Origin: Acidobacteriota bacterium
Lineage (GTDB): Bacteria > Acidobacteriota > Vicinamibacteria > Vicinamibacterales > 2-12-FULL-66-21
NCBI GenBank assembly: GCA_003222675.1
Contig: QHWT01000038.1
Coordinates: forward strand, 2,924-66,923
Direction: 5' to 3'
Length of the DNA stretch: 64,000 bases
Numbering within the stretch: position 1 is the stretch's first letter; every line of letters begins with the position of its first letter. Of this stretch, positions 1 to 64,000 are shown one piece after another. Position numbers and translations under genes: made by a program. The notes beneath the pieces were generated by a model that was not told the DNA's origin, ran no database searches, and saw only the letters and a list, made by a program, of their open reading frames with translations.

Positions 1-11
1 ATGTGTCTCCT

Positions 12-2558
12 ATGACTCTTCTCCGACGCGTCTCCGCAGTTCTGATCCTCCTGCCCCTTGCGTGCTCGTCCGCATTCGCGCAAACCAGCGACAAGTCAAG
101 GGACGACAAGTCCCAGCCCGAGAAACTTCCCTCCATCGCCGACAAGGTGAAAGGCCTTCAGAAAATCGACGGCTACATCCCGCTCTACTGGCAATCGTCT
201 ACGGGCAAACTGTTCATGGAGATCAGCCGGTGGAAACAGGAGATGCTCTATCAGGTGTCTCTGCCGGCCGGCTTGGGATCGAATCCTGTCGGCCTCGATC
301 GCGGACAGCTCGGCGACTCGAGCGTGGTGGCGTTCGAGCGCATCGGCCCGAAGGTCCTGCTCGAGCAGCCGAATTACCACTATCGCGCGATCACCACCAA
401 CAGGGCGGAGCGCCGCGCGGTCGAGGACTCGTTCGCGCGCTCCGTGCTCTGGGGATTCAAGGTCGACGCCGAGGACGGCGATCGTGCGCTCGTCGACGCC
501 ACCTCATTCTTCATGCGCGACGCCCACGGGGTCGTCAACGCGCTGCGCCGCACGCGACAGGGGCGCTACAAGCTCGATGACAGCCGCAGCGCGCCTTACA
601 TGGAGCACACGAAGGGATTTCCAAGGAACACCGAGGTCGAAACACTGCTCACCTTCACGACGGACGAGGATCCGGGGCGCTACATCCGCCAGACCACGCC
701 GACGCCCACCGCCGTCACGCTGCGCGAGCACCACTCGTTCGTCGAGCTGCCGGATTTGAACTACAAGCCGCGTAAGCTCGACCCACGCGCACCGTCATTC
801 GGGATCGAGTTCTACGACTATGCATCGCCGATCAACGAGTCCATTGAGAAGCGTTGGATCGCACGGCATCGGCTCGAGAAGAGAGATCCTTCGGCCGCGA
901 TGTCCGAACCCGTGAAACCCATCATCTATTACGTGGACAGCGGCGCGCCGGAGCCGATCAGGAGCGCGCTCGTCGAAGGGGCCTCGTGGTGGAACCAGGC
1001 GTTCGAGGCGGCCGGGTTCCGCAACGCGTTCCAGGTGAAGGTGCTGCCCGACGAGGCGGACCCGATGGACGTCCGCTACAACATGATCAACTGGGTCCAC
1101 CGCGCGACCCGCGGTTGGTCGTACGGCGGCAGCATCACCGATCCGCGCACGGGGGAGATCATCAAGGGCAACGTGACGCTCGGCTCACTGCGCGTGCGGC
1201 AGGACTTCACGATCGGTGCGGGCCTGATCCCGCAGTACGCGGAAGGCGACGACCCGCCCGCGTGCATGGCCGAGATGTCGCCCGATGATGAGTACCTCGC
1301 GGCCCTGGACCCCGCCGCCGATCCCACCGCGATGTCCATCGCGCGCATCCGGCAGCTTGCCGCGCACGAGACCGGGCATACGCTGGGCTTCGCGCACAAT
1401 TTTGCCGCGAGCACCTACGGGCGCGCGTCCGTCATGGACTACCCGGCGCCATGGGTCGACATCAAGGATGGCAAACTGGATCTGTCGCATGCCTACGCAA
1501 CCGGCATCGGCGAGTTCGACAAGTTTGCCGTCCAGTACGCCTACTCGCAATTCCCGCCGGGCACGAGCGAGACCGAGGCGCTCGAGAAGATTCTCGAGGA
1601 CGGCGTCGCGCGCGGCATGCTCTACATCACGGATTCGGATGCCCGGCCGTTGAACGCCGCGCACCCGCTCGCGAGCTTGTGGGACAGCGGCAGCGATCCC
1701 GTCGCCACGCTGAAGCACGAGATGGACGTGCGCCGCATCGGCCTGTCGCAATTCGGATTGGCGACGATTCCGGTCGGCACGCCGCTCTCGGAGCTCGAGC
1801 TGAAGCTCCTGCCGCTGTATCTCCATCATCGCTACCAGACGGTCGCGGCGGCCAAGTCGATTGGCGGCGTGAACTTTACATATGCGGTCCGGGCAGCGGC
1901 CGGGCCCAATCCCGCAACCGTCGCCGAGATCGTGCCGGCCGCGCAGCAGCGCGCCGCGCTGGACGTCGTCCTCGACACGATTTCAGTGGATGCGCTTCGG
2001 ATTCCCGAGCGCATCCTGGACCTGATTCCGCCGCGTGCGTTCGGCTACGGCGGCGGCACCGCGGAACCGTTCGAGAGCCGCACCGATCCAGCGTTCGATC
2101 CGATCAGCGCCGCAACGATCGCGGCGGACATTTCCATCTCGGCGCTGCTGAACCCGCAGCGTGCCGCGCGCCTCAACGACCACGCCGCACGTAACCCGCG
2201 CAACCCGAGTTTCGGCGACGTCGTGGCTGCGCTGATCAACAAGACGTGGACCGCGCCCGTGCCGACTGACGCATACGGCGCGGCGATCCAACGTGCGGTG
2301 CAGAGTCTCCTGGTCACGCGCCTCATGGACCTCGCGTCGAATGCCGACGCCACGCCGCAAGTACGCGCAAATGCCTCGCAAGGGTTGCGCGATATCGCGG
2401 CATTTACCCGCACGTCGGCCGGGAGCCGCAGCGCGCACTTCGTCGCGACACGGGAAGACATCGACCGCTTCCTCAAGCGGCCCGCCGATACCTTCAAGAA
2501 GACGGAGCCGCTGGCCACGCCCGCCGGTGAACCGATTGGATCCCGCGGCGGTCAGTGA
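12..2558 (+). CDS. Secreted zinc-dependent metalloprotease (metzincin, DUF5117/DUF4953 type)
   Basis: This 848-residue protein begins with a signal peptide (basic start, hydrophobic stretch, Ala-Phe-Ala-Gln near residue 24), so it should act in the periplasm or outside the cell. Around residue 452 it carries [12 protein letters not shown], the metzincin zinc signature HExxHxxGxxH, followed about 20 residues later by SVMDYPAP, which fits the Met-turn. The order of a long beta-rich N-terminal half, zinc site and a helical C-terminal tail matches the DUF5118/DUF5117/DUF4953 peptidases common in Acidobacteriota and Bacteroidota. Substrate is unknown. An in-frame GTG lies at position 3, nine bases upstream, but the ATG at 12 gives a normal signal peptide. 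The window starts here, so the promoter is not visible. A dyad repeat follows the stop codon. Confidence 0.88.
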
Positions 2559-2562
2559 ATTC

Positions 2563-2648
2563 ACTCAGAGGCCACGGAGGGCACCGAGGCATTTACGGAG
2601 ACACATATAAGAGTGTGTTCTTCTCCGTGGCCTCCATGGCCTCTGAGT
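2563..2648. repeat. Inverted repeat (18-bp arms) between metalloprotease and dehydratase genes
   Basis: Arms at 2563-2580 and 2631-2648 are complementary with one mismatch; each reads like tandem variants of a GGCC-A/T-CGGAGG word (CCGTGG, CCATGG, CCACGG). The arms face each other across about 50 bp. No T-run follows, so it is not a classic terminator. It belongs to the facing-word-array class seen many times in this window. Confidence 0.7.
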
Positions 2649-2669
2649 CATAAGGTCGTCCCTGGACAT

Positions 2670-3614
2670 ATGCAGCTCGTTTCCATCAAAGACATCCAGG
2701 CAGCGCGCGAACGGATTCTGCCCGTCGCGCGCGTGACGCCGCTTGTCGACGTGAGCGTCGCGGCGGGACGTCCGCTCTGGCTGAAATGCGAGAGCCTGCA
2801 GCCGGGCGGCGCGTTCAAGATCCGCGGCGCGTACAACATGGTGGCGCAACTCACCGCCGACCAGCGGTCGCGCGGCGTGATCACCTATTCGTCGGGAAAC
2901 CACGGGCAGGCGGTTGCGCTCGCCGCCCGCGCGCTTGGCGCGCGCGCCGTGGTCGTGATGCCGACGACCGCGCCAGCGATCAAGGTGGAAGGGACGCGCG
3001 GCTTTGGTGCGGAGGTTATTTTCGAGGGCACGACCACATTGCACCGCCGCGCGCGTGCCGAGGCCGAGGCGGCAGCGCGCGGTCTCACGATGGTGCCGCC
3101 GTTCGATCATGAATGGATCATCGCCGGCCAGGGGACGCTGGGGCTGGAGCTTCTCGAGCAGCTGCCCGATATCGCGACGGTCGTCGTGCCCGTCGGCGGC
3201 GGCGGCCTGATCTCGGGTGTCGCGGCGGCGATTAAACAGCTGAAGCCGTCAGTGCAGGTCGTCGGCGTGGAACCCTCAGGCGCCGCGAAGATGAAAGCAT
3301 CGATCGACGCGGGCGCGATTCAGACGCTCGCCTCGACGCGGAGCATCGCTGACGGCTTGCTGGCGGTGCGCCCTGGCGATCTGAACTTCGCGCACGTGCA
3401 GAAGTTCGTCGATCGCCTCGTGACCGTCGAGGACGAGGCCATTGGGTCGGCTGTGGGCTGGCTGTTCGCGACGGGGAAGATCCTGGCCGAGCCCAGCGGC
3501 GCCGCGTCCGTCGCGGCGGCGCTCGGCGCCAATCCGCCATTCACGGGACCGGCCGTCGCCATCATCAGCGGCGGCAACCTGGCTCCCGAGGACCTGTTGA
3601 AGTATGCGCATTGA
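2670..3614 (+). CDS. Threonine/serine dehydratase (PLP-dependent, fold type II)
   Basis: The 314-residue enzyme shows GGAFKIRGA, where Lys50 should bind PLP, SSGNHGQAVA (substrate carboxylate loop) and VGGGGLISG (PLP phosphate loop), the hallmark order of threonine ammonia-lyase, serine dehydratase and serine racemase. It lacks the C-terminal ACT domain of biosynthetic IlvA, so a catabolic (TdcB-like) dehydratase or racemase role is more likely; the sequence cannot separate these. I chose the ATG at 2670 because the upstream in-frame extension is translated repeat DNA with no family similarity. The stop overlaps the start of the following aminotransferase by 11 bp, which suggests a two-gene amino-acid operon. 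Confidence 0.9.
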   Translation: MQLVSIKDIQAARERILPVARVTPLVDVSVAAGRPLWLKCESLQPGGAFKIRGAYNMVAQLTADQRSRGVITYSSGNHGQAVALAARALGARAVVVMPTTAPAIKVEGTRGFGAEVIFEGTTTLHRRARAEAEAAARGLTMVPPFDHEWIIAGQGTLGLELLEQLPDIATVVVPVGGGGLISGVAAAIKQLKPSVQVVGVEPSGAAKMKASIDAGAIQTLASTRSIADGLLAVRPGDLNFAHVQKFVDRLVTVEDEAIGSAVGWLFATGKILAEPSGAASVAAALGANPPFTGPAVAIISGGNLAPEDLLKYAH

Positions 3615-4722
3615 AACGTTCGAGATGGAACGCATGCAGTCGACGTGGGAGAACATCGTCGACTACGACATGAGCGAGAGCGGTGTGCGGCCGCTGACGC
3701 TCCGCGAGCTGAGGGGAATGGGATTCGATCTCGATGCGCTTCTCGACGAGCCGCTCGGTTATAGCCAGTCGAACGGCACGATTCCATTGCGCGAGCGCAT
3801 CGCCGCGATCTATCCCGGCGCGACGATCGATCACATCGAGGTCACCAACGGCACGTCAGAGGCGAATTACCTTCTCGCGCTCGGTCAGCTCCGTGCCGGG
3901 GACGCTGTGGCCATGCAGGTCCCCAATTACATGCAGATGTGGGGCGTCGCGCGCAGCCTCGGCGCTGATGTGAAGACGTTTCGTTTGAGAACGGAAGCGG
4001 GATGGGAACCGGACTGGGAGCAGTTCGACCGCGCCGTCACGCCGCGGACGCGCCTGGTGTACTTGTCGAATCCCAATAACCCGACCGGCTCGGTCCTCTC
4101 CGCCGCCGCGATGCGCCGCATTGTCGATCGCTGCGAACAGACCGGCTCCTGGATCTTGTCGGATGAGGTGTATCTCGGCGCCGAGGTCACCGGAACGCGC
4201 ACGAAGAGTTTCTGGGGTATGAGCGATCGGGTGATCGTCACGAGCGGGCTGTCGAAGGCGTACGGTATGCCTGGCGTCCGTATCGGATGGCTCGTCGGGC
4301 CGGTATCGGTCGTCGCGGACTGCTGGAGCCAGCACGATTACATCACCATCGGCCCGAATAACCTTTCGGATCGCATCGCGCGCGTGGCTGTCGACGCCGG
4401 CAATCGTGAAAGCTGCTATGCCCGCACCAGGGAGATCCTGCGGCGCAATCTGCCGATCGTCCGTGAGTGGGTCGAGAGCTTCGGCGGCCGGCTGACGTGG
4501 ACTGAGCCGATCGCCGGAGCGATCGGGCTGATGAAGTACGCCGCCGACAGCCCGAGCCTCGCAATCGCGGAGCGCGTGCGCCTCAACCAGAGCACGTTGA
4601 TCGTACCCGGCGTCCACGTCGGCATCGAGGGACATCTCCGGATCTGGCTCGGGGGACGCGAAGAATTCCTGCGCGAGGGCCTGCGGCGGATCGGGACGGA
4701 GCTGCGCGCGTTATTTAATTAG
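3604..4722 (+). CDS. Class I/II PLP-dependent aminotransferase
   Basis: The 372-residue protein has the fold-type-I landmarks in order: SNPNNPTG (binds the substrate carboxylate and PLP), SDEVY (Asp to the pyridine nitrogen) and SGLSKAYGMPGVRIGW with catalytic Lys218. Overall layout is that of aspartate/capreomycidine-synthase-like aminotransferases; the specific amino donor and acceptor cannot be deduced. It overlaps the preceding dehydratase gene by 11 bp and is probably cotranslated, so joint breakdown or interconversion of hydroxy-amino acids is a reasonable inference. The stop is followed at once by a long G-rich repeat. Confidence 0.9.
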   Translation: MRIETFEMERMQSTWENIVDYDMSESGVRPLTLRELRGMGFDLDALLDEPLGYSQSNGTIPLRERIAAIYPGATIDHIEVTNGTSEANYLLALGQLRAGDAVAMQVPNYMQMWGVARSLGADVKTFRLRTEAGWEPDWEQFDRAVTPRTRLVYLSNPNNPTGSVLSAAAMRRIVDRCEQTGSWILSDEVYLGAEVTGTRTKSFWGMSDRVIVTSGLSKAYGMPGVRIGWLVGPVSVVADCWSQHDYITIGPNNLSDRIARVAVDAGNRESCYARTREILRRNLPIVREWVESFGGRLTWTEPIAGAIGLMKYAADSPSLAIAERVRLNQSTLIVPGVHVGIEGHLRIWLGGREEFLREGLRRIGTELRALFN

Positions 4723-4725
4723 ATC

Positions 4726-5001
4726 GGGGTGCGGGGTGCGGGGTGCGGGGTCCGGGGTGCGGGGTGCGGGGTCCGGGGTGCGGGGTGCGGGGTGCGGGGT
4801 CCGGGGTGCGGGGTCCGGGGTGCGGGGTCCGGGGTGCGGGGTCCGGGGTGCGGGGTCCGGGGTCCGGGATAATTTTGCCGCGACGTGCCGCAGACGCCGC
4901 AACAACCCAGCTTTGCGGATCCCGCCCTGCGCCCCGCGCCTCGCGCCCCGCGTCCCGCGCCCCGCGCCCCGCGTCCCGCGCCCCGCGCCCCGCGCCCCGC
5001 G
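4726..5001. repeat. Facing G-rich / C-rich heptamer arrays (gap 4723-5062)
   Basis: From 4726 to 4868 the plus strand is an almost perfect 7-bp tandem array, GGGGTGC alternating with GGGGTCC, about 20 units. After a 60-bp ordinary spacer it is answered at 4930-5001 by a C-rich array of CCCCGCG and CCCGCGT-type units. The two arms are roughly complementary, so the locus could form a long hairpin, and the G-rich arm has many GGGG runs able to stack as G-quadruplexes. Arginine/proline-rich reading frames across it are artefacts of the repeat. No other gene is visible between the aminotransferase and the next CDS. Confidence 0.9.
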
Positions 5002-5062
5002 ACAAGTCTTGTTAACCTCCACCCCGCCACTCCCGTAATAAGCAGGCAGAGGAGCCAAATCC

Positions 5063-5953
5063 ATGCGTCGACCTGCTGCCGCGATAGTCCTGGTGACCGC
5101 CCTGTCCGTGATTGTTCCGCGAAGCGCCGCGGCGCAACGTCAACCCGCTCCGGCGTCTCGGGAGGGCAGCCCGTCGGCCGAGGCCGCACCCGCGACGTCG
5201 TCGGCATTCGACGCCGAGGAGCTCCGCCAGCAGCTCGAGCGGCTGCTCGATCAATACCCCCCGTCGCTCGCGCGGGTGCTGCGGCTCGATCCGACGCTGC
5301 TCACCAATCCGGGATACCTGCAGCCGTATCCGGCGCTGGCGACGTTCATCGCGCAGCACCCCGAGGTCCCGCACAACCCGGCGTACTTCCTTGCGAGGTA
5401 CGAGGGGAACAACAGCTTCTACCGGCCGGACCCAAAGGATCGCATGTTCGACGTCTGGAAAGACGCGCTGACAGGAGTGTTCGTCTTCGTGATCTTTACG
5501 GCGGTCGCCGGCGCGCTCGCGTGGCTGATCAAGACTGTCATCGACCACCGGCGGTGGACGCGCATGCTGAAGATCCAGACCGACGCGCACACGAAGCTGC
5601 TCGATCGCTTCACGTCGAACGAGGATCTGCTCGCATACATGCAGACGCCTGCCGGGAAACGATTCTTCGAGTCCGCGCCGATTCCCGTCGAGAGCCCGCG
5701 TTCGCTCAACGCGCCAATCGGGCGCATCCTCTGGTCGGCGCAGGTCGGCACGGTGCTGACGCTCGCGGGCATCGGTCTCGAAGTGGTCGCGGCCCGCGCG
5801 ATCGAAGACGTCAGTCAACCGCTGTCGGCGATCGGCGTGGTGGTTATCGCGCTCGGCATCGGCTTCTGCGTCTCTGCATTCATGGCTTACGTGCTCTCGA
5901 AACGACTGGGTTTGATTGGCGGCGATGCCGCCACGCCGGAGCTCCGTGGCTGA
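5063..5953 (+). CDS. Membrane protein of unknown function preceding an ECF sigma gene
   Basis: This 296-residue protein has a cleavable-looking signal sequence (residues 1-25, ending AAAQ), a soluble region of about 110 residues, then one membrane segment near residues 138-160, a charged cytoplasmic-looking stretch, and two further hydrophobic segments in the last 70 residues. I do not recognise a named domain. Its stop lies inside the start of the ECF sigma factor gene (GTG at 5946), so the two are very likely cotranslated. By position it may be a sensor or an effector of the sigma/anti-sigma pair, but that is only inference. Confidence 0.8.
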   Translation: MRRPAAAIVLVTALSVIVPRSAAAQRQPAPASREGSPSAEAAPATSSAFDAEELRQQLERLLDQYPPSLARVLRLDPTLLTNPGYLQPYPALATFIAQHPEVPHNPAYFLARYEGNNSFYRPDPKDRMFDVWKDALTGVFVFVIFTAVAGALAWLIKTVIDHRRWTRMLKIQTDAHTKLLDRFTSNEDLLAYMQTPAGKRFFESAPIPVESPRSLNAPIGRILWSAQVGTVLTLAGIGLEVVAARAIEDVSQPLSAIGVVVIALGIGFCVSAFMAYVLSKRLGLIGGDAATPELRG

Positions 5954-6518
5954 CGTGACCTTCACCGACGTCGAACTCCTGCAGGCGGCCGACGCCGCCG
6001 ACGTGCCGCTGGCCATGGACGAGGACGCATTCCGCGCCTTTTACGAACGTACCGCGCCGTCGCTCTGGGGCTATCTGGCGCGGATCAGCGGCGACCGCCA
6101 GCTCGCCGACGACCTGCTGCAGGAGTCGTACTACCGTCTGCTCAAGGCGCGCGACGCCTTCGAGAGCGAAGCGCACCGCCGCAACTACTTGTTCCGCGTC
6201 GCAACGAACCTCGTGCGCGACGGCCGACGCGGCGCTTTCGCTGGACACATCGATCGAAGCGTGTCCGTGAGCGATCTATCTGCCGATGAACCATCGAGCC
6301 CGGAACGTCGGGCTGACGTGCAACGCGCGCTCGGGCGATTGAAGCCGAGAGAACGAGCGCTGCTCTGGCTCGCGTACGCGCAAGGCTCGTCCCACAGCGA
6401 GATCGCCGGCGTGCTCGGGCTCAAGACGGCAAGCATCAAGCTGCTGCTGTTCCGCGCGCGGCGCAAGATGGCGGCGTTGCTCGAAGGCGATCGTTCAGGC
6501 AAAGGGGCCCGCTCGTGA
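5946..6518 (+). CDS. RNA polymerase sigma factor, ECF subfamily
   Basis: The 190-residue product has an N-terminal sigma region 2 (DDLLQESYYRLLKAR, matching the core-binding/-10 recognition helix pattern) and a C-terminal region 4 with a helix-turn-helix (ERALLWLAYAQGSSHSEIAGVLGLK). I set the start at GTG 5946, which overlaps the upstream stop; a TTG at 5916 and an ATG at 6015 are alternatives. The gene overlaps the next one by 4 bp (GTGA). It should direct transcription of its own regulon, probably under control of the anti-sigma factor encoded directly downstream. Confidence 0.9.
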   Translation: MADVTFTDVELLQAADAADVPLAMDEDAFRAFYERTAPSLWGYLARISGDRQLADDLLQESYYRLLKARDAFESEAHRRNYLFRVATNLVRDGRRGAFAGHIDRSVSVSDLSADEPSSPERRADVQRALGRLKPRERALLWLAYAQGSSHSEIAGVLGLKTASIKLLLFRARRKMAALLEGDRSGKGARS

Positions 6519-7033
6519 CGCCACACTTCTGTCCTCACGAAACCGAACTGTGGGATGCAATCGCCGCCGGACGGTGGCCGGATGCGGCGGACGCGACGTT
6601 GCGCGCCCACGTGGTCAGCTGCGGGGCGTGCCGCGATCTGGCCCTGGTCGCCGGCAGCCTTCAGCGTGACGCATGCGACGTCACTCGCGCCGCCACCCCT
6701 CCCTCTTCGGCCATCGTCTGGTGGCGGGCGCAGATGCGCGCGCGCCAGGAGGCGGCAGACGCGGTCGATCGTCCAATCACCGTGGTCCAGGGACTCGCGA
6801 TTGCCTGCGCGGCGGGGCTGCTGCTCGGGTTGATGGGTTCGGTGGCCGCATGGGTGCGTGGGTCGACCGGTTGGTTCAGCCCGTGGTCAGCGACCGTCAC
6901 CAACGTTGTCGTGCAACTCGCTGCCGTGGATTTCACGAACCGCTGGGTGCTGCTGCCCGCGGTGCTGATCTGCTTGTCCCTCGTGATCGCCCCGGTCGCG
7001 ATCTACGCGATCATGACGGACGAGCAGCCCTAA
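6515..7033 (+). CDS. Zinc-finger anti-sigma-like membrane protein
   Basis: The 172-residue protein starts with a putative zf-HC2 motif (HVVSCGACRDL, His-x3-Cys-x2-Cys near residues 31-39), the zinc-binding anti-sigma signature, followed by a linker and two hydrophobic segments (about residues 88-110 and 140-165). It overlaps the ECF sigma gene by 4 bp. The expected role is to hold the sigma factor at the membrane until a signal arrives. The start is GTG at 6515. The stop codon TAA is itself part of the REP-like palindrome that follows, so the last residues may have been reshaped by that repeat. Confidence 0.85.
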   Translation: MTPHFCPHETELWDAIAAGRWPDAADATLRAHVVSCGACRDLALVAGSLQRDACDVTRAATPPSSAIVWWRAQMRARQEAADAVDRPITVVQGLAIACAAGLLLGLMGSVAAWVRGSTGWFSPWSATVTNVVVQLAAVDFTNRWVLLPAVLICLSLVIAPVAIYAIMTDEQP

Positions 7034-7110
7034 AGGGCTGCACTACGGAACGAACGTAGCGCAGGGCTTTAGCCCTGCTCGTGGCGCGCAGCCGTAAAAG
7101 GGTTGCGCTA
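7024..7110. repeat. REP-like palindrome cluster (TTTA-centred)
   Basis: Three short palindromes sit in a row: a GCAGCCCT/AGGGCTGC hairpin (7024-7041), GCAGGGCTTTAGCCCTGC (7061-7078) and a degenerate GCAGCCG/GGTTGC copy (7088-7106). The same pair recurs at 31718-31775. The cluster lies between convergent genes (plus ending 7033, minus ending 7205), so it may also help end transcription, although no T-run is present. I see nothing else between 7110 and 7204. Confidence 0.8.
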
Positions 7111-7204
7111 CAACAGACGCGTTACCGTCGTAGGGTCTATTTCTTCTCCATCAGCGAATTCGCGAGCACCTGCCCCGGGAGGGCGTCCGTCTGCTCTCCG
7201 CTTT

Positions 7205-8689
7205 TCACGACCACCACGCGGTATCGGCGACGCGCGCCGGATCGAAGATCACGAGGTCGCCGGCGTAGCCGGGCCGGATGATGCCGCGGTTGACCAACCG
7301 GAATTGTTCCGCGGGCAGCGACGTCATCTTCCGGATTGCTTCTTCGAGCGATATCACGTGTCGCGTGCGCACGTACTCGCCAAGAACGCGCGCGGTGTTG
7401 CCATAGCCGCGAGGGTGCGGCACGCCGTCGCCGTATTCGAGCACCCCGCTGTCGGACGCGAACGAGACCTTCGGGTGCCTCATGATGCGCGCGACATCTT
7501 CATCGCTCATGAAGTGGTAGACCATCGACGCGCCGCCGGCGAGCATCATCTCGCGGGCGGCTTCGAACTGCGCGTCGGCGCTGTCAGCCGCCTTCATCCT
7601 CGTCGCGACCTGCTTCATCGAGAGTCCGTTCAGGGTCTTGTCGGCCGCGTACGACGCCACCTTCGCGAATGAGAGGTCCGGCAATCCACGTTCCGCGAGC
7701 AGGCCTGCCATCTCCTTCTTGATCCGTTGCCACGTCGCCGGATCGTTCAGCCGTTCGGCGATCTTCTGCTCCCCGCCCTCGAGTGCCCACGCCGGAAACC
7801 TGATACCGAGCGTAGAGCTCGCGGCGGTGTAGGCGTACTGATCCGCGGCGACGTCGATGCCCTTCGCTCGCGCCGCATCGATCATCGCGAGCGCCTTCTC
7901 GCTGGCGCCCCATCGACTCGGACTGTCGACTTTCAGGTGCGAGATCTCCACGCGCGCGCCGGTTGTTTCACCGACCCGAATCGTCTCCGCGATCGCCTGC
8001 TCGAGCTCGGTACCCTCGTTCCGCATGTGGGACGCGTAGATGCCGCCGGCATTCGCGGCCACCCGCGCCAGATCGATGATCTCGGGCGCCTTTGCGTAAG
8101 TGCCCGGCACGTACTGCAGCCCGGTCGAGAATCCCACCGCCCCGTCAGCCATCGCCTTCCACACGTATGACTTCATTCGCGCCATCTCGCTTGGCGTCGG
8201 CAGGCGATCTGCGCTGCCCATGACTGCCCGGCGCACGGCGTTGTGTCCGATGAGCGTCGCGTAATTGATGGCGACGCGCGTCTCGCGAATTTTCGCCAGC
8301 GCTTCGCCGACGTCGAGCGCCGAGCCGCCGCAGTTGCCGGCCACGACGGTCGTCACGCCCATGCGCACGAAATTCGATGCGGAGGGGTGACTCGCGATGT
8401 CGTCCGCGTGCGTGTGGACGTCGATGAATCCGGGCGCGACGACGAGTCCGCGTGCATCGATGGTTTCGGCGGCCTGGCCGCGCGCAACCGCCCCGAGCTG
8501 GACGATTCGTCCGTCTTTGATCGCGAGATCGGCGCGAATGCCCGGCTTCCCCGTTCCGTCGATGACCGTGCCGCCGGCGATTACGACGTCGTAGCGCGAT
8601 TGCTGCGCGACGAGGCGAGGAAAGTCGACACCGCTCAGCCCACCCAGCAATGCGGCGACGATCAGCAACCTGTTACAGAGTGCGGACAT
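7205..8689 (-). CDS. N-acyl-D-amino-acid deacylase (D-aminoacylase), secreted
   Basis: The 494-residue amidohydrolase has a signal peptide (start MSALCNRLLIV, chosen over an upstream extension that overlaps the symporter gene) and all expected metal ligands of the D-aminoacylase family: HTH at residues 92-94, the Cys of NCGG, the His of SHMRNEG, the His of EISHL, and an Asp in FASDSG. It hydrolyses N-acyl-D-amino acids to D-amino acid and carboxylate. It starts 4 bp after the sodium:solute symporter stop, so released amino acids or acids may be imported by that transporter. Compare the paralogue at 24748-26436, which has lost several of these residues. Confidence 0.9.
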   Translation of the reverse strand: MSALCNRLLIVAALLGGLSGVDFPRLVAQQSRYDVVIAGGTVIDGTGKPGIRADLAIKDGRIVQLGAVARGQAAETIDARGLVVAPGFIDVHTHADDIASHPSASNFVRMGVTTVVAGNCGGSALDVGEALAKIRETRVAINYATLIGHNAVRRAVMGSADRLPTPSEMARMKSYVWKAMADGAVGFSTGLQYVPGTYAKAPEIIDLARVAANAGGIYASHMRNEGTELEQAIAETIRVGETTGARVEISHLKVDSPSRWGASEKALAMIDAARAKGIDVAADQYAYTAASSTLGIRFPAWALEGGEQKIAERLNDPATWQRIKKEMAGLLAERGLPDLSFAKVASYAADKTLNGLSMKQVATRMKAADSADAQFEAAREMMLAGGASMVYHFMSDEDVARIMRHPKVSFASDSGVLEYGDGVPHPRGYGNTARVLGEYVRTRHVISLEEAIRKMTSLPAEQFRLVNRGIIRPGYAGDLVIFDPARVADTAWWS

Positions 8690-8693
8690 GGAA

Positions 8694-10454
8694 TCACAAG
8701 GCCGGGCCTGCCGATTCAACTCTTCGACCGGGCTCGGGGCGACCCCCCTGAGCGCTGAGCAGGCTGACGAAACTGCCGACAATCAGCACGACGCCGACGC
8801 CGAGCGGATTGTGCCACAGATACGAAACGTCTCGCGTGCGCGGGTGAAACGCAAAGGCGAGGACGGTCGCGATCCCGGCGAGCAAGCCGACGAATGCCCC
8901 GGTCCCGGTGGCGCGCCTGGATGCGAGGGCGAGGATGAACACGCCAAGCAGCGAGCCGTAGAAAATGGAGCCGAACCGATTGACGACCTCAATGAGCGAT
9001 CCGAGGCCGACGGCCACGCTTGCGACGAGGCACGCGATGATCCCCCATGCGCCGGTTGCGAGCTTCGATACGGCCAGGTAGTGCGCGTCCGATGCCTCCG
9101 GCTTCAGCAGTCGCCGATACACGTCGATGACAGTAGCGGTCGAGAGCGAGTTCAGCTCCGCCGCGATGCTCGACATCGCCGCCGCGAAGATGGCGGCAAT
9201 CATCAGCCCGACCAGACCGATCGGCATCTTCGTCGTGACGAACGTCGGAAACACATAGTTCACGTCGGCAGCCGGCGTGTCACCCGTCGTTCCCTTGAAC
9301 TTGTCGTCGTGCGTGATGTCGTTGACCAGCGCGGCCGCACGGATGCGGATGTCCTTCAGGCTGGCGCTTGCGGCACGGAAAGACTCCCGCGCCACCTCAC
9401 GCCTGGCGTCGTCTTGGGCCGCTGCGAGCGCAGTCGCCGCATTCCGCCGGGATTCGAAGGCGTGCGAGAACTCCGCATTGAGCGCGGCATAGTCCACCGC
9501 CCGCGCGCTTTCCTGGATCGTCTTCGCATGCTCCGTGTTGAAGAGCATCGGCGGCTGGTTGAAAAGGTAGAACACGAAGAGCAGCACGCCGGTGAGCAGG
9601 ACGAGCGCCTGGAGCGGGATCTTGAAGTACGCGCTCATCAGCAGCGAGTGACGCCCCTCATCGATCGACTTGGCCGTCAGATAACGCTGCACCTGGCTCT
9701 GGTCGCACCCGAAGTACGAGAGCATGAGGAAGAGGCCGCCCAGCATGCCCGACCAAAACGTGTAGGTCTGGCGCCAGTCAAACCGAAAATCGATCGCGTT
9801 CGTCCGTCCTGCCGCGCCAGCGACGTGAAGCGCCTGCACCACGCTCACGTCCTGCGGCAGCCCCACGATCAGCACTGCCACCGCCGCGATCAGGCCCGCG
9901 ACAATGACCGCCATCTGCTTGACGTCGGTCCACGTGACGGCCTGCACACCTCCGACCATCGTGTAGAGCACGGTCGGCAGACCGATCAGGAGAATCGTCA
10001 GCGTCAGGTTCCATCCGAGGACGATGGAGAGAATGACCGCCGGCGCGGCAACGATCACGCCGCACGACAGGCCACGCGAGCAGAGAAAGAGTACGCTCGC
10101 CAGCGTCCGCGTCTTCAGATCGAACCGGCGCTCGAGGTATTCGTACGCAGTGAACACTTTCGCTCGATAGAAAAACGGGACGAGCGTCACCGACAGGATG
10201 ATCATCGCGAGCGGCAGGCCAAAATAGAACTGGATGAACCGCATCCCGTCGGCATAGGCCTGCCCCGTTGTCCCCACCAGTGTGATGGCGCTCAGTTGCG
10301 TCGCCATGACCGACAGTCCGACCGCCCACCACGGCAGGCTGCGGTTGGCCAGGAAGTAACCTTCCACTTCGTTGGTCGCGGTAGACCGCTTCAGCCCGTC
10401 GTAGACGATCCACACCAGGTAGGCCAGAACCACCAGCCAGTCGACTAGACGCAT
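8694..10454 (-). CDS. Sodium:solute symporter (SSS family)
   Basis: The 586-residue integral membrane protein has about 13-14 hydrophobic segments and SSS hallmarks near the N-terminus ([18 protein letters not shown], then [17 protein letters not shown]) and in the core ([14 protein letters not shown]). Around residues 300-400 it carries a long hydrophilic Ala/Arg/Glu-rich loop, typical of an acidobacterial/planctomycete subgroup. It should import an organic solute using a sodium gradient; the solute is unknown. The ATG at 10454 is preferred to an upstream one that runs into the small protein gene. The neighbouring D-aminoacylase suggests an amino-acid or peptide-derived substrate. Confidence 0.92.
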
Positions 10455-10464
10455 CGGAGGGAAA

Positions 10465-10578
10465 TCAACTGAAGATGCGCTCGAACAACCAGAGCGCAGC
10501 AATGACGGCCGCTTCGCAGACGACCACCATCACGTACTTGCGGGACAGATCGCCAGAGTCAGCGCCGCCGGAAGGCAT
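10465..10578 (-). CDS. Small single-span membrane protein before the symporter
   Basis: A 37-residue product (starting [17 protein letters not shown], ending WLFERIFS) consists of a short polar N-terminus and one hydrophobic helix. It ends 10 bp before the symporter start on the same strand. Upstream codons are repeat-derived, which is why I place the start at 10578. Small subunits encoded just before SSS transporters are common, so an accessory or assembly role is plausible but unproven. No clear ribosome-binding site is visible. Confidence 0.5.
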
Positions 10579-10593
10579 TTGGGAAAGTATATG

Positions 10594-10678
10594 TCGAGGC
10601 GCGAGGCGAGATGTGCGGGGCGCGAGGCCTGATGTGCGAAGGACCCCCGGAGCCTGAAGACTGAAGCCTGAAGCCCGA
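10594..10678. repeat. Word repeats (GCGAGGC / CTGAAGC types)
   Basis: Two arrays touch here: irregular GAGGCGCGAGGC and GATGTGCG units (10594-10640) and a CCTGAAGACTGAAGCCTGAAGC stretch (10651-10677). They fill the gap between the small membrane protein and the lipoprotein gene and end exactly at the stop codon of the latter. Only short imperfect self-complementarity is visible. Confidence 0.65.
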
Positions 10679-11116
10679 CTACGCGCTCGGCGCGCCGAGA
10701 CCATTATCGACGCGATAGGCGGGCCCGCGCGGCCGAAGGATGCGCGTGGCGCCGATCACGAACTCGACGTGTGAATCCGTATCACCTTTGTCCAGGTTCA
10801 CGACGTCAGGCCGCGCAACCAGCGTTTCGCCGTCGCGCAGCGGCAGTTCCAGCCGGTACTTCCCCGCGGGCACCTGGCTTGTAAATCCGCCATTGGAGCT
10901 CGTCGTCGTGCTGTGACGCTCGCCGGTCGCGACATTCACGATCTCGACCGTCCGGCCGCTGACGGGCGACGCGCCTTCGGGGCCGCGAATCGTCCCGGTG
11001 ATCGTGGCTCGAGCGGCCGCTGGTTTGGGTCCGGCATCGGGCGCCGGAACGGTCCGCTGACATGCAGTCGAGAGAAGCAAAGCAACGAACCCCACTATCA
11101 GCGCCAGGACTGACAT
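10679..11116 (-). CDS. Putative lipoprotein with carboxypeptidase-regulatory-like domain
   Basis: The 145-residue protein has a hydrophobic leader ending STAC at about residue 19, an imperfect lipobox, so lipid anchoring is likely though not certain. Residues 35-115 form one beta-sandwich of the CarboxypepD_reg/SpaA-like kind (ATITGTIRGPEG, GRTVEIVNVATGE, SNGGFTSQVPAGKYRLEL). Such domains usually serve structural or adhesive roles. The start is the ATG at 11116; a longer version has no leader. It is on the same strand as the symporter set, but about 100 bp of repeats separate them, so co-transcription is uncertain. Confidence 0.75.
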   Translation of the reverse strand: MSVLALIVGFVALLLSTACQRTVPAPDAGPKPAAARATITGTIRGPEGASPVSGRTVEIVNVATGERHSTTTSSNGGFTSQVPAGKYRLELPLRDGETLVARPDVVNLDKGDTDSHVEFVIGATRILRPRGPAYRVDNGLGAPSA

Positions 11117-11512
11117 CCAACGGGGGCAATAGTGGCAAGTCGTTTCTCGCGTGATGGTCACGGCTCGCGATTGTGCAAGCGAAAGGCCACGGGAACAGAA
11201 GCGGTATCGAGGTTGCACAGATTACGGCTCGGGTCGAAGCTCGACCATGCGGGAAGGGAGAGGCTCAGGCCGGACATCAATGATTCCAACGCAAAACCAG
11301 GCGCTGCTCCCAGAACGAGCCGTGCGGTCACTTCTCCAGGTCACTCCGGCCTCGACACTTTACGTACACTTGGCAGTCAGCTGCACTCCCTTCCCGCACG
11401 CACACCAACAAGTCACCGATGATTGCCCTTGGCTGCTGATGCCGGAGTTGCGCCTCCGTTACCGGGCTCGGCCGTGGACCGCTACGCGATTGTTTCTGTC
11501 GGAGCCGCTGAC
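11117..11512. other. Divergent intergenic region, no gene seen
   Basis: These 396 bp separate the minus-strand lipoprotein gene from the plus-strand exporter genes, so promoters for both directions are expected. I could not find a convincing -35/-10 pair with proper spacing, nor a sigma-54 site, and none of the short reading frames looks coding. Confidence 0.5.
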
Positions 11513-12340
11513 ATGAGCACCGTCATCATCCGTCCCGCTTCCTCGGCATGGCTTCATCTGGGAGACCACCTCGTACGGCTGCGCGAGTACACCGATCTCC
11601 TCCATACATTGAGCCTGCACCGCATCAGCGTGCGTTACAAGCAGACGTCGCTCGGCGTGTTGTGGGCTGTGCTGCAGCCGCTGCTGATGATGGTCATCTT
11701 CACCGGCGTGTTCTCCGTCCTTGCGAAGATGCCGAGCGAAGGGGCGCCGTACGCGCTCTTCGCTTACACGGCGCTGCTCCCGTGGACGTTCTTCAGTACA
11801 ACCGTCGCGAACGCGACCAACTCGCTCGTGACGCACACGCACCTGATCACAAGAGTCTACTTTCCACGAGAAATCCTTCCAATCACCTACTTGATTGCGG
11901 GAGTGTTCGATTTCGCGATCGGATTTTTCGTGCTGCTCGGGCTGATGGCGTGGTTTCACGTCCCGCTGACGCTGCAGATGTGGAACCTGATCCCTGTGAT
12001 CGCGCTGCTCGCCGCCTGGAGCCTCTCGGTCTCGCTTGTCCTCGCGGTCGTGCAGGTGCGCTTCCGCGATATCGGCGTGGCGCTGCCGGTGCTGCTGCAA
12101 CTCTGGATGTTCGGCTCTCCGATCATTTATCCATTGAGCGCGCTTCCTGAGAGCTGGCGGACCTGGTACCTCCTCAATCCGATGGCGGGCATTGTCTCCT
12201 CGTGCCGCGACATCCTGCTGCGAGGCGTCGCCCCGGATCCCGTTCCGCTGCGGTTTGCCATGATCGTGACGGTGATTGCGTTACCAATCGCCTACTTGTT
12301 CTTCAAACGCGCCGAAGCCACGATGGCGGACCTTATCTAG
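11513..12340 (+). CDS. ABC-2 type polysaccharide exporter, permease subunit (Wzm-like)
   Basis: The 275-residue integral membrane protein has six hydrophobic segments and the ABC-2 signature start (HRISVRYKQTSLGVLWAVLQPLLMMVIF), as in O-antigen/teichoic-acid export permeases Wzm and TagG. Start ATG 11513 has GGAG eight bases upstream. The ATP-binding partner starts 2 bp after its stop. Together they should export a lipid-linked polysaccharide across the inner membrane. Glycosyltransferases directly downstream fit assembly of that glycan. Confidence 0.92.
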   Translation: MSTVIIRPASSAWLHLGDHLVRLREYTDLLHTLSLHRISVRYKQTSLGVLWAVLQPLLMMVIFTGVFSVLAKMPSEGAPYALFAYTALLPWTFFSTTVANATNSLVTHTHLITRVYFPREILPITYLIAGVFDFAIGFFVLLGLMAWFHVPLTLQMWNLIPVIALLAAWSLSVSLVLAVVQVRFRDIGVALPVLLQLWMFGSPIIYPLSALPESWRTWYLLNPMAGIVSSCRDILLRGVAPDPVPLRFAMIVTVIALPIAYLFFKRAEATMADLI

Positions 12341-12342
12341 CC

Positions 12343-13539
12343 ATGATTGACGTGCGCTTCGAACACGTCTCCAAGCGATACCGCCTGCGCCAGCACGCGC
12401 GATACCCCGCGCGGCGCGAGCAGGAGTTCTGGGCGGTACGCGATCTGAGCTTCGATGTGCAGCACGGAGAAACGGTCGGACTCATCGGTCACAACGGCGC
12501 CGGCAAGAGCACGATCCTGAAGCTGCTCTCGCGTATTACCGCACCCACGGCCGGGACCATTACGTTGAACGGCCGCCTTGCGGCGCTCATCGAAGTGGGG
12601 TCCGGCTTTCACCCGGAGCTGACGGGACGGGAGAACATCTTTCTCAGTGGCTCCATCCTCGGCATGAAGCGGCGCGAGATCGCGCGGAAACTCGATCGGA
12701 TCATCGAGTTCTCGGGCGTCGAGCGGTTCGTCGACATGCCCGTCAAGTGGTACTCGTCGGGCATGTTCGTGCGTCTGGGATTCAGCGTCGCGGCGCACCT
12801 CGAAGCGGACATCCTGCTCGTCGACGAAGTGCTCGCCGTCGGCGACGCGGCCTTCCAGATTCGCTGCTACGAGCGCATCGGCGAGCTGCGCCGCGCCGGC
12901 ACGACGATGCTGTTCATCTCGCACGATCTCGTGTCGATCGAGAAACTGTCGGATCGCGTGATGCTCATGGATCACGGCCGGCTCGTGGCCTCCGGTGAAC
13001 CGCGCGCCATCGTTCGCGAGTATCAGCAACTCGTCGCGTCCACCTATGCCAGCGACGTCGCGGATGCGGTCATGCCGTCAGGCACCGGAGTGGCACGCAT
13101 CACCGACGTCCGGTTCCTGAAGCGGGACGGGGGCGAGATCTTCAGCACCTGCACCGGAGATCCGCTCCGCGCCCTTGTCGACATCGACATCACCTCGCTG
13201 GTGCATGACGCGGTCGTCGAGGTGTTCTATTACTCGCGAGACGGACGCACGCTGCACTGCCAGCAGAGCACCGCCCTCAGCGGCGGCCCTTTCAGCCTGG
13301 CGCCGGGACGCCGCCGCCTCGAGTTCACGTGCGAGTCGATGGGACTGCAGCCCGGGATCTACGCCATCGGCGCAACCGTCCGCGAGCGCGGGGGCGCCCG
13401 CACCATCGACTGGTGGTACGGGGGGGGCGTGCTGGCCGTTGAACCCGGAAAATCGGTACGCGGGCACTTTTACGCGCCGCACGAATGGAGGTGGGCCGAT
13501 GCCGGCAATGCGCCTGAGCATCATCCTGCCGACGTTTAA
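12343..13539 (+). CDS. ABC polysaccharide exporter, ATP-binding subunit with C-terminal glycan-binding domain (Wzt-like)
   Basis: The 398-residue protein has an N-terminal ATPase domain: Walker A GHNGAGKST, a WYSSGMFVRLGFSVA stretch in place of the usual LSGGQ signature (normal for Wzt/TagH), Walker B ILLVDEVLAVGD and the switch His in FISHD. Residues from about 245 on form a separate beta-rich domain like the Wzt C-terminal domain, which in characterised systems recognises the modified end of the O-antigen chain. Its 3' end overlaps the next glycosyltransferase gene by 41 bp. Confidence 0.92.
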   Translation: MIDVRFEHVSKRYRLRQHARYPARREQEFWAVRDLSFDVQHGETVGLIGHNGAGKSTILKLLSRITAPTAGTITLNGRLAALIEVGSGFHPELTGRENIFLSGSILGMKRREIARKLDRIIEFSGVERFVDMPVKWYSSGMFVRLGFSVAAHLEADILLVDEVLAVGDAAFQIRCYERIGELRRAGTTMLFISHDLVSIEKLSDRVMLMDHGRLVASGEPRAIVREYQQLVASTYASDVADAVMPSGTGVARITDVRFLKRDGGEIFSTCTGDPLRALVDIDITSLVHDAVVEVFYYSRDGRTLHCQQSTALSGGPFSLAPGRRRLEFTCESMGLQPGIYAIGATVRERGGARTIDWWYGGGVLAVEPGKSVRGHFYAPHEWRWADAGNAPEHHPADV

Positions 13540-14422
13540 CCGCGTCGCCGCGCTGCGCTGCGCGCTCAGGGCGCTTCTGCTCCAGACGGCCCCGCCCGAC
13601 GCGTACGAAGTGATCGTCGTCGACAACAACTGCAGCGACGGCACGGCGGAGTTCCTCGAATCGATGGTGGATACGCGCGTCCGCTGCTTGCGCGAGTCAC
13701 GGCAGGGTGTCTCACACGCGCGCAATACAGCCATCGCCGCCGCCCGTGGCGACATCCTCGCCTTCACGGACGACGACGTGGAGACCGCACCCGACTGGGT
13801 CGCGACGATCATCGACGCGCTCGACCTACGGCCCGACGTCGACGGTGTTGGTGGACGCGTCCTGCCGGCATGGGCTGCGCGACGTCCTGCCTGGTTGACG
13901 CGCGCGCACTGGGGCCCGCTCGCGCTGCAGGATCATGGCGATGAACCGCGCACATTCGATCGCGCGTCGCCGATCGGGCTCATCGGCGCGAATCTCGCGC
14001 TGCGCGCCGCGGTGCTGCACCGCGTTGGTGAATTCTCTCTCGACGTCCAGCGCGTGCGCGACGGCATCGGATCCACCGAGGATCACGATCTCCTGCATCG
14101 GGTGTATGGGTCCGGCGGCTGCATGCTCTACCTGCCGGGAATGCTCGTCATCGCGCGAGTGCAGTCAGACAGATGCGCACGCGCGTACCATCGGAGATGG
14201 CACGACGGCCACGGTCGCTTTTACGCGTTGATGCGTTTGCCGGAAATGGAACGCACGCGCACGACCGTCGCGGGTGTGCCGGCTCACCTGCTGCGCGCCG
14301 CGGCGTCTGACGCGGCCGCGTGGCTCGGCAGCATGTTATCCGGTCGGTGGGACGATGCCTTCCGGGCAGAGCTCCGGCTGCGATTCTTTGCCGGATTCGC
14401 GCGCACGAGGTTCGGCAAGTGA
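13499..14422 (+). CDS. Glycosyltransferase family 2
   Basis: The 307-residue protein opens with the GT-A pattern LSIILPTFNR, followed by VIVVDNNCSDGT and the metal/nucleotide site FTDDDVE, typical of inverting GT2 enzymes. The region after residue 150 contains GANLALRAAVL and an acidic EDHDLL motif that often positions the catalytic base. ATG 13499 has GGAGGT seven bases upstream and lies inside the end of the ATPase gene, so it belongs to the same operon. Donor sugar and acceptor are unknown; a role in the exported glycan is inferred from context. Confidence 0.9.
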   Translation: MPAMRLSIILPTFNRVAALRCALRALLLQTAPPDAYEVIVVDNNCSDGTAEFLESMVDTRVRCLRESRQGVSHARNTAIAAARGDILAFTDDDVETAPDWVATIIDALDLRPDVDGVGGRVLPAWAARRPAWLTRAHWGPLALQDHGDEPRTFDRASPIGLIGANLALRAAVLHRVGEFSLDVQRVRDGIGSTEDHDLLHRVYGSGGCMLYLPGMLVIARVQSDRCARAYHRRWHDGHGRFYALMRLPEMERTRTTVAGVPAHLLRAAASDAAAWLGSMLSGRWDDAFRAELRLRFFAGFARTRFGK

Positions 14423-15321
14423 CGCGGCCCTCTGTCGACGTGTCGATCCTGATTCCGTGCTACAACCAGGCGGCATATCTGGGCGACGCCATTCGCAGCA
14501 TCGAGCCAGGCTCGCACGCCATAGAGGTCATCGTCATCGACGACGGGTCCACCGATGGTTCGAGTGACGTCGCCGCGTCCTTTGTCGGGGTCGGTTGCAT
14601 CAGACAGCGTAACCAGGGCCTCGCTGCCGCGCGCAATGCGGGGCTGGACCGCGCAACCGGCCGCTACGTCATTTTCCTCGACGCCGACGACCGACTCCTG
14701 CCAGGCGCCGTCGAGCGTGGAGCGCGCGCGCTCGACTCGCATCCCGCGTGCGTGATGGCGTTTGGGCGCTGCGTGATGATGGGTCCTGACGGGCGCCACT
14801 GGCCGACATCCAATCTGCCCCGCATCGATCGCGATCATCACGCCGCGCTCCTGCGCCGGAACGTGATCTGGATGCCCGCCGCCGCGATCTTTCGACGCGA
14901 GGCACTCATCGCCGTTGGGGGGGTCGCCGCCGGATTCGACGCTGCGGCGGACTACGATCTCTACCTGAGAATCACCAGACGCTGGCTCGTGCACGATCAC
15001 GCGGAGTTCGTGGCGGCGTATCGCCGTCACGCCGGCAACATGAGCCGCGACGCGTCACGGATGCTGCGCGAAACGCTCGTCGTCATGCGGCGGCATGTGC
15101 CGGGTGATGCCGCGTTGCTCGAGGCCTGGCAACAGGGGTGCGATCGCTGGCGCGGCTTTTACGGGACGCAGCTGGTCGAAGAGATCAGAGCCCACGTGCG
15201 CCGGCGAGAGGCCATAGCTGCTGCCCGGAAGGTCATGACACTCGCATGTTGGCATCCCGCCGGTCTTATCCGTGAAATCACGAAGAAGACCCGCCTGGTC
15301 GCGCGCAGGCTGACCGCCTGA
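14419..15321 (+). CDS. Glycosyltransferase family 2
   Basis: The 300-residue protein shows SILIPCYNQAAYLGDAI, VIVIDDGSTDGS and LDADDRL, the classic GT2 nucleotide-sugar and DxD motifs. I set the start at GTG 14419, which overlaps the upstream stop by 4 bp (GTGA); the residues before it are out of family. After about residue 215 the chain is helical and basic, probably lying on the membrane. It is the last plus-strand gene of the export cluster and converges with a methyltransferase gene at 15389. Confidence 0.9.
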   Translation: MTRPSVDVSILIPCYNQAAYLGDAIRSIEPGSHAIEVIVIDDGSTDGSSDVAASFVGVGCIRQRNQGLAAARNAGLDRATGRYVIFLDADDRLLPGAVERGARALDSHPACVMAFGRCVMMGPDGRHWPTSNLPRIDRDHHAALLRRNVIWMPAAAIFRREALIAVGGVAAGFDAAADYDLYLRITRRWLVHDHAEFVAAYRRHAGNMSRDASRMLRETLVVMRRHVPGDAALLEAWQQGCDRWRGFYGTQLVEEIRAHVRRREAIAAARKVMTLACWHPAGLIREITKKTRLVARRLTA

Positions 15322-15388
15322 AGCCCGAAGCCACACAAGGAAAGGGCGCACTGAATTCGCCTGGCGTCCGCATTTTTAGACGCAAGAA

Positions 15389-16201
15389 TCACGCTGGCCG
15401 CGCGATTCCAGCGGCCGAGATCTCTGCGGCCAGCCGGCGCGAGCTGAGCGCGTCCGGCAGATCGTGCTGCAAGGCGGGAGTAACCGCGGTGCAGACGACT
15501 GTGTGCGCGAAGGCCTCCATAGCGCGAAAGTCGACGCGAAACCCGGCCGTCTTCACGAGCGACTCGAGGCAGCTCGGCGTGAGGCCCCAGAACCAGTTGC
15601 CGTATCCCGCCGACGGCTCGAACTCCCTGCTGATGCCCGCCTGGTGCAGCAAGCCGAGCGACTTGAGGTTCCACAGCTCCCGGCTGCGCGCGTCGAGCAT
15701 CGGAAAATACACCGCGGCATTCGGAAGGCCGCGCACCTCGGGGATCGTCGACGTGCGCAGGATGAGCGTTTCGCGGCAGATGCGCCGCAGCGCGACGAGC
15801 ACATCGAACGGACTCGGGTGGTGATACAGCACGCCGGCGCAGAAGACCACATCCACTTCGCCGATCTGATCGAGCGTGTCCGCCCGCGTGATGTCGCCGA
15901 GCACGAACTCGACGCGCGATCCACCCGCGCGGTGCTTCTCCTCGAATTCAGGCGTGGGACCGAATACGTCCACCGCCGTTACTCTCGTTGCGCCAGCTTC
16001 CTCGGCGATGAATGCGTATTCGCCGTTCACTCCCCACATGCAGCCGATGTCCGCGAACGAGCGGCCGGGCGCGTGCCGCCGGACGTATTCCGGCAGGCGA
16101 TCGTAGCTGCCCAGGACGTCTCCCTTCCGCGCCCGCCATCGGCGCCAGAAGAGATTAAGACGTGGGAGTTTGAGTGAGCGGACCTTCCATCGATACAGCA
16201 T
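15389..16201 (-). CDS. Class I SAM-dependent methyltransferase
   Basis: The 270-residue protein has a basic N-terminus, motif I FADIGCMWGVNGEYAF near residue 50, an acidic residue at the end of strand 2 (VTAVDVFG), and the VVFCAGVLYHHPSPFDVL region characteristic of DUF1698/TylF-like small-molecule methyltransferases. Lying at the end of a minus-strand glycosyltransferase series, and overlapping the upstream one by 47 bp, it may methylate a sugar of the surface glycan; the substrate is not determinable from sequence. Confidence 0.85.
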   Translation of the reverse strand: MLYRWKVRSLKLPRLNLFWRRWRARKGDVLGSYDRLPEYVRRHAPGRSFADIGCMWGVNGEYAFIAEEAGATRVTAVDVFGPTPEFEEKHRAGGSRVEFVLGDITRADTLDQIGEVDVVFCAGVLYHHPSPFDVLVALRRICRETLILRTSTIPEVRGLPNAAVYFPMLDARSRELWNLKSLGLLHQAGISREFEPSAGYGNWFWGLTPSCLESLVKTAGFRVDFRAMEAFAHTVVCTAVTPALQHDLPDALSSRRLAAEISAAGIARPA

Positions 16202-17435
16202 GGCGTCTCACAGGTGCGCTCCGGCCGAACCGCCGCACGCGGCGGCGCGACTGCCAGAGCGCCCAGGGACCGGCGAGATTGCCGGCGATCTCCGTGACAA
16301 TCAGGTTCAGTGGATAGTCGCTTCGGCCGCGGACGCGCCAGTAGGCGCGCCAGCAATACACCTTCGGCAGCGAGTAGCCGAGACGCACGAGCGCGCGCCG
16401 ATCGCGATCGCGCAGCCACGTCGTCAGTTGATACGCCACATGTCCCTTGCTGTAGCAGTAGATCTGATGCCTCAGCGACTCGTGGTCGCGGCGATGACGG
16501 TGCCAGACCCACGCCGTCGGCTCGTACGCGATCGTGTGGCCGGCCTTGAGGATTTTGTAGAAGAGGTACGTGTCTTCGCTGCAGCCGGTGGGCATGCCGG
16601 CGCCCAGCGCTTCGTCGAGCAGCCCGATCTCCGGCCACTGAAAGATCGTAGCGCGAAACGCGGCGTTCGCGGTCGCGCCAAGCTGCCACGTCGGCACGGC
16701 GCCGCGAAGCGATCGGAACCAGCCGCCGTCCACTTCGAAGCGATTGAAGCCTTTACCCAGGCCGCCGTACGCCTCGAAGCGACACTGTGCTTTCGTCTCG
16801 AGCTCCACTGGCAGCACGTGGCCGGTGACGGCCATCACCTCCGGCCGGGCGAACGGCGCGACCAGCCGCTCCAGCCACCCCGCGGGCACCATGACATCAT
16901 CGTCGATCGCGATGAGAACGTCGCCCGTTGCCACCGAGAAGCCCGCGTTGCGGGCAAACGACAGTCCGGGGCGCGGTTCCGAGATCAGGACGACATTTGG
17001 AAAGTCGTGCACCACTTGCGGTGTAGGGCTCGTGCCGGGACGATTGTCGACGACCACGATTTCAACGCGGCGCGTTGAGACCTGTGCCTGCAGTGCCATG
17101 AGACAGCGGCGCAGATCGTCCGGGCGGTTGCACGTGGGGACGACGATCGATACCGACACGTTGTGCCCGAGTGGCGCAGGCTCCGGGACGCCGAGTTGCC
17201 GCGCAACCGCTCGCTGCATCAACTGGTACGAGAGGCTGCTGGCGACCGCATCGCGAAGGCGCGTGACGGAGATCGGTCCGCGCGCGTTCCCGATGTCGAT
17301 GCTGCCGATGAGTGCGCCTCCATCGAGAACGAAGACCCTGGTGCGTGGGTATTCGCTGACGTCAGCAATCGGACGGAGCGGCTCGCGCAATTCGATCGTG
17401 CGGACGGCGATCGGCCAGTCTTTACGGCGCTTCAT
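16155..17435 (-). CDS. Glycosyltransferase family 2 with extra N-terminal domain
   Basis: This 426-residue protein has about 110 N-terminal residues of an unnamed domain (RVFVLDGGALIGSIDI, followed by a helix), then a GT2 domain: VSIVVPTCNRPDDLRRCL, EIVVVDNRP, IAIDDDVMVP, and GCSEDTYLFYKILKAGH, with a tail of helices. The protein that precedes it in the operon has the same architecture and shares YGG..GF.R and RSD.P..LIV.E motifs, so they are paralogues. The ATG at 17435 overlaps the previous stop by 4 bp, which decides the start. Expected to act in glycan synthesis at the inner membrane. Confidence 0.88.
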   Translation of the reverse strand: MKRRKDWPIAVRTIELREPLRPIADVSEYPRTRVFVLDGGALIGSIDIGNARGPISVTRLRDAVASSLSYQLMQRAVARQLGVPEPAPLGHNVSVSIVVPTCNRPDDLRRCLMALQAQVSTRRVEIVVVDNRPGTSPTPQVVHDFPNVVLISEPRPGLSFARNAGFSVATGDVLIAIDDDVMVPAGWLERLVAPFARPEVMAVTGHVLPVELETKAQCRFEAYGGLGKGFNRFEVDGGWFRSLRGAVPTWQLGATANAAFRATIFQWPEIGLLDEALGAGMPTGCSEDTYLFYKILKAGHTIAYEPTAWVWHRHRRDHESLRHQIYCYSKGHVAYQLTTWLRDRDRRALVRLGYSLPKVYCWRAYWRVRGRSDYPLNLIVTEIAGNLAGPWALWQSRRRVRRFGRSAPVRRHAVSMEGPLTQTPTS

Positions 17436-18709
17436 GAGGTGGCTCCGGGCAGGGCGCCGGGCGCGCCGAACGTGCGCAAGACGTTCGCCGCATGGCGACG
17501 CGACTTCTGGTAGCGGCGCACTCCTTTGAATGCGCCTGTCAACTCGGCGACGATGAGATCGCGCGGGAGATCGGAACGACCGACGAATGATCGCAGGAGC
17601 CGACGCACGTTCCACCACCACATCCACCAGAGGGCCAGGCGTACTATGCCGGCGCGCTGGTCGGGATAGGCCTGGGCAGTCCTGACAAGATACGCATAGA
17701 AGCCGATGCCATTGTTGGCGAGCTGAGCGCGCAGCGCGCTGCGCTCGCGCCGATGACGATGCCGCACCAGGGCGGCGGGCTCATAGACGAGCGCGTGCCC
17801 TGCTCTGAGCACGCGGAAGAACATCTCGAGGTCACCGCCGCCGCTCGCAGGCGTGCCAACGTCGAGCGCCGGATCGAACAGCCCCTCTCGCTCGAAGAAC
17901 GCGCGGCGAAACGCCATGTTCGCGCCCGTGCCAAACCGGCCGGTGCCGCCGTAGGAGCGCGCGGCGTGCTCGCCGGCGTCAACATCGACGCGATACACCC
18001 AGCGAGAGAAGCCGCGGTTGAACCCTCCGTATACCTCGAACAGGCGCTGCGCCACGGTATCGATCTCGTCTGGCACGACGAGACCCGTCACACACATCGC
18101 GTGCGGCTCCTCTTCAAATGCCGCTGCGATGGCGCGTGCCCATCCAGCGTCGACGCTGACGTCGTCGTCGGTGTAGGCCACGATCTCGCCGCGACACTCG
18201 AGAATGGCGCGATTGCGCGCCCAATCGAGCCCGGGGCGCGGCTCGCGCACGTAGCGGAAGCTCGCATAGCGCGCGGCGACGTCGCGCGTGGAGTCGTCCT
18301 CAGGTGCGTTGTCGACGATCAACACATCGAGCAGATGTGGCGGGTAATCGAGAGCGGCAATCGCGTTGAGGCACTCAGGCAGCTGCGAGGCGTGGTTGCG
18401 CGTGCACACTGCAGCCGTCAGGACCGCGCGAGGCGCGGCGGCCACGCGAGGGCAGGCGCGGGGCAGGCGCGACAGATCGTCGATGGACGTGGCGTTCGAC
18501 GCGCCGTCAACGGCGAGATGCGCGGCAATGGCCCATCCATGCCGCTCGATGATCAATCGTGTGAGCTCCTGCGACGAGCACCCACGCCCGTCCGGATACA
18601 AGAGGCCGAGTGGGTGACCGTGCAGCCGCACGAGGATCCACTGTTCCCCGACCTGGGCAGGAGGGATCGCCGGAACGCCCGACTCGACGTCGACCGTGAT
18701 GAGCTTCAT
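17432..18709 (-). CDS. Glycosyltransferase family 2 with extra N-terminal domain (paralogue)
   Basis: The 425-residue protein has an N-terminal module of about 95 residues (WILVRLHGHPLGLLYPDG, then a helix) like that of its downstream paralogue, followed by the GT2 domain (VLTAAVCTRNHASQLPECL, LDVLIVDNAPEDDST, AYTDDDVSV, GGGDLEMFFRVLRAGH). A Trp-rich helix near residue 370 may rest on the membrane. It overlaps the next gene by 4 bp. Both enzymes carry EPRPGL.WARN or EPRPGLSFARN, typical of this GT2 subgroup. Function inside the cluster is inferred from neighbours. Confidence 0.88.
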   Translation of the reverse strand: MKLITVDVESGVPAIPPAQVGEQWILVRLHGHPLGLLYPDGRGCSSQELTRLIIERHGWAIAAHLAVDGASNATSIDDLSRLPRACPRVAAAPRAVLTAAVCTRNHASQLPECLNAIAALDYPPHLLDVLIVDNAPEDDSTRDVAARYASFRYVREPRPGLDWARNRAILECRGEIVAYTDDDVSVDAGWARAIAAAFEEEPHAMCVTGLVVPDEIDTVAQRLFEVYGGFNRGFSRWVYRVDVDAGEHAARSYGGTGRFGTGANMAFRRAFFEREGLFDPALDVGTPASGGGDLEMFFRVLRAGHALVYEPAALVRHRHRRERSALRAQLANNGIGFYAYLVRTAQAYPDQRAGIVRLALWWMWWWNVRRLLRSFVGRSDLPRDLIVAELTGAFKGVRRYQKSRRHAANVLRTFGAPGALPGATS

Positions 18710-18775
18710 AAGCGAACGCTCGCAGTGCGGCGTGCGGATCCGTGAAGTCCGCCGGCCGCGCGCTCGCGAAGGGGC

Positions 18776-18952
18776 TCAGATGATGGCGTCGACGTCGCTG
18801 GGCGTCGGTGTGTTGTCGAAGATGACGGTGCCGCGTTCGCGGACTGACACAATGGATGAGGACTCGCGCGGCCTCCGTTGGGTCGTCCACCACCACGCTC
18901 CCAATGCCGACCCGACTACGCCGGCCATAATTCCCAGGGTCCGTCTGGTCAA
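18776..18952 (-). CDS. 58-residue single-span membrane protein
   Basis: This short gene lies between two glycan genes on the same strand. The product begins with a basic TRRTLGI, continues with a hydrophobic Gly/Ala/Trp-rich helix (IMAGVVGSALGAWWW) and ends with a polar tail (GTVIFDNTPTPSDVDAII). I prefer TTG 18952 as start because a GGAGG motif lies five bases upstream; the ATG at 18928 is the alternative and would give 50 residues. The in-frame stop just upstream is the stop of the preceding membrane-protein gene. The layout of positive N-terminus, helix and polar tail supports a real inner-membrane peptide. No homologue is recognised. Confidence 0.55.
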   Translation of the reverse strand: MTRRTLGIMAGVVGSALGAWWWTTQRRPRESSSIVSVRERGTVIFDNTPTPSDVDAII

Positions 18953-19009
18953 GAGTGCCTCCGCTATCGATGTGGAGCAACTTTGGTACCAGCTGAGGTC
19001 GGTGCGGCG

Positions 19010-20659
19010 CTAGTGCAAGATGTAAAGGCCAGCTGGTCCGTCATCATCCTGGAATAAGCCTAGCTCGGCCACTCCCGGCTTGGTAACGAGCTCTTGACGC
19101 ATCGCCTCGAACCAATCGTATGGATAGCTCGCAGCGTGGACGATCACGTAGCGAACGCCGCTCTGCCGGAGCTCCGCGATGGCGGTCCGTTGGGGAAACG
19201 AGCGCAGGCGTGCGAGCCTCGTCAAGTACGACGCCGGATACATTCCGCTATAGCCGTTCAAGAGCGGCATCCAGTGAAAGGTCGACATGTACGCGTATTC
19301 AGCGTCACGTCCGGGCGGATCGCGCCGCCAAACGGGGAACTCTGCGACGGGGCCGCGCGGCTGCTGCGCAAGCACGCGATAGACGCCGGACGGAGCGTTC
19401 GCGTACTGCACCAGCGGCATCGCGGCGCGATATTCCACCAGCATGATCGCCAGGAGTACCACGAGCAGCACGCGCCGGGTCGGTGGAGCAAGCGAGGTCG
19501 CGATTGCATCGTATCCGTACGCGGCAAGCACGCCGAGGAACATGACGACGAAAATACCGAGGCGTGCAGGAGCGCGGAGGCCGCGATAGACGGATACGTG
19601 GCCGTGAAGAAAGGTGTAGGCGTAGCCTCCGAAACCCAGTGACATTTCGAACGCGGCGACCATCGCTATCAAGTACACGATCTGCCGGCGGGACGGTATG
19701 CGCAGGAGAAGCCCGATCATCGCGAGCAGGACGGCGAGCGCGCCTGGGAACAACCGGCGCTCCGGCCCGCCGCGCCTTGCGAATGTCCGCCCGTACAACC
19801 AGTTGGAGGGCGTGGCGACGAGATAGTTCGAGGGCCGCGCGCTGTAGGTCACGACCTCGGCGCCGGGCCGCTCGCCGAGCGTGTCACGCGTGCGCAAGTA
19901 CGGAACCGCGTAGGCCGCGCAGATGACGCCCGCGATCAGCGCGCCGAGCGCGAGCGGCGCGAGCGCGCGACCGAACGTCACGGCACGATCGCGGATCAGT
20001 AGAAGCGCGCCGGCGAACGCGAGCAGCGTCGCGAGAAAAATGCCGTAGTAGATGCTCGACAGCATCTGCAGCGCGACCGCGAGGCCAGCGGCGATGCCGT
20101 CACGCCAGCGGCCCGTGTCGAGCGTCCGGTGCAGCGCAAGGAACGCCCACGGCATCCACATGGTCCACTGAAGCTCCATGTGCATGATGTGTTCGTGCCG
20201 GTATGGAGCGAAGGCGAAGATGACCCCCGCCAGCAGCGCCGCGCCGCGGCTGCCGGTCAGATACCGGACCAGCATGAATATGCCAAGTGCGGACACCGCG
20301 ATTGCACCGAGCATCATCAGGTTGTGCACGAGAACCGGCTTCACTCCAATCCAGATCAGCGGCGCGGCGATAACGCCTTCGACGAGCATGGCGTCCGAGA
20401 ACGTCAGGGTGCGCGGCTCGGGATAGAAGATGTTGCCGTCGAAGAGATGTGACGGCGAAGACGAGAGCGCGTGCGCCACCCACGCCAGCCGCCACATGTT
20501 GAAATACACGTCCTGGTGCGCCGTCGCGCTGTCGCGGATGTGCAGGACCTGCGGCCACATCATGAACACGATCAACACGACGAAAACTGCCAGGGCCGCG
20601 AGCGGCCCTCGACCGAGCTCGGGCCAGGCGCCGCGTGCGCGTGAGACAAGAGACGTCAT
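19010..20659 (-). CDS. Polytopic membrane protein, GT-C/YfhO-like glycosyltransferase candidate
   Basis: The 549-residue protein has about 11-12 hydrophobic segments and, in the first extracytoplasmic loop, an acidic motif (ATAHQDVYFNMWRLAW) of the kind that GT-C polyprenyl-phosphate sugar transferases use for catalysis. A soluble C-terminal region (residues 430-549; GVYRVLAQQPRGPVAEFPVW, YVIVHAASYP) is typical of large membrane proteins in this family. It probably transfers a sugar from a lipid carrier on the periplasmic face. It overlaps the upstream MutS-like gene by 4 bp (ATGA). Confidence 0.75.
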   Translation of the reverse strand: MTSLVSRARGAWPELGRGPLAALAVFVVLIVFMMWPQVLHIRDSATAHQDVYFNMWRLAWVAHALSSSPSHLFDGNIFYPEPRTLTFSDAMLVEGVIAAPLIWIGVKPVLVHNLMMLGAIAVSALGIFMLVRYLTGSRGAALLAGVIFAFAPYRHEHIMHMELQWTMWMPWAFLALHRTLDTGRWRDGIAAGLAVALQMLSSIYYGIFLATLLAFAGALLLIRDRAVTFGRALAPLALGALIAGVICAAYAVPYLRTRDTLGERPGAEVVTYSARPSNYLVATPSNWLYGRTFARRGGPERRLFPGALAVLLAMIGLLLRIPSRRQIVYLIAMVAAFEMSLGFGGYAYTFLHGHVSVYRGLRAPARLGIFVVMFLGVLAAYGYDAIATSLAPPTRRVLLVVLLAIMLVEYRAAMPLVQYANAPSGVYRVLAQQPRGPVAEFPVWRRDPPGRDAEYAYMSTFHWMPLLNGYSGMYPASYLTRLARLRSFPQRTAIAELRQSGVRYVIVHAASYPYDWFEAMRQELVTKPGVAELGLFQDDDGPAGLYILH

Positions 20660-22464
20660 TTCGGCTGAATGCCAATCAGCTGCATCAGGCGCAGCGCGTT
20701 TCGCGATGTCGCCAGCCCCGGTCGCAGCCGATAGTCGAACGACATTTTTCCGTCCGGCTCAACCTGCTCGGTGAAGTGCACCAGCCTCGCCGCGGAGGCC
20801 AGCGGCGCTTCTTCCGCCAGTCCCAGATCGTGCGTGGTCATCGCGCCGATCGCGCCCGCATCGAGCAGGTGCCGCGCGACGGCACGCACCGCGATCGCGC
20901 GCTCGACGCTGTTGGTGCCCTGCAGCACCTCGTCGAGCAGATACACGAGCACACGCGATCGATTGTCATGACTCTCGGCGGCGTCGACGATGGCCTTGAG
21001 ACGCGCCAGCGCCGCCATGAAGTACGACAGCCCCAGCTCGAGCGAGTCCTGGACGCGAATGCTCGTGTACAGGGCTGCAGGGGGCGTGCTGAACGCCGTC
21101 GCACAGACCGGCGCTCCGGCTTCCGCCAGGACGATGTTAAGGCCGATCGCGCGCAGCAGCGTGCTCTTGCCCGACATATTCGATCCTGTGATCAGCAGCA
21201 CGGTTCCTGCCGGCCCGACCTCGATGTCGTTGGCCACGCGCCGGTCGGCTGAAATCAATGGATGCCCCACCGCCTTGGCACGAATCACATTCTCCAGTCG
21301 ATCGACGCGTGGCAATGTCCAGTCGGGTTCGTGATGGGCGATGGACGCCAACACCGACAATGCGTCGATTTCCGCGAGGGCCTGCAGCCAGCCGCGGGTA
21401 TGACGTCCGCAGCGCGATCGCCAGCGCTCCATCGCAAATAGCACGTGGAAGTCCCAGAGCGTGACGGCCTGGATGGGAAAGTGCAGCAGTGCCGCCGACG
21501 CTCGCAGCTCGGACCATTCCGCGAGGCGCGCGATCCGCCGGATGGCTGCCGGCGCTTCGCCGCCGGTGCGCAACTGCTGTTGCAGGCGGAGGAGCTCGGG
21601 CGAGGACCACTGCTCCGCCGTGGCATGCGCGAGCATCGCCGCGTAACGGCGCAATGCGCGCTCGCCGACCGACACGCGATCGAACACTGCGTAGGTGGGT
21701 CGCGCGCGGACGAAAGAAAGGATGACTCCCGCGAGCATTGGTATCAGCCACCACCCGGTAGTGAGCAGGCCGACAACCTGCGCCGCGATCAAAATCCAGA
21801 TCGAGGCGGTCAGAACGACGATGAGGACGCGCCACCAACGGGGAGAGAACCGCCCGGCTTCGAGCCACGAAAGAAAGGCGTCGAGCTCCGACGGTTTGAT
21901 CCGACCGAGGTACCCCTCGGTCGAGAGAGTTTCCCGCCAGTCGATCCTCGAGGCGAGCTCGTGCACCGCGATCTGCCGCGCGCGCACGATGTCGGGATCG
22001 GCTGGCGCCAGCAGCCACGAAAACACGCACGCCGTCCCCGACTCGGTCGCCGCCGGTCCCAGCCACTTCGTCAGCGATGCGTGGCCGAACAGATCGAGGT
22101 CGCGCGCGTAGGGATGCACATCGAAGTCGAGTGCTGCGGGCGGCGGAACGTCGGCGAGCGACGCCCAGTCGCGGCGCAAGCGCGCAAGCGCCTGCGCATT
22201 CACCTCCCGCGCCGCATCGGCGCGCTCCACCGCGTCGATCACGCGCGCGTGCCACACGACGAGCGCCGCAAAGGCCGCGATCAATGACGCACCGAGTCCC
22301 ACGGCTGCGACGCTCGAATGGCTCACGCCCCACCACGCCAGCGAGACGCCGCCGAGAAACGTCGCCAGGCGGAGGCGCGACAGCACGACCCCGCGCGCGG
22401 CGTGCGCGTCGCGCCGTGCCGTCCACGCGGCCGCGCGCTCCTCGTGCCACTCGCGCGCGGTCAT
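20656..22464 (-). CDS. MutS-related membrane ATPase (MutS domain V)
   Basis: The 602-residue protein has two hydrophobic hairpins (about residues 30-70 and 212-250) followed by helical lever-like regions and a C-terminal MutS ATPase core: Walker A GSNMSGKST with Lys433, Walker B VYLLDEVLQGTN and MTTHDLGL. It has no mismatch-recognition domain, so it is not the repair protein MutS. Similar membrane-anchored MutS-like proteins occur in several phyla without known function. It is translationally coupled (4-bp overlaps) on both sides, to a methyltransferase and to a GT-C-like protein, which makes a role near the envelope worth considering. Confidence 0.85.
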   Translation of the reverse strand: MTAREWHEERAAAWTARRDAHAARGVVLSRLRLATFLGGVSLAWWGVSHSSVAAVGLGASLIAAFAALVVWHARVIDAVERADAAREVNAQALARLRRDWASLADVPPPAALDFDVHPYARDLDLFGHASLTKWLGPAATESGTACVFSWLLAPADPDIVRARQIAVHELASRIDWRETLSTEGYLGRIKPSELDAFLSWLEAGRFSPRWWRVLIVVLTASIWILIAAQVVGLLTTGWWLIPMLAGVILSFVRARPTYAVFDRVSVGERALRRYAAMLAHATAEQWSSPELLRLQQQLRTGGEAPAAIRRIARLAEWSELRASAALLHFPIQAVTLWDFHVLFAMERWRSRCGRHTRGWLQALAEIDALSVLASIAHHEPDWTLPRVDRLENVIRAKAVGHPLISADRRVANDIEVGPAGTVLLITGSNMSGKSTLLRAIGLNIVLAEAGAPVCATAFSTPPAALYTSIRVQDSLELGLSYFMAALARLKAIVDAAESHDNRSRVLVYLLDEVLQGTNSVERAIAVRAVARHLLDAGAIGAMTTHDLGLAEEAPLASAARLVHFTEQVEPDGKMSFDYRLRPGLATSRNALRLMQLIGIQPK

Positions 22465-23237
22465 GCCGGCCGGCGCGCGCTGATGTTCAGCCGCCAGTAA
22501 TCGAGCGTGAACGGCTCCGCATCCACTGCCGACCGAAGCGTCAGCTCGTTCGTGAAGGCGGCCCGATCCTGCAGCGGAAGACGCGCGAGGTGAGGCCGGA
22601 TGCAGACCGTCGTAATGAAGTCGGCAAATTCGCTGGGACTATCGAACCGCACCGGCGCGGGCTCGAGGCTGACGTCGACGCCCTCGAAGCCTGCCGCTTC
22701 GAGACGCCGGCGTGTCGGTTCCTCGGTGGCGTAATGCCACGGCTCGGACCAATCATCGAAGTAGCGCGAGAATGGCGGTTCGCGCGCCAGCCCCATTGCG
22801 CGGGCGCGCAGCAGCGCGAGGTTCGGACCGCCGCCACATTGCGCTTCCAGCCGTCCGCCTCGCCTGAGCGCCATGATCACCGACCGGAACAGCGCACCAT
22901 GATCGAGGATCCAGTGGAACGTCGCCGTGCTGAAGACGACGTCGAACGCGCGGACGAACGGCAGCGACGCCCCGTCGCCCATCACGATCGCGGCCCGCGG
23001 CGCGTGCGTCCTCAGCCACGGCTGCGCCTCGAACAGCATCGACGAGGACCGATCGAAGGCGACCACGCGGCCGCGCGGCACCCTCTCAGCAACGACTGCA
23101 GTCAACCGGCCCGTGCCGCACCCGAGGTCGAGCACGGATTCGTCCCCCGCCAAGACGATCCGATCGAGGACGCGCATGCCCCACTCCTGCTGGGGCGCTG
23201 AAATCTGGTGGTAGTGCCGTGCGTTCCAATCGGCCAT
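22461..23237 (-). CDS. SAM-dependent methyltransferase (trans-aconitate/UbiE-like)
   Basis: The 258-residue protein has motif I VLDLGCGTGRLTAVVAERV, the acidic VVAFDRSSSML, FDVVFSTATFHWI (motif for trans-aconitate 2-methyltransferase-like enzymes) and a C-terminal lid. The start is ATG 23237 (MADWNARHYHQ); a longer frame exists upstream but is antisense to the next gene and unlike the family. It is the first gene of the minus-strand glycan series and overlaps the MutS-like gene by 4 bp. Substrate unknown. Confidence 0.88.
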   Translation of the reverse strand: MADWNARHYHQISAPQQEWGMRVLDRIVLAGDESVLDLGCGTGRLTAVVAERVPRGRVVAFDRSSSMLFEAQPWLRTHAPRAAIVMGDGASLPFVRAFDVVFSTATFHWILDHGALFRSVIMALRRGGRLEAQCGGGPNLALLRARAMGLAREPPFSRYFDDWSEPWHYATEEPTRRRLEAAGFEGVDVSLEPAPVRFDSPSEFADFITTVCIRPHLARLPLQDRAAFTNELTLRSAVDAEPFTLDYWRLNISARRPA

Positions 23238-23303
23238 CGGTATCGCGATAGTGTACAGTCCCAGCCGCTCGCGCGAGCGTCTGAACACTCGGGGGGGACG
23301 GGC

Positions 23304-24662
23304 ATGCGTCGAACGTTGATGGGGGTTGGACTCGCGGCGGCGGGTGCGGCAGCGCTCGGTGCGCAGGCGGCGCGCCCTGCCCGCGGCGTCACACTCTCGG
23401 ATCTCACGTGGGTCGAGGCGGAGCCGCTGCTGACGTCGTCCGCGGTGGTCGTCATCCCGCTCGGACCGGCGGCTGTCCAGCACGGACCGCACCTGAAATT
23501 GAACTACAGCGAGCGGCTCGTGCGGTATCTGGCGACGCGCGTCCAGGAGACCAGCTCGGTTGTGATAGCGCCCCCGCTCACGTATCATTTTCATCCCGCG
23601 TTTCTTGACTATCCGGGGTCCACATCGCTCAGGGGGACCACCGCGCGCGATCTCACGATCGACGTCGTCCGAAGCCTCGCGCGATCCGGACCGCGCCGGT
23701 TCTACCTGCTGAATACGGGAACGCCGACCGCGACTGCGCTGATGGAGACGGCCCAACGCTTGAAGGACGAAGGAATCCTGCTCGGCTACAGCGACGTTGC
23801 CGTGGTCCGCGACGCTGCGGTCGCGCTTCAGCAGACCAGCGTCACCCAGACGCATGCCGACGAGATCGAGACGTCGATGATGCTGTATGTCGATCCGTCT
23901 GCCGTCGACATGACGAAGGCAGTGCGCGAGTACGGGCGCGGAAATGGACCGATGACGCGACACGCGGGGGTGCCGGGCTTCTATTCCGCATCAGGAATTT
24001 CTGGCGATCCGACGCTCGCGACGCGCGAAAAGGGGCGCGTGCTCGTCGAAACGTTCGTCACCCGCATCCTCGGCGAGATCGAGCAGCTGCGCGTGACGCC
24101 ACTCCCGTCGCCGCGACCGGGATCATCATCGTCGTCCGCTGTGACACCGGGCGCACGCGGCGGCGCCGGTGGAGTCACCGAGCGGAGCTGCACGCCGCAG
24201 GACGAGCGCACCATCCGGCAGCTTGGCCCGCAATTCAGCGTCGCGTGGAGCGAAATGGACGCGGAGCGGATCGCGTTGATGTTCACGGAAGAAGGCGACA
24301 TGCGCCACCCGGACGGTAAGATCGAGCGCGGCCGCGAAATCATCCGTGAGGATCGCCGCGAGCTCTTCACGCGGCGCGAGTATCGCGGCAGCGTGCACCC
24401 GGTGACGCTCAACGACATCCGCTGCCTCGGCCCGGACGTCGCGATCGCGGATGGCAAATGGGAGCTGCGCAGCCTTGGCGGCGATCGCATCGACACTGCG
24501 CGCCGACCGTACGCCGGATGGTGCACGCTTATCGTGCGTCGGGCGGGCGGCCAATGGCTGATCGACGCGTGGCGCTACACGATCGATCCCCCGCCGAACA
24601 CGACGCCGGCGCCCACGATTCTCAAACGTCCCGGGTGGCCGGGAGGACCAGGCGGACACTGA
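23304..24662 (+). CDS. Creatininase-like domain fused to NTF2/SnoaL-like domain, exported
   Basis: The 452-residue protein has a signal peptide (residues 1-21), a creatininase-family domain (about 28-260) and, after a Ser/Pro/Gly-rich linker, an NTF2-like domain (about 300-440: QFSVAWSEMDAERIALMF, GREIIREDRRELF, WLIDAWRYTI). In the creatininase half the usual Glu-Gln-His-Gly-Pro-His is Val-Gln-His-Gly-Pro-His (residues 58-63), the usual Asp a few residues on is Ser69, and the glycine-rich GHGGN motif reads NTGTP, while HADEIETS is kept. Catalysis as a normal metal-dependent amidohydrolase is therefore doubtful. The ATG at 23304 is decided by the signal peptide. Confidence 0.75.
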   Translation: MRRTLMGVGLAAAGAAALGAQAARPARGVTLSDLTWVEAEPLLTSSAVVVIPLGPAAVQHGPHLKLNYSERLVRYLATRVQETSSVVIAPPLTYHFHPAFLDYPGSTSLRGTTARDLTIDVVRSLARSGPRRFYLLNTGTPTATALMETAQRLKDEGILLGYSDVAVVRDAAVALQQTSVTQTHADEIETSMMLYVDPSAVDMTKAVREYGRGNGPMTRHAGVPGFYSASGISGDPTLATREKGRVLVETFVTRILGEIEQLRVTPLPSPRPGSSSSSAVTPGARGGAGGVTERSCTPQDERTIRQLGPQFSVAWSEMDAERIALMFTEEGDMRHPDGKIERGREIIREDRRELFTRREYRGSVHPVTLNDIRCLGPDVAIADGKWELRSLGGDRIDTARRPYAGWCTLIVRRAGGQWLIDAWRYTIDPPPNTTPAPTILKRPGWPGGPGGH

Positions 24663-24672
24663 GTTGGTCCAG

Positions 24673-24741
24673 AAGTGTGACAGTCACAGTTTCCGAAACG
24701 GTGACAGTCACAGTTCGCCGGAAACTGTGACTGTCACACTT
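24673..24741. repeat. Perfect 23-bp inverted repeat with three GTGACAGTCAC-type motifs
   Basis: Positions 24673-24695 and 24719-24741 are exact reverse complements. The motif GTGACAGTCACAG also occurs a third time in the centre (24701-24713). GTGAC-A/T-GTCAC is itself palindromic. The element ends 6 bp before the start codon of the next gene, so it will either fold in the leader RNA around the ribosome site or act as a repeated operator; a mobile dyad of the word-repeat class is a third option. Confidence 0.85.
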
Positions 24742-24747
24742 TCTAAG

Positions 24748-26436
24748 ATGCGGGCCATGCGATTCGCGCTTGCGGCTCTAACCGTCCTCTTTCTGTCGCT
24801 CGCGACCGTTTCGTCCCAGAAACCTGCCTTCGACGTCGTGATCCGCGGCGGCACCGTCTATGACGGCACGGGCGAGGCAGGCCGACGCGTCGACCTCGGG
24901 TTGCGCGGCGATCGGATTGCCGCGATCGGCGATCTGGCAGGCGCATCTGCAAACATCCTTGTCAATGCGACCGGGCTGGCAGTCGCGCCCGGCTTCATCA
25001 ACATGCTCTCGTGGTCGACCGAATCGCTCCTCATCGACGGCCGGTCGCAGGGAGAGATTCGCGAGGGCGTGACGACGGAGATCTTCGGCGAAGGGTCGTC
25101 GATGGGCCCGATGACACCGGAGATGAAGCAGCGCGCGATCAAGGAGCAAGGCGATCTCAAGTACGACATCACGTGGACGACGTTGTCCGAGTACTTACGC
25201 GATCTCGAGCGACGCGGGATCTCTCCGAACGTCGCGTCATTCATCGGCGCCGCGACCGTCCGCGAATATGTCGTCGGGCTCGAGGATCGTGCGCCGACAC
25301 CAGAGGAACTGGATCGGATGCGCGCGCTCGTGCGCCAGGAAATGGAAGCCGGCGCGCTCGGCATCGGGTCGGCCTTGATCTATGCGCCCGGGTTTTACGC
25401 GAAGACGAGCGAGCTCATCGAACTGTGCAAAGCGGCGGCGCCGTATCGCGGCAAGTACATCTCGCACATGCGCAGCGAAGGAAACCGGCTCGAGGAGTCG
25501 GTGGAGGAGGTTCTGCGCATCGCGCGCGAGGGCGGTGTGCCCGCAGAGATCTATCACCTCAAGGCTGCCGGCAGGGACAACTGGCCGAAGATGGATCGCG
25601 TGCTGAAGATGATCAACACCGCGCGAGCCGGGGGCCTGAAGATCACGGCCGATATGTATACCTACACCGCCGGCGCCACAGGCTTGGATGCCGCGATGCC
25701 ACCCTGGGTGCTCGACGGCGGCTGGGAAGCGGCATTCAAGCGGTTGCGCGATCCTGAACAGCGGACAAAGATTGCTTCAGCGATCAAGACACCAACTGCC
25801 GAGTGGGAGAACCTGTATCTCGCCGCCGGCTCGCCCGATCGAGTGCTCCTCGTGGGATTCAAGTCCGAGGCGCTGAAGCCGCTGACCGGCCAGACGCTCG
25901 AGCAGGTCGCGCGCATGCGCGGCAAGAGTCCGGAGGAGACGATCATGGATCTCGTGTCAGAGGACGAGTCGCGCGTGGCCACGGTTTACTTCCTGATGTC
26001 CGAGGACAACCTCGCGAAGCAGATGCGGCAGCCGTGGGTCTCGTTTGGATCCGATGCGCAGTCGATGGCGCCGGAACCGCCGTTCACCAAGTCGTCCACG
26101 CATCCGCGCGCGTACGGCAACTTCGCGCGCCTGCTCGGCAAGTACGTACGCGAAGAGAAGGTCCTCACCCTCGAAGACGCCGTGCGCCGACTCAGTGGCC
26201 TGCCTGCAACGACCCTCGAGCTCGATCGACGGGGGTTTCTAAAGGAAGGCATGTTCGCGGACGTGGTGGTCTTCGATCCCGCGTCGATCGCGGATCGCGC
26301 GACCTTCGAACAGCCACACCAGTACTCAATCGGCATGCGCGACGTGTTCGTGAACGGCGTACAGGTGCTGAAGGACGGCGAGCACACCGGTGCCAGGCCC
26401 GGACGGGCCCTCTGGGGCCCGGGGAGGAAGCCGTAG
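24748..26436 (+). CDS. D-aminoacylase-like amidohydrolase lacking key metal ligands, exported
   Basis: The 562-residue protein has a signal peptide and the overall D-aminoacylase/dihydroorotase-type layout (FDVVIRGGTVYDGTGE, two-part beta domain, TIM barrel, C-terminal FADVVVFDP). Where the family has FIDxHxH it reads FINMLSW (residues 83-89; His to Leu87 and Trp89), and the Cys of GNCG is replaced in FGEGSS. The later His residues (SHMRSEG, EIYHLK) and the Asp of FGSDAQ remain. It may bind one metal, act differently, or be a binding protein. The start is ATG 24748, since upstream codons are inverted-repeat DNA. Confidence 0.8.
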   Translation: MRAMRFALAALTVLFLSLATVSSQKPAFDVVIRGGTVYDGTGEAGRRVDLGLRGDRIAAIGDLAGASANILVNATGLAVAPGFINMLSWSTESLLIDGRSQGEIREGVTTEIFGEGSSMGPMTPEMKQRAIKEQGDLKYDITWTTLSEYLRDLERRGISPNVASFIGAATVREYVVGLEDRAPTPEELDRMRALVRQEMEAGALGIGSALIYAPGFYAKTSELIELCKAAAPYRGKYISHMRSEGNRLEESVEEVLRIAREGGVPAEIYHLKAAGRDNWPKMDRVLKMINTARAGGLKITADMYTYTAGATGLDAAMPPWVLDGGWEAAFKRLRDPEQRTKIASAIKTPTAEWENLYLAAGSPDRVLLVGFKSEALKPLTGQTLEQVARMRGKSPEETIMDLVSEDESRVATVYFLMSEDNLAKQMRQPWVSFGSDAQSMAPEPPFTKSSTHPRAYGNFARLLGKYVREEKVLTLEDAVRRLSGLPATTLELDRRGFLKEGMFADVVVFDPASIADRATFEQPHQYSIGMRDVFVNGVQVLKDGEHTGARPGRALWGPGRKP

Positions 26437-26477
26437 ATCCCCGGTTCTGAAGCCTTCTCAAGGTTCTCGCGTCCTCG

Positions 26478-26505
26478 GTCGTGTCCGGCTCGAGCCGGAC
26501 ACGAC
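26478..26505. repeat. Perfect 28-bp palindrome between convergent genes
   Basis: A GTCGTGTCCGGCT half-site meets its exact complement across a CG centre. It lies between the stop of the plus-strand amidohydrolase and the stop of the minus-strand YHS protein gene and could fold on either transcript. There is no T-run, so terminator activity is only possible. The GTCCGGCT core is another REP-like type in this window. Confidence 0.85.
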
Positions 26506-26512
26506 ATCAGCG

Positions 26513-26659
26513 TCAGCGTCCCACGTACTTCGCGGGATCCGCATCGAACGTCGTTTTGCACACCGGCGCACAGAAGTAATACGTCTTTCCTTTGTACTCG
26601 CTCTTTCCTGCTGCCGTCTTCTCGTCGATGGTCATGCCGCACACGGGATCTTTCACCAT
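26513..26659 (-). CDS. YHS-domain small protein
   Basis: The 48-residue protein is a single YHS domain: DPVCGMTIDE at the N-terminus, then YKGKTYYFCAPVCKTTFDADPAKY. The Cys residues (Cys-x-Met and Cys-x3-Cys) resemble heavy-metal-binding sites found in this domain and at the ends of copper ATPases. A metal-binding or metal-delivery role is plausible. The start ATG 26659 gives exactly one domain; codons upstream of it are repeat sequence. Confidence 0.8.
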   Translation of the reverse strand: MVKDPVCGMTIDEKTAAGKSEYKGKTYYFCAPVCKTTFDADPAKYVGR

Positions 26660-26719
26660 CACGACTCCTGTCTCTTCCGCCTGACCAGCCTTGGCCAAGG
26701 CTACGGCGGTCCGCCGAAG

Positions 26720-26842
26720 TGCTTTTCGCGAAGGCGAAAGGCGGAAGCCCTGCCTTCGCCGCTTCGCCGCGGCAGGCGCCGCGGCAGGCGCACGTCGACC
26801 GCACACCTCGCACCGCGGACCTCGGACCTCGCGCCTCGCACT
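26720..26842. repeat. Facing GCGAAGG-type words and CGCACCTCG word array
   Basis: An arm of GCGAAGGCGAAAGGCGG type (26728-26745) is answered by CCTTCGCCGCTTCGCC (26753-26768), and a one-sided array of CCTCG-containing 8-mers follows (26806-26840). It fills the divergent gap between the YHS gene and the formate dehydrogenase operon, so the formate dehydrogenase promoter must lie in or beside repeat DNA; I could not identify it. Confidence 0.6.
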
Positions 26843-26853
26843 AACATATCGAA

Positions 26854-29800
26854 ATGCTGAAGGAACTTCTGTCGAGCTGGCCGGTTGTGAAGCAGATCAC
26901 GAGCGGCGGCGATGGCACAGGGCGCGAGGCGATGAGCGCGGCGACCCGCGCGCTCCGTCCGCGCAACGACGAAACCGAGGTCGCACGTTCCGTGTGCCCG
27001 TATTGCGCGGTCGGTTGCGGACAGCTCGTTTTCCACCGCAAGGGTCGCCTCGTCTCGATCGAAGGCGACCCGCACTCGCCAATCTCGGAGGGCCATCTCT
27101 GCCCGAAAGGCGCGGCATCGTTCGAACTGGTCACGCACGCGGCACGCGCGACGCGCGTGAAGTACCGCGCCCCCTATGCGACCGAGTGGCACGACATCGA
27201 CCTCGAGACCGCCATGGACATGGTGGCCGACCGCGTGTGGACTTCACGCGAGCGTCACTTCGAGCAACATCGCATCGCGACGACGAAAGACGGATCGCGG
27301 GAGTTGCCGCTCATGCAGTGCACCTCCATTGCGCATCTCGGCGGCGCCACGCTCGACAACGAAGAGAATTATCTGATTAAAAAGCTCTTCGCCGGCGGTC
27401 TGGGCATGGTCTGCATCAGCAACCAGGCCCGGATATGACATAGCTCCACAGTGCCCGGGCTGGGCACATCGTTCGGGCGCGGCGGCGCGACGATGGCGCT
27501 GCAGGATCTGGCGAATGCGGACGCGATCCTCATCATGGGATCGTCGATGGCGGAGAACCATCCTGTCGGCTTTCGCTGGGTGATCAAGGCGCGCGAGCGC
27601 GGGGCGACCGTGATCCACGTCGATCCGCGGTTCAACCGGACCTCCGCGATGGCGGACGTGTGGGCGCCGCTCAGGGCGGGCACCGATATCGTGTTCCTCG
27701 GCGCGCTCGTGAATCACGTGCTGACCCACGGTCTCGAGTTCCGTCAGTTCGTTGTTGCCTACACGAATGCGCCCGCGATCATCAACGACGATTTCAAGGA
27801 TACCGAAGATCTGGATGGCCTGTTCTCGGGATGGGATCCCGAACAGCGGCAGTACTCGCCTGACTCGTGGGCTTACAAGAGCAGCGATCCGAAAGTCGGC
27901 CACGAGGATGGGCACGGCGGCCACGCGAAGGATCGCGGCGGCGAGGCGTCGCCCATGGCGCACGATCCGCCACGCGATCCGACGCTGCAGGATCCACGCT
28001 GTGTCTTTCAGATTCTAAAGCGTCACTTCGCGCGCTACACGCCGGCCATGGTCCAGGAGGTGTGCGGCGTGCCGCCGGAGGCCTTCCAACGCGTGGCGGA
28101 CGCATATATCCGCGCCTCGGGACCGGAACGCACCGGCGCGATCTGTTATGCGGTCGGCTGGACGCAGCACTCGACTGGCGTCCAAACCATTCGTACGGCC
28201 GCCATCCTCCAGCTTCTGCTCGGCAACATCGGACGACCCGGAGGCGGCATTCTCGCGCTGCGCGGCCACGCGTCGATCCAGGGATCGACCGATATCCCGA
28301 CGCTGTACGACGTGCTGCCCGGCTATTTGCCGATGCCGACGTTCGCCGGCGACGGCACGTCGCTCGACAGCTATATCGCGAAGCATCGCCTGCCGCGCGG
28401 CTGGTGGGGCAACCTCGATCGCTACATCGTGTCGCTCCTGAAGGCGTGGTACGGCGATGCCGCGACCGCGGCGAACGACTACGGCTTCGACTGGCTGCCG
28501 CGCATCAGCGGCGATCACTCCCACTTCGGATACTGGCTCGAAATGGCGGATGCCACCGGGACGATCGACGGGCTGTTCGTCATGGGACAGAACCCCGCTG
28601 TCGGCGCGCCGAATGCGCGCCTGGCGCGCCGCGCGCTCGCCAACCTGAAATGGCTCGTCGTCCGGGACCTGGTGGAGCTCGAGACGGCGACCTTCTGGCT
28701 CGACTCGCCGGAAATCGCGCGTGGGGAGATGAGAACGGAGGACATCGCCACCGAGGTGTTCTTCTTCCCGGCGGCCGCGCACACAGAAAAGGATGGCTGT
28801 TTCACCAACACCCAGCGGCTGCTGCAGTGGCACGAACGGGCAGTCGAACCGCCTGGCGATGCGCGCAGCGAAGCGTGGTTCATGTATCACCTGGGACGGC
28901 GACTGAAGGCGCGGGCTGCGGCCGATCAGCGGCCGGCGAACGCGGGCCTGAACGCGTTGACGTGGAATTACCGGACCATCGGCCCGCATGCCGAGCCCGA
29001 TGCCAACGATATCCTGCAGGAGATCAACGGACGGCGCGTCGCCGATCGCTCGCTGCTCCCCGGTTTTCACGCGCTCGAAAGCGATGGCTCGACGTCATGC
29101 GGGTGCTGGATCTACTCCGGCGTGTATCCCTCGCCCGATCGCAACCGCGCGCGCGAGCGCAAGGGACAAGGTCGATACGGACAAGGATGGGGATTTGCGT
29201 GGCCGGCCGATCGACGCATCCTCTACAACCGCGCGTCGGCGCGCCCGGACGGCACGCCGTGGAGCGATCGCAAGAAGCTCGTGTGGTGGGACCGAGCGAA
29301 TCGCGAGTGGGTGGGGCACGACACGCCGGATTTCGGCAAACGAAAGGCGCCGGATTACGTTCCGCCCTCTGGCGCGACCGGCGACGAAGCGCTGAGGGGC
29401 GACGCGCCCTTCATCATGCACGCCGATGGCATGGGCTGGATCTGGGTCCCGAGTGGAGTGAAGGACGGTCCGCTCCCCACGCATTACGAGCCGCTCGAAT
29501 CCGTGATCCCGAACCAGCTCTATTCGCAGCAGTCCAATCCCGTCGCCGATCGCAAGGAGCGGCCGGACAATCCTTACGCCGGCTCGCCGCTCGATCCGCG
29601 CTACCCACACGTCCTCATGACCTATCGCCTGACGGAGCACCACACGTCCGGCGCGATGAGCCGCACACTGTCGCATCTCGCCGAGCTCCAGCCGGAATTC
29701 TTCTGCGAGATCTCCCCCGAGCTCGCCTCGAACATCGGCGCGGCAAACGGGCAGCACGTCACGATCTCGACGCCGCGCGGATCCGTTGTCGCACGTGCGC

Positions 29801-30051
29801 TGGTCACGGCGCGCATGCGGCCGCTCCGCGTGCACGGGCGCGCGGTGCATCAAGTCGGCCTGCCGTATCACTGGGGTTACCGGGGTCTCGTCCGCGGCGA
29901 CGTCGCCAACGATCTCCTCGCGATCTCGGAGGAGCCGACGGTCCGAATTTTCGAGTCGAAGGGACTTGTGTGCCGGATCGAGGTTCGAGGTCCGAGATCC
30001 GAGGTTCGAGATCCGAGGGCCGAGGTCCGAGGTTCCGAGGTCCGGCGATGA
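26854..30051 (+). CDS. fdnG/fdhA: Selenocysteine-containing formate dehydrogenase, catalytic (molybdopterin) subunit
   Basis: One 1065-residue selenoprotein is read through the in-frame TGA at 27436-27438 (residue 195). The flanking residues, NQARI-Sec-HSSTVPGLGTSFGRGGAT, match the FdnG/FdhA active site where Sec binds Mo or W. The N-terminus has the 4Fe-4S set Cys48, Cys51, Cys55, Cys83; the rest is the bis-MGD domain series, with GNIGRPGGGIL and a C-terminal aspartate-decarboxylase-like fold. It oxidises formate to CO2. No twin-arginine signal is visible, unlike E. coli FdnG. The last 20 or so residues are translated from a short-word repeat. The stop overlaps the next subunit by 4 bp. Confidence 0.93.
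27436..27438 (+). other. UGA codon decoded as selenocysteine
   Basis: The TGA sits exactly where formate dehydrogenases carry Sec or Cys, the reading frame continues unchanged for 871 further codons with full family similarity, and a SECIS-like hairpin follows. The codon is therefore not a nonsense mutation. The selA/selB/selC genes needed for decoding must lie outside this window. Confidence 0.92.
27451..27467 (+). promoter_or_regulatory. Bacterial SECIS hairpin, apical part
   Basis: A perfect 6-bp stem GTGCCC/GGGCAC (27451-27456 with 27462-27467) encloses a five-base loop GGGCT. The loop falls at bases +19 to +23 after the UGA, the same place as the GGUCU loop of the E. coli fdhF SECIS, and keeps the G-G-x-C-U character bound by SelB. 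Weaker pairing below the stem is possible. Confidence 0.8.
29979..30046 (+). repeat. GAGGTCCGA word array at the 3' end of the formate dehydrogenase gene
   Basis: About eight units of 7-8 bp (GAGGTTC, GAGGTCC, GAGATCC) run in tandem up to the stop codon. In frame they encode a charged tail (EVRGPRSEVRDPRAEVRG) with no counterpart in known formate dehydrogenases. The array is one-sided: no facing arm is seen downstream. Confidence 0.8.
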
Positions 30052-30839
30052 TCACGGCCTTCCTCACCGACTCCACGCTGTGCATCGGATGCAAGGCATG
30101 CGAGGTCGCGTGCAAGGAGTGGAACCAGGTACCGAGCGATGGCTACCACTTCACCGGCTTCTCGTACGACAACACCGTCGCGCTCGGACACTCGACGTGG
30201 CGGCACGTGAAGTTCGTCGAGCGCACGGCGGGTGTCGCGGCACCGATCGACGGCACCGCCGGCTATCGCAGCAACACATTCCGGTGGGACTTCTCGTCGG
30301 ACGTGTGCAAGCACTGCTCGAACGCCGGCTGCCTCGAAGCCTGCCCCACGGGATCGATCGTCCGCACGGAGTTCGGCGGCGTTTACGTGCAGCCGGACAT
30401 CTGCAACGGCTGCGGCTACTGCGTCGTATCGTGTCCCTTCGGAGTCATCGATCGGCGTCCGGAGGATGGCCGCGCGTTCAAGTGCACGTTTTGTTACGAC
30501 CGCCAGAAGGCGGGCCTCGCGCCGGCGTGCGCTGCTGCGTGTCCGACGCAATCGATCCAGTTTGGAGAGATTGGGGAGCTGCGGGCGAAGGCAGCCGCGC
30601 GGATCGCGCAGCTTCGTGAGCGCGGGATCGATGACGCCAGCATCTATGATCCGCAACACACGAGCGTTGGCGGCACGCACGCGATCTTCGTACTCCGCGG
30701 CCGTCCCGAGGACTACAACCTTCCGTCGAACCCCGAGGTGCCAACCGTACATCTCCGCGACGGCTGGTCGTCGGCGGCCGTCGCCGCAGGTCTGATGCTG
30801 CTCGGCACGGCCGCCGCGTTCTTCATGCAGCGCGAGTAG
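30048..30839 (+). CDS. fdnH/fdhB: Formate dehydrogenase iron-sulfur subunit
   Basis: The 263-residue ferredoxin-like subunit has four cysteine clusters for four 4Fe-4S centres: CIGCKACEVACKE, CKHCSNAGCLEACP, CNGCGYCVVSCP and CTFCYDRQKAGLAPACAAACP. A single hydrophobic helix at the very C-terminus (SAAVAAGLMLLGTAAAFF) anchors it to the membrane, as in FdnH. It passes electrons from the catalytic subunit to the NrfD-type membrane subunit. The ATG at 30048 overlaps the previous stop by 4 bp. Confidence 0.93.
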   Translation: MITAFLTDSTLCIGCKACEVACKEWNQVPSDGYHFTGFSYDNTVALGHSTWRHVKFVERTAGVAAPIDGTAGYRSNTFRWDFSSDVCKHCSNAGCLEACPTGSIVRTEFGGVYVQPDICNGCGYCVVSCPFGVIDRRPEDGRAFKCTFCYDRQKAGLAPACAAACPTQSIQFGEIGELRAKAAARIAQLRERGIDDASIYDPQHTSVGGTHAIFVLRGRPEDYNLPSNPEVPTVHLRDGWSSAAVAAGLMLLGTAAAFFMQRE

Positions 30840-30848
30840 GATCGCGCG

Positions 30849-31721
30849 GTGAGCGATTACTACGGACTGCCGCTGCTGAAGCCGCCCGTCTGGACGTGGG
30901 AGGTCCCGGCCTACTTCTTCGTCGGGGGCGCCGCGGGTGCGGCGGCGGTGATCGCGGCGGCGGCACGATTGAGCGGCGGGCGCGACGATCTGGTCCGCGA
31001 TGCGCGATGGATCGCCGCGGTGGGCGGCGCGATTGCGCCGCCGCTGCTCATCGCCGACCTCGGACGGCCCGAGCGCTTCCTCAACATGCTGCGCGTGTTC
31101 AAGCTGCAAAGCGCGATGTCGGTGGGCGCATGGACGCTGGTCGCATTCTCGAATGCGGCGGCGGCCTCGGCCGGCGCCGATCTCCTGGAGCGTGCGACGA
31201 ACGGGAGCGTCCCCGTGCGCGTGATCGGCAACATCGCCGAGGCGCTGGCTGCGGCAAGCGGCCTCGTGCTTTCAACGTACACGGGCGTCCTGATCGGCGC
31301 GACCGCGATTCCCGCGTGGTCCGAGAACGTGAAGGTGCTGCCGGTTCACTTCGGCGCCTCGGGAGTCGGCGCGGCCGTCTCGATCCTCGAGCTGCTCGGC
31401 CATCGGGATCGCGCATTGAACGTGCTCGGCGCGGGCGCCGCCGCGGTCGAAACGCTGATCGGCGCCAGCTTCGAGCTGCGCCAGAGCGACGCGCTGGTCC
31501 CGTTGAAGGACGATTGGACCGGTGCTGTTACCCGCATGGGGGGCGTGCTCTCGGGTCCGCTGCCGCTCGCCCTTCGGCTGCTCGCGGGGCGATTGCCGTC
31601 CGCGCGCAAAGCCGCGGCGGTCTCCACGATGATGGGATCGTTGATGACCAGGGTTGGTTGGTTGGCTGCAGGAAAATGTTCAATCGAAGAATCGCAGAAA
31701 GCATTCGTTCGTAGTTCGTAG
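30849..31721 (+). CDS. nrfD: NrfD-family membrane subunit of formate dehydrogenase
   Basis: The 290-residue protein starts with GTG 9 bp after the iron-sulfur subunit. It has about eight hydrophobic segments and the NrfD/PsrC features EVPAYFFVGGAAGAAAVIAA and ADLGRPERFLNMLRV in the first half. NrfD subunits lack haem and interact with quinone, so this complex would deliver formate electrons to the quinone pool instead of using a haem b FdnI subunit. Its final codons run into a REP-like repeat. Confidence 0.9.
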   Translation: MSDYYGLPLLKPPVWTWEVPAYFFVGGAAGAAAVIAAAARLSGGRDDLVRDARWIAAVGGAIAPPLLIADLGRPERFLNMLRVFKLQSAMSVGAWTLVAFSNAAAASAGADLLERATNGSVPVRVIGNIAEALAAASGLVLSTYTGVLIGATAIPAWSENVKVLPVHFGASGVGAAVSILELLGHRDRALNVLGAGAAAVETLIGASFELRQSDALVPLKDDWTGAVTRMGGVLSGPLPLALRLLAGRLPSARKAAAVSTMMGSLMTRVGWLAAGKCSIEESQKAFVRSS

Positions 31722-31775
31722 CGCAGGGCTTTAGCCCTGCGCGTGACACGAGCAGCCCTAAAGGGCTGCGCTACT
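31718..31775. repeat. REP-like palindrome pair
   Basis: A 22-bp hairpin (GCGCAGGGCT stem, TT loop, 31721-31742) is followed by GCAGCCCTAAAGGGCTGC (31752-31769); the outer ends GTAGCGC and GCGCTAC also pair. It is the same composite as at 7024-7110 and sits between convergent genes. A transcription-ending role is possible, but no T-run is seen. Confidence 0.85.
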
Positions 31776-31795
31776 ACTCCTTGGACTACTTCAAG

Positions 31796-33244
31796 CTATG
31801 CCGACTGCGACAAGCGCGCGTCGGCGATGCATCCGCCCAGCTTGCGGATGCTCTCTTCCATCTGCGACGGCAGCACGCTGGTGAAGCACAGGCGCAGATC
31901 CGAGTCGCCGGCAGGATCCGGATAGAACGCGGTGCCCGCGACGAACGCGACACCCGAGGCGAGCGCGCGATCGAGCAGCGCGTTCGCGCTCAGCCCCGGC
32001 GCCAGCCGGCACCAGAGATACAACCCTCCGGAGGGACGCCCCAGGCGGAGCGCACCGCGCGGCACATGCCGCTGGATCGCGCCAATCATCTGCGCGCACC
32101 GCTTCGCGTGTTCCAGCCGGATCGTGCGCAGGTGCGCGTCGAAGGCGCCCTGTCGAATCAGCCGGCCAATCGCGAGTTGGACGAGGTTCGGCGTGTGCGG
32201 ATCCATCCGCTGCTTGATGATCGCGATTTGATCGACGATCGACGGCGCCGCGGCGATCCATCCAAGCCGGAGGCCCGGAGCCATCACCTTGGAGAAGCTG
32301 TTGAGATAAATCACCAGATTGTGATCGTCGAGCTCCCGAAGCGATGGCGGCGGCGGATCCGTGAAATACAGATCGCGGTACGTCGCGTCTTCGACAATCG
32401 GCACGCGATACCGCTGCGCGAGCATCAGCAGCTCACGCCGCGTCCGGATCGGCAACGTCGCCCCCGTGGGATTCTGGAACGTCGGATTCGTGTAAATGAG
32501 CTTCGGCCGGTACCGCACGAGGAGGTCCTCGAGCTCGTCGATGTCGGCGCGCAGGACGTCCCATCCAACCAGCTTTGCCCCGGCGGCGCGGAAGGACTGA
32601 ATCGCGCCGAGGTATCCCGGCCGATCCATCACCACGGCATCGCCGGGATCGATCAGGCAGCGCGCCAGCAGGTCGAGCCCCTGCTGCGCGCCCGAGAGGA
32701 TCAGCACACTGTCGCGCGGCACCGCGTAGCGCTCGGCGATCGCATCGCGGAGCGCAGGCTGCCCTTCTGTCGGACCGTGCCGCCACGCCGCGGCGGGATC
32801 GGTGCGGAGCACGTGCGCCACCGCATCCTGGAACGCCTCGTTCGGAAACTTGTCAATCGCGGGCTCGCCGGCGGCAAGGGAGAGGAGCCGAGCATCCGAT
32901 GAATGCCGCACGATGTCGCGCAGGGTGGAGTCGCTCCACCTGAGGGCCGCCGCCGCGATCTTGCCGCGCCAGGCAAACGGCGTCCCTTCCGGCTCCGGCG
33001 CCGCGCAGACGAAGGTGCCGCGGCCGACATAACCGCGCAGCAGCCCGCGCGACTCGAGCTCCCGGTACGCGCTGACGACGGTGGTACGGCTGATGCGGAG
33101 GCGCTCGGCGAGCGTACGTTCGGGTGGAACGCGCGTCCCCGATGGCAGATCACCCTTCGCAATCGCCGCTTCGAGCAGCGCGACGAGATGTCCGTATAGC
33201 GGCCGTTGCGTCCGCACGAACTGACGTTCGATCGACGACAGCAT
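31796..33244 (-). CDS. MocR/PdxR-type transcriptional regulator (GntR HTH + aminotransferase domain)
   Basis: The 482-residue protein has an N-terminal GntR winged helix (residues 18-80: LPSGTRVPPERTLAERLRISRTTVVSAYRELESRG) joined to a fold-type-I aminotransferase domain with TNPTFQNPTGA and NSFSKVMAPGLRLGW, where the Lys would bind PLP. MocR proteins usually sense PLP or an amino-acid adduct and control B6 or amino-acid genes. The ATG at 33244 has a GAGGT sequence nearby and begins at the usual distance before the winged helix. An aminotransferase acting as an enzyme (for example LysN-like) is the alternative reading. Confidence 0.9.
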   Translation of the reverse strand: MLSSIERQFVRTQRPLYGHLVALLEAAIAKGDLPSGTRVPPERTLAERLRISRTTVVSAYRELESRGLLRGYVGRGTFVCAAPEPEGTPFAWRGKIAAAALRWSDSTLRDIVRHSSDARLLSLAAGEPAIDKFPNEAFQDAVAHVLRTDPAAAWRHGPTEGQPALRDAIAERYAVPRDSVLILSGAQQGLDLLARCLIDPGDAVVMDRPGYLGAIQSFRAAGAKLVGWDVLRADIDELEDLLVRYRPKLIYTNPTFQNPTGATLPIRTRRELLMLAQRYRVPIVEDATYRDLYFTDPPPPSLRELDDHNLVIYLNSFSKVMAPGLRLGWIAAAPSIVDQIAIIKQRMDPHTPNLVQLAIGRLIRQGAFDAHLRTIRLEHAKRCAQMIGAIQRHVPRGALRLGRPSGGLYLWCRLAPGLSANALLDRALASGVAFVAGTAFYPDPAGDSDLRLCFTSVLPSQMEESIRKLGGCIADARLSQSA

Positions 33245-33274
33245 GGGAAGACCTCGAGGTTGTTCAAAGCCGCT

Positions 33275-33379
33275 GTCAATGCCGAATCTCAATGCCAAAA
33301 GCCGAAAGAGCATCGAACGTTGGCATTCAGCATTCGGCATTCAGCATTGACAGGCAGGCTGCGTAGTTCAACAGCCTGC
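33275..33379. repeat. Facing AATGCCGA-word arms plus GCAGGCTG hairpin
   Basis: The arm at 33275-33310 is built of AATGCC(G/A)AA words and faces 33320-33351, built of GGCATTC and AGCATTC words. Next to it GCAGGCTG/CAGCCTGC (33354-33361 with 33372-33379) forms an 8-bp hairpin. Between 33380 and 33519 I see no gene; a small hairpin-like AACCCGATC stretch is not a tRNA. Confidence 0.75.
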
Positions 33380-33519
33380 TAACCCGATCGACTATGGCCC
33401 AGTCCCGCCTACCGGTAGAGGTCCAATTCTCCCTTGGCCGCCGCGTTCGTCAAGTCCAATTGGGATGAACGGGCGGAATTTCGCCTGCAGCGGGGTGTCC
33501 ATTTGCGAAATGGTGTGCG

Positions 33520-34419
33520 CTACTCCAGATCCTCTTTAAGGAGGTCGGTGTTGATTGCGAAGGCAGCCTCAGCGCCTTCGGCGGCGGCAACGACCACCCA
33601 TTGCACGGCGCGCGAGGCGTCGCCTGCAACGTAAAGTCCCGGCAGATGCGTGGACTCGTACCTCCCGGTGCGAACGGTGCCCTTGTCGTTGAACTCGCAG
33701 CCGAGGCCAATCGCGAGCTGCGAACGCTGGGTCTGGCCGGTCGTAAAGAACAGCGCGCGGCGCGGCAGCGAATCGCCCGCATCGAATACGACGCGTTCGA
33801 GAATGCCGTTCGTGCCTTCGAGCCGCGTGACGCGATCTTCGCGCACGCGGATTCCGTGGCGCGCGAGCCGCGCCAGGCCGTCCGCGTCGATCTCCGACGG
33901 ACCGTCCGTGCAGAGGACGAGATCGCGACTCCAGCCGGTGAGCTCCAGCGAGAGTCCGTAGCCGCGCGCGGAGCGGCCATAGATCGCGAGCGGCTGATCG
34001 CGGACTTCCCAGCCGTCACAGTACGGACAGTGAAAGACGCTGCTGCCGAACAGGTCCTCGAATCCGGGAATCTCCGGGAGAGTGTCGACGACGCCGGTCG
34101 CGATCAGGAGCTTGCGCGATTCGAACTCCTCATCGGTCGCGAGCGTGACGTGAAACCGGCTGTCCGCCTGGCATTGCGCGGAGGTGACTTCCACGTCGCG
34201 CAACTCGACGCAGTCGTACTCCTTCAACTGTTCGCGCGCGACGCGCAGGAACTCATGCGGCGGGATGCCGTCGCGCGTCAGATAACCATGCATGGCGCGC
34301 GACGCCGCGTTGCGCGGCGTGCCCGAATCGCACACGAGCACGCGCCTCAGGCTGCGTCCGAGAATGAGCGCCGCACTCAGACCAGCGGGTCCGGCGCCGA
34401 CAACAATCACGTCATACAT
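33520..34419 (-). CDS. Thioredoxin-reductase-like FAD/NAD(P)-dependent oxidoreductase
   Basis: The 299-residue flavoprotein starts with the FAD-binding VIVVGAGPAGLSAAL, has a redox-active CPYCDGWE (Cys131, Cys134) in the place where thioredoxin reductase carries CATCDG, and ends with LPGLYVAGDASR.VQWV, the second FAD contact. The NAD(P) segment (AIYGRSARGYGLSLEL) deviates from GxGxxA/G. CPYC enzymes of this group are often paired with other disulfide partners than thioredoxin. It may act in thiol redox balance; partner unknown. It shares strand and close spacing with the M61 peptidase gene upstream. Confidence 0.88.
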   Translation of the reverse strand: MYDVIVVGAGPAGLSAALILGRSLRRVLVCDSGTPRNAASRAMHGYLTRDGIPPHEFLRVAREQLKEYDCVELRDVEVTSAQCQADSRFHVTLATDEEFESRKLLIATGVVDTLPEIPGFEDLFGSSVFHCPYCDGWEVRDQPLAIYGRSARGYGLSLELTGWSRDLVLCTDGPSEIDADGLARLARHGIRVREDRVTRLEGTNGILERVVFDAGDSLPRRALFFTTGQTQRSQLAIGLGCEFNDKGTVRTGRYESTHLPGLYVAGDASRAVQWVVVAAAEGAEAAFAINTDLLKEDLE

Positions 34420-34437
34420 AGGTTCTTGGGTTCGGCA

Positions 34438-36282
34438 TCAGTGGCGTTGGGAGCCCAGCCAGCGGTCGCGGAACGACTTCTGTTCCGCAGTCGGCGCGCC
34501 TCCGGTGCGCTCGACGGGCTCGAACGTGAACGACGGATCTTCTTTCAAGGTGAGCGTGGAGGAGGCAGGACCGCTGCGTCGTGTGAACGCGATGCTGATG
34601 CGATCGCCGGGCTTGCGGGCGACGATCGCCTCCTGGATCTGCTGCGGGCTGCTGACGCTCTTGCCGTCGACCGCCGTGATCACATCATCTTGTTCGAGAC
34701 CCGCGTCGTAGGCAGGAGTGCCGGGTGCGACCAGATTCGCTATCGTCGTGGTCTGTTGCGAAAACGACAAATCGCCGGCCCACGCGACGCCAGCGTTCCG
34801 GCGCTTCATCACGAGGCCGGCGCGCTGCACGAGACGGCCGTAGTCGACCGCGTCACGGCCGCTGATATATCGCGTGACGAACTCTTCCGCGAACCCGCGG
34901 TCGCCGCTGACCTCGGCGAGACGTTCGCGCACGTCGGTTATCGAGTACGGGCGCGCGACGAGACCGGGCTGAGGGCCCCCCGGCTTGCCGTGCGCCTTCC
35001 ACATCGCCCGCATGAAGTCGTCGAGCGAGACCCTGCCGTTCGTCTTGTCCCGCAGCGACAGGTCGAGACCGAGCGCGACGGCGGCGCCATACGTGTAATA
35101 CGAGATGAACGTCGTCCGGAAGTTCGTGCGATCCACGGCACGCGCGGCGTCAACGAAGGGCGCCATGTGGCTCATTTCGACGGCCGATCGGAACTGCCGC
35201 CCCGAACCATTCACGACGGAGTTGGCGCTCTGCGCGAAGCCATCGATCGTGCGCTGGGGATCGGTGAAACCGGCGCGGGCGAAGATCAGCTCGCCGTAGT
35301 ACTGCGTGAAGCCTTCGGCGAGCCACAACGAGTCGGTCAGATTCGCTTCCTCGAAGTTGAACGGCTCGAGGCCCTGCGGACGAATCCGCTCCACGTTCCA
35401 GCAGTGAAAGAACTCGTGCGCTGCGGTCCCGAGCGCGCCGCGAAGCGAGCGGCCCGTCACCACCGTGCTGTTGCGATGCTCCATCCCGTCGCCATCGTCC
35501 CACGGCAGGTAATCGGCGAGAAATGTGTAGGTGCCGGTGTCGTATTGCGGAAATTCGCCGAACACCGCCATCGCCTCGTTGACGATGTTCTCGACGCCGG
35601 CGACGTACTGGTCGATATCCTGCGCGCTCGCGTCGGCGTGCACGGCCGTGCGAATCACGAACGTCTTCCCGTCCGGATTCTTCACGTTGAACTGACGCAG
35701 CGTGTAGGCGCTCAGCTCCGTGGGGCTGTCGAACAGATACTGAAGGTTGGGCGCCGTGAAGGTCCATGGATCGTCGGTCGTGAACAGCTGCGTCGCAGGT
35801 TTCCAGTTGCGGCTGTCCGGCGGGACGAATGTGATCCGCACCGGGCGATCGTCGAGCCCGCGCGCCCACATCAGCGTCGCAGGCAGGTTCATGTGCGCGT
35901 GTGTCGTATCGATGCCCAGATACGTGCCATCGACGTGATCGCCGTACACCTTATATGCAACCTGCACGGTACCGTCGTGGCCGGAGACGTCCCATTGATA
36001 AGGATTCGGTCGCGATGGTTGCAACTCGCGCCCGCGGCTGTCGAACGCGTGCACGTCGTAAACGTTCTTCGCGAACTCGTGCACCGCGTAGCGTCCCGGC
36101 GACGATCGACTCATGCGCGCCTGCAGCGTCCCGGACACGCCTGGAAAGGTGACCTCCACCTGCGCGAAACGGTGCTCGGGCGCGGGGAACGACACCCGGT
36201 AAGTGACGGGCGAGGCAGGCTGGGCGGACACAGACAACGCGACCGACGTTGCCACCGCGGCGGCGCGAAGGATGGATCGCAT
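34438..36282 (-). CDS. M61-family metallopeptidase with PDZ domain, exported
   Basis: The 614-residue protein has a signal peptide (MRSILRAAAVATSVALSVSAQ), an N-terminal beta domain, the zinc site HEFFHCWNVERIRP (His289, His293) with AEGFTQYY carrying the third ligand, and a C-terminal PDZ domain (VAPGTPAYDAGLEQDDVITAVDGKSV). That order is the glycyl aminopeptidase (M61) pattern. It probably trims peptides in the periplasm. The ATG at 36282 is chosen for the signal peptide. Confidence 0.92.
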   Translation of the reverse strand: MRSILRAAAVATSVALSVSAQPASPVTYRVSFPAPEHRFAQVEVTFPGVSGTLQARMSRSSPGRYAVHEFAKNVYDVHAFDSRGRELQPSRPNPYQWDVSGHDGTVQVAYKVYGDHVDGTYLGIDTTHAHMNLPATLMWARGLDDRPVRITFVPPDSRNWKPATQLFTTDDPWTFTAPNLQYLFDSPTELSAYTLRQFNVKNPDGKTFVIRTAVHADASAQDIDQYVAGVENIVNEAMAVFGEFPQYDTGTYTFLADYLPWDDGDGMEHRNSTVVTGRSLRGALGTAAHEFFHCWNVERIRPQGLEPFNFEEANLTDSLWLAEGFTQYYGELIFARAGFTDPQRTIDGFAQSANSVVNGSGRQFRSAVEMSHMAPFVDAARAVDRTNFRTTFISYYTYGAAVALGLDLSLRDKTNGRVSLDDFMRAMWKAHGKPGGPQPGLVARPYSITDVRERLAEVSGDRGFAEEFVTRYISGRDAVDYGRLVQRAGLVMKRRNAGVAWAGDLSFSQQTTTIANLVAPGTPAYDAGLEQDDVITAVDGKSVSSPQQIQEAIVARKPGDRISIAFTRRSGPASSTLTLKEDPSFTFEPVERTGGAPTAEQKSFRDRWLGSQRH

Positions 36283-36340
36283 ATTCCCCCAGGTCACCGG
36301 CGTGCCATGACGCCGAGAAAAACTGATGCCTAGCGGCATG

Positions 36341-36502
36341 GTAATGCGCAACGTTCAATGTTCAATGGCCAAACGCTCAAGGTCCACCGGTCATGATTCG
36401 TGGTTCATCGTTCGAACGACCGTGCTCGGAGCGTTCTCGATCGCTCGCCTCGTCGCGCGGGAGAGACGTGAGCCATTGGACATCAATCATCGGGCACTGA
36501 AC
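36341..36502. repeat. TTCAATG-word arms upstream of the respiratory operon (gap 36283-36673)
   Basis: CAACGTTCAATGTTCAATGG-type words (36341-36385) are followed about 85 bp later by a partially complementary CCATTGGACATCAATCATC region (36470-36502). The first part of the 391-bp divergent gap is thus repeat DNA, and the promoter with its Rex-like box follows at 36519-36548. No gene is seen in the gap. Confidence 0.5.
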
Positions 36503-36518
36503 GCGCTCGGAGCGCCCG

Positions 36519-36548
36519 TTGACAACCTTGTGAAAAGTTTCACATTAT
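36519..36548 (+). promoter_or_regulatory. Sigma-70-type promoter of the ACIII/caa3 operon
   Basis: A consensus -35 TTGACA at 36519-36524 is followed after 18 bp by CATTAT (36543-36548) as a -10. Transcription would start near 36555, about 120 bases before the first gene. The spacing is one base longer than ideal. A Rex-like operator lies between the two hexamers. Confidence 0.65.
36528..36545. promoter_or_regulatory. Rex-type operator (redox-sensing repressor)
   Basis: TTGTGAA-AAGT-TTCACAT matches the Rex consensus TTGTGAA-N4-TTCACAA at every defined position but the last. It overlaps the promoter spacer, where a bound repressor would block RNA polymerase. Rex binds when NADH is low and lets go when NADH rises, so the respiratory operon would be induced by reducing pressure. 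The rex gene is not in this window. Confidence 0.75.
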
Positions 36549-36673
36549 TAACGGCGGCTCTCCCTCCGATCGGCGGACGTCCGCGCGACTCGCTTCGGCA
36601 CACTGTTCGTCGTCGGAAAGTGCCTTGTTCGATATAGGCTTATGGTTTTGCGGAGCGTTCGGGCGCCCAGACG

Positions 36674-37333
36674 ATGAGTCAGATATTCGCTCGCAGCACC
36701 AACATCTGGTCCAAAGTCAGCATCCTGGCCGTCCCGATTCTCGTGGCATTTCTCGGCTGGGCGGTCGTCACGATTTCTTGGTCGGGATACGTCACTGGAC
36801 AGGGGTTGACGCGCGATCAGCCCGTCCAGTTCAGCCACGCACATCACGTCGGATCCATGGGCATCGATTGCCGTTACTGCCACACGACGGTGGAAGAGTC
36901 GGCATTCGCGAACATCCCGCCCACCAAGACGTGCATGAACTGTCACTCGCAGATCTGGACCAGCGCGCCGATCCTCGAGCCGGTGCGCGCCAGCTTCCGC
37001 GACAACACCCCGCTCCAATGGTGGCGCGTCCACGACCTGCCTGACTTCGTGTATTTCAATCACAGCATCCATGTGGCGAAGGGCGTCGGGTGCGCGACGT
37101 GCCATGGGCCGGTCGATCGCATGCCGCTCGTGTATCAGGAGAACACGCTCCAGATGAGTTGGTGCCTCGATTGCCATCGCAACCCGCAGAAGTACATCCG
37201 CCCACGTGACCAGGTCTTCAACATGTCGTGGCAGCGTCCCGCGGACGATCCCGGCATGGGCGAGCGGCTGGTGAAGGATTACAAGATCGCCGACGTGCGG
37301 CAGCTCACAAGCTGTTCGACGTGTCACAGGTGA
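36674..37333 (+). CDS. actA: Alternative complex III, pentahaem cytochrome c subunit ActA
   Basis: The 219-residue protein has one N-terminal membrane anchor (residues 14-36) and five CxxCH haem c motifs at Cys66, Cys87, Cys140, Cys164 and Cys214, the number expected for ActA. Several extra His residues (FSHAHHVG, FNHSIHVAKG) can serve as distal ligands. It sits on the periplasmic side and carries electrons out of the quinol-oxidising core. It is the first gene behind the Rex-box promoter. Confidence 0.94.
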   Translation: MSQIFARSTNIWSKVSILAVPILVAFLGWAVVTISWSGYVTGQGLTRDQPVQFSHAHHVGSMGIDCRYCHTTVEESAFANIPPTKTCMNCHSQIWTSAPILEPVRASFRDNTPLQWWRVHDLPDFVYFNHSIHVAKGVGCATCHGPVDRMPLVYQENTLQMSWCLDCHRNPQKYIRPRDQVFNMSWQRPADDPGMGERLVKDYKIADVRQLTSCSTCHR

Positions 37334-37341
37334 AGTTTCCC

Positions 37342-37436
37342 GTGGCCAGTTTCCAGTTGCCAGCCGCAGTAAAACCACGTGTCGTGCCGGTTGCCGGCTG
37401 CCAAGTCATAACTGGTAACCGGCTCCTGGCTACGGG
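37342..37436. repeat. Word dyad between actA and actB
   Basis: GGCCAGTTTCCAGTTGCCAG (37343-37362) is answered by GGTTGCC, GGCTGCC, ACTGGTAACC and CTGGCTAC words (37389-37436). The unit is CCAGTTG/CAACTGG-like. It separates actA from actB by 113 bp in an otherwise overlapping operon, so it may have been inserted or may adjust the ratio of the two products. Confidence 0.65.
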
Positions 37437-37446
37437 TTACTGACGT

Positions 37447-40586
<3,140 letters not shown>

Positions 40587-40587
<1 letters not shown>

Positions 40588-41966
40588 TGGATCCCAAACC
40601 CGCTACGTACCCGGCTGCCCCGCTCATCGAGCCGGGGCACACGTTCGGATCGATCACAGACAAGATCAGCGCGGTCGTGCTGTCGGGCCGGCAGCCGATC
40701 AGCTGGTTCGTCGTGCTGTCGATCGGATTGCTGCTCTGCGGCATGCTCGGGATGGCGATCACGTGGCTGCTGATCAAGGGCACCGGCATCTGGGGCATCA
40801 ACATTCCCGTCGGCTGGGGCTTTGCGATCATCAACTTCGTCTGGTGGATCGGCATCGGCCACGCGGGCACGCTGATCTCGGCGATTCTGCTGCTCCTCAA
40901 ACAAGGCTGGCGCACGTCGATCAACCGTTTCGCCGAAGCGATGACGATCTTCGCCGTCATGTGCGCGGGATTGTTCCCGCTGATTCACACCGGCCGTCCC
41001 TGGCTCGCGGCGTACTGGCTGTTCCCGTACCCGAACACCATGTCGATCTGGCCGCAGTTCAGGAGCCCGCTGATCTGGGACGTGTTCGCCGTCTCGACCT
41101 ACTTCACGGTCTCGCTGCTGTTCTGGTACGTCGGATTGATCCCGGATCTGGCGACGCTCCGCGACAAGGCGAAGCACCGCGGCTTGAGGATCGCCTACGG
41201 CATGCTCTCGCTCGGCTGGCGCGGATCCGCGCGCCACTGGCAACGCTACGAGCATATCTACCTGCTCCTCGCAGGACTCTCGACGCCGCTGGTCCTCTCG
41301 GTCCACACCGTCGTGAGCTTCGACTTCGCGATCGGCATCGTTCCCGGATGGCACGCCACGATCTTCCCGCCGTACTTCGTTGCCGGCGCGATCTACGCGG
41401 GGTTCGCAATGGTGTTGACGCTCGCGATCCCGCTCAGGAAGATTTACGGCCTCGAAGACTTCATCACGATGCGGCACCTCGAGAACATGGCCAAGGTGAC
41501 GCTGCTCACGGGTCTCATCGTCGCCTACGGCTACATGTCCGAGGCCTTCTTCGGCTTCTACAGCGCGAACAAGTACGAAGGCTTCATGATCTGGAACCGC
41601 ATGACCGGCCCGTACTGGCCGTACTACTGGACACTCGTGTTCTGCAACATCCTGACGCCCCAGTGGCTGTGGATCAAACGCGTCCGCACGAGCCCGCTCC
41701 CGCTGTTCATGGTGGCGATGGTCGTGAACTGCGGCATGTGGCTCGAACGCTTCGTCATTGTCATCACCAGCCTGCACCGCGATTTCCTGCCCTCCTCATG
41801 GGGGATGTATTACCCGACGATGTGGGACTGGATGACGTTCGTCGGGACGCTCGGCCTGTTCATCACGCTGTTCTTCCTGTTCATCCGCGCGCTGCCGATG
41901 ATCTCGATCTTCGAAATGCGATCGATGGCTCCGGAAGCCAGGATGCCGGGAGGCAAGGGGCACTGA
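40587..41966 (+). CDS. actC: Alternative complex III, NrfD-like quinol-binding subunit ActC
   Basis: The 459-residue integral membrane protein has about ten hydrophobic segments and the ActC/NrfD features FVWWIGIGHAGTLISAILLL and NRFAEAMTIFAVMCAGLFPLIHTGRPW. ActC carries the quinol site and a proposed proton path. Start and previous stop share one base (TGATG). Together with ActF it forms the membrane half of ACIII. Confidence 0.95.
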
Positions 41967-42502
41967 TGAGCACTGCTCCCATCTATGGCCTGATGGCCGA
42001 GTTCGATACGCCGGCCGCGCTCGTGGCTGCCGCGAAGCGGGTCTATGCAGCGGGATACCGCAAGATCGACACGTTCTCGCCGTTTCCGGTCGAAGAAGCG
42101 TGGGAGGCGATCGGCCATCGCGATCGGCGGATGTCGTTCATTGTACTGATGGGCGGTCTCGTCGGCGGCCTCGGGGGGTACGGCCTGGAATACTGGGTCC
42201 ACACGATGGCCTACCCGATCAACGTCGCGGGCAAGCCGCTCAACAGCTGGCCGCAATTCATTCCGGTGACCTTCGAGATGACGATCCTGATCGCGGCGCT
42301 CTCGGCCGTGATCGGCATGATCGTCCTCAACGGCCTGCCGATGCCGTATCACCCGGTCTTCAACGTGCCACGCTTCGAGCACGCGAGCCGCGACAAGTTC
42401 TTCCTGCTGATCGAGTCGAACGATCCGAAGTTCGATCGTCAGCGGACGCTGGAGTTCCTGAAGGGACTCGATGCGAGTGAAATCAATGAAGTCGCGCCGT
42501 AG
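41966..42502 (+). CDS. actD: Alternative complex III subunit ActD (DUF3341)
   Basis: The 178-residue protein matches DUF3341: an N-terminal soluble part (YGLMAEFDTPAALVAAAKRVYAAGYRKIDTFSPFPVE), two membrane helices (around residues 55-75 and 95-120) and a C-terminal soluble tail (FFLLIESNDPKFD). The ATG at 41966 overlaps the ActC stop by one base, and this start gives the canonical family N-terminus. It is a structural membrane subunit beside ActC. Confidence 0.93.
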   Translation: MSTAPIYGLMAEFDTPAALVAAAKRVYAAGYRKIDTFSPFPVEEAWEAIGHRDRRMSFIVLMGGLVGGLGGYGLEYWVHTMAYPINVAGKPLNSWPQFIPVTFEMTILIAALSAVIGMIVLNGLPMPYHPVFNVPRFEHASRDKFFLLIESNDPKFDRQRTLEFLKGLDASEINEVAP

Positions 42503-43100
42503 CTTCTGCCTCCTGTCTGCTGCCTTCTGTCTCCTTGCAGCCGCAGGCTGCAGACAGGACATGCACAACCAGCCGAAATACATCCCGCTGCGCGACAGCG
42601 CGCTGTTCGCGAACGGATCGAGCGCGCGGCCGCTCGTCGAAGACACGGTGGCGCGCGGCACGCTGCAGGACGATGAGGCGTTCTTCACGGGAAAGACCGG
42701 CGGCGCGGACGTCAACACGCTGCCCTTCCCGCTGACGAAAGAGGTCCTGGACCGCGGCGAGCAGCGCTACAACATCTACTGCTCTCCCTGCCACGATATG
42801 ACGGGCGCCGGCCAGGGCATGATCGTGCGCCGGGGCTATCGACAGCCTCCCTCGTTCCACATCGATCGCCTGCGCCAGGTGCCGATCGGCCATTACTTCG
42901 ACGTCATCAGCAACGGCTTCGGCGCGATGCCGGATTATCGCGCGCAGGTTGCGCCACGCGATCGGTGGGCGATCGCCGCGTACGTCCGCGCGCTGCAACT
43001 CAGTCAGCACGCGGCGGCCGCGGAGATCCCTGCCGAAGACCGGCAGAAGCTCTCGCAGTCGCCCCCTGCGCCGTCCGAGGGCGCGGCAAAGCACGAATGA
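42471..43100 (+). CDS. actE: Alternative complex III, monohaem cytochrome c lipoprotein ActE
   Basis: The 209-residue protein has a lipoprotein signal (LLAAAGC) and one haem motif CSPCH near residue 104, followed by a Met-containing GAMPDY region that can supply the axial ligand. It accepts electrons from ActA. ATG 42471 is preferred because GAAGGGA precedes it; ATG 42486 is the alternative. Its signal peptide is encoded almost entirely by a CTGCCTTCTGTCTCC word repeat. Confidence 0.92.
   Translation: MRVKSMKSRRSFCLLSAAFCLLAAAGCRQDMHNQPKYIPLRDSALFANGSSARPLVEDTVARGTLQDDEAFFTGKTGGADVNTLPFPLTKEVLDRGEQRYNIYCSPCHDMTGAGQGMIVRRGYRQPPSFHIDRLRQVPIGHYFDVISNGFGAMPDYRAQVAPRDRWAIAAYVRALQLSQHAAAAEIPAEDRQKLSQSPPAPSEGAAKHE
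42497..42559 (+). repeat. CTGCCTTCTGTCTCC word repeat forming the ActE signal peptide
   Basis: Tandem variants of TTCTGCCTCCTG / TGCTGCCTTCTG (42503-42535) run into a GCAGCC/GGCTGC hairpin and an AGACAGGAC word that complements CTGTCT. In frame this gives FCLLSAAFCLLAAAGCRQD, a working lipoprotein leader. It looks like a word dyad recruited as coding sequence. Confidence 0.65.
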
Positions 43101-44299
43101 ATACACACGCGCTCAGCGATACCGCGGACATCGCGCGGCTTCAGCAACGGGGCCTGATCATCGGTGCCGGCGGGCTTGTGGTCGGCGCGATTGGTGCGCT
43201 CCTGCAGCCGGATCAACTCCTGCCCTCGTGGCTGATCGGCTTCACGTTCTGCCTCGGGCTCTCGATGGGTTGTCTGACGCTGCTGATGATGCAGCACATG
43301 TCGGGCGGCCAGTGGGGACTCGTGGGCCGGCGCGTCTTCGAGGCGGGTAGCCGGCTGCTCCCGTACTGCGTGGTGCTCTTCCTGCCGATCGCGCTCTTCC
43401 TTCCGAAGCTGTATCTCTGGGCGCGCCCGGAAGCGGTGCGCGCGGACGAGATCCTGCAGCACAAGGAACCGTACCTGAACGTCTGGTTTTTCCTGATCCG
43501 CGCGGTCGTCTACTTCGTGATCTGGCTGTTCTGCGCGATGAATCTGAACCGCTGGTCGGCGGCGCAGGATCGCGGCGAGGTCGGCGTCACCGAAGCGGAT
43601 ACGCGGCGCTTCCGCGTGATCAGCGCGCCTGGCCTCCTGGCGTACGTCATCACGATGAGCCTTGCGGCCGTCGACTGGCTGATGTCGCTCGACCCCCACT
43701 GGTATTCGACGATCTTCGGCTTCATCATCGTCGCGGGCCAGGCGCTGTGCGCGTTGTCGTTCGCCGTAGCGGTGCTGGCGATCCTCGCAGAGAGCACGCC
43801 GATGTCGGCCGTGCTGCGCGCCGGGCATTTTCACGACCTGGGCAAGTTGATGCTCGCGTTCGTGATGCTCTGGGCCTATTTCTCGTTCTCGCAGTTCCTG
43901 ATCATCTGGGCTGGAAATCTGCCGGAAGAGATTCCGTTCTATCTCGTCCGGCTGCGTAACGGCTGGCAGTACGTCAGCCTGCTGATCGTCGTCGGACATT
44001 TCTTCCTGCCCTTCTTCCTGCTGCTCTCGCGTGACCTGAAGCGACGTCCGCGCCTGCTCGCGCGCGTTGCGTGGTTCATCGTGGCAGTACGGCTGGTGGA
44101 TCTGATCTGGCTGATCGCACCGGAGTTCAGCCACGAGGGCTCGTTTCCAATCAGTCTCGCGAACGTGGCGATCCCGGTGGGACTCGCGGGCGTCTGGCTG
44201 TTTCTCTTCGCGGGTCAGCTTCGACGTCACGCGCTGGTACCGGTCAACGATCCGTACTTCAAGGAGATGCTCGCTCATGGGCAGCACGCCGGGCACTGA
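43097..44299 (+). CDS. actF: Alternative complex III membrane subunit ActF
   Basis: The 400-residue integral membrane protein has about ten hydrophobic segments and resembles ActC, to which ActF is related, with conserved polar positions such as SLAAVDWLMSLDPHWYSTIFGF and FSQFLIIWAGNLPEEIPFY. The ATG at 43097 overlaps the ActE stop by 4 bp. It completes the ACIII core and is followed directly by the gene for an unknown membrane protein. Confidence 0.93.
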   Translation: MNTHALSDTADIARLQQRGLIIGAGGLVVGAIGALLQPDQLLPSWLIGFTFCLGLSMGCLTLLMMQHMSGGQWGLVGRRVFEAGSRLLPYCVVLFLPIALFLPKLYLWARPEAVRADEILQHKEPYLNVWFFLIRAVVYFVIWLFCAMNLNRWSAAQDRGEVGVTEADTRRFRVISAPGLLAYVITMSLAAVDWLMSLDPHWYSTIFGFIIVAGQALCALSFAVAVLAILAESTPMSAVLRAGHFHDLGKLMLAFVMLWAYFSFSQFLIIWAGNLPEEIPFYLVRLRNGWQYVSLLIVVGHFFLPFFLLLSRDLKRRPRLLARVAWFIVAVRLVDLIWLIAPEFSHEGSFPISLANVAIPVGLAGVWLFLFAGQLRRHALVPVNDPYFKEMLAHGQHAGH

Positions 44300-44804
44300 C
44301 GCGCACGCGCACCCGCACGGCAGCCTCGAGAACGTAGAGGTCGCGCACGAGCACAGCGACATCAGCATCCGCGGCATTATCTGGTTCCTCGCGATGCTCG
44401 TCGTGATCGTCCTTGTCACCGACGTCGCGATGTGGGGATTGTTCAAGGGATTCGACAAGCTCGAGCAACGCGACGATCCCTTCGTGACGCCGCTCGCGGC
44501 GCCGGCGGGGCAGCTGCCGGCAGAGCCGCGGTTGCAGACCACGCCGTGGCAGGACCTCACGCAGCTCCGCGCGGACGAACAGAAGCACCTCGATGGCTAC
44601 GGCTGGGTGGATCAGCGCGGTGGCATCGGGCACGTGCCGATCGAACGAGCGAAGGAGCTGTTGCTGCAGCGCGGTCTCCCGTCGCGCGCCAATGCTTCGC
44701 CTGACGCGACCGAAGGGACGCACGTCGCCGCCAGCGGAGAGGCCGCGGGCGGACGGAACATTCGCGCAACGGCACCGAAGCCGGCGGGCGGCGGAGAGAA
44801 ATGA
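44277..44804 (+). CDS. Single-span membrane protein between ACIII and SCO genes
   Basis: The 175-residue protein has a His-rich N-terminus (HAHPHG, VAHEHSD), one membrane helix (residues 36-58) and a periplasmic part ending in YGWVDQRGGIGHVPIERAKELLLQRGLP. That last motif recurs in proteins encoded next to cytochrome oxidases in several phyla, but no function is known to me. It overlaps actF by 23 bp and the SCO gene by 4 bp, so a role in assembly or copper handling of the oxidase is a fair guess. Confidence 0.8.
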   Translation: MGSTPGTDAHAHPHGSLENVEVAHEHSDISIRGIIWFLAMLVVIVLVTDVAMWGLFKGFDKLEQRDDPFVTPLAAPAGQLPAEPRLQTTPWQDLTQLRADEQKHLDGYGWVDQRGGIGHVPIERAKELLLQRGLPSRANASPDATEGTHVAASGEAAGGRNIRATAPKPAGGGEK

Positions 44805-45760
44805 CGAAAGGCTTGACGACGCCGCGTCTAAAGACCCGGCCTGCCGTGCAGTGCGCTGGAGGGCGGACCTTCAGGTCCGCCGGAAACCTCACGGCGGTGC
44901 TTCTTGCAATCGTGTTGTTCGCGCCAGCGACGGCGCTCGCACAGGGCATGGGCATGCCTGCGCCGCCCGAGATCAATCCCGCGAGCAAGAAGCCCGCAAT
45001 CCTCGACAAGGTTGGAATCGACCAGAAGATCGGCCAGCAGCTTCCGCTCGACGTGGTGTTCAAGGACGAAACGGGCCGCGACGTGAAGCTCGGGGAATAT
45101 TTCGCCAGGCGCCCGGTGGTGATGGCGCTCGCCTACTACGAATGCCCGATGCTCTGCACGCAGGTCATCAACGGCATGACCGGCGCGCTGAAGACGCTCT
45201 CGTTCGATGCGGGCAGGGATTTCGACGTGGTCGTCATCAGCATCAACCCGCACGAGAGACCGCCGCTCGCTGCCGAGAAGAAGGCGACTTATCTCGATCA
45301 GTACGCCCGCCCGCAGACAGCGGTGGGCTGGCATTTCCTGACCGGCAGCGAACCGTCGATCAAAGCGGTGGCCGGCGCGCTCGGCTTCCGCTACGCGTAC
45401 GACGACCAGATCGGGCAGTACGCGCACGGTGCGGCGATCTACGTTGCGACGGCGAAGGGGATCGTGGCGCGATATTTCCTCGGCGTGGAATTCCCGCCGA
45501 CGCACCTGCGCTATGCGCTCGTCGAGGCGTCGAACAACAAGCTGGGAACGATCGCGGACCAGGTGCTCCTGTTCTGCTACCACTACGATCCAGCGACGGG
45601 GAAATACGGCGTCGCGATTCTGCGGGCCGTGCGCATTGGCGGCGTGCTGACAGTCGCGGCGCTCCTGACATTCCTGTGCGTCAGCCTCCGCCGTGAGCGC
45701 CAACGCGCCCGGACCGACAGCGACCGGAGCTTCGAGTCCGGGATCGCGAACCGTATCTGA
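44801..45760 (+). CDS. sco: SCO1/SenC-type copper chaperone for CuA assembly
   Basis: The 319-residue protein has a thioredoxin fold with the copper-binding CPMLC (Cys115, Cys119) and a downstream His (QYAHGAAIYVA) as third ligand. It delivers copper to the CuA site of subunit II, whose gene follows 3 bp after. A C-terminal hydrophobic helix (residues 278-297) adds an anchor. The first 30 residues (RLKTRPAVQCAGGRTFRSAG) are translated from REP-like palindromes ahead of a normal signal sequence, so the real start could be later. Confidence 0.92.
   Translation: MTKGLTTPRLKTRPAVQCAGGRTFRSAGNLTAVLLAIVLFAPATALAQGMGMPAPPEINPASKKPAILDKVGIDQKIGQQLPLDVVFKDETGRDVKLGEYFARRPVVMALAYYECPMLCTQVINGMTGALKTLSFDAGRDFDVVVISINPHERPPLAAEKKATYLDQYARPQTAVGWHFLTGSEPSIKAVAGALGFRYAYDDQIGQYAHGAAIYVATAKGIVARYFLGVEFPPTHLRYALVEASNNKLGTIADQVLLFCYHYDPATGKYGVAILRAVRIGGVLTVAALLTFLCVSLRRERQRARTDSDRSFESGIANRI
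44824..44882 (+). repeat. REP-like palindromes within the 5' end of the SCO gene
   Basis: GTCTAAAGAC (44826-44835) and GGCGGACCTTCAGGTCCGCC (44862-44881) are the same element type as at 54331-54382. They lie within the first 27 codons as annotated and could fold over the translation start region. Confidence 0.75.
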
Positions 45761-45763
45761 ACG

Positions 45764-46795
45764 ATGTTCACGAATTTTCCGTTCTTTCCGCAGCAGGCGT
45801 CCGAGCAGGCCGCGCAGGTCGACGCCGTCTATTTCTTCCTGGTCGCCGTCTCCGCGTTCTTCGCGGCGCTCATCGCGATCTTTCTCGCCGTCTTCGCGGC
45901 GAAGTTCCACCGCACACACCACGATCAGGTCGGCGACGCCATCCACGGCTCGATCGCGCTCGAGCTCCTCTGGACGATCATCCCTCTTGGGATCACGATG
46001 ATCATGTTCGTCTGGGGCGCGCAGCTCTTCTTCCATCTCACCCGCGCACCCAAGGGTGCGATGGAAATCTACGTCGTCGGCAAGCAATGGATGTGGAAGG
46101 CGCAGCACATGGACGGCGCGAGAGAGATCAACGAGCTGCATGTGCCGGTCGGACGTCCCGTGAAGCTGATCATGGGATCGGAGGATGTGATCCACAGCTT
46201 CTTCATCCCCGACTTCCGCGTGAAGGCAGACGTCATCCCGGGACGCTACAACACGATGTGGTTCACGGCGTCCAAGCCCGGGCGCTATCACATCTTCTGC
46301 ACCCAATACTGCGGCACCAAGCACTCCGCGATGATTGGCTGGGTCACCGCGATGGGGGCCGCTGACTACGAGACATGGCTTGGCGGCGGAGCGCGGACCG
46401 GAACGATGGCGGATGCGGGCGCGCAACTATTCCAGAGCTTGACGTGCAATACGTGTCATCTCGAGACCGGGCAGGGGCGCGGCCCGGTGTTGAAAGGTGC
46501 CTACGGAAAGCCCGTGGAGCTCGAAGGCGGCGGAACCGTCGTGATGGACGATGCGTACCTCCGCGAGTCGATCCTGATGCCCACGGCGAAGGTGGTGCGC
46601 GGCTTCCAGCCGATCATGCCGCCGTTTCAGGGGCTCGTCACCGAAGAGCAGCTCCTGCAACTGATCGCCTACGTGAAGTCGCTCGGCGCGCAGGGGCCCA
46701 CGCCTCCGGGTCAGCCCGCGACGCAGACACCCGCAGGGCAGCCGAGTGCTCCACCCGCCACGCCGACGCCGAAGCAACCTGGATCCGGGAACTGA
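45764..46795 (+). CDS. coxB/ctaC: caa3-type cytochrome c oxidase subunit II with cytochrome c domain
   Basis: The 343-residue protein has two membrane helices, the CuA domain with [12 protein letters not shown] (Cys179, Cys183, His187, Met190; an earlier [11 protein letters not shown] supplies the other His) and a fused C-terminal cytochrome c (CNTCH, Cys228, and a later Met). The fusion defines a caa3 oxidase that can take electrons directly from ACIII. The C-terminal 30 residues are Pro/Gln-rich. Confidence 0.95.
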
Positions 46796-46796
46796 C

Positions 46797-48402
46797 ATGG
46801 AAATAACGACCGTCGGTCTCAATTACCTGAACAATGGCTACGGCCTGAAGTCGTGGCTGTTGACGAAGGATCACAAGCGCATCGCGATCCTTTATCTGTT
46901 GTCGATTACCGGTTTCTTCTTTCTCGGCGGCTTCTTCGCGTTGCTGATCCGGCTGGAGCTGCTGACGCCCGCGGCCGACATGGTCCAGCCCGACACCTAC
47001 AACAAGCTCTTCACGATGCACGGCATCGTGATGGTGTTCTTCTTCCTGATTCCGTCGATCCCTGCGACCCTCGGGAACTTCCTGCTCCCGATCATGGTCG
47101 GCGCGAAGGACCTCGCGTTCCCGCGCATCAATCTGCTCAGTTGGTACATCTATGTGCTCGGCGGAGCGTTCACCGTCGTTGCCGCGGCGACCGGGGGCGT
47201 GGACACCGGGTGGACGTTCTACGCGCCGTATAGCACGTCGGCGTCGAACTCGCACGTCATCACCGCGGGCCTCGGCATCTTCATCACGGGGTTTTCGTCG
47301 ATCCTCACGGGGCTGAACTTCATCGTCACGACCCACCGCATGCGCGCGCCGGGGCTCACCTGGTTCCGTCTGCCGTTGTTCGTGTGGTCCATGTACGCGA
47401 CGAGCCTGATCATGATCCTCGGCACGCCCGTGATCGCGATCACCGTGCTGCTCGTCGCGGTCGAGCGCGGTCTGCACCTCGGCATCTTCGACCCGGCGCT
47501 CGGCGGCGACCCGATCCTGTTCCAGCACCTGTTCTGGTTCTACTCGCATCCGGCGGTCTACATCATGATCCTGCCGGCGATGGGAGTCATCAGCGAGATC
47601 GTCCAGGCGTTCACGCGCAAGAACATCTTCGGCTACGCGTTCGTCGCCTTCTCGAGTCTGGCGATCGCGATCGTGGGCTTCCTCGTGTGGGGTCATCACC
47701 TGTTCGTGGCGGGCCAGTCGACGTATGCGGGGCTGATCTTCTCGATCCTGTCGTTCTTCGTCGCGATTCCGTCGGCGGTCAAGGTGTTCAACTGGACCGC
47801 GACGATCTACAAGGGTGCGGTGTCGTGGGACTCGCCGATGCTCTATGCGTTCGGCTTCATCGGGCTGTTCACGATCGGCGGCCTTACGGGTCTCTTCCTG
47901 GCGACGATGGGCCTCGACATCCACGTGCACGATACGTATTTCATCATCGCGCACTTCCACTACGTGATGGTGGGCGGCGCGATCATGGGCTACCTCGGAG
48001 GCCTGCACTACTGGTGGCCGAAGATCACGGGGCGCATGTATCCGGAAGGCTGGGCGAAGTTCGCAGCATTGACGGTGTTCATCGGCTTCAACCTGACGTT
48101 CTTCCCGCAGTTCATTGTCGGCTACCTGGGGATGCCGCGGAGGTACGCGATGTATGCGCCGGAGTTCCAGGTCTACAACGTGCTCTCGACGGCGGGCGCG
48201 ACCGTGCTCGGCGCCGGCTACGTGATTCCGATGATCTATTTCATCTGGTCGCTGAAGAACGCGCCGCTCGCAGGCAACGATCCGTGGGGCGCGCGCGGCC
48301 TCGAATGGGAGATCCCCTCGCCGCCGCCGACCGAGAACTTCGTCGTGTCTCCGATCGTGACCGAGGGGACGCACCAGTACGCTCCGAGCCGGGAGGTCGG
48401 CA

Positions 48403-48413
<11 letters not shown>
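46797..48413 (+). CDS. coxA/ctaD: Cytochrome c oxidase subunit I
   Basis: The 538-residue, 12-helix haem-copper subunit has haem and CuB ligands in [36 protein letters not shown] and AHFHYVM. The YSHPAVY sequence (Tyr-Ser, no Glu in the HPEVY place) marks an A2-type proton channel. It reduces oxygen to water and pumps protons. Start ATG 46797 follows the CoxB stop by one base. Confidence 0.96.
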
Positions 48414-49131
<718 letters not shown>

Positions 49132-49144
49132 GACCCAGAGAGAC

Positions 49145-49444
49145 ATGTCTGGACACGTCGCACCGAAAACCATGTATTACGCCGTCTTCCTGGCACTCCT
49201 CGCGGGCACAGGGCTGACGGTCGCGGCCGCCTTCTTCGATATGGGCGCGATGAACAACGTCGTGATGCTGGCGATTGCCTCGATCAAGGCGCTGCTCGTC
49301 ATCCTGTTCTTCATGCACGTCCGCTGGAGCACGCGGCTGACATGGGTCGTAGTGGCGTCGGGATTCTTCTGGCTGCTGATTATGTTCGGCCTGACGATGA
49401 CGGATTACTTCAGCCGCGGCTGGGTGGAGGGCACCTGGCGCTGA
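49145..49444 (+). CDS. coxD/ctaF: Cytochrome c oxidase subunit IV (small, CoxD-like)
   Basis: The 99-residue protein has three hydrophobic helices and the prokaryotic subunit IV motif IASIKALLVILFFMHVRWS. It ends the respiratory operon; an intrinsic terminator lies 50 bp downstream. Spacing to subunit III is 13 bp. Confidence 0.93.
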   Translation: MSGHVAPKTMYYAVFLALLAGTGLTVAAAFFDMGAMNNVVMLAIASIKALLVILFFMHVRWSTRLTWVVVASGFFWLLIMFGLTMTDYFSRGWVEGTWR

Positions 49445-49446
49445 TG

Positions 49447-49545
49447 CTGGCCAATACTGAATGCCAAAATAACAAATGCCAAGACGGTTAGTCAGAACGG
49501 CGCCCGGCGCCGTTTTTTTTGGCATTCGGCATCAGGCATTCGGCG
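49447..49545. repeat. AATGCCAAA-word dyad surrounding the terminator
   Basis: AATACTGAATGCCAAA and CAAATGCCAA words (49453-49482) face TTTGGCATTCGGCATCAGGCATTCGGC (49519-49545) across the terminator hairpin. This is the same word as at 33275-33351. Confidence 0.75.
49496..49520 (+). terminator. Intrinsic terminator of the ACIII/caa3 operon
   Basis: The stem AACGGCG/CGCCGTT (49496-49502 with 49508-49514) with a five-base loop is followed by eight T residues (49513-49520). It is the clearest Rho-independent terminator in the window. Confidence 0.85.
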
Positions 49546-49632
49546 TCGGCGGCCGCGGCGCACCACTCGCCGCCCGTTACCCGCCGTTTACCGGCGGCGG
49601 CGGACCCTGACGCCGCGTACGCCCGTATTGTC

Positions 49633-49638
49633 TATACT
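49633..49638 (+). promoter_or_regulatory. Possible -10 element of the efflux operon
   Basis: TATACT lies 15 bp before the ATG of the adaptor gene, which would make a leader of only a few bases. The best -35 candidate (CTGACG, 49607-49612) is 20 bp away, too far. No ribosome-binding site is visible, so near-leaderless expression is possible. Confidence 0.3.
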
Positions 49639-49652
49639 GATGTTGCTTCTGC

Positions 49653-50885
49653 ATGGCTAATCTGAATACCGATCTCGCGTCCCTGCGCATTCCGCAGGAA
49701 GACCGCGCCGGCGGGCGCGGGAAGCCGGTGCTGCTGGTACTGATCCTGATCGTCGTCGCCTTGGTGGCGGGGGGCGGTTGGTTCTGGTCCACGAAGCTCC
49801 AGGCGACACCGGTGAAGATCGTCACCGTGACCGCGAAGTCGAGGGGTTCATCCGCGTCCGGCGCAGTATTGAATGCCTCGGGCTACGTGACGGCGCGGCG
49901 GCGCGCCACTGTGTCGTCGAAGGTCACGGGCAAGGTCATCGACGTGCTCGTTGAGGAAGGACACGCCGTCAAGCAGGGTCAGGTGCTCGCGCACCTGGAC
50001 GATACGCAGATGCGCGCGTCGCTGGCGTTTGCCGAGGCGCAGCTCGCCGCGGCGCGTACGAGCGCCGCCGAGGATCAGGCGCGCTTACAGCAGGCGGAGC
50101 TCACGCTCCATCGCCGCGAGCAGTTGCTCAAGGAGAACGTTGTCGGCAAGGCCGAGCTCGACGAAGCGCAATCGAATGTCGATGCGCTCAGGGCGCGAAT
50201 CGCGTACGCGCAGCAGCAGGTCGCGGTCGCCGAGAGCCAGGTGAACCTGCAGAAGACCAACCTCGCGGACATGGTCGTGCGCGCGCCGTTCAACGGCGTG
50301 GCGATTTCGAAAGACGCACAGCCGGGCGAGATGATCTCGCCGGTGTCCGCGGGCGGCGGCTTCACGCGAACCGGCATCTGCACGATCGTCGACATGTCGT
50401 CGCTCGAGATCGAGGTCGACGTCAACGAGAGCTACATCAATCGCGTGCGCGACGGCCAGCGCGTCGAAGCGGTGCTCGACGCCTATCCCGACTGGCGCAT
50501 CCCGTCACACGTCATCACGACGATTCCGTCCGCGGACCGTCAGAAGGCGACGATGAAGGTGCGCATCGGGTTCGACGCGCTCGATCCGCGCATCCTGCCT
50601 GATATGGGCGTGAAGGTGTCGTTCCTCGAGAACGCGCGGCCGGAGGCCGGGGGGGCGCCAGCGGCGCCGCGTGCCGCACTGCCGAAAGACGCGGTGCGCA
50701 CGGTCGACGGGCGCACGGTGGTGTTCGTGCTGAATGGCGACGCGCGCGTCGAACGCCGCGCGATCGCGGTCGGTCCCGATAATGGCGACCAGGTGGAAGT
50801 GATTTCGGGTGTCTCAGCCGGCGAGCGCGTAGTCGTGTCCGGACCGCCGACGCTCAAGGACGGCGACAAGGTCAAAGTCCAGTAA
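49653..50885 (+). CDS. Periplasmic adaptor (membrane fusion) protein of MacA/HlyD type
   Basis: The 410-residue protein has an N-terminal membrane anchor (residues 24-46), two lipoyl half-motifs (GKVIDVLVEEGHAVKQGQVLAHLDD; VVRAPFNGVAISKDAQPGEMI) around a coiled-coil hairpin of about 100 residues, then beta-barrel and membrane-proximal domains. It links an inner-membrane ABC exporter with an outer-membrane duct. The ATPase and two permease genes follow. Its last codons have been copied 174 bp downstream together with intergenic DNA. Confidence 0.92.
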   Translation: MANLNTDLASLRIPQEDRAGGRGKPVLLVLILIVVALVAGGGWFWSTKLQATPVKIVTVTAKSRGSSASGAVLNASGYVTARRRATVSSKVTGKVIDVLVEEGHAVKQGQVLAHLDDTQMRASLAFAEAQLAAARTSAAEDQARLQQAELTLHRREQLLKENVVGKAELDEAQSNVDALRARIAYAQQQVAVAESQVNLQKTNLADMVVRAPFNGVAISKDAQPGEMISPVSAGGGFTRTGICTIVDMSSLEIEVDVNESYINRVRDGQRVEAVLDAYPDWRIPSHVITTIPSADRQKATMKVRIGFDALDPRILPDMGVKVSFLENARPEAGGAPAAPRAALPKDAVRTVDGRTVVFVLNGDARVERRAIAVGPDNGDQVEVISGVSAGERVVVSGPPTLKDGDKVKVQ

Positions 50886-51202
50886 GAAGCGTCGCGAACG
50901 AGCGCAGCGAGTGAGCCACGCGATGCACCTTCGCTGCTTCGCAGCTACGGCGCACAAGGCGGGAGCGGGACCAAGGGATCCCGCGAGCGAGCGTGTAGGG
51001 GGCCCGGCGGGGCGAAGCCCCCGAACAAGAAGGATGGCGACAAGGTGAACGTCCAGTAACAGCCCGCTGCGAACGAGCGCAGCGAGTGAGCCACGCGATG
51101 CACCTTCGCTGCTTCGCAGCTACGGCGCACAAGGCGGGAGCGGCACCAAGGGATCCCGCGAGCGAGCGTGTAGGGGAGTTCGAGGGGCGAAGCCCCTCGA
51201 TT
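50856..51202 (+). repeat. Tandem duplication of a 174-bp unit containing the adaptor gene tail (gap 50886-51290)
   Basis: Unit 1 (50856-51029) and unit 2 (51030-about 51202) share an almost identical block of about 115 bp (GAACGAGCGCAGCGAGTGAG through GAGCGAGCGTGTAGG) and each begins with the last ten codons of the adaptor gene: DGDKVKVQ-stop in the gene, DGDKVNVQ-stop in the copy. Each ends in a GGGGCGAAGCCCC-like hairpin. No gene is seen in the 405-bp gap. Confidence 0.88.
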
Positions 51203-51290
51203 AGGAATGGAGCGGCCCGTGCCCGGCCGCGTAATGGCGCGAGCCAGCCGGGGTGCAGGGGTCCCCGGCGATTCAAAAAAGGTGCAAATG

Positions 51291-51982
<692 letters not shown>

Positions 51983-51986
<4 letters not shown>

Positions 51987-53149
51987 AGTTCCTGCCGATC
52001 GTCTGGCGCAATCTGATGCGCCGGAAATTCCGCACGTTTTTCACGGTTGGAGCGATTTTCTTCGCATTCCTGCTGTTCGGCGTCCTGATGGCGATCCGCG
52101 CGGCGTTCAGCATGGGCGTGGACATGGCCGGACAGGGACGGCTGATGGTGATCGACAAGGTCTCGATCATCAATCCGCTGCCGGCCTCCTACGAGGGACG
52201 CATCAGGCAGATCGAGGGCGTGACCGACACCACGCACGCCAACTGGTTCGGCGGATATTACCAGGACGTCAGAAACCAGTTCGCGACGTTCGCGACCGAC
52301 CCCGAGAGCTGGCTGCGGATTTACTCGAAGGAGTTCGAGCTTCCGGAGGATCAGAAGAAGGCCTTCTTCGCCGACCGGACCGGCGCCATTGTCGGACTCG
52401 ACACGGCGAAGAAGTACGGGTTCAAGGTCGGACAGCGCGTGCCGATCCAGGGGACGATCTACCGCCGCCCGGACGGGGGGCCGTGGGAGTTCACGATCGA
52501 CGGCATCTACGACTCGAAGATCAAGGGCGCCGATAAGACGAACCTGATCTTCAACTACCAGTTCCTGAGGGAAACCATCCCCGAGCGGAGCGGATTCAGA
52601 GACCGCTACAACTGGTACGTGTTCACGATCGACAACCCCGACCGGGCCCCGGAGATTGCCGCCAAGATCGACGCGATGTTCGCCAACTCGCCGTCCGAGA
52701 CGAAGACGAACACCGAGAAGGCCTTCGTCTCGGATTGGGCGAAGCAGGTCGGCGACATCGGCAAGATCATGATGTGGATCGTCGCGATGGCGATGTTCAC
52801 GATCCTGCTGGTGTCCGGTAACACGATGGCGCAGGCGATCCGGGAGCGCACGAACGAGCTCGCCGTCCTGAAGACGCTCGGGTTCGGCGACGCGCGCATT
52901 CTCAGCATGGTGCTGCTCGAGTCGTTCGTCATCGCGCTCGTCGGCGGAGGGCTGGGGCTCGCGCTGTCGTACACGTTCATCACGCTGACGGGCGATCCGA
53001 CCCACGGGTTGCTTCCGGCGTTCTACTTTCCGACGCCGTCGCTGATTGCCGGTGTCGTGCTGGTGGCGGCGCTCGGGATCGCCTCCGGCTTCCTGCCCGC
53101 GTGGCAGGCGAGCCGCCTGCGGATCGTCGACGCGTTGCGGAGGAACTGA
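51983..53149 (+). CDS. MacB-like ABC permease 1 (FtsX family)
   Basis: The 388-residue protein has one N-terminal helix, a large periplasmic MacB_PCD-like domain (residues 45-260) and three C-terminal helices with FtsX features (AQAIRERTNELAVLKTLGFGDARILSMVLLES). It overlaps the ATPase gene by 4 bp. With its neighbour it probably forms a heterodimeric permease, since the two differ in sequence. Confidence 0.92.
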
Positions 53150-54330
53150 TGCTGTCGCAGATTATCGCGGTTACCGGCGTGAACATCCGATCTATCCCGG
53201 CGCGCCTCGGCTCGTCCACTGTCGCGGTGGTCGGCATCGCCGGTGTGGTGCTCGTCTTCGTGGCCGTCCTGTCGATCGCGGAAGGTGTCAACGCGACGAT
53301 GAAAGCCTCCGGCGATCCGAACCTCGTGTTGATCATGCGCGCGGGCAGCGACACGGAAATGACGAGCGGCCTCGGCGGGGATGCTGTGCGCGTAATCCAG
53401 GATGCGCCGGGCATCGCGCGCGACTCGTCCGGCTCCCTCACCTCCCCTGAATTGTTCGTCGTCGTCGATCACCCGCTCAAGCGCTCCGGCAGTCCCGCGA
53501 ATGTGCCGCTCCGCGGCGTCACGCCGGAGGCGTTCAAGGTCCATGACCACTTGAAGATCGTCGACGGGCGCAACATCGAGTTCGGCAAGAAGGAGATCGT
53601 CGCCGGTCGCGCCGCCGCGCGGCAGTTCGTCGGCCTGAACGTCGGTACGGAGCTCAAATGGGGCGAGAACACCTGGACGCTGGTCGGGATCTTCGAGGAC
53701 GGCGGATCGGTGTCCGAATCGGAATTGTGGTGCGACGTCAAAGTGCTCCAACCCGCGTATCGACGGGGGAACAGCTATCAGTCCGTCTATGCGCGCCTCG
53801 CGTCGCCCGACTCGTTCCAGCAGTTGAAGGACGCGTTGACATCGAATCCGCAGCTCACCGTATCGGCGATGCGCGCGCCCGATTACTATGGCAGCCAGAC
53901 ACAGACCCTGCAGATGATCATCCGCACGATCGGGATGGTTATCGGCGTGCTGATGGGCGTGGGGGCCGTGTTCGGCGCGGTCATCACGATGTACACGGCC
54001 GTCGCAAGCCGCACGCGCGAAATCGCGACGTTACGCGCGCTCGGGTTTGGCAGCATTCCGGTCGTCTTGTCCGTGCTGGTCGAGGCCGTGCTGCTCAGCG
54101 TCGTCGGCGGCCTCTTCGGCGGCGTGATCGCCTGGGCCGCGTTCGACGGGTATGAAACGGCGACCATGAACTTCCAGTCGTTCAGCCAGATCGCCTTCGC
54201 GTTCGCCGTCACGCCGGCGCTTCTCGCGCAGGCCCTCGGATATTCGATCATCATGGGACTGCTCGGCGGATTCTTTCCCGCCTGGCGCGCGGCGCGGCTT
54301 CCCGTCGTCACCGCCTTACGTGAGCTGTAG
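53149..54330 (+). CDS. MacB-like ABC permease 2 (FtsX family)
   Basis: The 393-residue protein has the same layout as permease 1: an N-terminal helix, a periplasmic domain, and three C-terminal helices with ASRTREIATLRALGFGSIPVVLSVLVEAV. Start and previous stop share a base (TGATG). Together with the adaptor, ATPase and first permease this makes a complete efflux or lipoprotein/peptide export set; the outer-membrane partner is not here. Confidence 0.92.
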   Translation: MLSQIIAVTGVNIRSIPARLGSSTVAVVGIAGVVLVFVAVLSIAEGVNATMKASGDPNLVLIMRAGSDTEMTSGLGGDAVRVIQDAPGIARDSSGSLTSPELFVVVDHPLKRSGSPANVPLRGVTPEAFKVHDHLKIVDGRNIEFGKKEIVAGRAAARQFVGLNVGTELKWGENTWTLVGIFEDGGSVSESELWCDVKVLQPAYRRGNSYQSVYARLASPDSFQQLKDALTSNPQLTVSAMRAPDYYGSQTQTLQMIIRTIGMVIGVLMGVGAVFGAVITMYTAVASRTREIATLRALGFGSIPVVLSVLVEAVLLSVVGGLFGGVIAWAAFDGYETATMNFQSFSQIAFAFAVTPALLAQALGYSIIMGLLGGFFPAWRAARLPVVTALREL

Positions 54331-54382
54331 GCCGGGTCTTTAGACCCGGCGGCTACTGGCGGCTCTAAAGAGCCGCCCTACG
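54331..54382. repeat. REP-like palindrome pair between convergent genes
   Basis: GCCGGGTCTTTAGACCCGGC (54331-54350) starts right after the permease stop and is followed by GGCGGCTCTAAAGAGCCGCC (54358-54377). Both have the same CTTTAG/CTAAAG centre as the elements at 7061 and 31721. No T-run follows. Confidence 0.88.
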
Positions 54383-54392
54383 GCCGAGAGGT

Positions 54393-56993
54393 TCAACGCG
54401 CCGTCTCGAGCCAGCGTGCAAGCTTGGGAGCTTGCGCGCTGGCGATCGACGCACACAGTTCGACCTCCTCGAGGGTCTGCTGCAAGGTGCGCTGCGCGTC
54501 GGGTACCGGGTGACTCGCAAAGAACTGCCGGATCTCCACGGCCTTGTCGCCGCTGCAGAAGGCGCCCAGCGCGCCCACGATGCCCGTATTCCCGAGGAAC
54601 GGCCCAATCTTCTTCTGCAGCTCGTTCCAGCGCTCACGCAACAGGATCCACGCGAGATCGCGGCGATCCGGATTGGCTAGAAGCGCACCGATGAAGCCCG
54701 CGGCATCCTGAGTCCGCACTTCGGCCGAGAGGATCAGATCCATCGTGCGCCGGACCTGCGCCGGATCGGAAAATCGCGCGAGCGCATACAGGTAACGGTA
54801 GTGTTCATCGGGCTCGGACGCGGCGCGAGCCCTCGCCAGATACCTCTCGTAGAGAGCGGCGTCGCCGTCGATTGCGGCGAGGGTCACGACCGGGCCGCGA
54901 AGCGTCGGATCGAGCGACGTCGGATTCTCGAGCAATTGCTGCGCAAGCGTGCGAGCCTTCGCCAGGACCTCCGGGTCGCGGCCGGCTTCGCCGAGCGTTT
55001 CGATCACTTCCGCGCGCAGCGCCTTGCGATCTGGAGACTCTGACGCCGCGGCCGTCCAACCCGCCTCAATCAATGCCGGCGCAAGCAGATGCTGTACCCA
55101 CTCGCGGAATTTCGGACGCGAGGCGTTCGTCGTCAGGCGATCGCCGATCCAGTGCAGCCTGCCCGTGAGCGATCGCATGACAACGTCGTTGCGTTCGTCG
55201 GCCAGGGCGGACGCAAGGTCGAGGTATGTCATGACATCGTGTTTTCCCGCGCGCACGAGCGCCCACTCGTCCGACAGCACGGTGACGCGTTCGGCGGGTG
55301 AGATTCGAGAAATGTCCGCAGCTAACCGCGAGATCGCCTCCGCCGGATAGTTGACGCGGTAGTAACCCATGCCACTCGCGTTCCCTACCACCCAGGCGGG
55401 ACAGCTGGCGAGCGGCATCGTTCCCATGTTCTCCGCGAGAACGTCGCAGCGGGACGATCCATCCGGCAGCCGGAGGCACACAGGAATCTTCCAGGTCTGA
55501 CGGGCGGATTGCTTCTCGTCGGTCAACGAGTGATAACGCTCCTGGCGCAAGGTCTCGATGCCCTTTCCCGACGTGCACTGCGTATCTACCGATACGAGCG
55601 GTGCGCCCGGTTGGTCGACGAACGTGGGCATCACCGTATCGACGGGTTTGCCGGTTGCGCGCGCCATCGCCGTCCAGAAATCCTCCGCGCGAGCGTTCCC
55701 GTATTGGAACTGGCGGATGTAGGCGTTGACGCCTTCGCGGAACGCGTCCGCGCCGACATAGCCTTCGATCATGCGAAGGACGGCGGCGCCCTTTTCGTAT
55801 GCGATCGCGTCGAACAGCTCGTTGATCTCGGCCGGTGTATCCGCTTTGGTCCGAACGGCCCGGGTCGAGGCGAGCGAATCGAGCCCCAGCGCCGTCTGGT
55901 TCGCGCTGATTTCATCCAGCTCCGAATGCCAGGCTGGATGCCAGGCCTTCAGCGGCTTCGTCTCCATCCAGTTGGCGAACCCCTCGTTCAACCAGATGTC
56001 GTCCCACCACTGCATCGTGACGAGGTCGCCGAACCACTGATGCGCCATCTCGTGCGCGAGAACCTCCGCGATTTGCTTGCGGGACTGATCGGTCGCCTGC
56101 GCGGCATTCGACAGCAACAGCGTTTCCCGGTAGAAGATCGCCGCCGTATTCTCCATCGCGCCGGCGGAAAAGTCAGGAACGCCGAGGATATCGAGCTTCT
56201 TGAACGGGTACTTGATCGCGTAATAACGATTGAAGAACTTCAGGTTCTGCTCCGCGGCTTCCAGCGCGAATCCCGTGAGCTCGCGCTTGTCGGGCGTCGC
56301 GCACACGCGAATCGGGATGTCGTCCGCGCTTCCCTCGCGGCACACGAAATCGCCGACCGCGAGGGCCACGAGATACGTGGACATCTTTGGCGTCGTGTCG
56401 AACACGACCGTGTGCTTGCCGCGCGGCGGTCCTGGTTTGTCGGACACCACAGCGCCGTTCGAGATCGCGTTATCTGATTCGTCGATGATGGCGCTCAGCG
56501 AAAAGGTCGCCTTGAACGAGGGCTCGTCGAAGCAGGGAAACATGCGGCGCGCGTCGGTCGCTTCGAGCTGCGTGACGGCGTACCGGCGCTTCTCCGTCTT
56601 GCTCAGATACAGACCGCGGAGTTGATCGTTCAGCATGCCCGTATAGAAGATGTGGATCCTCGCGGGACCCGGCTCGAGCGGGCGCGGGACCCGCAATGTC
56701 GCCTGTTCGAGCGCCGGATCCGCCCTCACGGCCGCTGTCTGCTCCTGCAGGTTCTGCGTTATCGTGACGCTGTTGAACGTAACCTCGGCGGCGTTCAGCG
56801 TGACGTCGCTGATCGAGCCTTGGATCGTCACAAGGATGGTTTCATCGGTCGCAAACGTCGCGCCCGCGAGATTCGGAGTGATGATCAGGTCGTAGTGCTC
56901 AGGCGTGACGTTCCGCGGAAGGCGCTGCGCCAGCGCCGGGCCCGGAACGGCACATATGAGCACGAGGAGAGCCGCAGGAGAAATCAATCGCAT
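54393..56993 (-). CDS. M1-family aminopeptidase, exported
   Basis: The 866-residue protein has a signal peptide (MRLISPAALLVLICAVPGPALAQ) and the M1 hallmarks GAMEN (from residue 278) and HEMAHQWFGDLV (His314) with WLNEGFANW carrying the third zinc ligand. The C-terminal ERAP1-like helical domain is present, so the protein is full length. It removes N-terminal residues from peptides outside the cytoplasm. An alternative ATG at 57005 adds four residues. It ends in convergent orientation to the permease gene. Confidence 0.94.
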   Translation of the reverse strand: MRLISPAALLVLICAVPGPALAQRLPRNVTPEHYDLIITPNLAGATFATDETILVTIQGSISDVTLNAAEVTFNSVTITQNLQEQTAAVRADPALEQATLRVPRPLEPGPARIHIFYTGMLNDQLRGLYLSKTEKRRYAVTQLEATDARRMFPCFDEPSFKATFSLSAIIDESDNAISNGAVVSDKPGPPRGKHTVVFDTTPKMSTYLVALAVGDFVCREGSADDIPIRVCATPDKRELTGFALEAAEQNLKFFNRYYAIKYPFKKLDILGVPDFSAGAMENTAAIFYRETLLLSNAAQATDQSRKQIAEVLAHEMAHQWFGDLVTMQWWDDIWLNEGFANWMETKPLKAWHPAWHSELDEISANQTALGLDSLASTRAVRTKADTPAEINELFDAIAYEKGAAVLRMIEGYVGADAFREGVNAYIRQFQYGNARAEDFWTAMARATGKPVDTVMPTFVDQPGAPLVSVDTQCTSGKGIETLRQERYHSLTDEKQSARQTWKIPVCLRLPDGSSRCDVLAENMGTMPLASCPAWVVGNASGMGYYRVNYPAEAISRLAADISRISPAERVTVLSDEWALVRAGKHDVMTYLDLASALADERNDVVMRSLTGRLHWIGDRLTTNASRPKFREWVQHLLAPALIEAGWTAAASESPDRKALRAEVIETLGEAGRDPEVLAKARTLAQQLLENPTSLDPTLRGPVVTLAAIDGDAALYERYLARARAASEPDEHYRYLYALARFSDPAQVRRTMDLILSAEVRTQDAAGFIGALLANPDRRDLAWILLRERWNELQKKIGPFLGNTGIVGALGAFCSGDKAVEIRQFFASHPVPDAQRTLQQTLEEVELCASIASAQAPKLARWLETAR

Positions 56994-57237
56994 ACCCTTC
57001 CCCATTTCATGCTGAAGCCGGAGGTTCGAAGCCTCTTTCGCTAGCCAGTAAAGAGGTCTGAAGTGCGTAGCGGATCCCGACAGACACCGACCTCAGCTCA
57101 GACGGTTTTTTACATGCTTGCACGGTCGGTTCTGCTGAACCGTGCTGTAGGCGCAAATTTATAAGGAACTCCGAATCAGGAAGTTACTGGCACGAGCCGC
57201 CCTCGTAAGTGCCGTTCCTGGACAGTGATTAGGGCCA
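56994..57237. other. Divergent intergenic region with hairpin, no gene seen
   Basis: This region holds the upstream sequence of the M1 aminopeptidase gene. CGGTTC/GAACCG (57127-57132 with 57137-57142) forms a small hairpin, and a T6 run stands at 57107-57112. No clear -35/-10 pair for the peptidase was found. A half-match to a sigma-54 site (TGGCACG at 57188-57194, no TTGC) precedes the full site at 57238. Confidence 0.45.
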
Positions 57238-57252
57238 GGCACGCATGTTGCT
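57236..57252 (+). promoter_or_regulatory. Sigma-54 (-24/-12) promoter
   Basis: GGCACG-CATG-TTGCT matches the sigma-54 consensus TGGCACG-N4-TTGCW except for an A in place of the leading T. The invariant GG (57238-57239) and GC (57250-57251) have the required 10 bases between them. Transcription would start near 57263, about 50 bases before the small gene at 57315. An enhancer-binding activator would be required. Confidence 0.72.
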
Positions 57253-57314
57253 TCGGTATTCAGTACTGCACGACCAGCAAGCAAGACGGTGCGGCCCCTT
57301 TTGGAGGCGACCCT

Positions 57315-57563
57315 ATGCGTATCGACGACGTGCTTCAGCGAATACAAGGCGAGTTCGTAGAAATGCCTGGTCTTCGTCTGACAGCCGCACAGGCGCAGCG
57401 CCTGTGGGGACTGGAGCGCGACATGTGCGATGCGTTGCTCAGGGCCTTGGTCGAAGCAAAGTTTCTCGCGCAAACTCGTGACGGCGCGTTCGTCCGGCTG
57501 GACGGAGCGCGTCCGACCCGAGTACCAGCGCCTGCGCGGACGTGCACGACGGCGGTAGCTTGA
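57315..57563 (+). CDS. Small winged-helix-like protein of unknown function, sigma-54 controlled
   Basis: The 82-residue protein contains RIQGEFVEMPGLRLTAAQAQRLWGLERDMCDALLRALVEAKFLAQTRDGAFVR, a helix-turn-helix-like pattern with a wing, followed by a basic tail. Close relatives are common small proteins in Acidobacteriota and Deltaproteobacteria, without assigned role. ATG 57315 has GGAGG nine bases upstream. The sigma-54 site suggests expression under a special condition. Confidence 0.75.
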   Translation: MRIDDVLQRIQGEFVEMPGLRLTAAQAQRLWGLERDMCDALLRALVEAKFLAQTRDGAFVRLDGARPTRVPAPARTCTTAVA

Positions 57564-57672
57564 CAGAGTCGTTTCACCCACCGGCGCCGGTCGGTTGACA
57601 ACCTGCCTCGTCAACCACACAGGCCGGCTCGTTTCCTCGTTCCCGGGCGGATGGCGCCCGCGGCCAGGCTCA

Positions 57673-57712
57673 GATCGGGGAGTTGAAGGCGCAAGTCTTC
57701 AACCTCCCGATC
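57673..57712. repeat. Inverted repeat between convergent genes
   Basis: GATCGGGGAGTTGAAG (57673-57688) pairs with CTTCAACCTCCCGATC (57697-57712) with one shifted base, around an 8-base loop. It stands between the small sigma-54-driven gene and the minus-strand NTF2-like gene and may stop transcription from both sides; no T-run follows on either strand. Confidence 0.75.
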
Positions 57713-57716
57713 CCGA

Positions 57717-58199
57717 TCACTTCTCAAGGACCTTCACCGGCGTCACGCGGGCAATCAACCACTTTCCGTTCCTCTTCACCATCAGCAGCTGGAATTCCCG
57801 CGCGTCCATACCGTTCTCGCCGGCGGTTGTCGCGCTCAGGTCCACCGAGGCCGACCGTGGATTGTCGACGCGCACGTCCATGTCGCGAATGCGCACTTCG
57901 TAGCGGCTCGTCCGGGGCTGCAGCCGCGCCACGATTCCCATCAACGTGTCTCGTCCACGGATCGGCGCACCTTCGCCAAGATCGATCACCACGTCATCGG
58001 CGAATGCCGAGGCGACGTCCGCGGCGCCGGCAATGGCGCTGAGGCCTTGCCGCTGCTCGTTGACCTCCTCCGCGACGCGTGTCAGCTGGCCGCGAATCTG
58101 CCGCTCGTCAGATGGAAATATGGCGCGCCACGCGAATGCGGCGGCCGCCACGACGACCGCGGTGATCGCGATGATGCGGAGCTCCGCCCGGCGCAGCAT
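57717..58199 (-). CDS. NTF2/SnoaL-like protein with membrane anchor
   Basis: The 160-residue protein has an N-terminal hydrophobic helix (residues 8-26) and an NTF2-like domain (FADDVVIDLGEGAPIRGRDTLMGIVARL, then QLLMVKRNGKWLIARVTPV). Such domains bind small ligands or form dimers; no catalytic residues can be assigned. Its start shares a base with the stop of the signal peptidase gene, so both are cotranslated. Confidence 0.8.
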   Translation of the reverse strand: MLRRAELRIIAITAVVVAAAAFAWRAIFPSDERQIRGQLTRVAEEVNEQRQGLSAIAGAADVASAFADDVVIDLGEGAPIRGRDTLMGIVARLQPRTSRYEVRIRDMDVRVDNPRSASVDLSATTAGENGMDAREFQLLMVKRNGKWLIARVTPVKVLEK

Positions 58200-58693
58200 C
58201 AGAAGACGACCTTTCCCACGATGCGGGATCGATGCGCGCGTCCGAAATCGTGCTCTTCTTCCCGCATGCCGCGATTGTCGCCGATCAGAAAGTACTCGTC
58301 GGAGCCAAGCTGGACCTCGGCCATCGTCCAGCCGGAGCGGTTCCGCACGTACGGCTCATCGAGTGACCGGCCGTTGATACGGACGGTGCCATCGGCGATC
58401 GCGATGCGTTCGCCGGGAAGCCCAACGATGCGTTTGATGTAAACGGCGTGCGGCCCGGCGAGCCTGATGGCCACGATGTCGCCACGCTCCGGCGATTTCA
58501 CGAGAAACGCGAGCCGGTTCACGAGGTTCAGGCTGCCGTTGCGGTACGTCGGCATCATACTGATGCCTTCCGCACGAACCGGAATGAGGATCCACCCGAA
58601 CGTCACGACGCTGACGGCGGCCAGGATGAGAATCCGCACCGTAGTCCGGCGCGGATTCTCGCCGAAGATCAGCCGCCCGACGCCGTGCGCCAC
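58199..58693 (-). CDS. lepB: Signal peptidase I (S26 family)
   Basis: The 164-residue protein has one N-terminal membrane helix (residues 20-38), the catalytic Ser45 in SMMPTY and Lys87 in YIKRIVGLPGE, plus GDNR (box E) and the IVGKV ending. It cleaves signal peptides at the outer face of the inner membrane. It is short for the family, with a single anchor, like Gram-positive or secondary LepB proteins. The main LepB may be elsewhere. Confidence 0.9.
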   Translation of the reverse strand: MAHGVGRLIFGENPRRTTVRILILAAVSVVTFGWILIPVRAEGISMMPTYRNGSLNLVNRLAFLVKSPERGDIVAIRLAGPHAVYIKRIVGLPGERIAIADGTVRINGRSLDEPYVRNRSGWTMAEVQLGSDEYFLIGDNRGMREEEHDFGRAHRSRIVGKVVF

Positions 58694-58708
58694 CTGCCGA
58701 TCATAGTT

Positions 58709-59500
58709 CTATTTGCGCTGCTTGTAAGGCGTGACGAACCCAGGCACGGAAGGAATGTAAATCGCGCCGCTCTCGCTTCTCCGCGCGTAAACCGGAAAGC
58801 CGTGATAGGACCCGCGCTCCGAGAATTTCGTGCTGTCGAACACCTGCGCCACTCCGGCGGCGAACCAGCGGCGTCCATCGAACTCCACCCAGATGCCGTT
58901 CAGGCCTTTCGGTCGCGCCACGTTTTCCGATGCGGTTCGCGGTGCGTACACGATTGAACGACCTCCCGTCGCGATCGCCTCCGAAGTCACGGACGGATGG
59001 ACGGCTGTGAGTTTCCCAGGCGGCGCCACATCATAGGGACGGGCAAAATCGGGCGGGCCGGGCGTCTGGGCGAGATCCACCGCGAGGCCTTCAGCCCCGA
59101 TCGAGCCTTGCGCGCCAATGTCGGTCGGGAACGATGGCGCGATGTTGCCGCTGGTTCCAGCCAACTGACCCGTGCGGCGCCGTTCATACGGTTGCATCAA
59201 CCCGCCGGGCAGCGGCACGTAGACGACGCTGATCGCGTCCCGCGTCGCATCCGTGTACAGCGGAATGCCGCGAAATGAACCGGACCGCACCATCTGGTTG
59301 CCATTGAAAAACACCTGCGCGCCCGCGGGGTAATAGTAGGCGCCCGACCAGATGATCGCGTCCGCGGAGAGGTACCAGGTCTCATTTTCCGCCGTAACGA
59401 GCGGTGGCGACGCGGGTTGCCAGACGACTTGCGCACTCGGAACCGCAGGAACAACGACGAGCAGGACGCCGAGAATGAACTGCCGAGCTCGCAGGCGCAT
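58709..59500 (-). CDS. Exported protein of unknown function with repeated beta motif
   Basis: The 263-residue protein has a signal peptide and a perfect GGAGGAAG ribosome site just before ATG 59500. Two related segments appear: SADAIIWSGAYYYPAG...FFNGNQMVRSGSFRGIPLYTD and EFDGRRWFAAG...FSERGSYHGFPVYARR, each followed by a proline-rich IYIPS or VYVPLPGG...PY element, so the protein looks like an internal duplication. I know no function for it. It precedes signal peptidase I by 15 bp. Confidence 0.75.
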   Translation of the reverse strand: MRLRARQFILGVLLVVVPAVPSAQVVWQPASPPLVTAENETWYLSADAIIWSGAYYYPAGAQVFFNGNQMVRSGSFRGIPLYTDATRDAISVVYVPLPGGLMQPYERRRTGQLAGTSGNIAPSFPTDIGAQGSIGAEGLAVDLAQTPGPPDFARPYDVAPPGKLTAVHPSVTSEAIATGGRSIVYAPRTASENVARPKGLNGIWVEFDGRRWFAAGVAQVFDSTKFSERGSYHGFPVYARRSESGAIYIPSVPGFVTPYKQRK

Positions 59501-59544
59501 AACTTCCTCCACGTGCATGAGGATCAACACGAGTGCCAAGTGCG

Positions 59545-60483
59545 TTACGCACGGCTCTCGTCTCGTTTACGCCAGTACCGCGAGAGGCCCTGCCACGAAT
59601 AGTTGAGTCCGCCTGCCTTGACGTAGTCCTCCGCCTCGCGTTCGCCGACACGGCGCTGAAGCTCGATGTAAGCTTCGTCGATGAACAGACGCTCGCGATC
59701 GGGATCGTTCAGCGACTGATCGGCGAGCACGCGCCGGACGATGCGGTTCCATTCCGTCAGGTTGTCGAACATCGCTTGGAAGTGCTGTCGTGCCCCCAGC
59801 CACGGCCCGAAGTGCGTGAGGAACAGCGTGTCCGGATCCCACGCCAGGATGCGCCGCTCGCTCTCGCGCCACACCTCCAGATCGATATCCGGAGGAGGCG
59901 TTGCGGGCAGCACGAACTTCCCGGATCCGCGCCGGATGCCCGCCGTATCGCCGACGAACGCGATACGCGAGGACGTATCGAAGTAAGCCACGTGGTGCGA
60001 CGCATGTCCCGGAGTGTATTCGACACGGAGCTCGCGTCCGGCGACATGAAGCGTCTCGCCGCCGTCGAGCACACGAATGCGAGACTGCGGAATGGGCAGG
60101 ACGGCGCCCCACAGTCGATCCATATCCTGCCCGTAAAGCCTGCCGGCGCTCGATAACAGCTTGGAGGGATCGATCATGTGCGGCGCGCCACGCCCGTGCA
60201 CGTACACGTCGATGTGCGGGTGTTTGTCGACAATCAGGCCGGCGGCTCCCGCGTGATCGAGGTGGATGTGCGTGACGAGCAGCCAACGGACATCGCCGAA
60301 TCGGATCCCTTTTCGTTCCAGCGCCGTCTCAAGGTGAGACAACGTCGTCGCCGGCCCCGGATCAACCAGCGCCACGCCCGCCGCGCCGTGGAGAATCCCC
60401 GTGGCGATGAGCTCGGGGCGGCCAAGAAACTGCAAATCCACGTAATCCAGACCCGAGGCAAGTACTGGCATTTCGGCCCGCAT
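59545..60483 (-). CDS. Metallo-beta-lactamase-fold hydrolase
   Basis: The 312-residue protein has HIHLDHAG (His72, His74, Asp76, His77), a TPGHASHH motif with the next metal His, FVGDTAG with the bridging Asp, and THFGP with the last His, the full binuclear metal set of glyoxalase II-like enzymes. The C-terminal 80 residues are helical and family specific. Substrate unknown. It is divergent from clpS with only 32 bp between the starts. Confidence 0.9.
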   Translation of the reverse strand: MRAEMPVLASGLDYVDLQFLGRPELIATGILHGAAGVALVDPGPATTLSHLETALERKGIRFGDVRWLLVTHIHLDHAGAAGLIVDKHPHIDVYVHGRGAPHMIDPSKLLSSAGRLYGQDMDRLWGAVLPIPQSRIRVLDGGETLHVAGRELRVEYTPGHASHHVAYFDTSSRIAFVGDTAGIRRGSGKFVLPATPPPDIDLEVWRESERRILAWDPDTLFLTHFGPWLGARQHFQAMFDNLTEWNRIVRRVLADQSLNDPDRERLFIDEAYIELQRRVGEREAEDYVKAGGLNYSWQGLSRYWRKRDESRA

Positions 60484-60515
60484 GTTATCAGCTTGATAAA
60501 ATGTAGCCGGAGCTC

Positions 60516-60830
60516 ATGGCCGGCACGGAACGGCAGACGGGCGGAGAGGTCCTGGAGCGGACGCGGCAGGAGACGAAGAAGCCGGAGCTCTATAAGGTCC
60601 TTCTGCTCAACGACGACTACACCACGATGGATTTCGTCATCGAGATCCTCGAGAGCGTCTTTCACAAGACGCCGGCCGAGGCTTATCGCATCATGATGGC
60701 GGTGCACACGCAGGGGCAGGGCCTGTGCGGGGTGTACCCGTTCGAGGTCGCGGAAACAAAGGTCGCGACCGTCGTGGATCTCGCGCGCAGCAACGGCTTT
60801 CCGCTGCGCGCAACGCTGGAGCCCGAATGA
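60516..60830 (+). CDS. clpS: ClpS adaptor for ClpAP
   Basis: The 104-residue protein is a full ClpS: YKVLLLNDDYTTMDFVIEIL, the His-containing MMAVHTQGQGLCGVYPFEVAETK with residues that line the N-degron pocket, and a variable acidic N-terminus. It hands proteins with destabilising N-termini to ClpA, whose gene follows. GGAG precedes the ATG; TAAAAT at 60497-60502 may be its -10. Confidence 0.95.
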   Translation: MAGTERQTGGEVLERTRQETKKPELYKVLLLNDDYTTMDFVIEILESVFHKTPAEAYRIMMAVHTQGQGLCGVYPFEVAETKVATVVDLARSNGFPLRATLEPE

Positions 60831-60911
60831 CAATGTTCAATGTCCAATGCTCAATGTTCAAAGGTCCGGCCAGCTCGTTGCACATTCCGCATTTGAGCAT
60901 TCAATATTGAC
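60831..60911. repeat. TTCAATG-word dyad between clpS and clpA
   Basis: CAATGTTCAATGTCCAATGC-type words (60831-60864) face CATTTGAGCATTCAATATTGAC (60890-60911). The same word occurs at 36341-36385. The element fills the whole 99-bp gap between the two partners. Confidence 0.75.
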
Positions 60912-60929
60912 ATCGTCAGATAGGTACAC

Positions 60930-63246
<2,317 letters not shown>

Positions 63247-63257
<11 letters not shown>

Positions 63258-63852
63258 GCACGAGATTCCGGTAAAGGTCGTCGACCGCCGCTGGTGGGCT
63301 CGCGGTGCGGATTCGGACCCCGGCAGCGGCGAGCGCACATCGCTGAAGCCGACGTACGTCGAAGAGTTGGAGCGGCAGGTTGCCGAGAAGGACAAGCAGG
63401 TCCAGGAATATCTGGGCAAGTACCGCCAGGCCGCGCAGGAATTCGAGAGTGCGCGCGCGCGCATGCGCAAGGAAGTCGCGAAGGACGCGGAGCGGAGCCG
63501 GCGCGAGATCCTCGTCAGCCTCCTCGAAGTCGTCGACAACCTCGATCGCGCGCTCGACTCCGCGCGTCGGGCGGGCACCTCCGCGAGCGATCCGTTGCTG
63601 CAGGGGGTAGACCTCGTACGCCAGCAGTTCCTGGCGAAGCTCGATGGCTTCGGTATTCGCCGGATCGACCCCGGCGCCGAACCGTTCGATCCGTTGCTGC
63701 ATGAGGCGGTCAGTGCGGTGCCCGCGGCCGATCCATCACAGGACGGGCGCATCGTCGGCGTCGTCCGGCCTGGATACAGAATTGGCGAGGAGGTGCTGCG
63801 TCCGGCGCTCGTCGCGGTGGCGAAAGCGACGCAAGTAAGCCGTACGCCGTAA
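63247..63852 (+). CDS. grpE: GrpE nucleotide exchange factor
   Basis: The 201-residue protein has the GrpE long helix (YVEELERQVAEKDKQVQEYLGKYRQAAQEFESARARMRKE), the ILVSLLEVVDNLDRAL helix, and the beta-wing ending IVGVVRPGYRIGEEVLRPALVAVA. It exchanges ADP for ATP on DnaK. The ATG at 63247 lies within the end of clpA. The N-terminus (VVDRRWWARGADSD) is unusual. The stop codon TAA is part of the following word repeat. Confidence 0.92.
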
Positions 63853-63929
63853 GCGGTTAGCGGTGCACAGTTGCTGCTTCCGACTTAGTGCATACTGATG
63901 GCGCTAACCGCCGACCGCCGACTGCTTAC
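63849..63929. repeat. GCGGTTA-word dyad between grpE and the next gene
   Basis: GTAAGCGGTTAGCGGT (63849-63864) faces CGCTAACCGCCGACCGCC and GACTGCTTAC words (63902-63929). It spans the entire gap and includes the grpE stop codon. Confidence 0.75.
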
Positions 63930-63932
63930 TGC

Positions 63933-64000
63933 ATGCGAATCGTCCTTGCGACCTTCGGATCCCTGGGCGATATCCACCCGGTAATCGCGCTCGGCCTCGA
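63933..64000 (+). CDS. Glycosyltransferase, MGT/UGT-like (5' end only)
   Basis: Only 22 complete codons are in the window: MRIVLATFGSLGDIHPVIAL and two more. The pattern TxGSxGDxxPxxAL is the N-terminal signature of GT1/GT28-type glycosyltransferases such as sterol, macrolide or rhamnolipid glycosyltransferases. The rest lies beyond the window, so the acceptor cannot be judged. Confidence 0.7.
   Translation, partial: MRIVLATFGSLGDIHPVIALGL

Follow-up and report, generated by a model that had tools for sequence, protein, structure and literature searches.

A probable selenocysteine-containing formate dehydrogenase of an acidobacterium, with a single-base departure in the loop of its SECIS-type hairpin

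In the stretch of acidobacterial DNA analyzed here (64,000 nucleotides, hereafter the window), the gene fdhA probably encodes a selenocysteine (Sec) formate dehydrogenase, whose in-frame UGA would be read by means of a SECIS-type hairpin and whose partners would be an iron-sulfur subunit and an NrfD-type membrane subunit, and we put the probability of this reading at roughly 93%. The features on which it rests are collected in Table 1. Fdh here is essentially an ordinary gene of a known kind with one unexplained base, located in the loop of the hairpin.

Table 1. Features of the predicted formate dehydrogenase operon and their positions in the window
Feature	Position	Strand	Evidence
fdhA, predicted formate dehydrogenase catalytic (alpha) subunit, 1,065 aa with Sec195	26854..30051	+	NF041513, Pfam domains, solved chains
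Putative 4Fe-4S site C48-x2-C51-x3-C55-x27-C83, then invariant Lys85	26995..27102	+	invariant alignment columns; Molybdop_Fe4S4
TGA probably read as selenocysteine, residue 195, then His196	27436..27438	+	homologs of the order, 6sdr/6sdv alignment
SECIS-type hairpin, stem 27451-27456/27462-27467, loop GGGCT 27457-27461	27451..27467	+	88 Sec homologs, covariation
Base +21 of the loop (E. coli U24), which is G in the window and T in all other Sec homologs examined	27459	+	
fdhB, predicted iron-sulfur (beta) subunit	30048..30839	+	Fer4_11, other 4Fe-4S domains; TIGR01582
Predicted NrfD-type membrane (gamma) subunit, 290 aa	30849..31721	+	PF03916 NrfD, 52.7 bits

The frame of fdhA runs from an ATG at 26854 to a TGA stop at 30049-30051, and its sole interruption is the TGA at 27436-27438, which lies at the known Sec position, as an earlier note on this DNA had claimed. 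A mechanical gene caller cut the frame, in the way that note had foreseen, into two pieces of 194 aa (26854-27438) and 866 aa (27451-30051). Over its whole length, the product matches the NF041513 family (formate_DH_Act) with 1588.4 bits against a cut-off of 1400, and it presents the Pfam domains Molybdop_Fe4S4, Molybdopterin, and Molydop_binding. The active-site motif is U195-H196, the residues C48, C51, C55, C83, and K85 are invariant across the aligned homologs, and residue 195 aligns with the modified residue X of the Sec formate dehydrogenase chains 6sdr and 6sdv. The enzyme would be a molybdenum or tungsten formate dehydrogenase, with selenocysteine as active-site residue 195. The last part of the frame (29979-30044) consists of the 7-mer CGAGGTC in about nine copies, and this array gives the protein an additional tail (IEVRGPRSEVRDPRAEVRGSEVRR) that is absent from the aligned relatives; similar arrays of short units occur upstream of the gene (26805-26831), beside selD (L020), and at the end of a relative's gene (L042). 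Elsewhere in the window, we could notice a 175-bp unit that occurs twice in tandem, the two copies being 91% alike (50856-51196), and two long 7-mer arrays, one of about 20 CGGGGTG units and one of about 11 CGCCCCG units, both lying inside 300 bases (4725-5001).

Among the loci of the host and its order, 20 cover the Sec site, namely the gene of the window and 19 others, and every one of them has a TGA there. When the best 80 loci of a scan of named genomes were added to those of the host and its order, 99 sites could be classified, comprising 84 with TGA, 4 with TAG, and 11 with Cys (hence 88 Sec homologs, from ten phyla). The four TAG sites all belong to Geodermatophilaceae (L067, L081, L083, and L088) and have the same hairpin with a GGTCT loop; the use of UAG for Sec in this family has already been published (PMC5330540). 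Some apparent irregularities were set aside, namely a double TGA in L026 and L031, whose second TGA is an ordinary stop, and a match without a stop on host contig C84, which began only past the Sec site in a locus that does have the TGA. Furthermore, compared with L024 and L025 (75% identity), dN/dS is about 0.13 to 0.18 on both sides of the TGA, with dN of 0.17 to 0.19 and dS of 1.1 to 1.45 that are alike 5' and 3' of it. Since selection is alike on both sides, the part 3' of the TGA appears to be translated and selected. In agreement with the absence of relaxation, departures at columns conserved in seven relatives number 4 of 299 after the UGA in the window, compared to 5 of 300 in L024 and 4 of 299 in L025.

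The genome of the host (7.16 Mb in 152 contigs, 99.9% complete and 3.9% contaminated) contains the machinery that the earlier note had held to be required, with a tRNA-Sec of anticodon TCA (61.4 bits), SelA (539 bits), SelB (335 bits), and SelD (344 bits), all four above their curated cut-offs. The result that would have contradicted that note, a complete genome devoid of selB or tRNA-Sec, is therefore not what we observed. A second tRNA-Sec match above the cut-off, on contig C108, turned out to be a tRNA-Ser. The host SelB is homologous to SelB chains of known structure, and the host SelD has an in-frame TGA of its own, in the context CAG-U-ASK. Formate dehydrogenases need the sulfurtransferase FdhD, which is also present in the genome. 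Moreover, SelB was found in 50 and SelD in 49 of 60 relatives, so that the Sec trait is common in the order of the host and not patchy, as the sel genes of the phylum had been supposed to be; in our opinion, this is one of two useful points to be retained. In most selD genes of the order (L020, L153 to L182), two hairpins lie 3' of an in-frame TGA; the second one, about 33 nt downstream, has a GU loop. No bacterial selenoprotein is more widespread than Sec formate dehydrogenase and, because of this and because Sec in Acidobacteria has been known since 2006, the gene itself changes little. The report of that year described three families and four selenoproteins (PMC1794560).

The host has a second Sec formate dehydrogenase (L043, contig C84, at about 39.3 to 42.6 kb), with a TGA and an AGTTT loop. 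Its N terminus, MAISRRTFLQ, features a Tat signal (SRRTFLQ), and the gene is followed by those of an Fe-S subunit and a cytochrome b-like protein, which is the layout of FDH-N. The alpha subunit of L043 also presents a large Gly/Ala/Pro-rich insert between conserved blocks.

Downstream of the TGA of fdhA, the sequence GTGCCC-GGGCT-GGGCAC can form a perfect stem of 6 bp, with the loop at +19 to +23, and the 17-mer has a folding energy of -10.1 kcal/mol. The bSECIS model asks for a loop of 3 to 9 nt, a stem of 4 to 16 bp, a G among the first two loop positions, a spacing of 16 to 37 nt, and an energy of -7.5 kcal/mol or lower (PMC13188914), and the hairpin of the window lies within all these limits (5 nt, 6 bp, GG, 18 nt, and the energy given above). 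Rfam and tRNA scans of the 64-kb window found nothing. In a context of 61 nt, the minimum-energy fold differs from the hairpin, whose pairing probability is about 0.36; this weak folding in context was considered as a peculiarity of the window and discarded, given that close relatives compete equally or worse. According to the mechanism that we propose, the hairpin (+13 to +29) would bind SelB with Sec-tRNA-Sec, and Sec would be inserted at the UGA in place of termination.

Taken on its own, the hairpin is weak evidence because of its chance level: a looser bSECIS-like hairpin within the allowed spacing follows 11% of the TGA triplets of the window, and a hairpin of 6 bp at exactly this place follows 9 of 1,624 (both strands). 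The latter figure is what could be said for a TGA that is a true stop or a pseudogene mutation, with a hairpin due to chance, but this TGA of the Sec position is shared throughout the order and in ten phyla, selection is purifying to a similar degree before and after it, and the genome encodes the full Sec machinery, and we thus regard this explanation as extremely improbable.

The evidence from the hairpin becomes strong because of its conservation and covariation. All six stem pairs form in 85 of the 88 Sec homologs, and five pairs form in the remaining three. In particular, the pair +15/+27, which joins two third-codon positions, is formed in all 88, compared to an expectation of 46% for independent columns, and such a level of pairing was not reached in any of 10,000 permutations. 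The pair occurs as GC, CG, TA, GT, or TG, and its type changed at least 15 times among the Sec genes on the protein tree. Of the 11 Cys homologs, only 3 form the pair +15/+27, 1 the pair +16/+26, and 2 the pair +18/+24, and 10 have lost two or more stem pairs. A covarying hairpin, kept with Sec and lost with Cys, fits a SECIS element and would not be predicted from coding alone. Together with the machinery of the host and the universal TGA of the order, this contrast sustains the proposal of the earlier note that the gene encodes a Sec formate dehydrogenase with a SECIS.

The same note had matched the GGGCT loop to the GGUCU loop of E. coli fdhF: the offset is indeed the same, but the loops are not equivalent, inasmuch as +21 is otherwise an invariant U. 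Positions +20 and +21 correspond to 23 and 24 if the U of UGA is counted as 1, and they are G and U in 87 of the 88 Sec homologs, the window being the only one with GG. Pattern scans gave the same picture, with T at +21 in 57 sites across 162 genomes of the order and in 58 sites across 396 genomes of the phylum, and with the window as sole exception in each; the two scans share 11 sites, which leaves 104 distinct T sites, some of which recur in the set of 88 homologs. According to a review, the constrained positions of the E. coli SECIS are U17, G23, and U24, and changes at 17 and 23 abolish readthrough in E. coli (PMC8659212). Of these bases, U17 and G23 are present in the hairpin of the window, which has G at 24; we found no mutational data on loop base 24 in the openly accessible literature. 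In the general bSECIS model, the G may be followed by either G or U (PMC13188914).

It is possible to hypothesize that the G is a tolerated variant, that is, that fdhA carries a natural, functional fdhF-type SECIS with G in place of loop U24, which SelB would read with its RNA-binding end unaltered, and we lean slightly toward this interpretation. A co-evolution of SelB behind the loop change was rejected, because relatives with GGTCT-type loops have an identical C-terminal RNA-binding helix in SelB and because the other SECIS elements of the host, those of selD and of the second formate dehydrogenase, keep GU loops. If the base is real, the most likely effect of G at +21 would be to lower the affinity of SelB somewhat without abolishing insertion.

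A less likely alternative is that sequencing or assembly introduced the G at 27459 by mistake and that the true loop is GGTCT, in a wholly standard Sec formate dehydrogenase. The difference concerns one base, is unique among the homologs, falls in a GC-rich run (CCCGGGC), and is known from a single assembly; against an error, the gene is otherwise open over 3.2 kb and shows no further error signs. Slightly less probable still is a decayed SECIS, in which the change of U to G at +21 has largely abolished recognition by SelB, so that mostly the 194-residue fragment would be made in an early stage of loss. In favor of decay, each of the 87 other Sec homologs and each of the 104 distinct scan sites has T at +21, with A, C, or G nowhere else, and the same is suggested by the presence of GGGCT at the equivalent of the loop in 4 of the 11 Cys homologs, which need no SECIS; in addition, the second Sec formate dehydrogenase of the host, with its standard loop, could cover the function. 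On the other hand, the stem and base +20 are intact, GG is allowed by the general model (PMC13188914), and no sign of relaxed selection is seen after the UGA, even though a very recent change would leave no trace there. Should the variant be tolerated, as we suggest, one host SelB would read both GG and GU loops, perhaps at different efficiency. The second useful point is that the single-base departure represents a natural test, ready for use, of how strict SelB is toward the SECIS loop.

As for the operon, the start of fdhB overlaps the stop of fdhA (ATGA), and its product scores 202 bits with TIGR01582, below the cut-off of 334.7. No twin-arginine motif was found in fdhA before the start of homology to the mature enzyme, at about residue 45, and the open frame reaches upstream by only about three codons. 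Since a Tat signal is absent, the enzyme probably faces the cytoplasm. With an alpha subunit, an Fe-S beta subunit, and an NrfD-type membrane subunit, it would oxidize formate and pass the electrons to the quinone pool. At 5 kb downstream of the operon there is a respiratory cluster similar to alternative complex III (36674-45760), which encodes a multihaem cytochrome, a large Fe-S protein, an NrfD protein, a cytochrome c, and then an SCO1-type protein; a link between the operon and this cluster may be supposed.

In the protein tree, the closest partners of the window's gene are L024 and L025, from the same family, and then two named Acidobacteriota, which supports the guess of an acidobacterial host; a Verrucomicrobiota bin comes next, beside a large actinomycete clade, and a separate branch gathers the remaining formate dehydrogenases of the order. 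With the NF041513 family, the window shares the Sec site, and its tree neighbors are in the same large clade, rich in Actinomycetota. Different from that family, its branch groups with acidobacterial genes (75 to 76% identical to those of genomes in the host's own family), and it features G at +21 and the short repeat-encoded C-terminal tail. Compared with the SECIS of E. coli fdhF, the hairpin shows the same placement of the loop (+19 to +23), the same bases at +20 (G) and +14 (U), and likewise an upper hairpin of 17 nt. The E. coli sequence compared here, in which GGUCU lies at +19 to +23, was found as fdhF in 5,368 of 5,426 genomes of that species. The stem of the window's hairpin is, however, perfect, without a bulged U, the U at +14 is paired, and +21 is G instead of U. 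At the level of the complex, E. coli FDH-N (FdnGHI, PDB 1kqf) shares a Sec alpha subunit and an Fe-S beta subunit, and fdhA exceeds the TIGR01553 cut-off (898.6 versus 814.2 bits), but the enzyme of the window would lack the Tat signal and have a gamma subunit of the NrfD type, not a cytochrome b. The closest solved relatives are the Sec-containing FdhAB enzymes (6sdr, 6sdv, and 9qm0), whose modified residue aligns with residue 195. FdhAB is a periplasmic enzyme of two subunits, and the window differs from it in that fdhA has no Tat signal and a membrane subunit follows.
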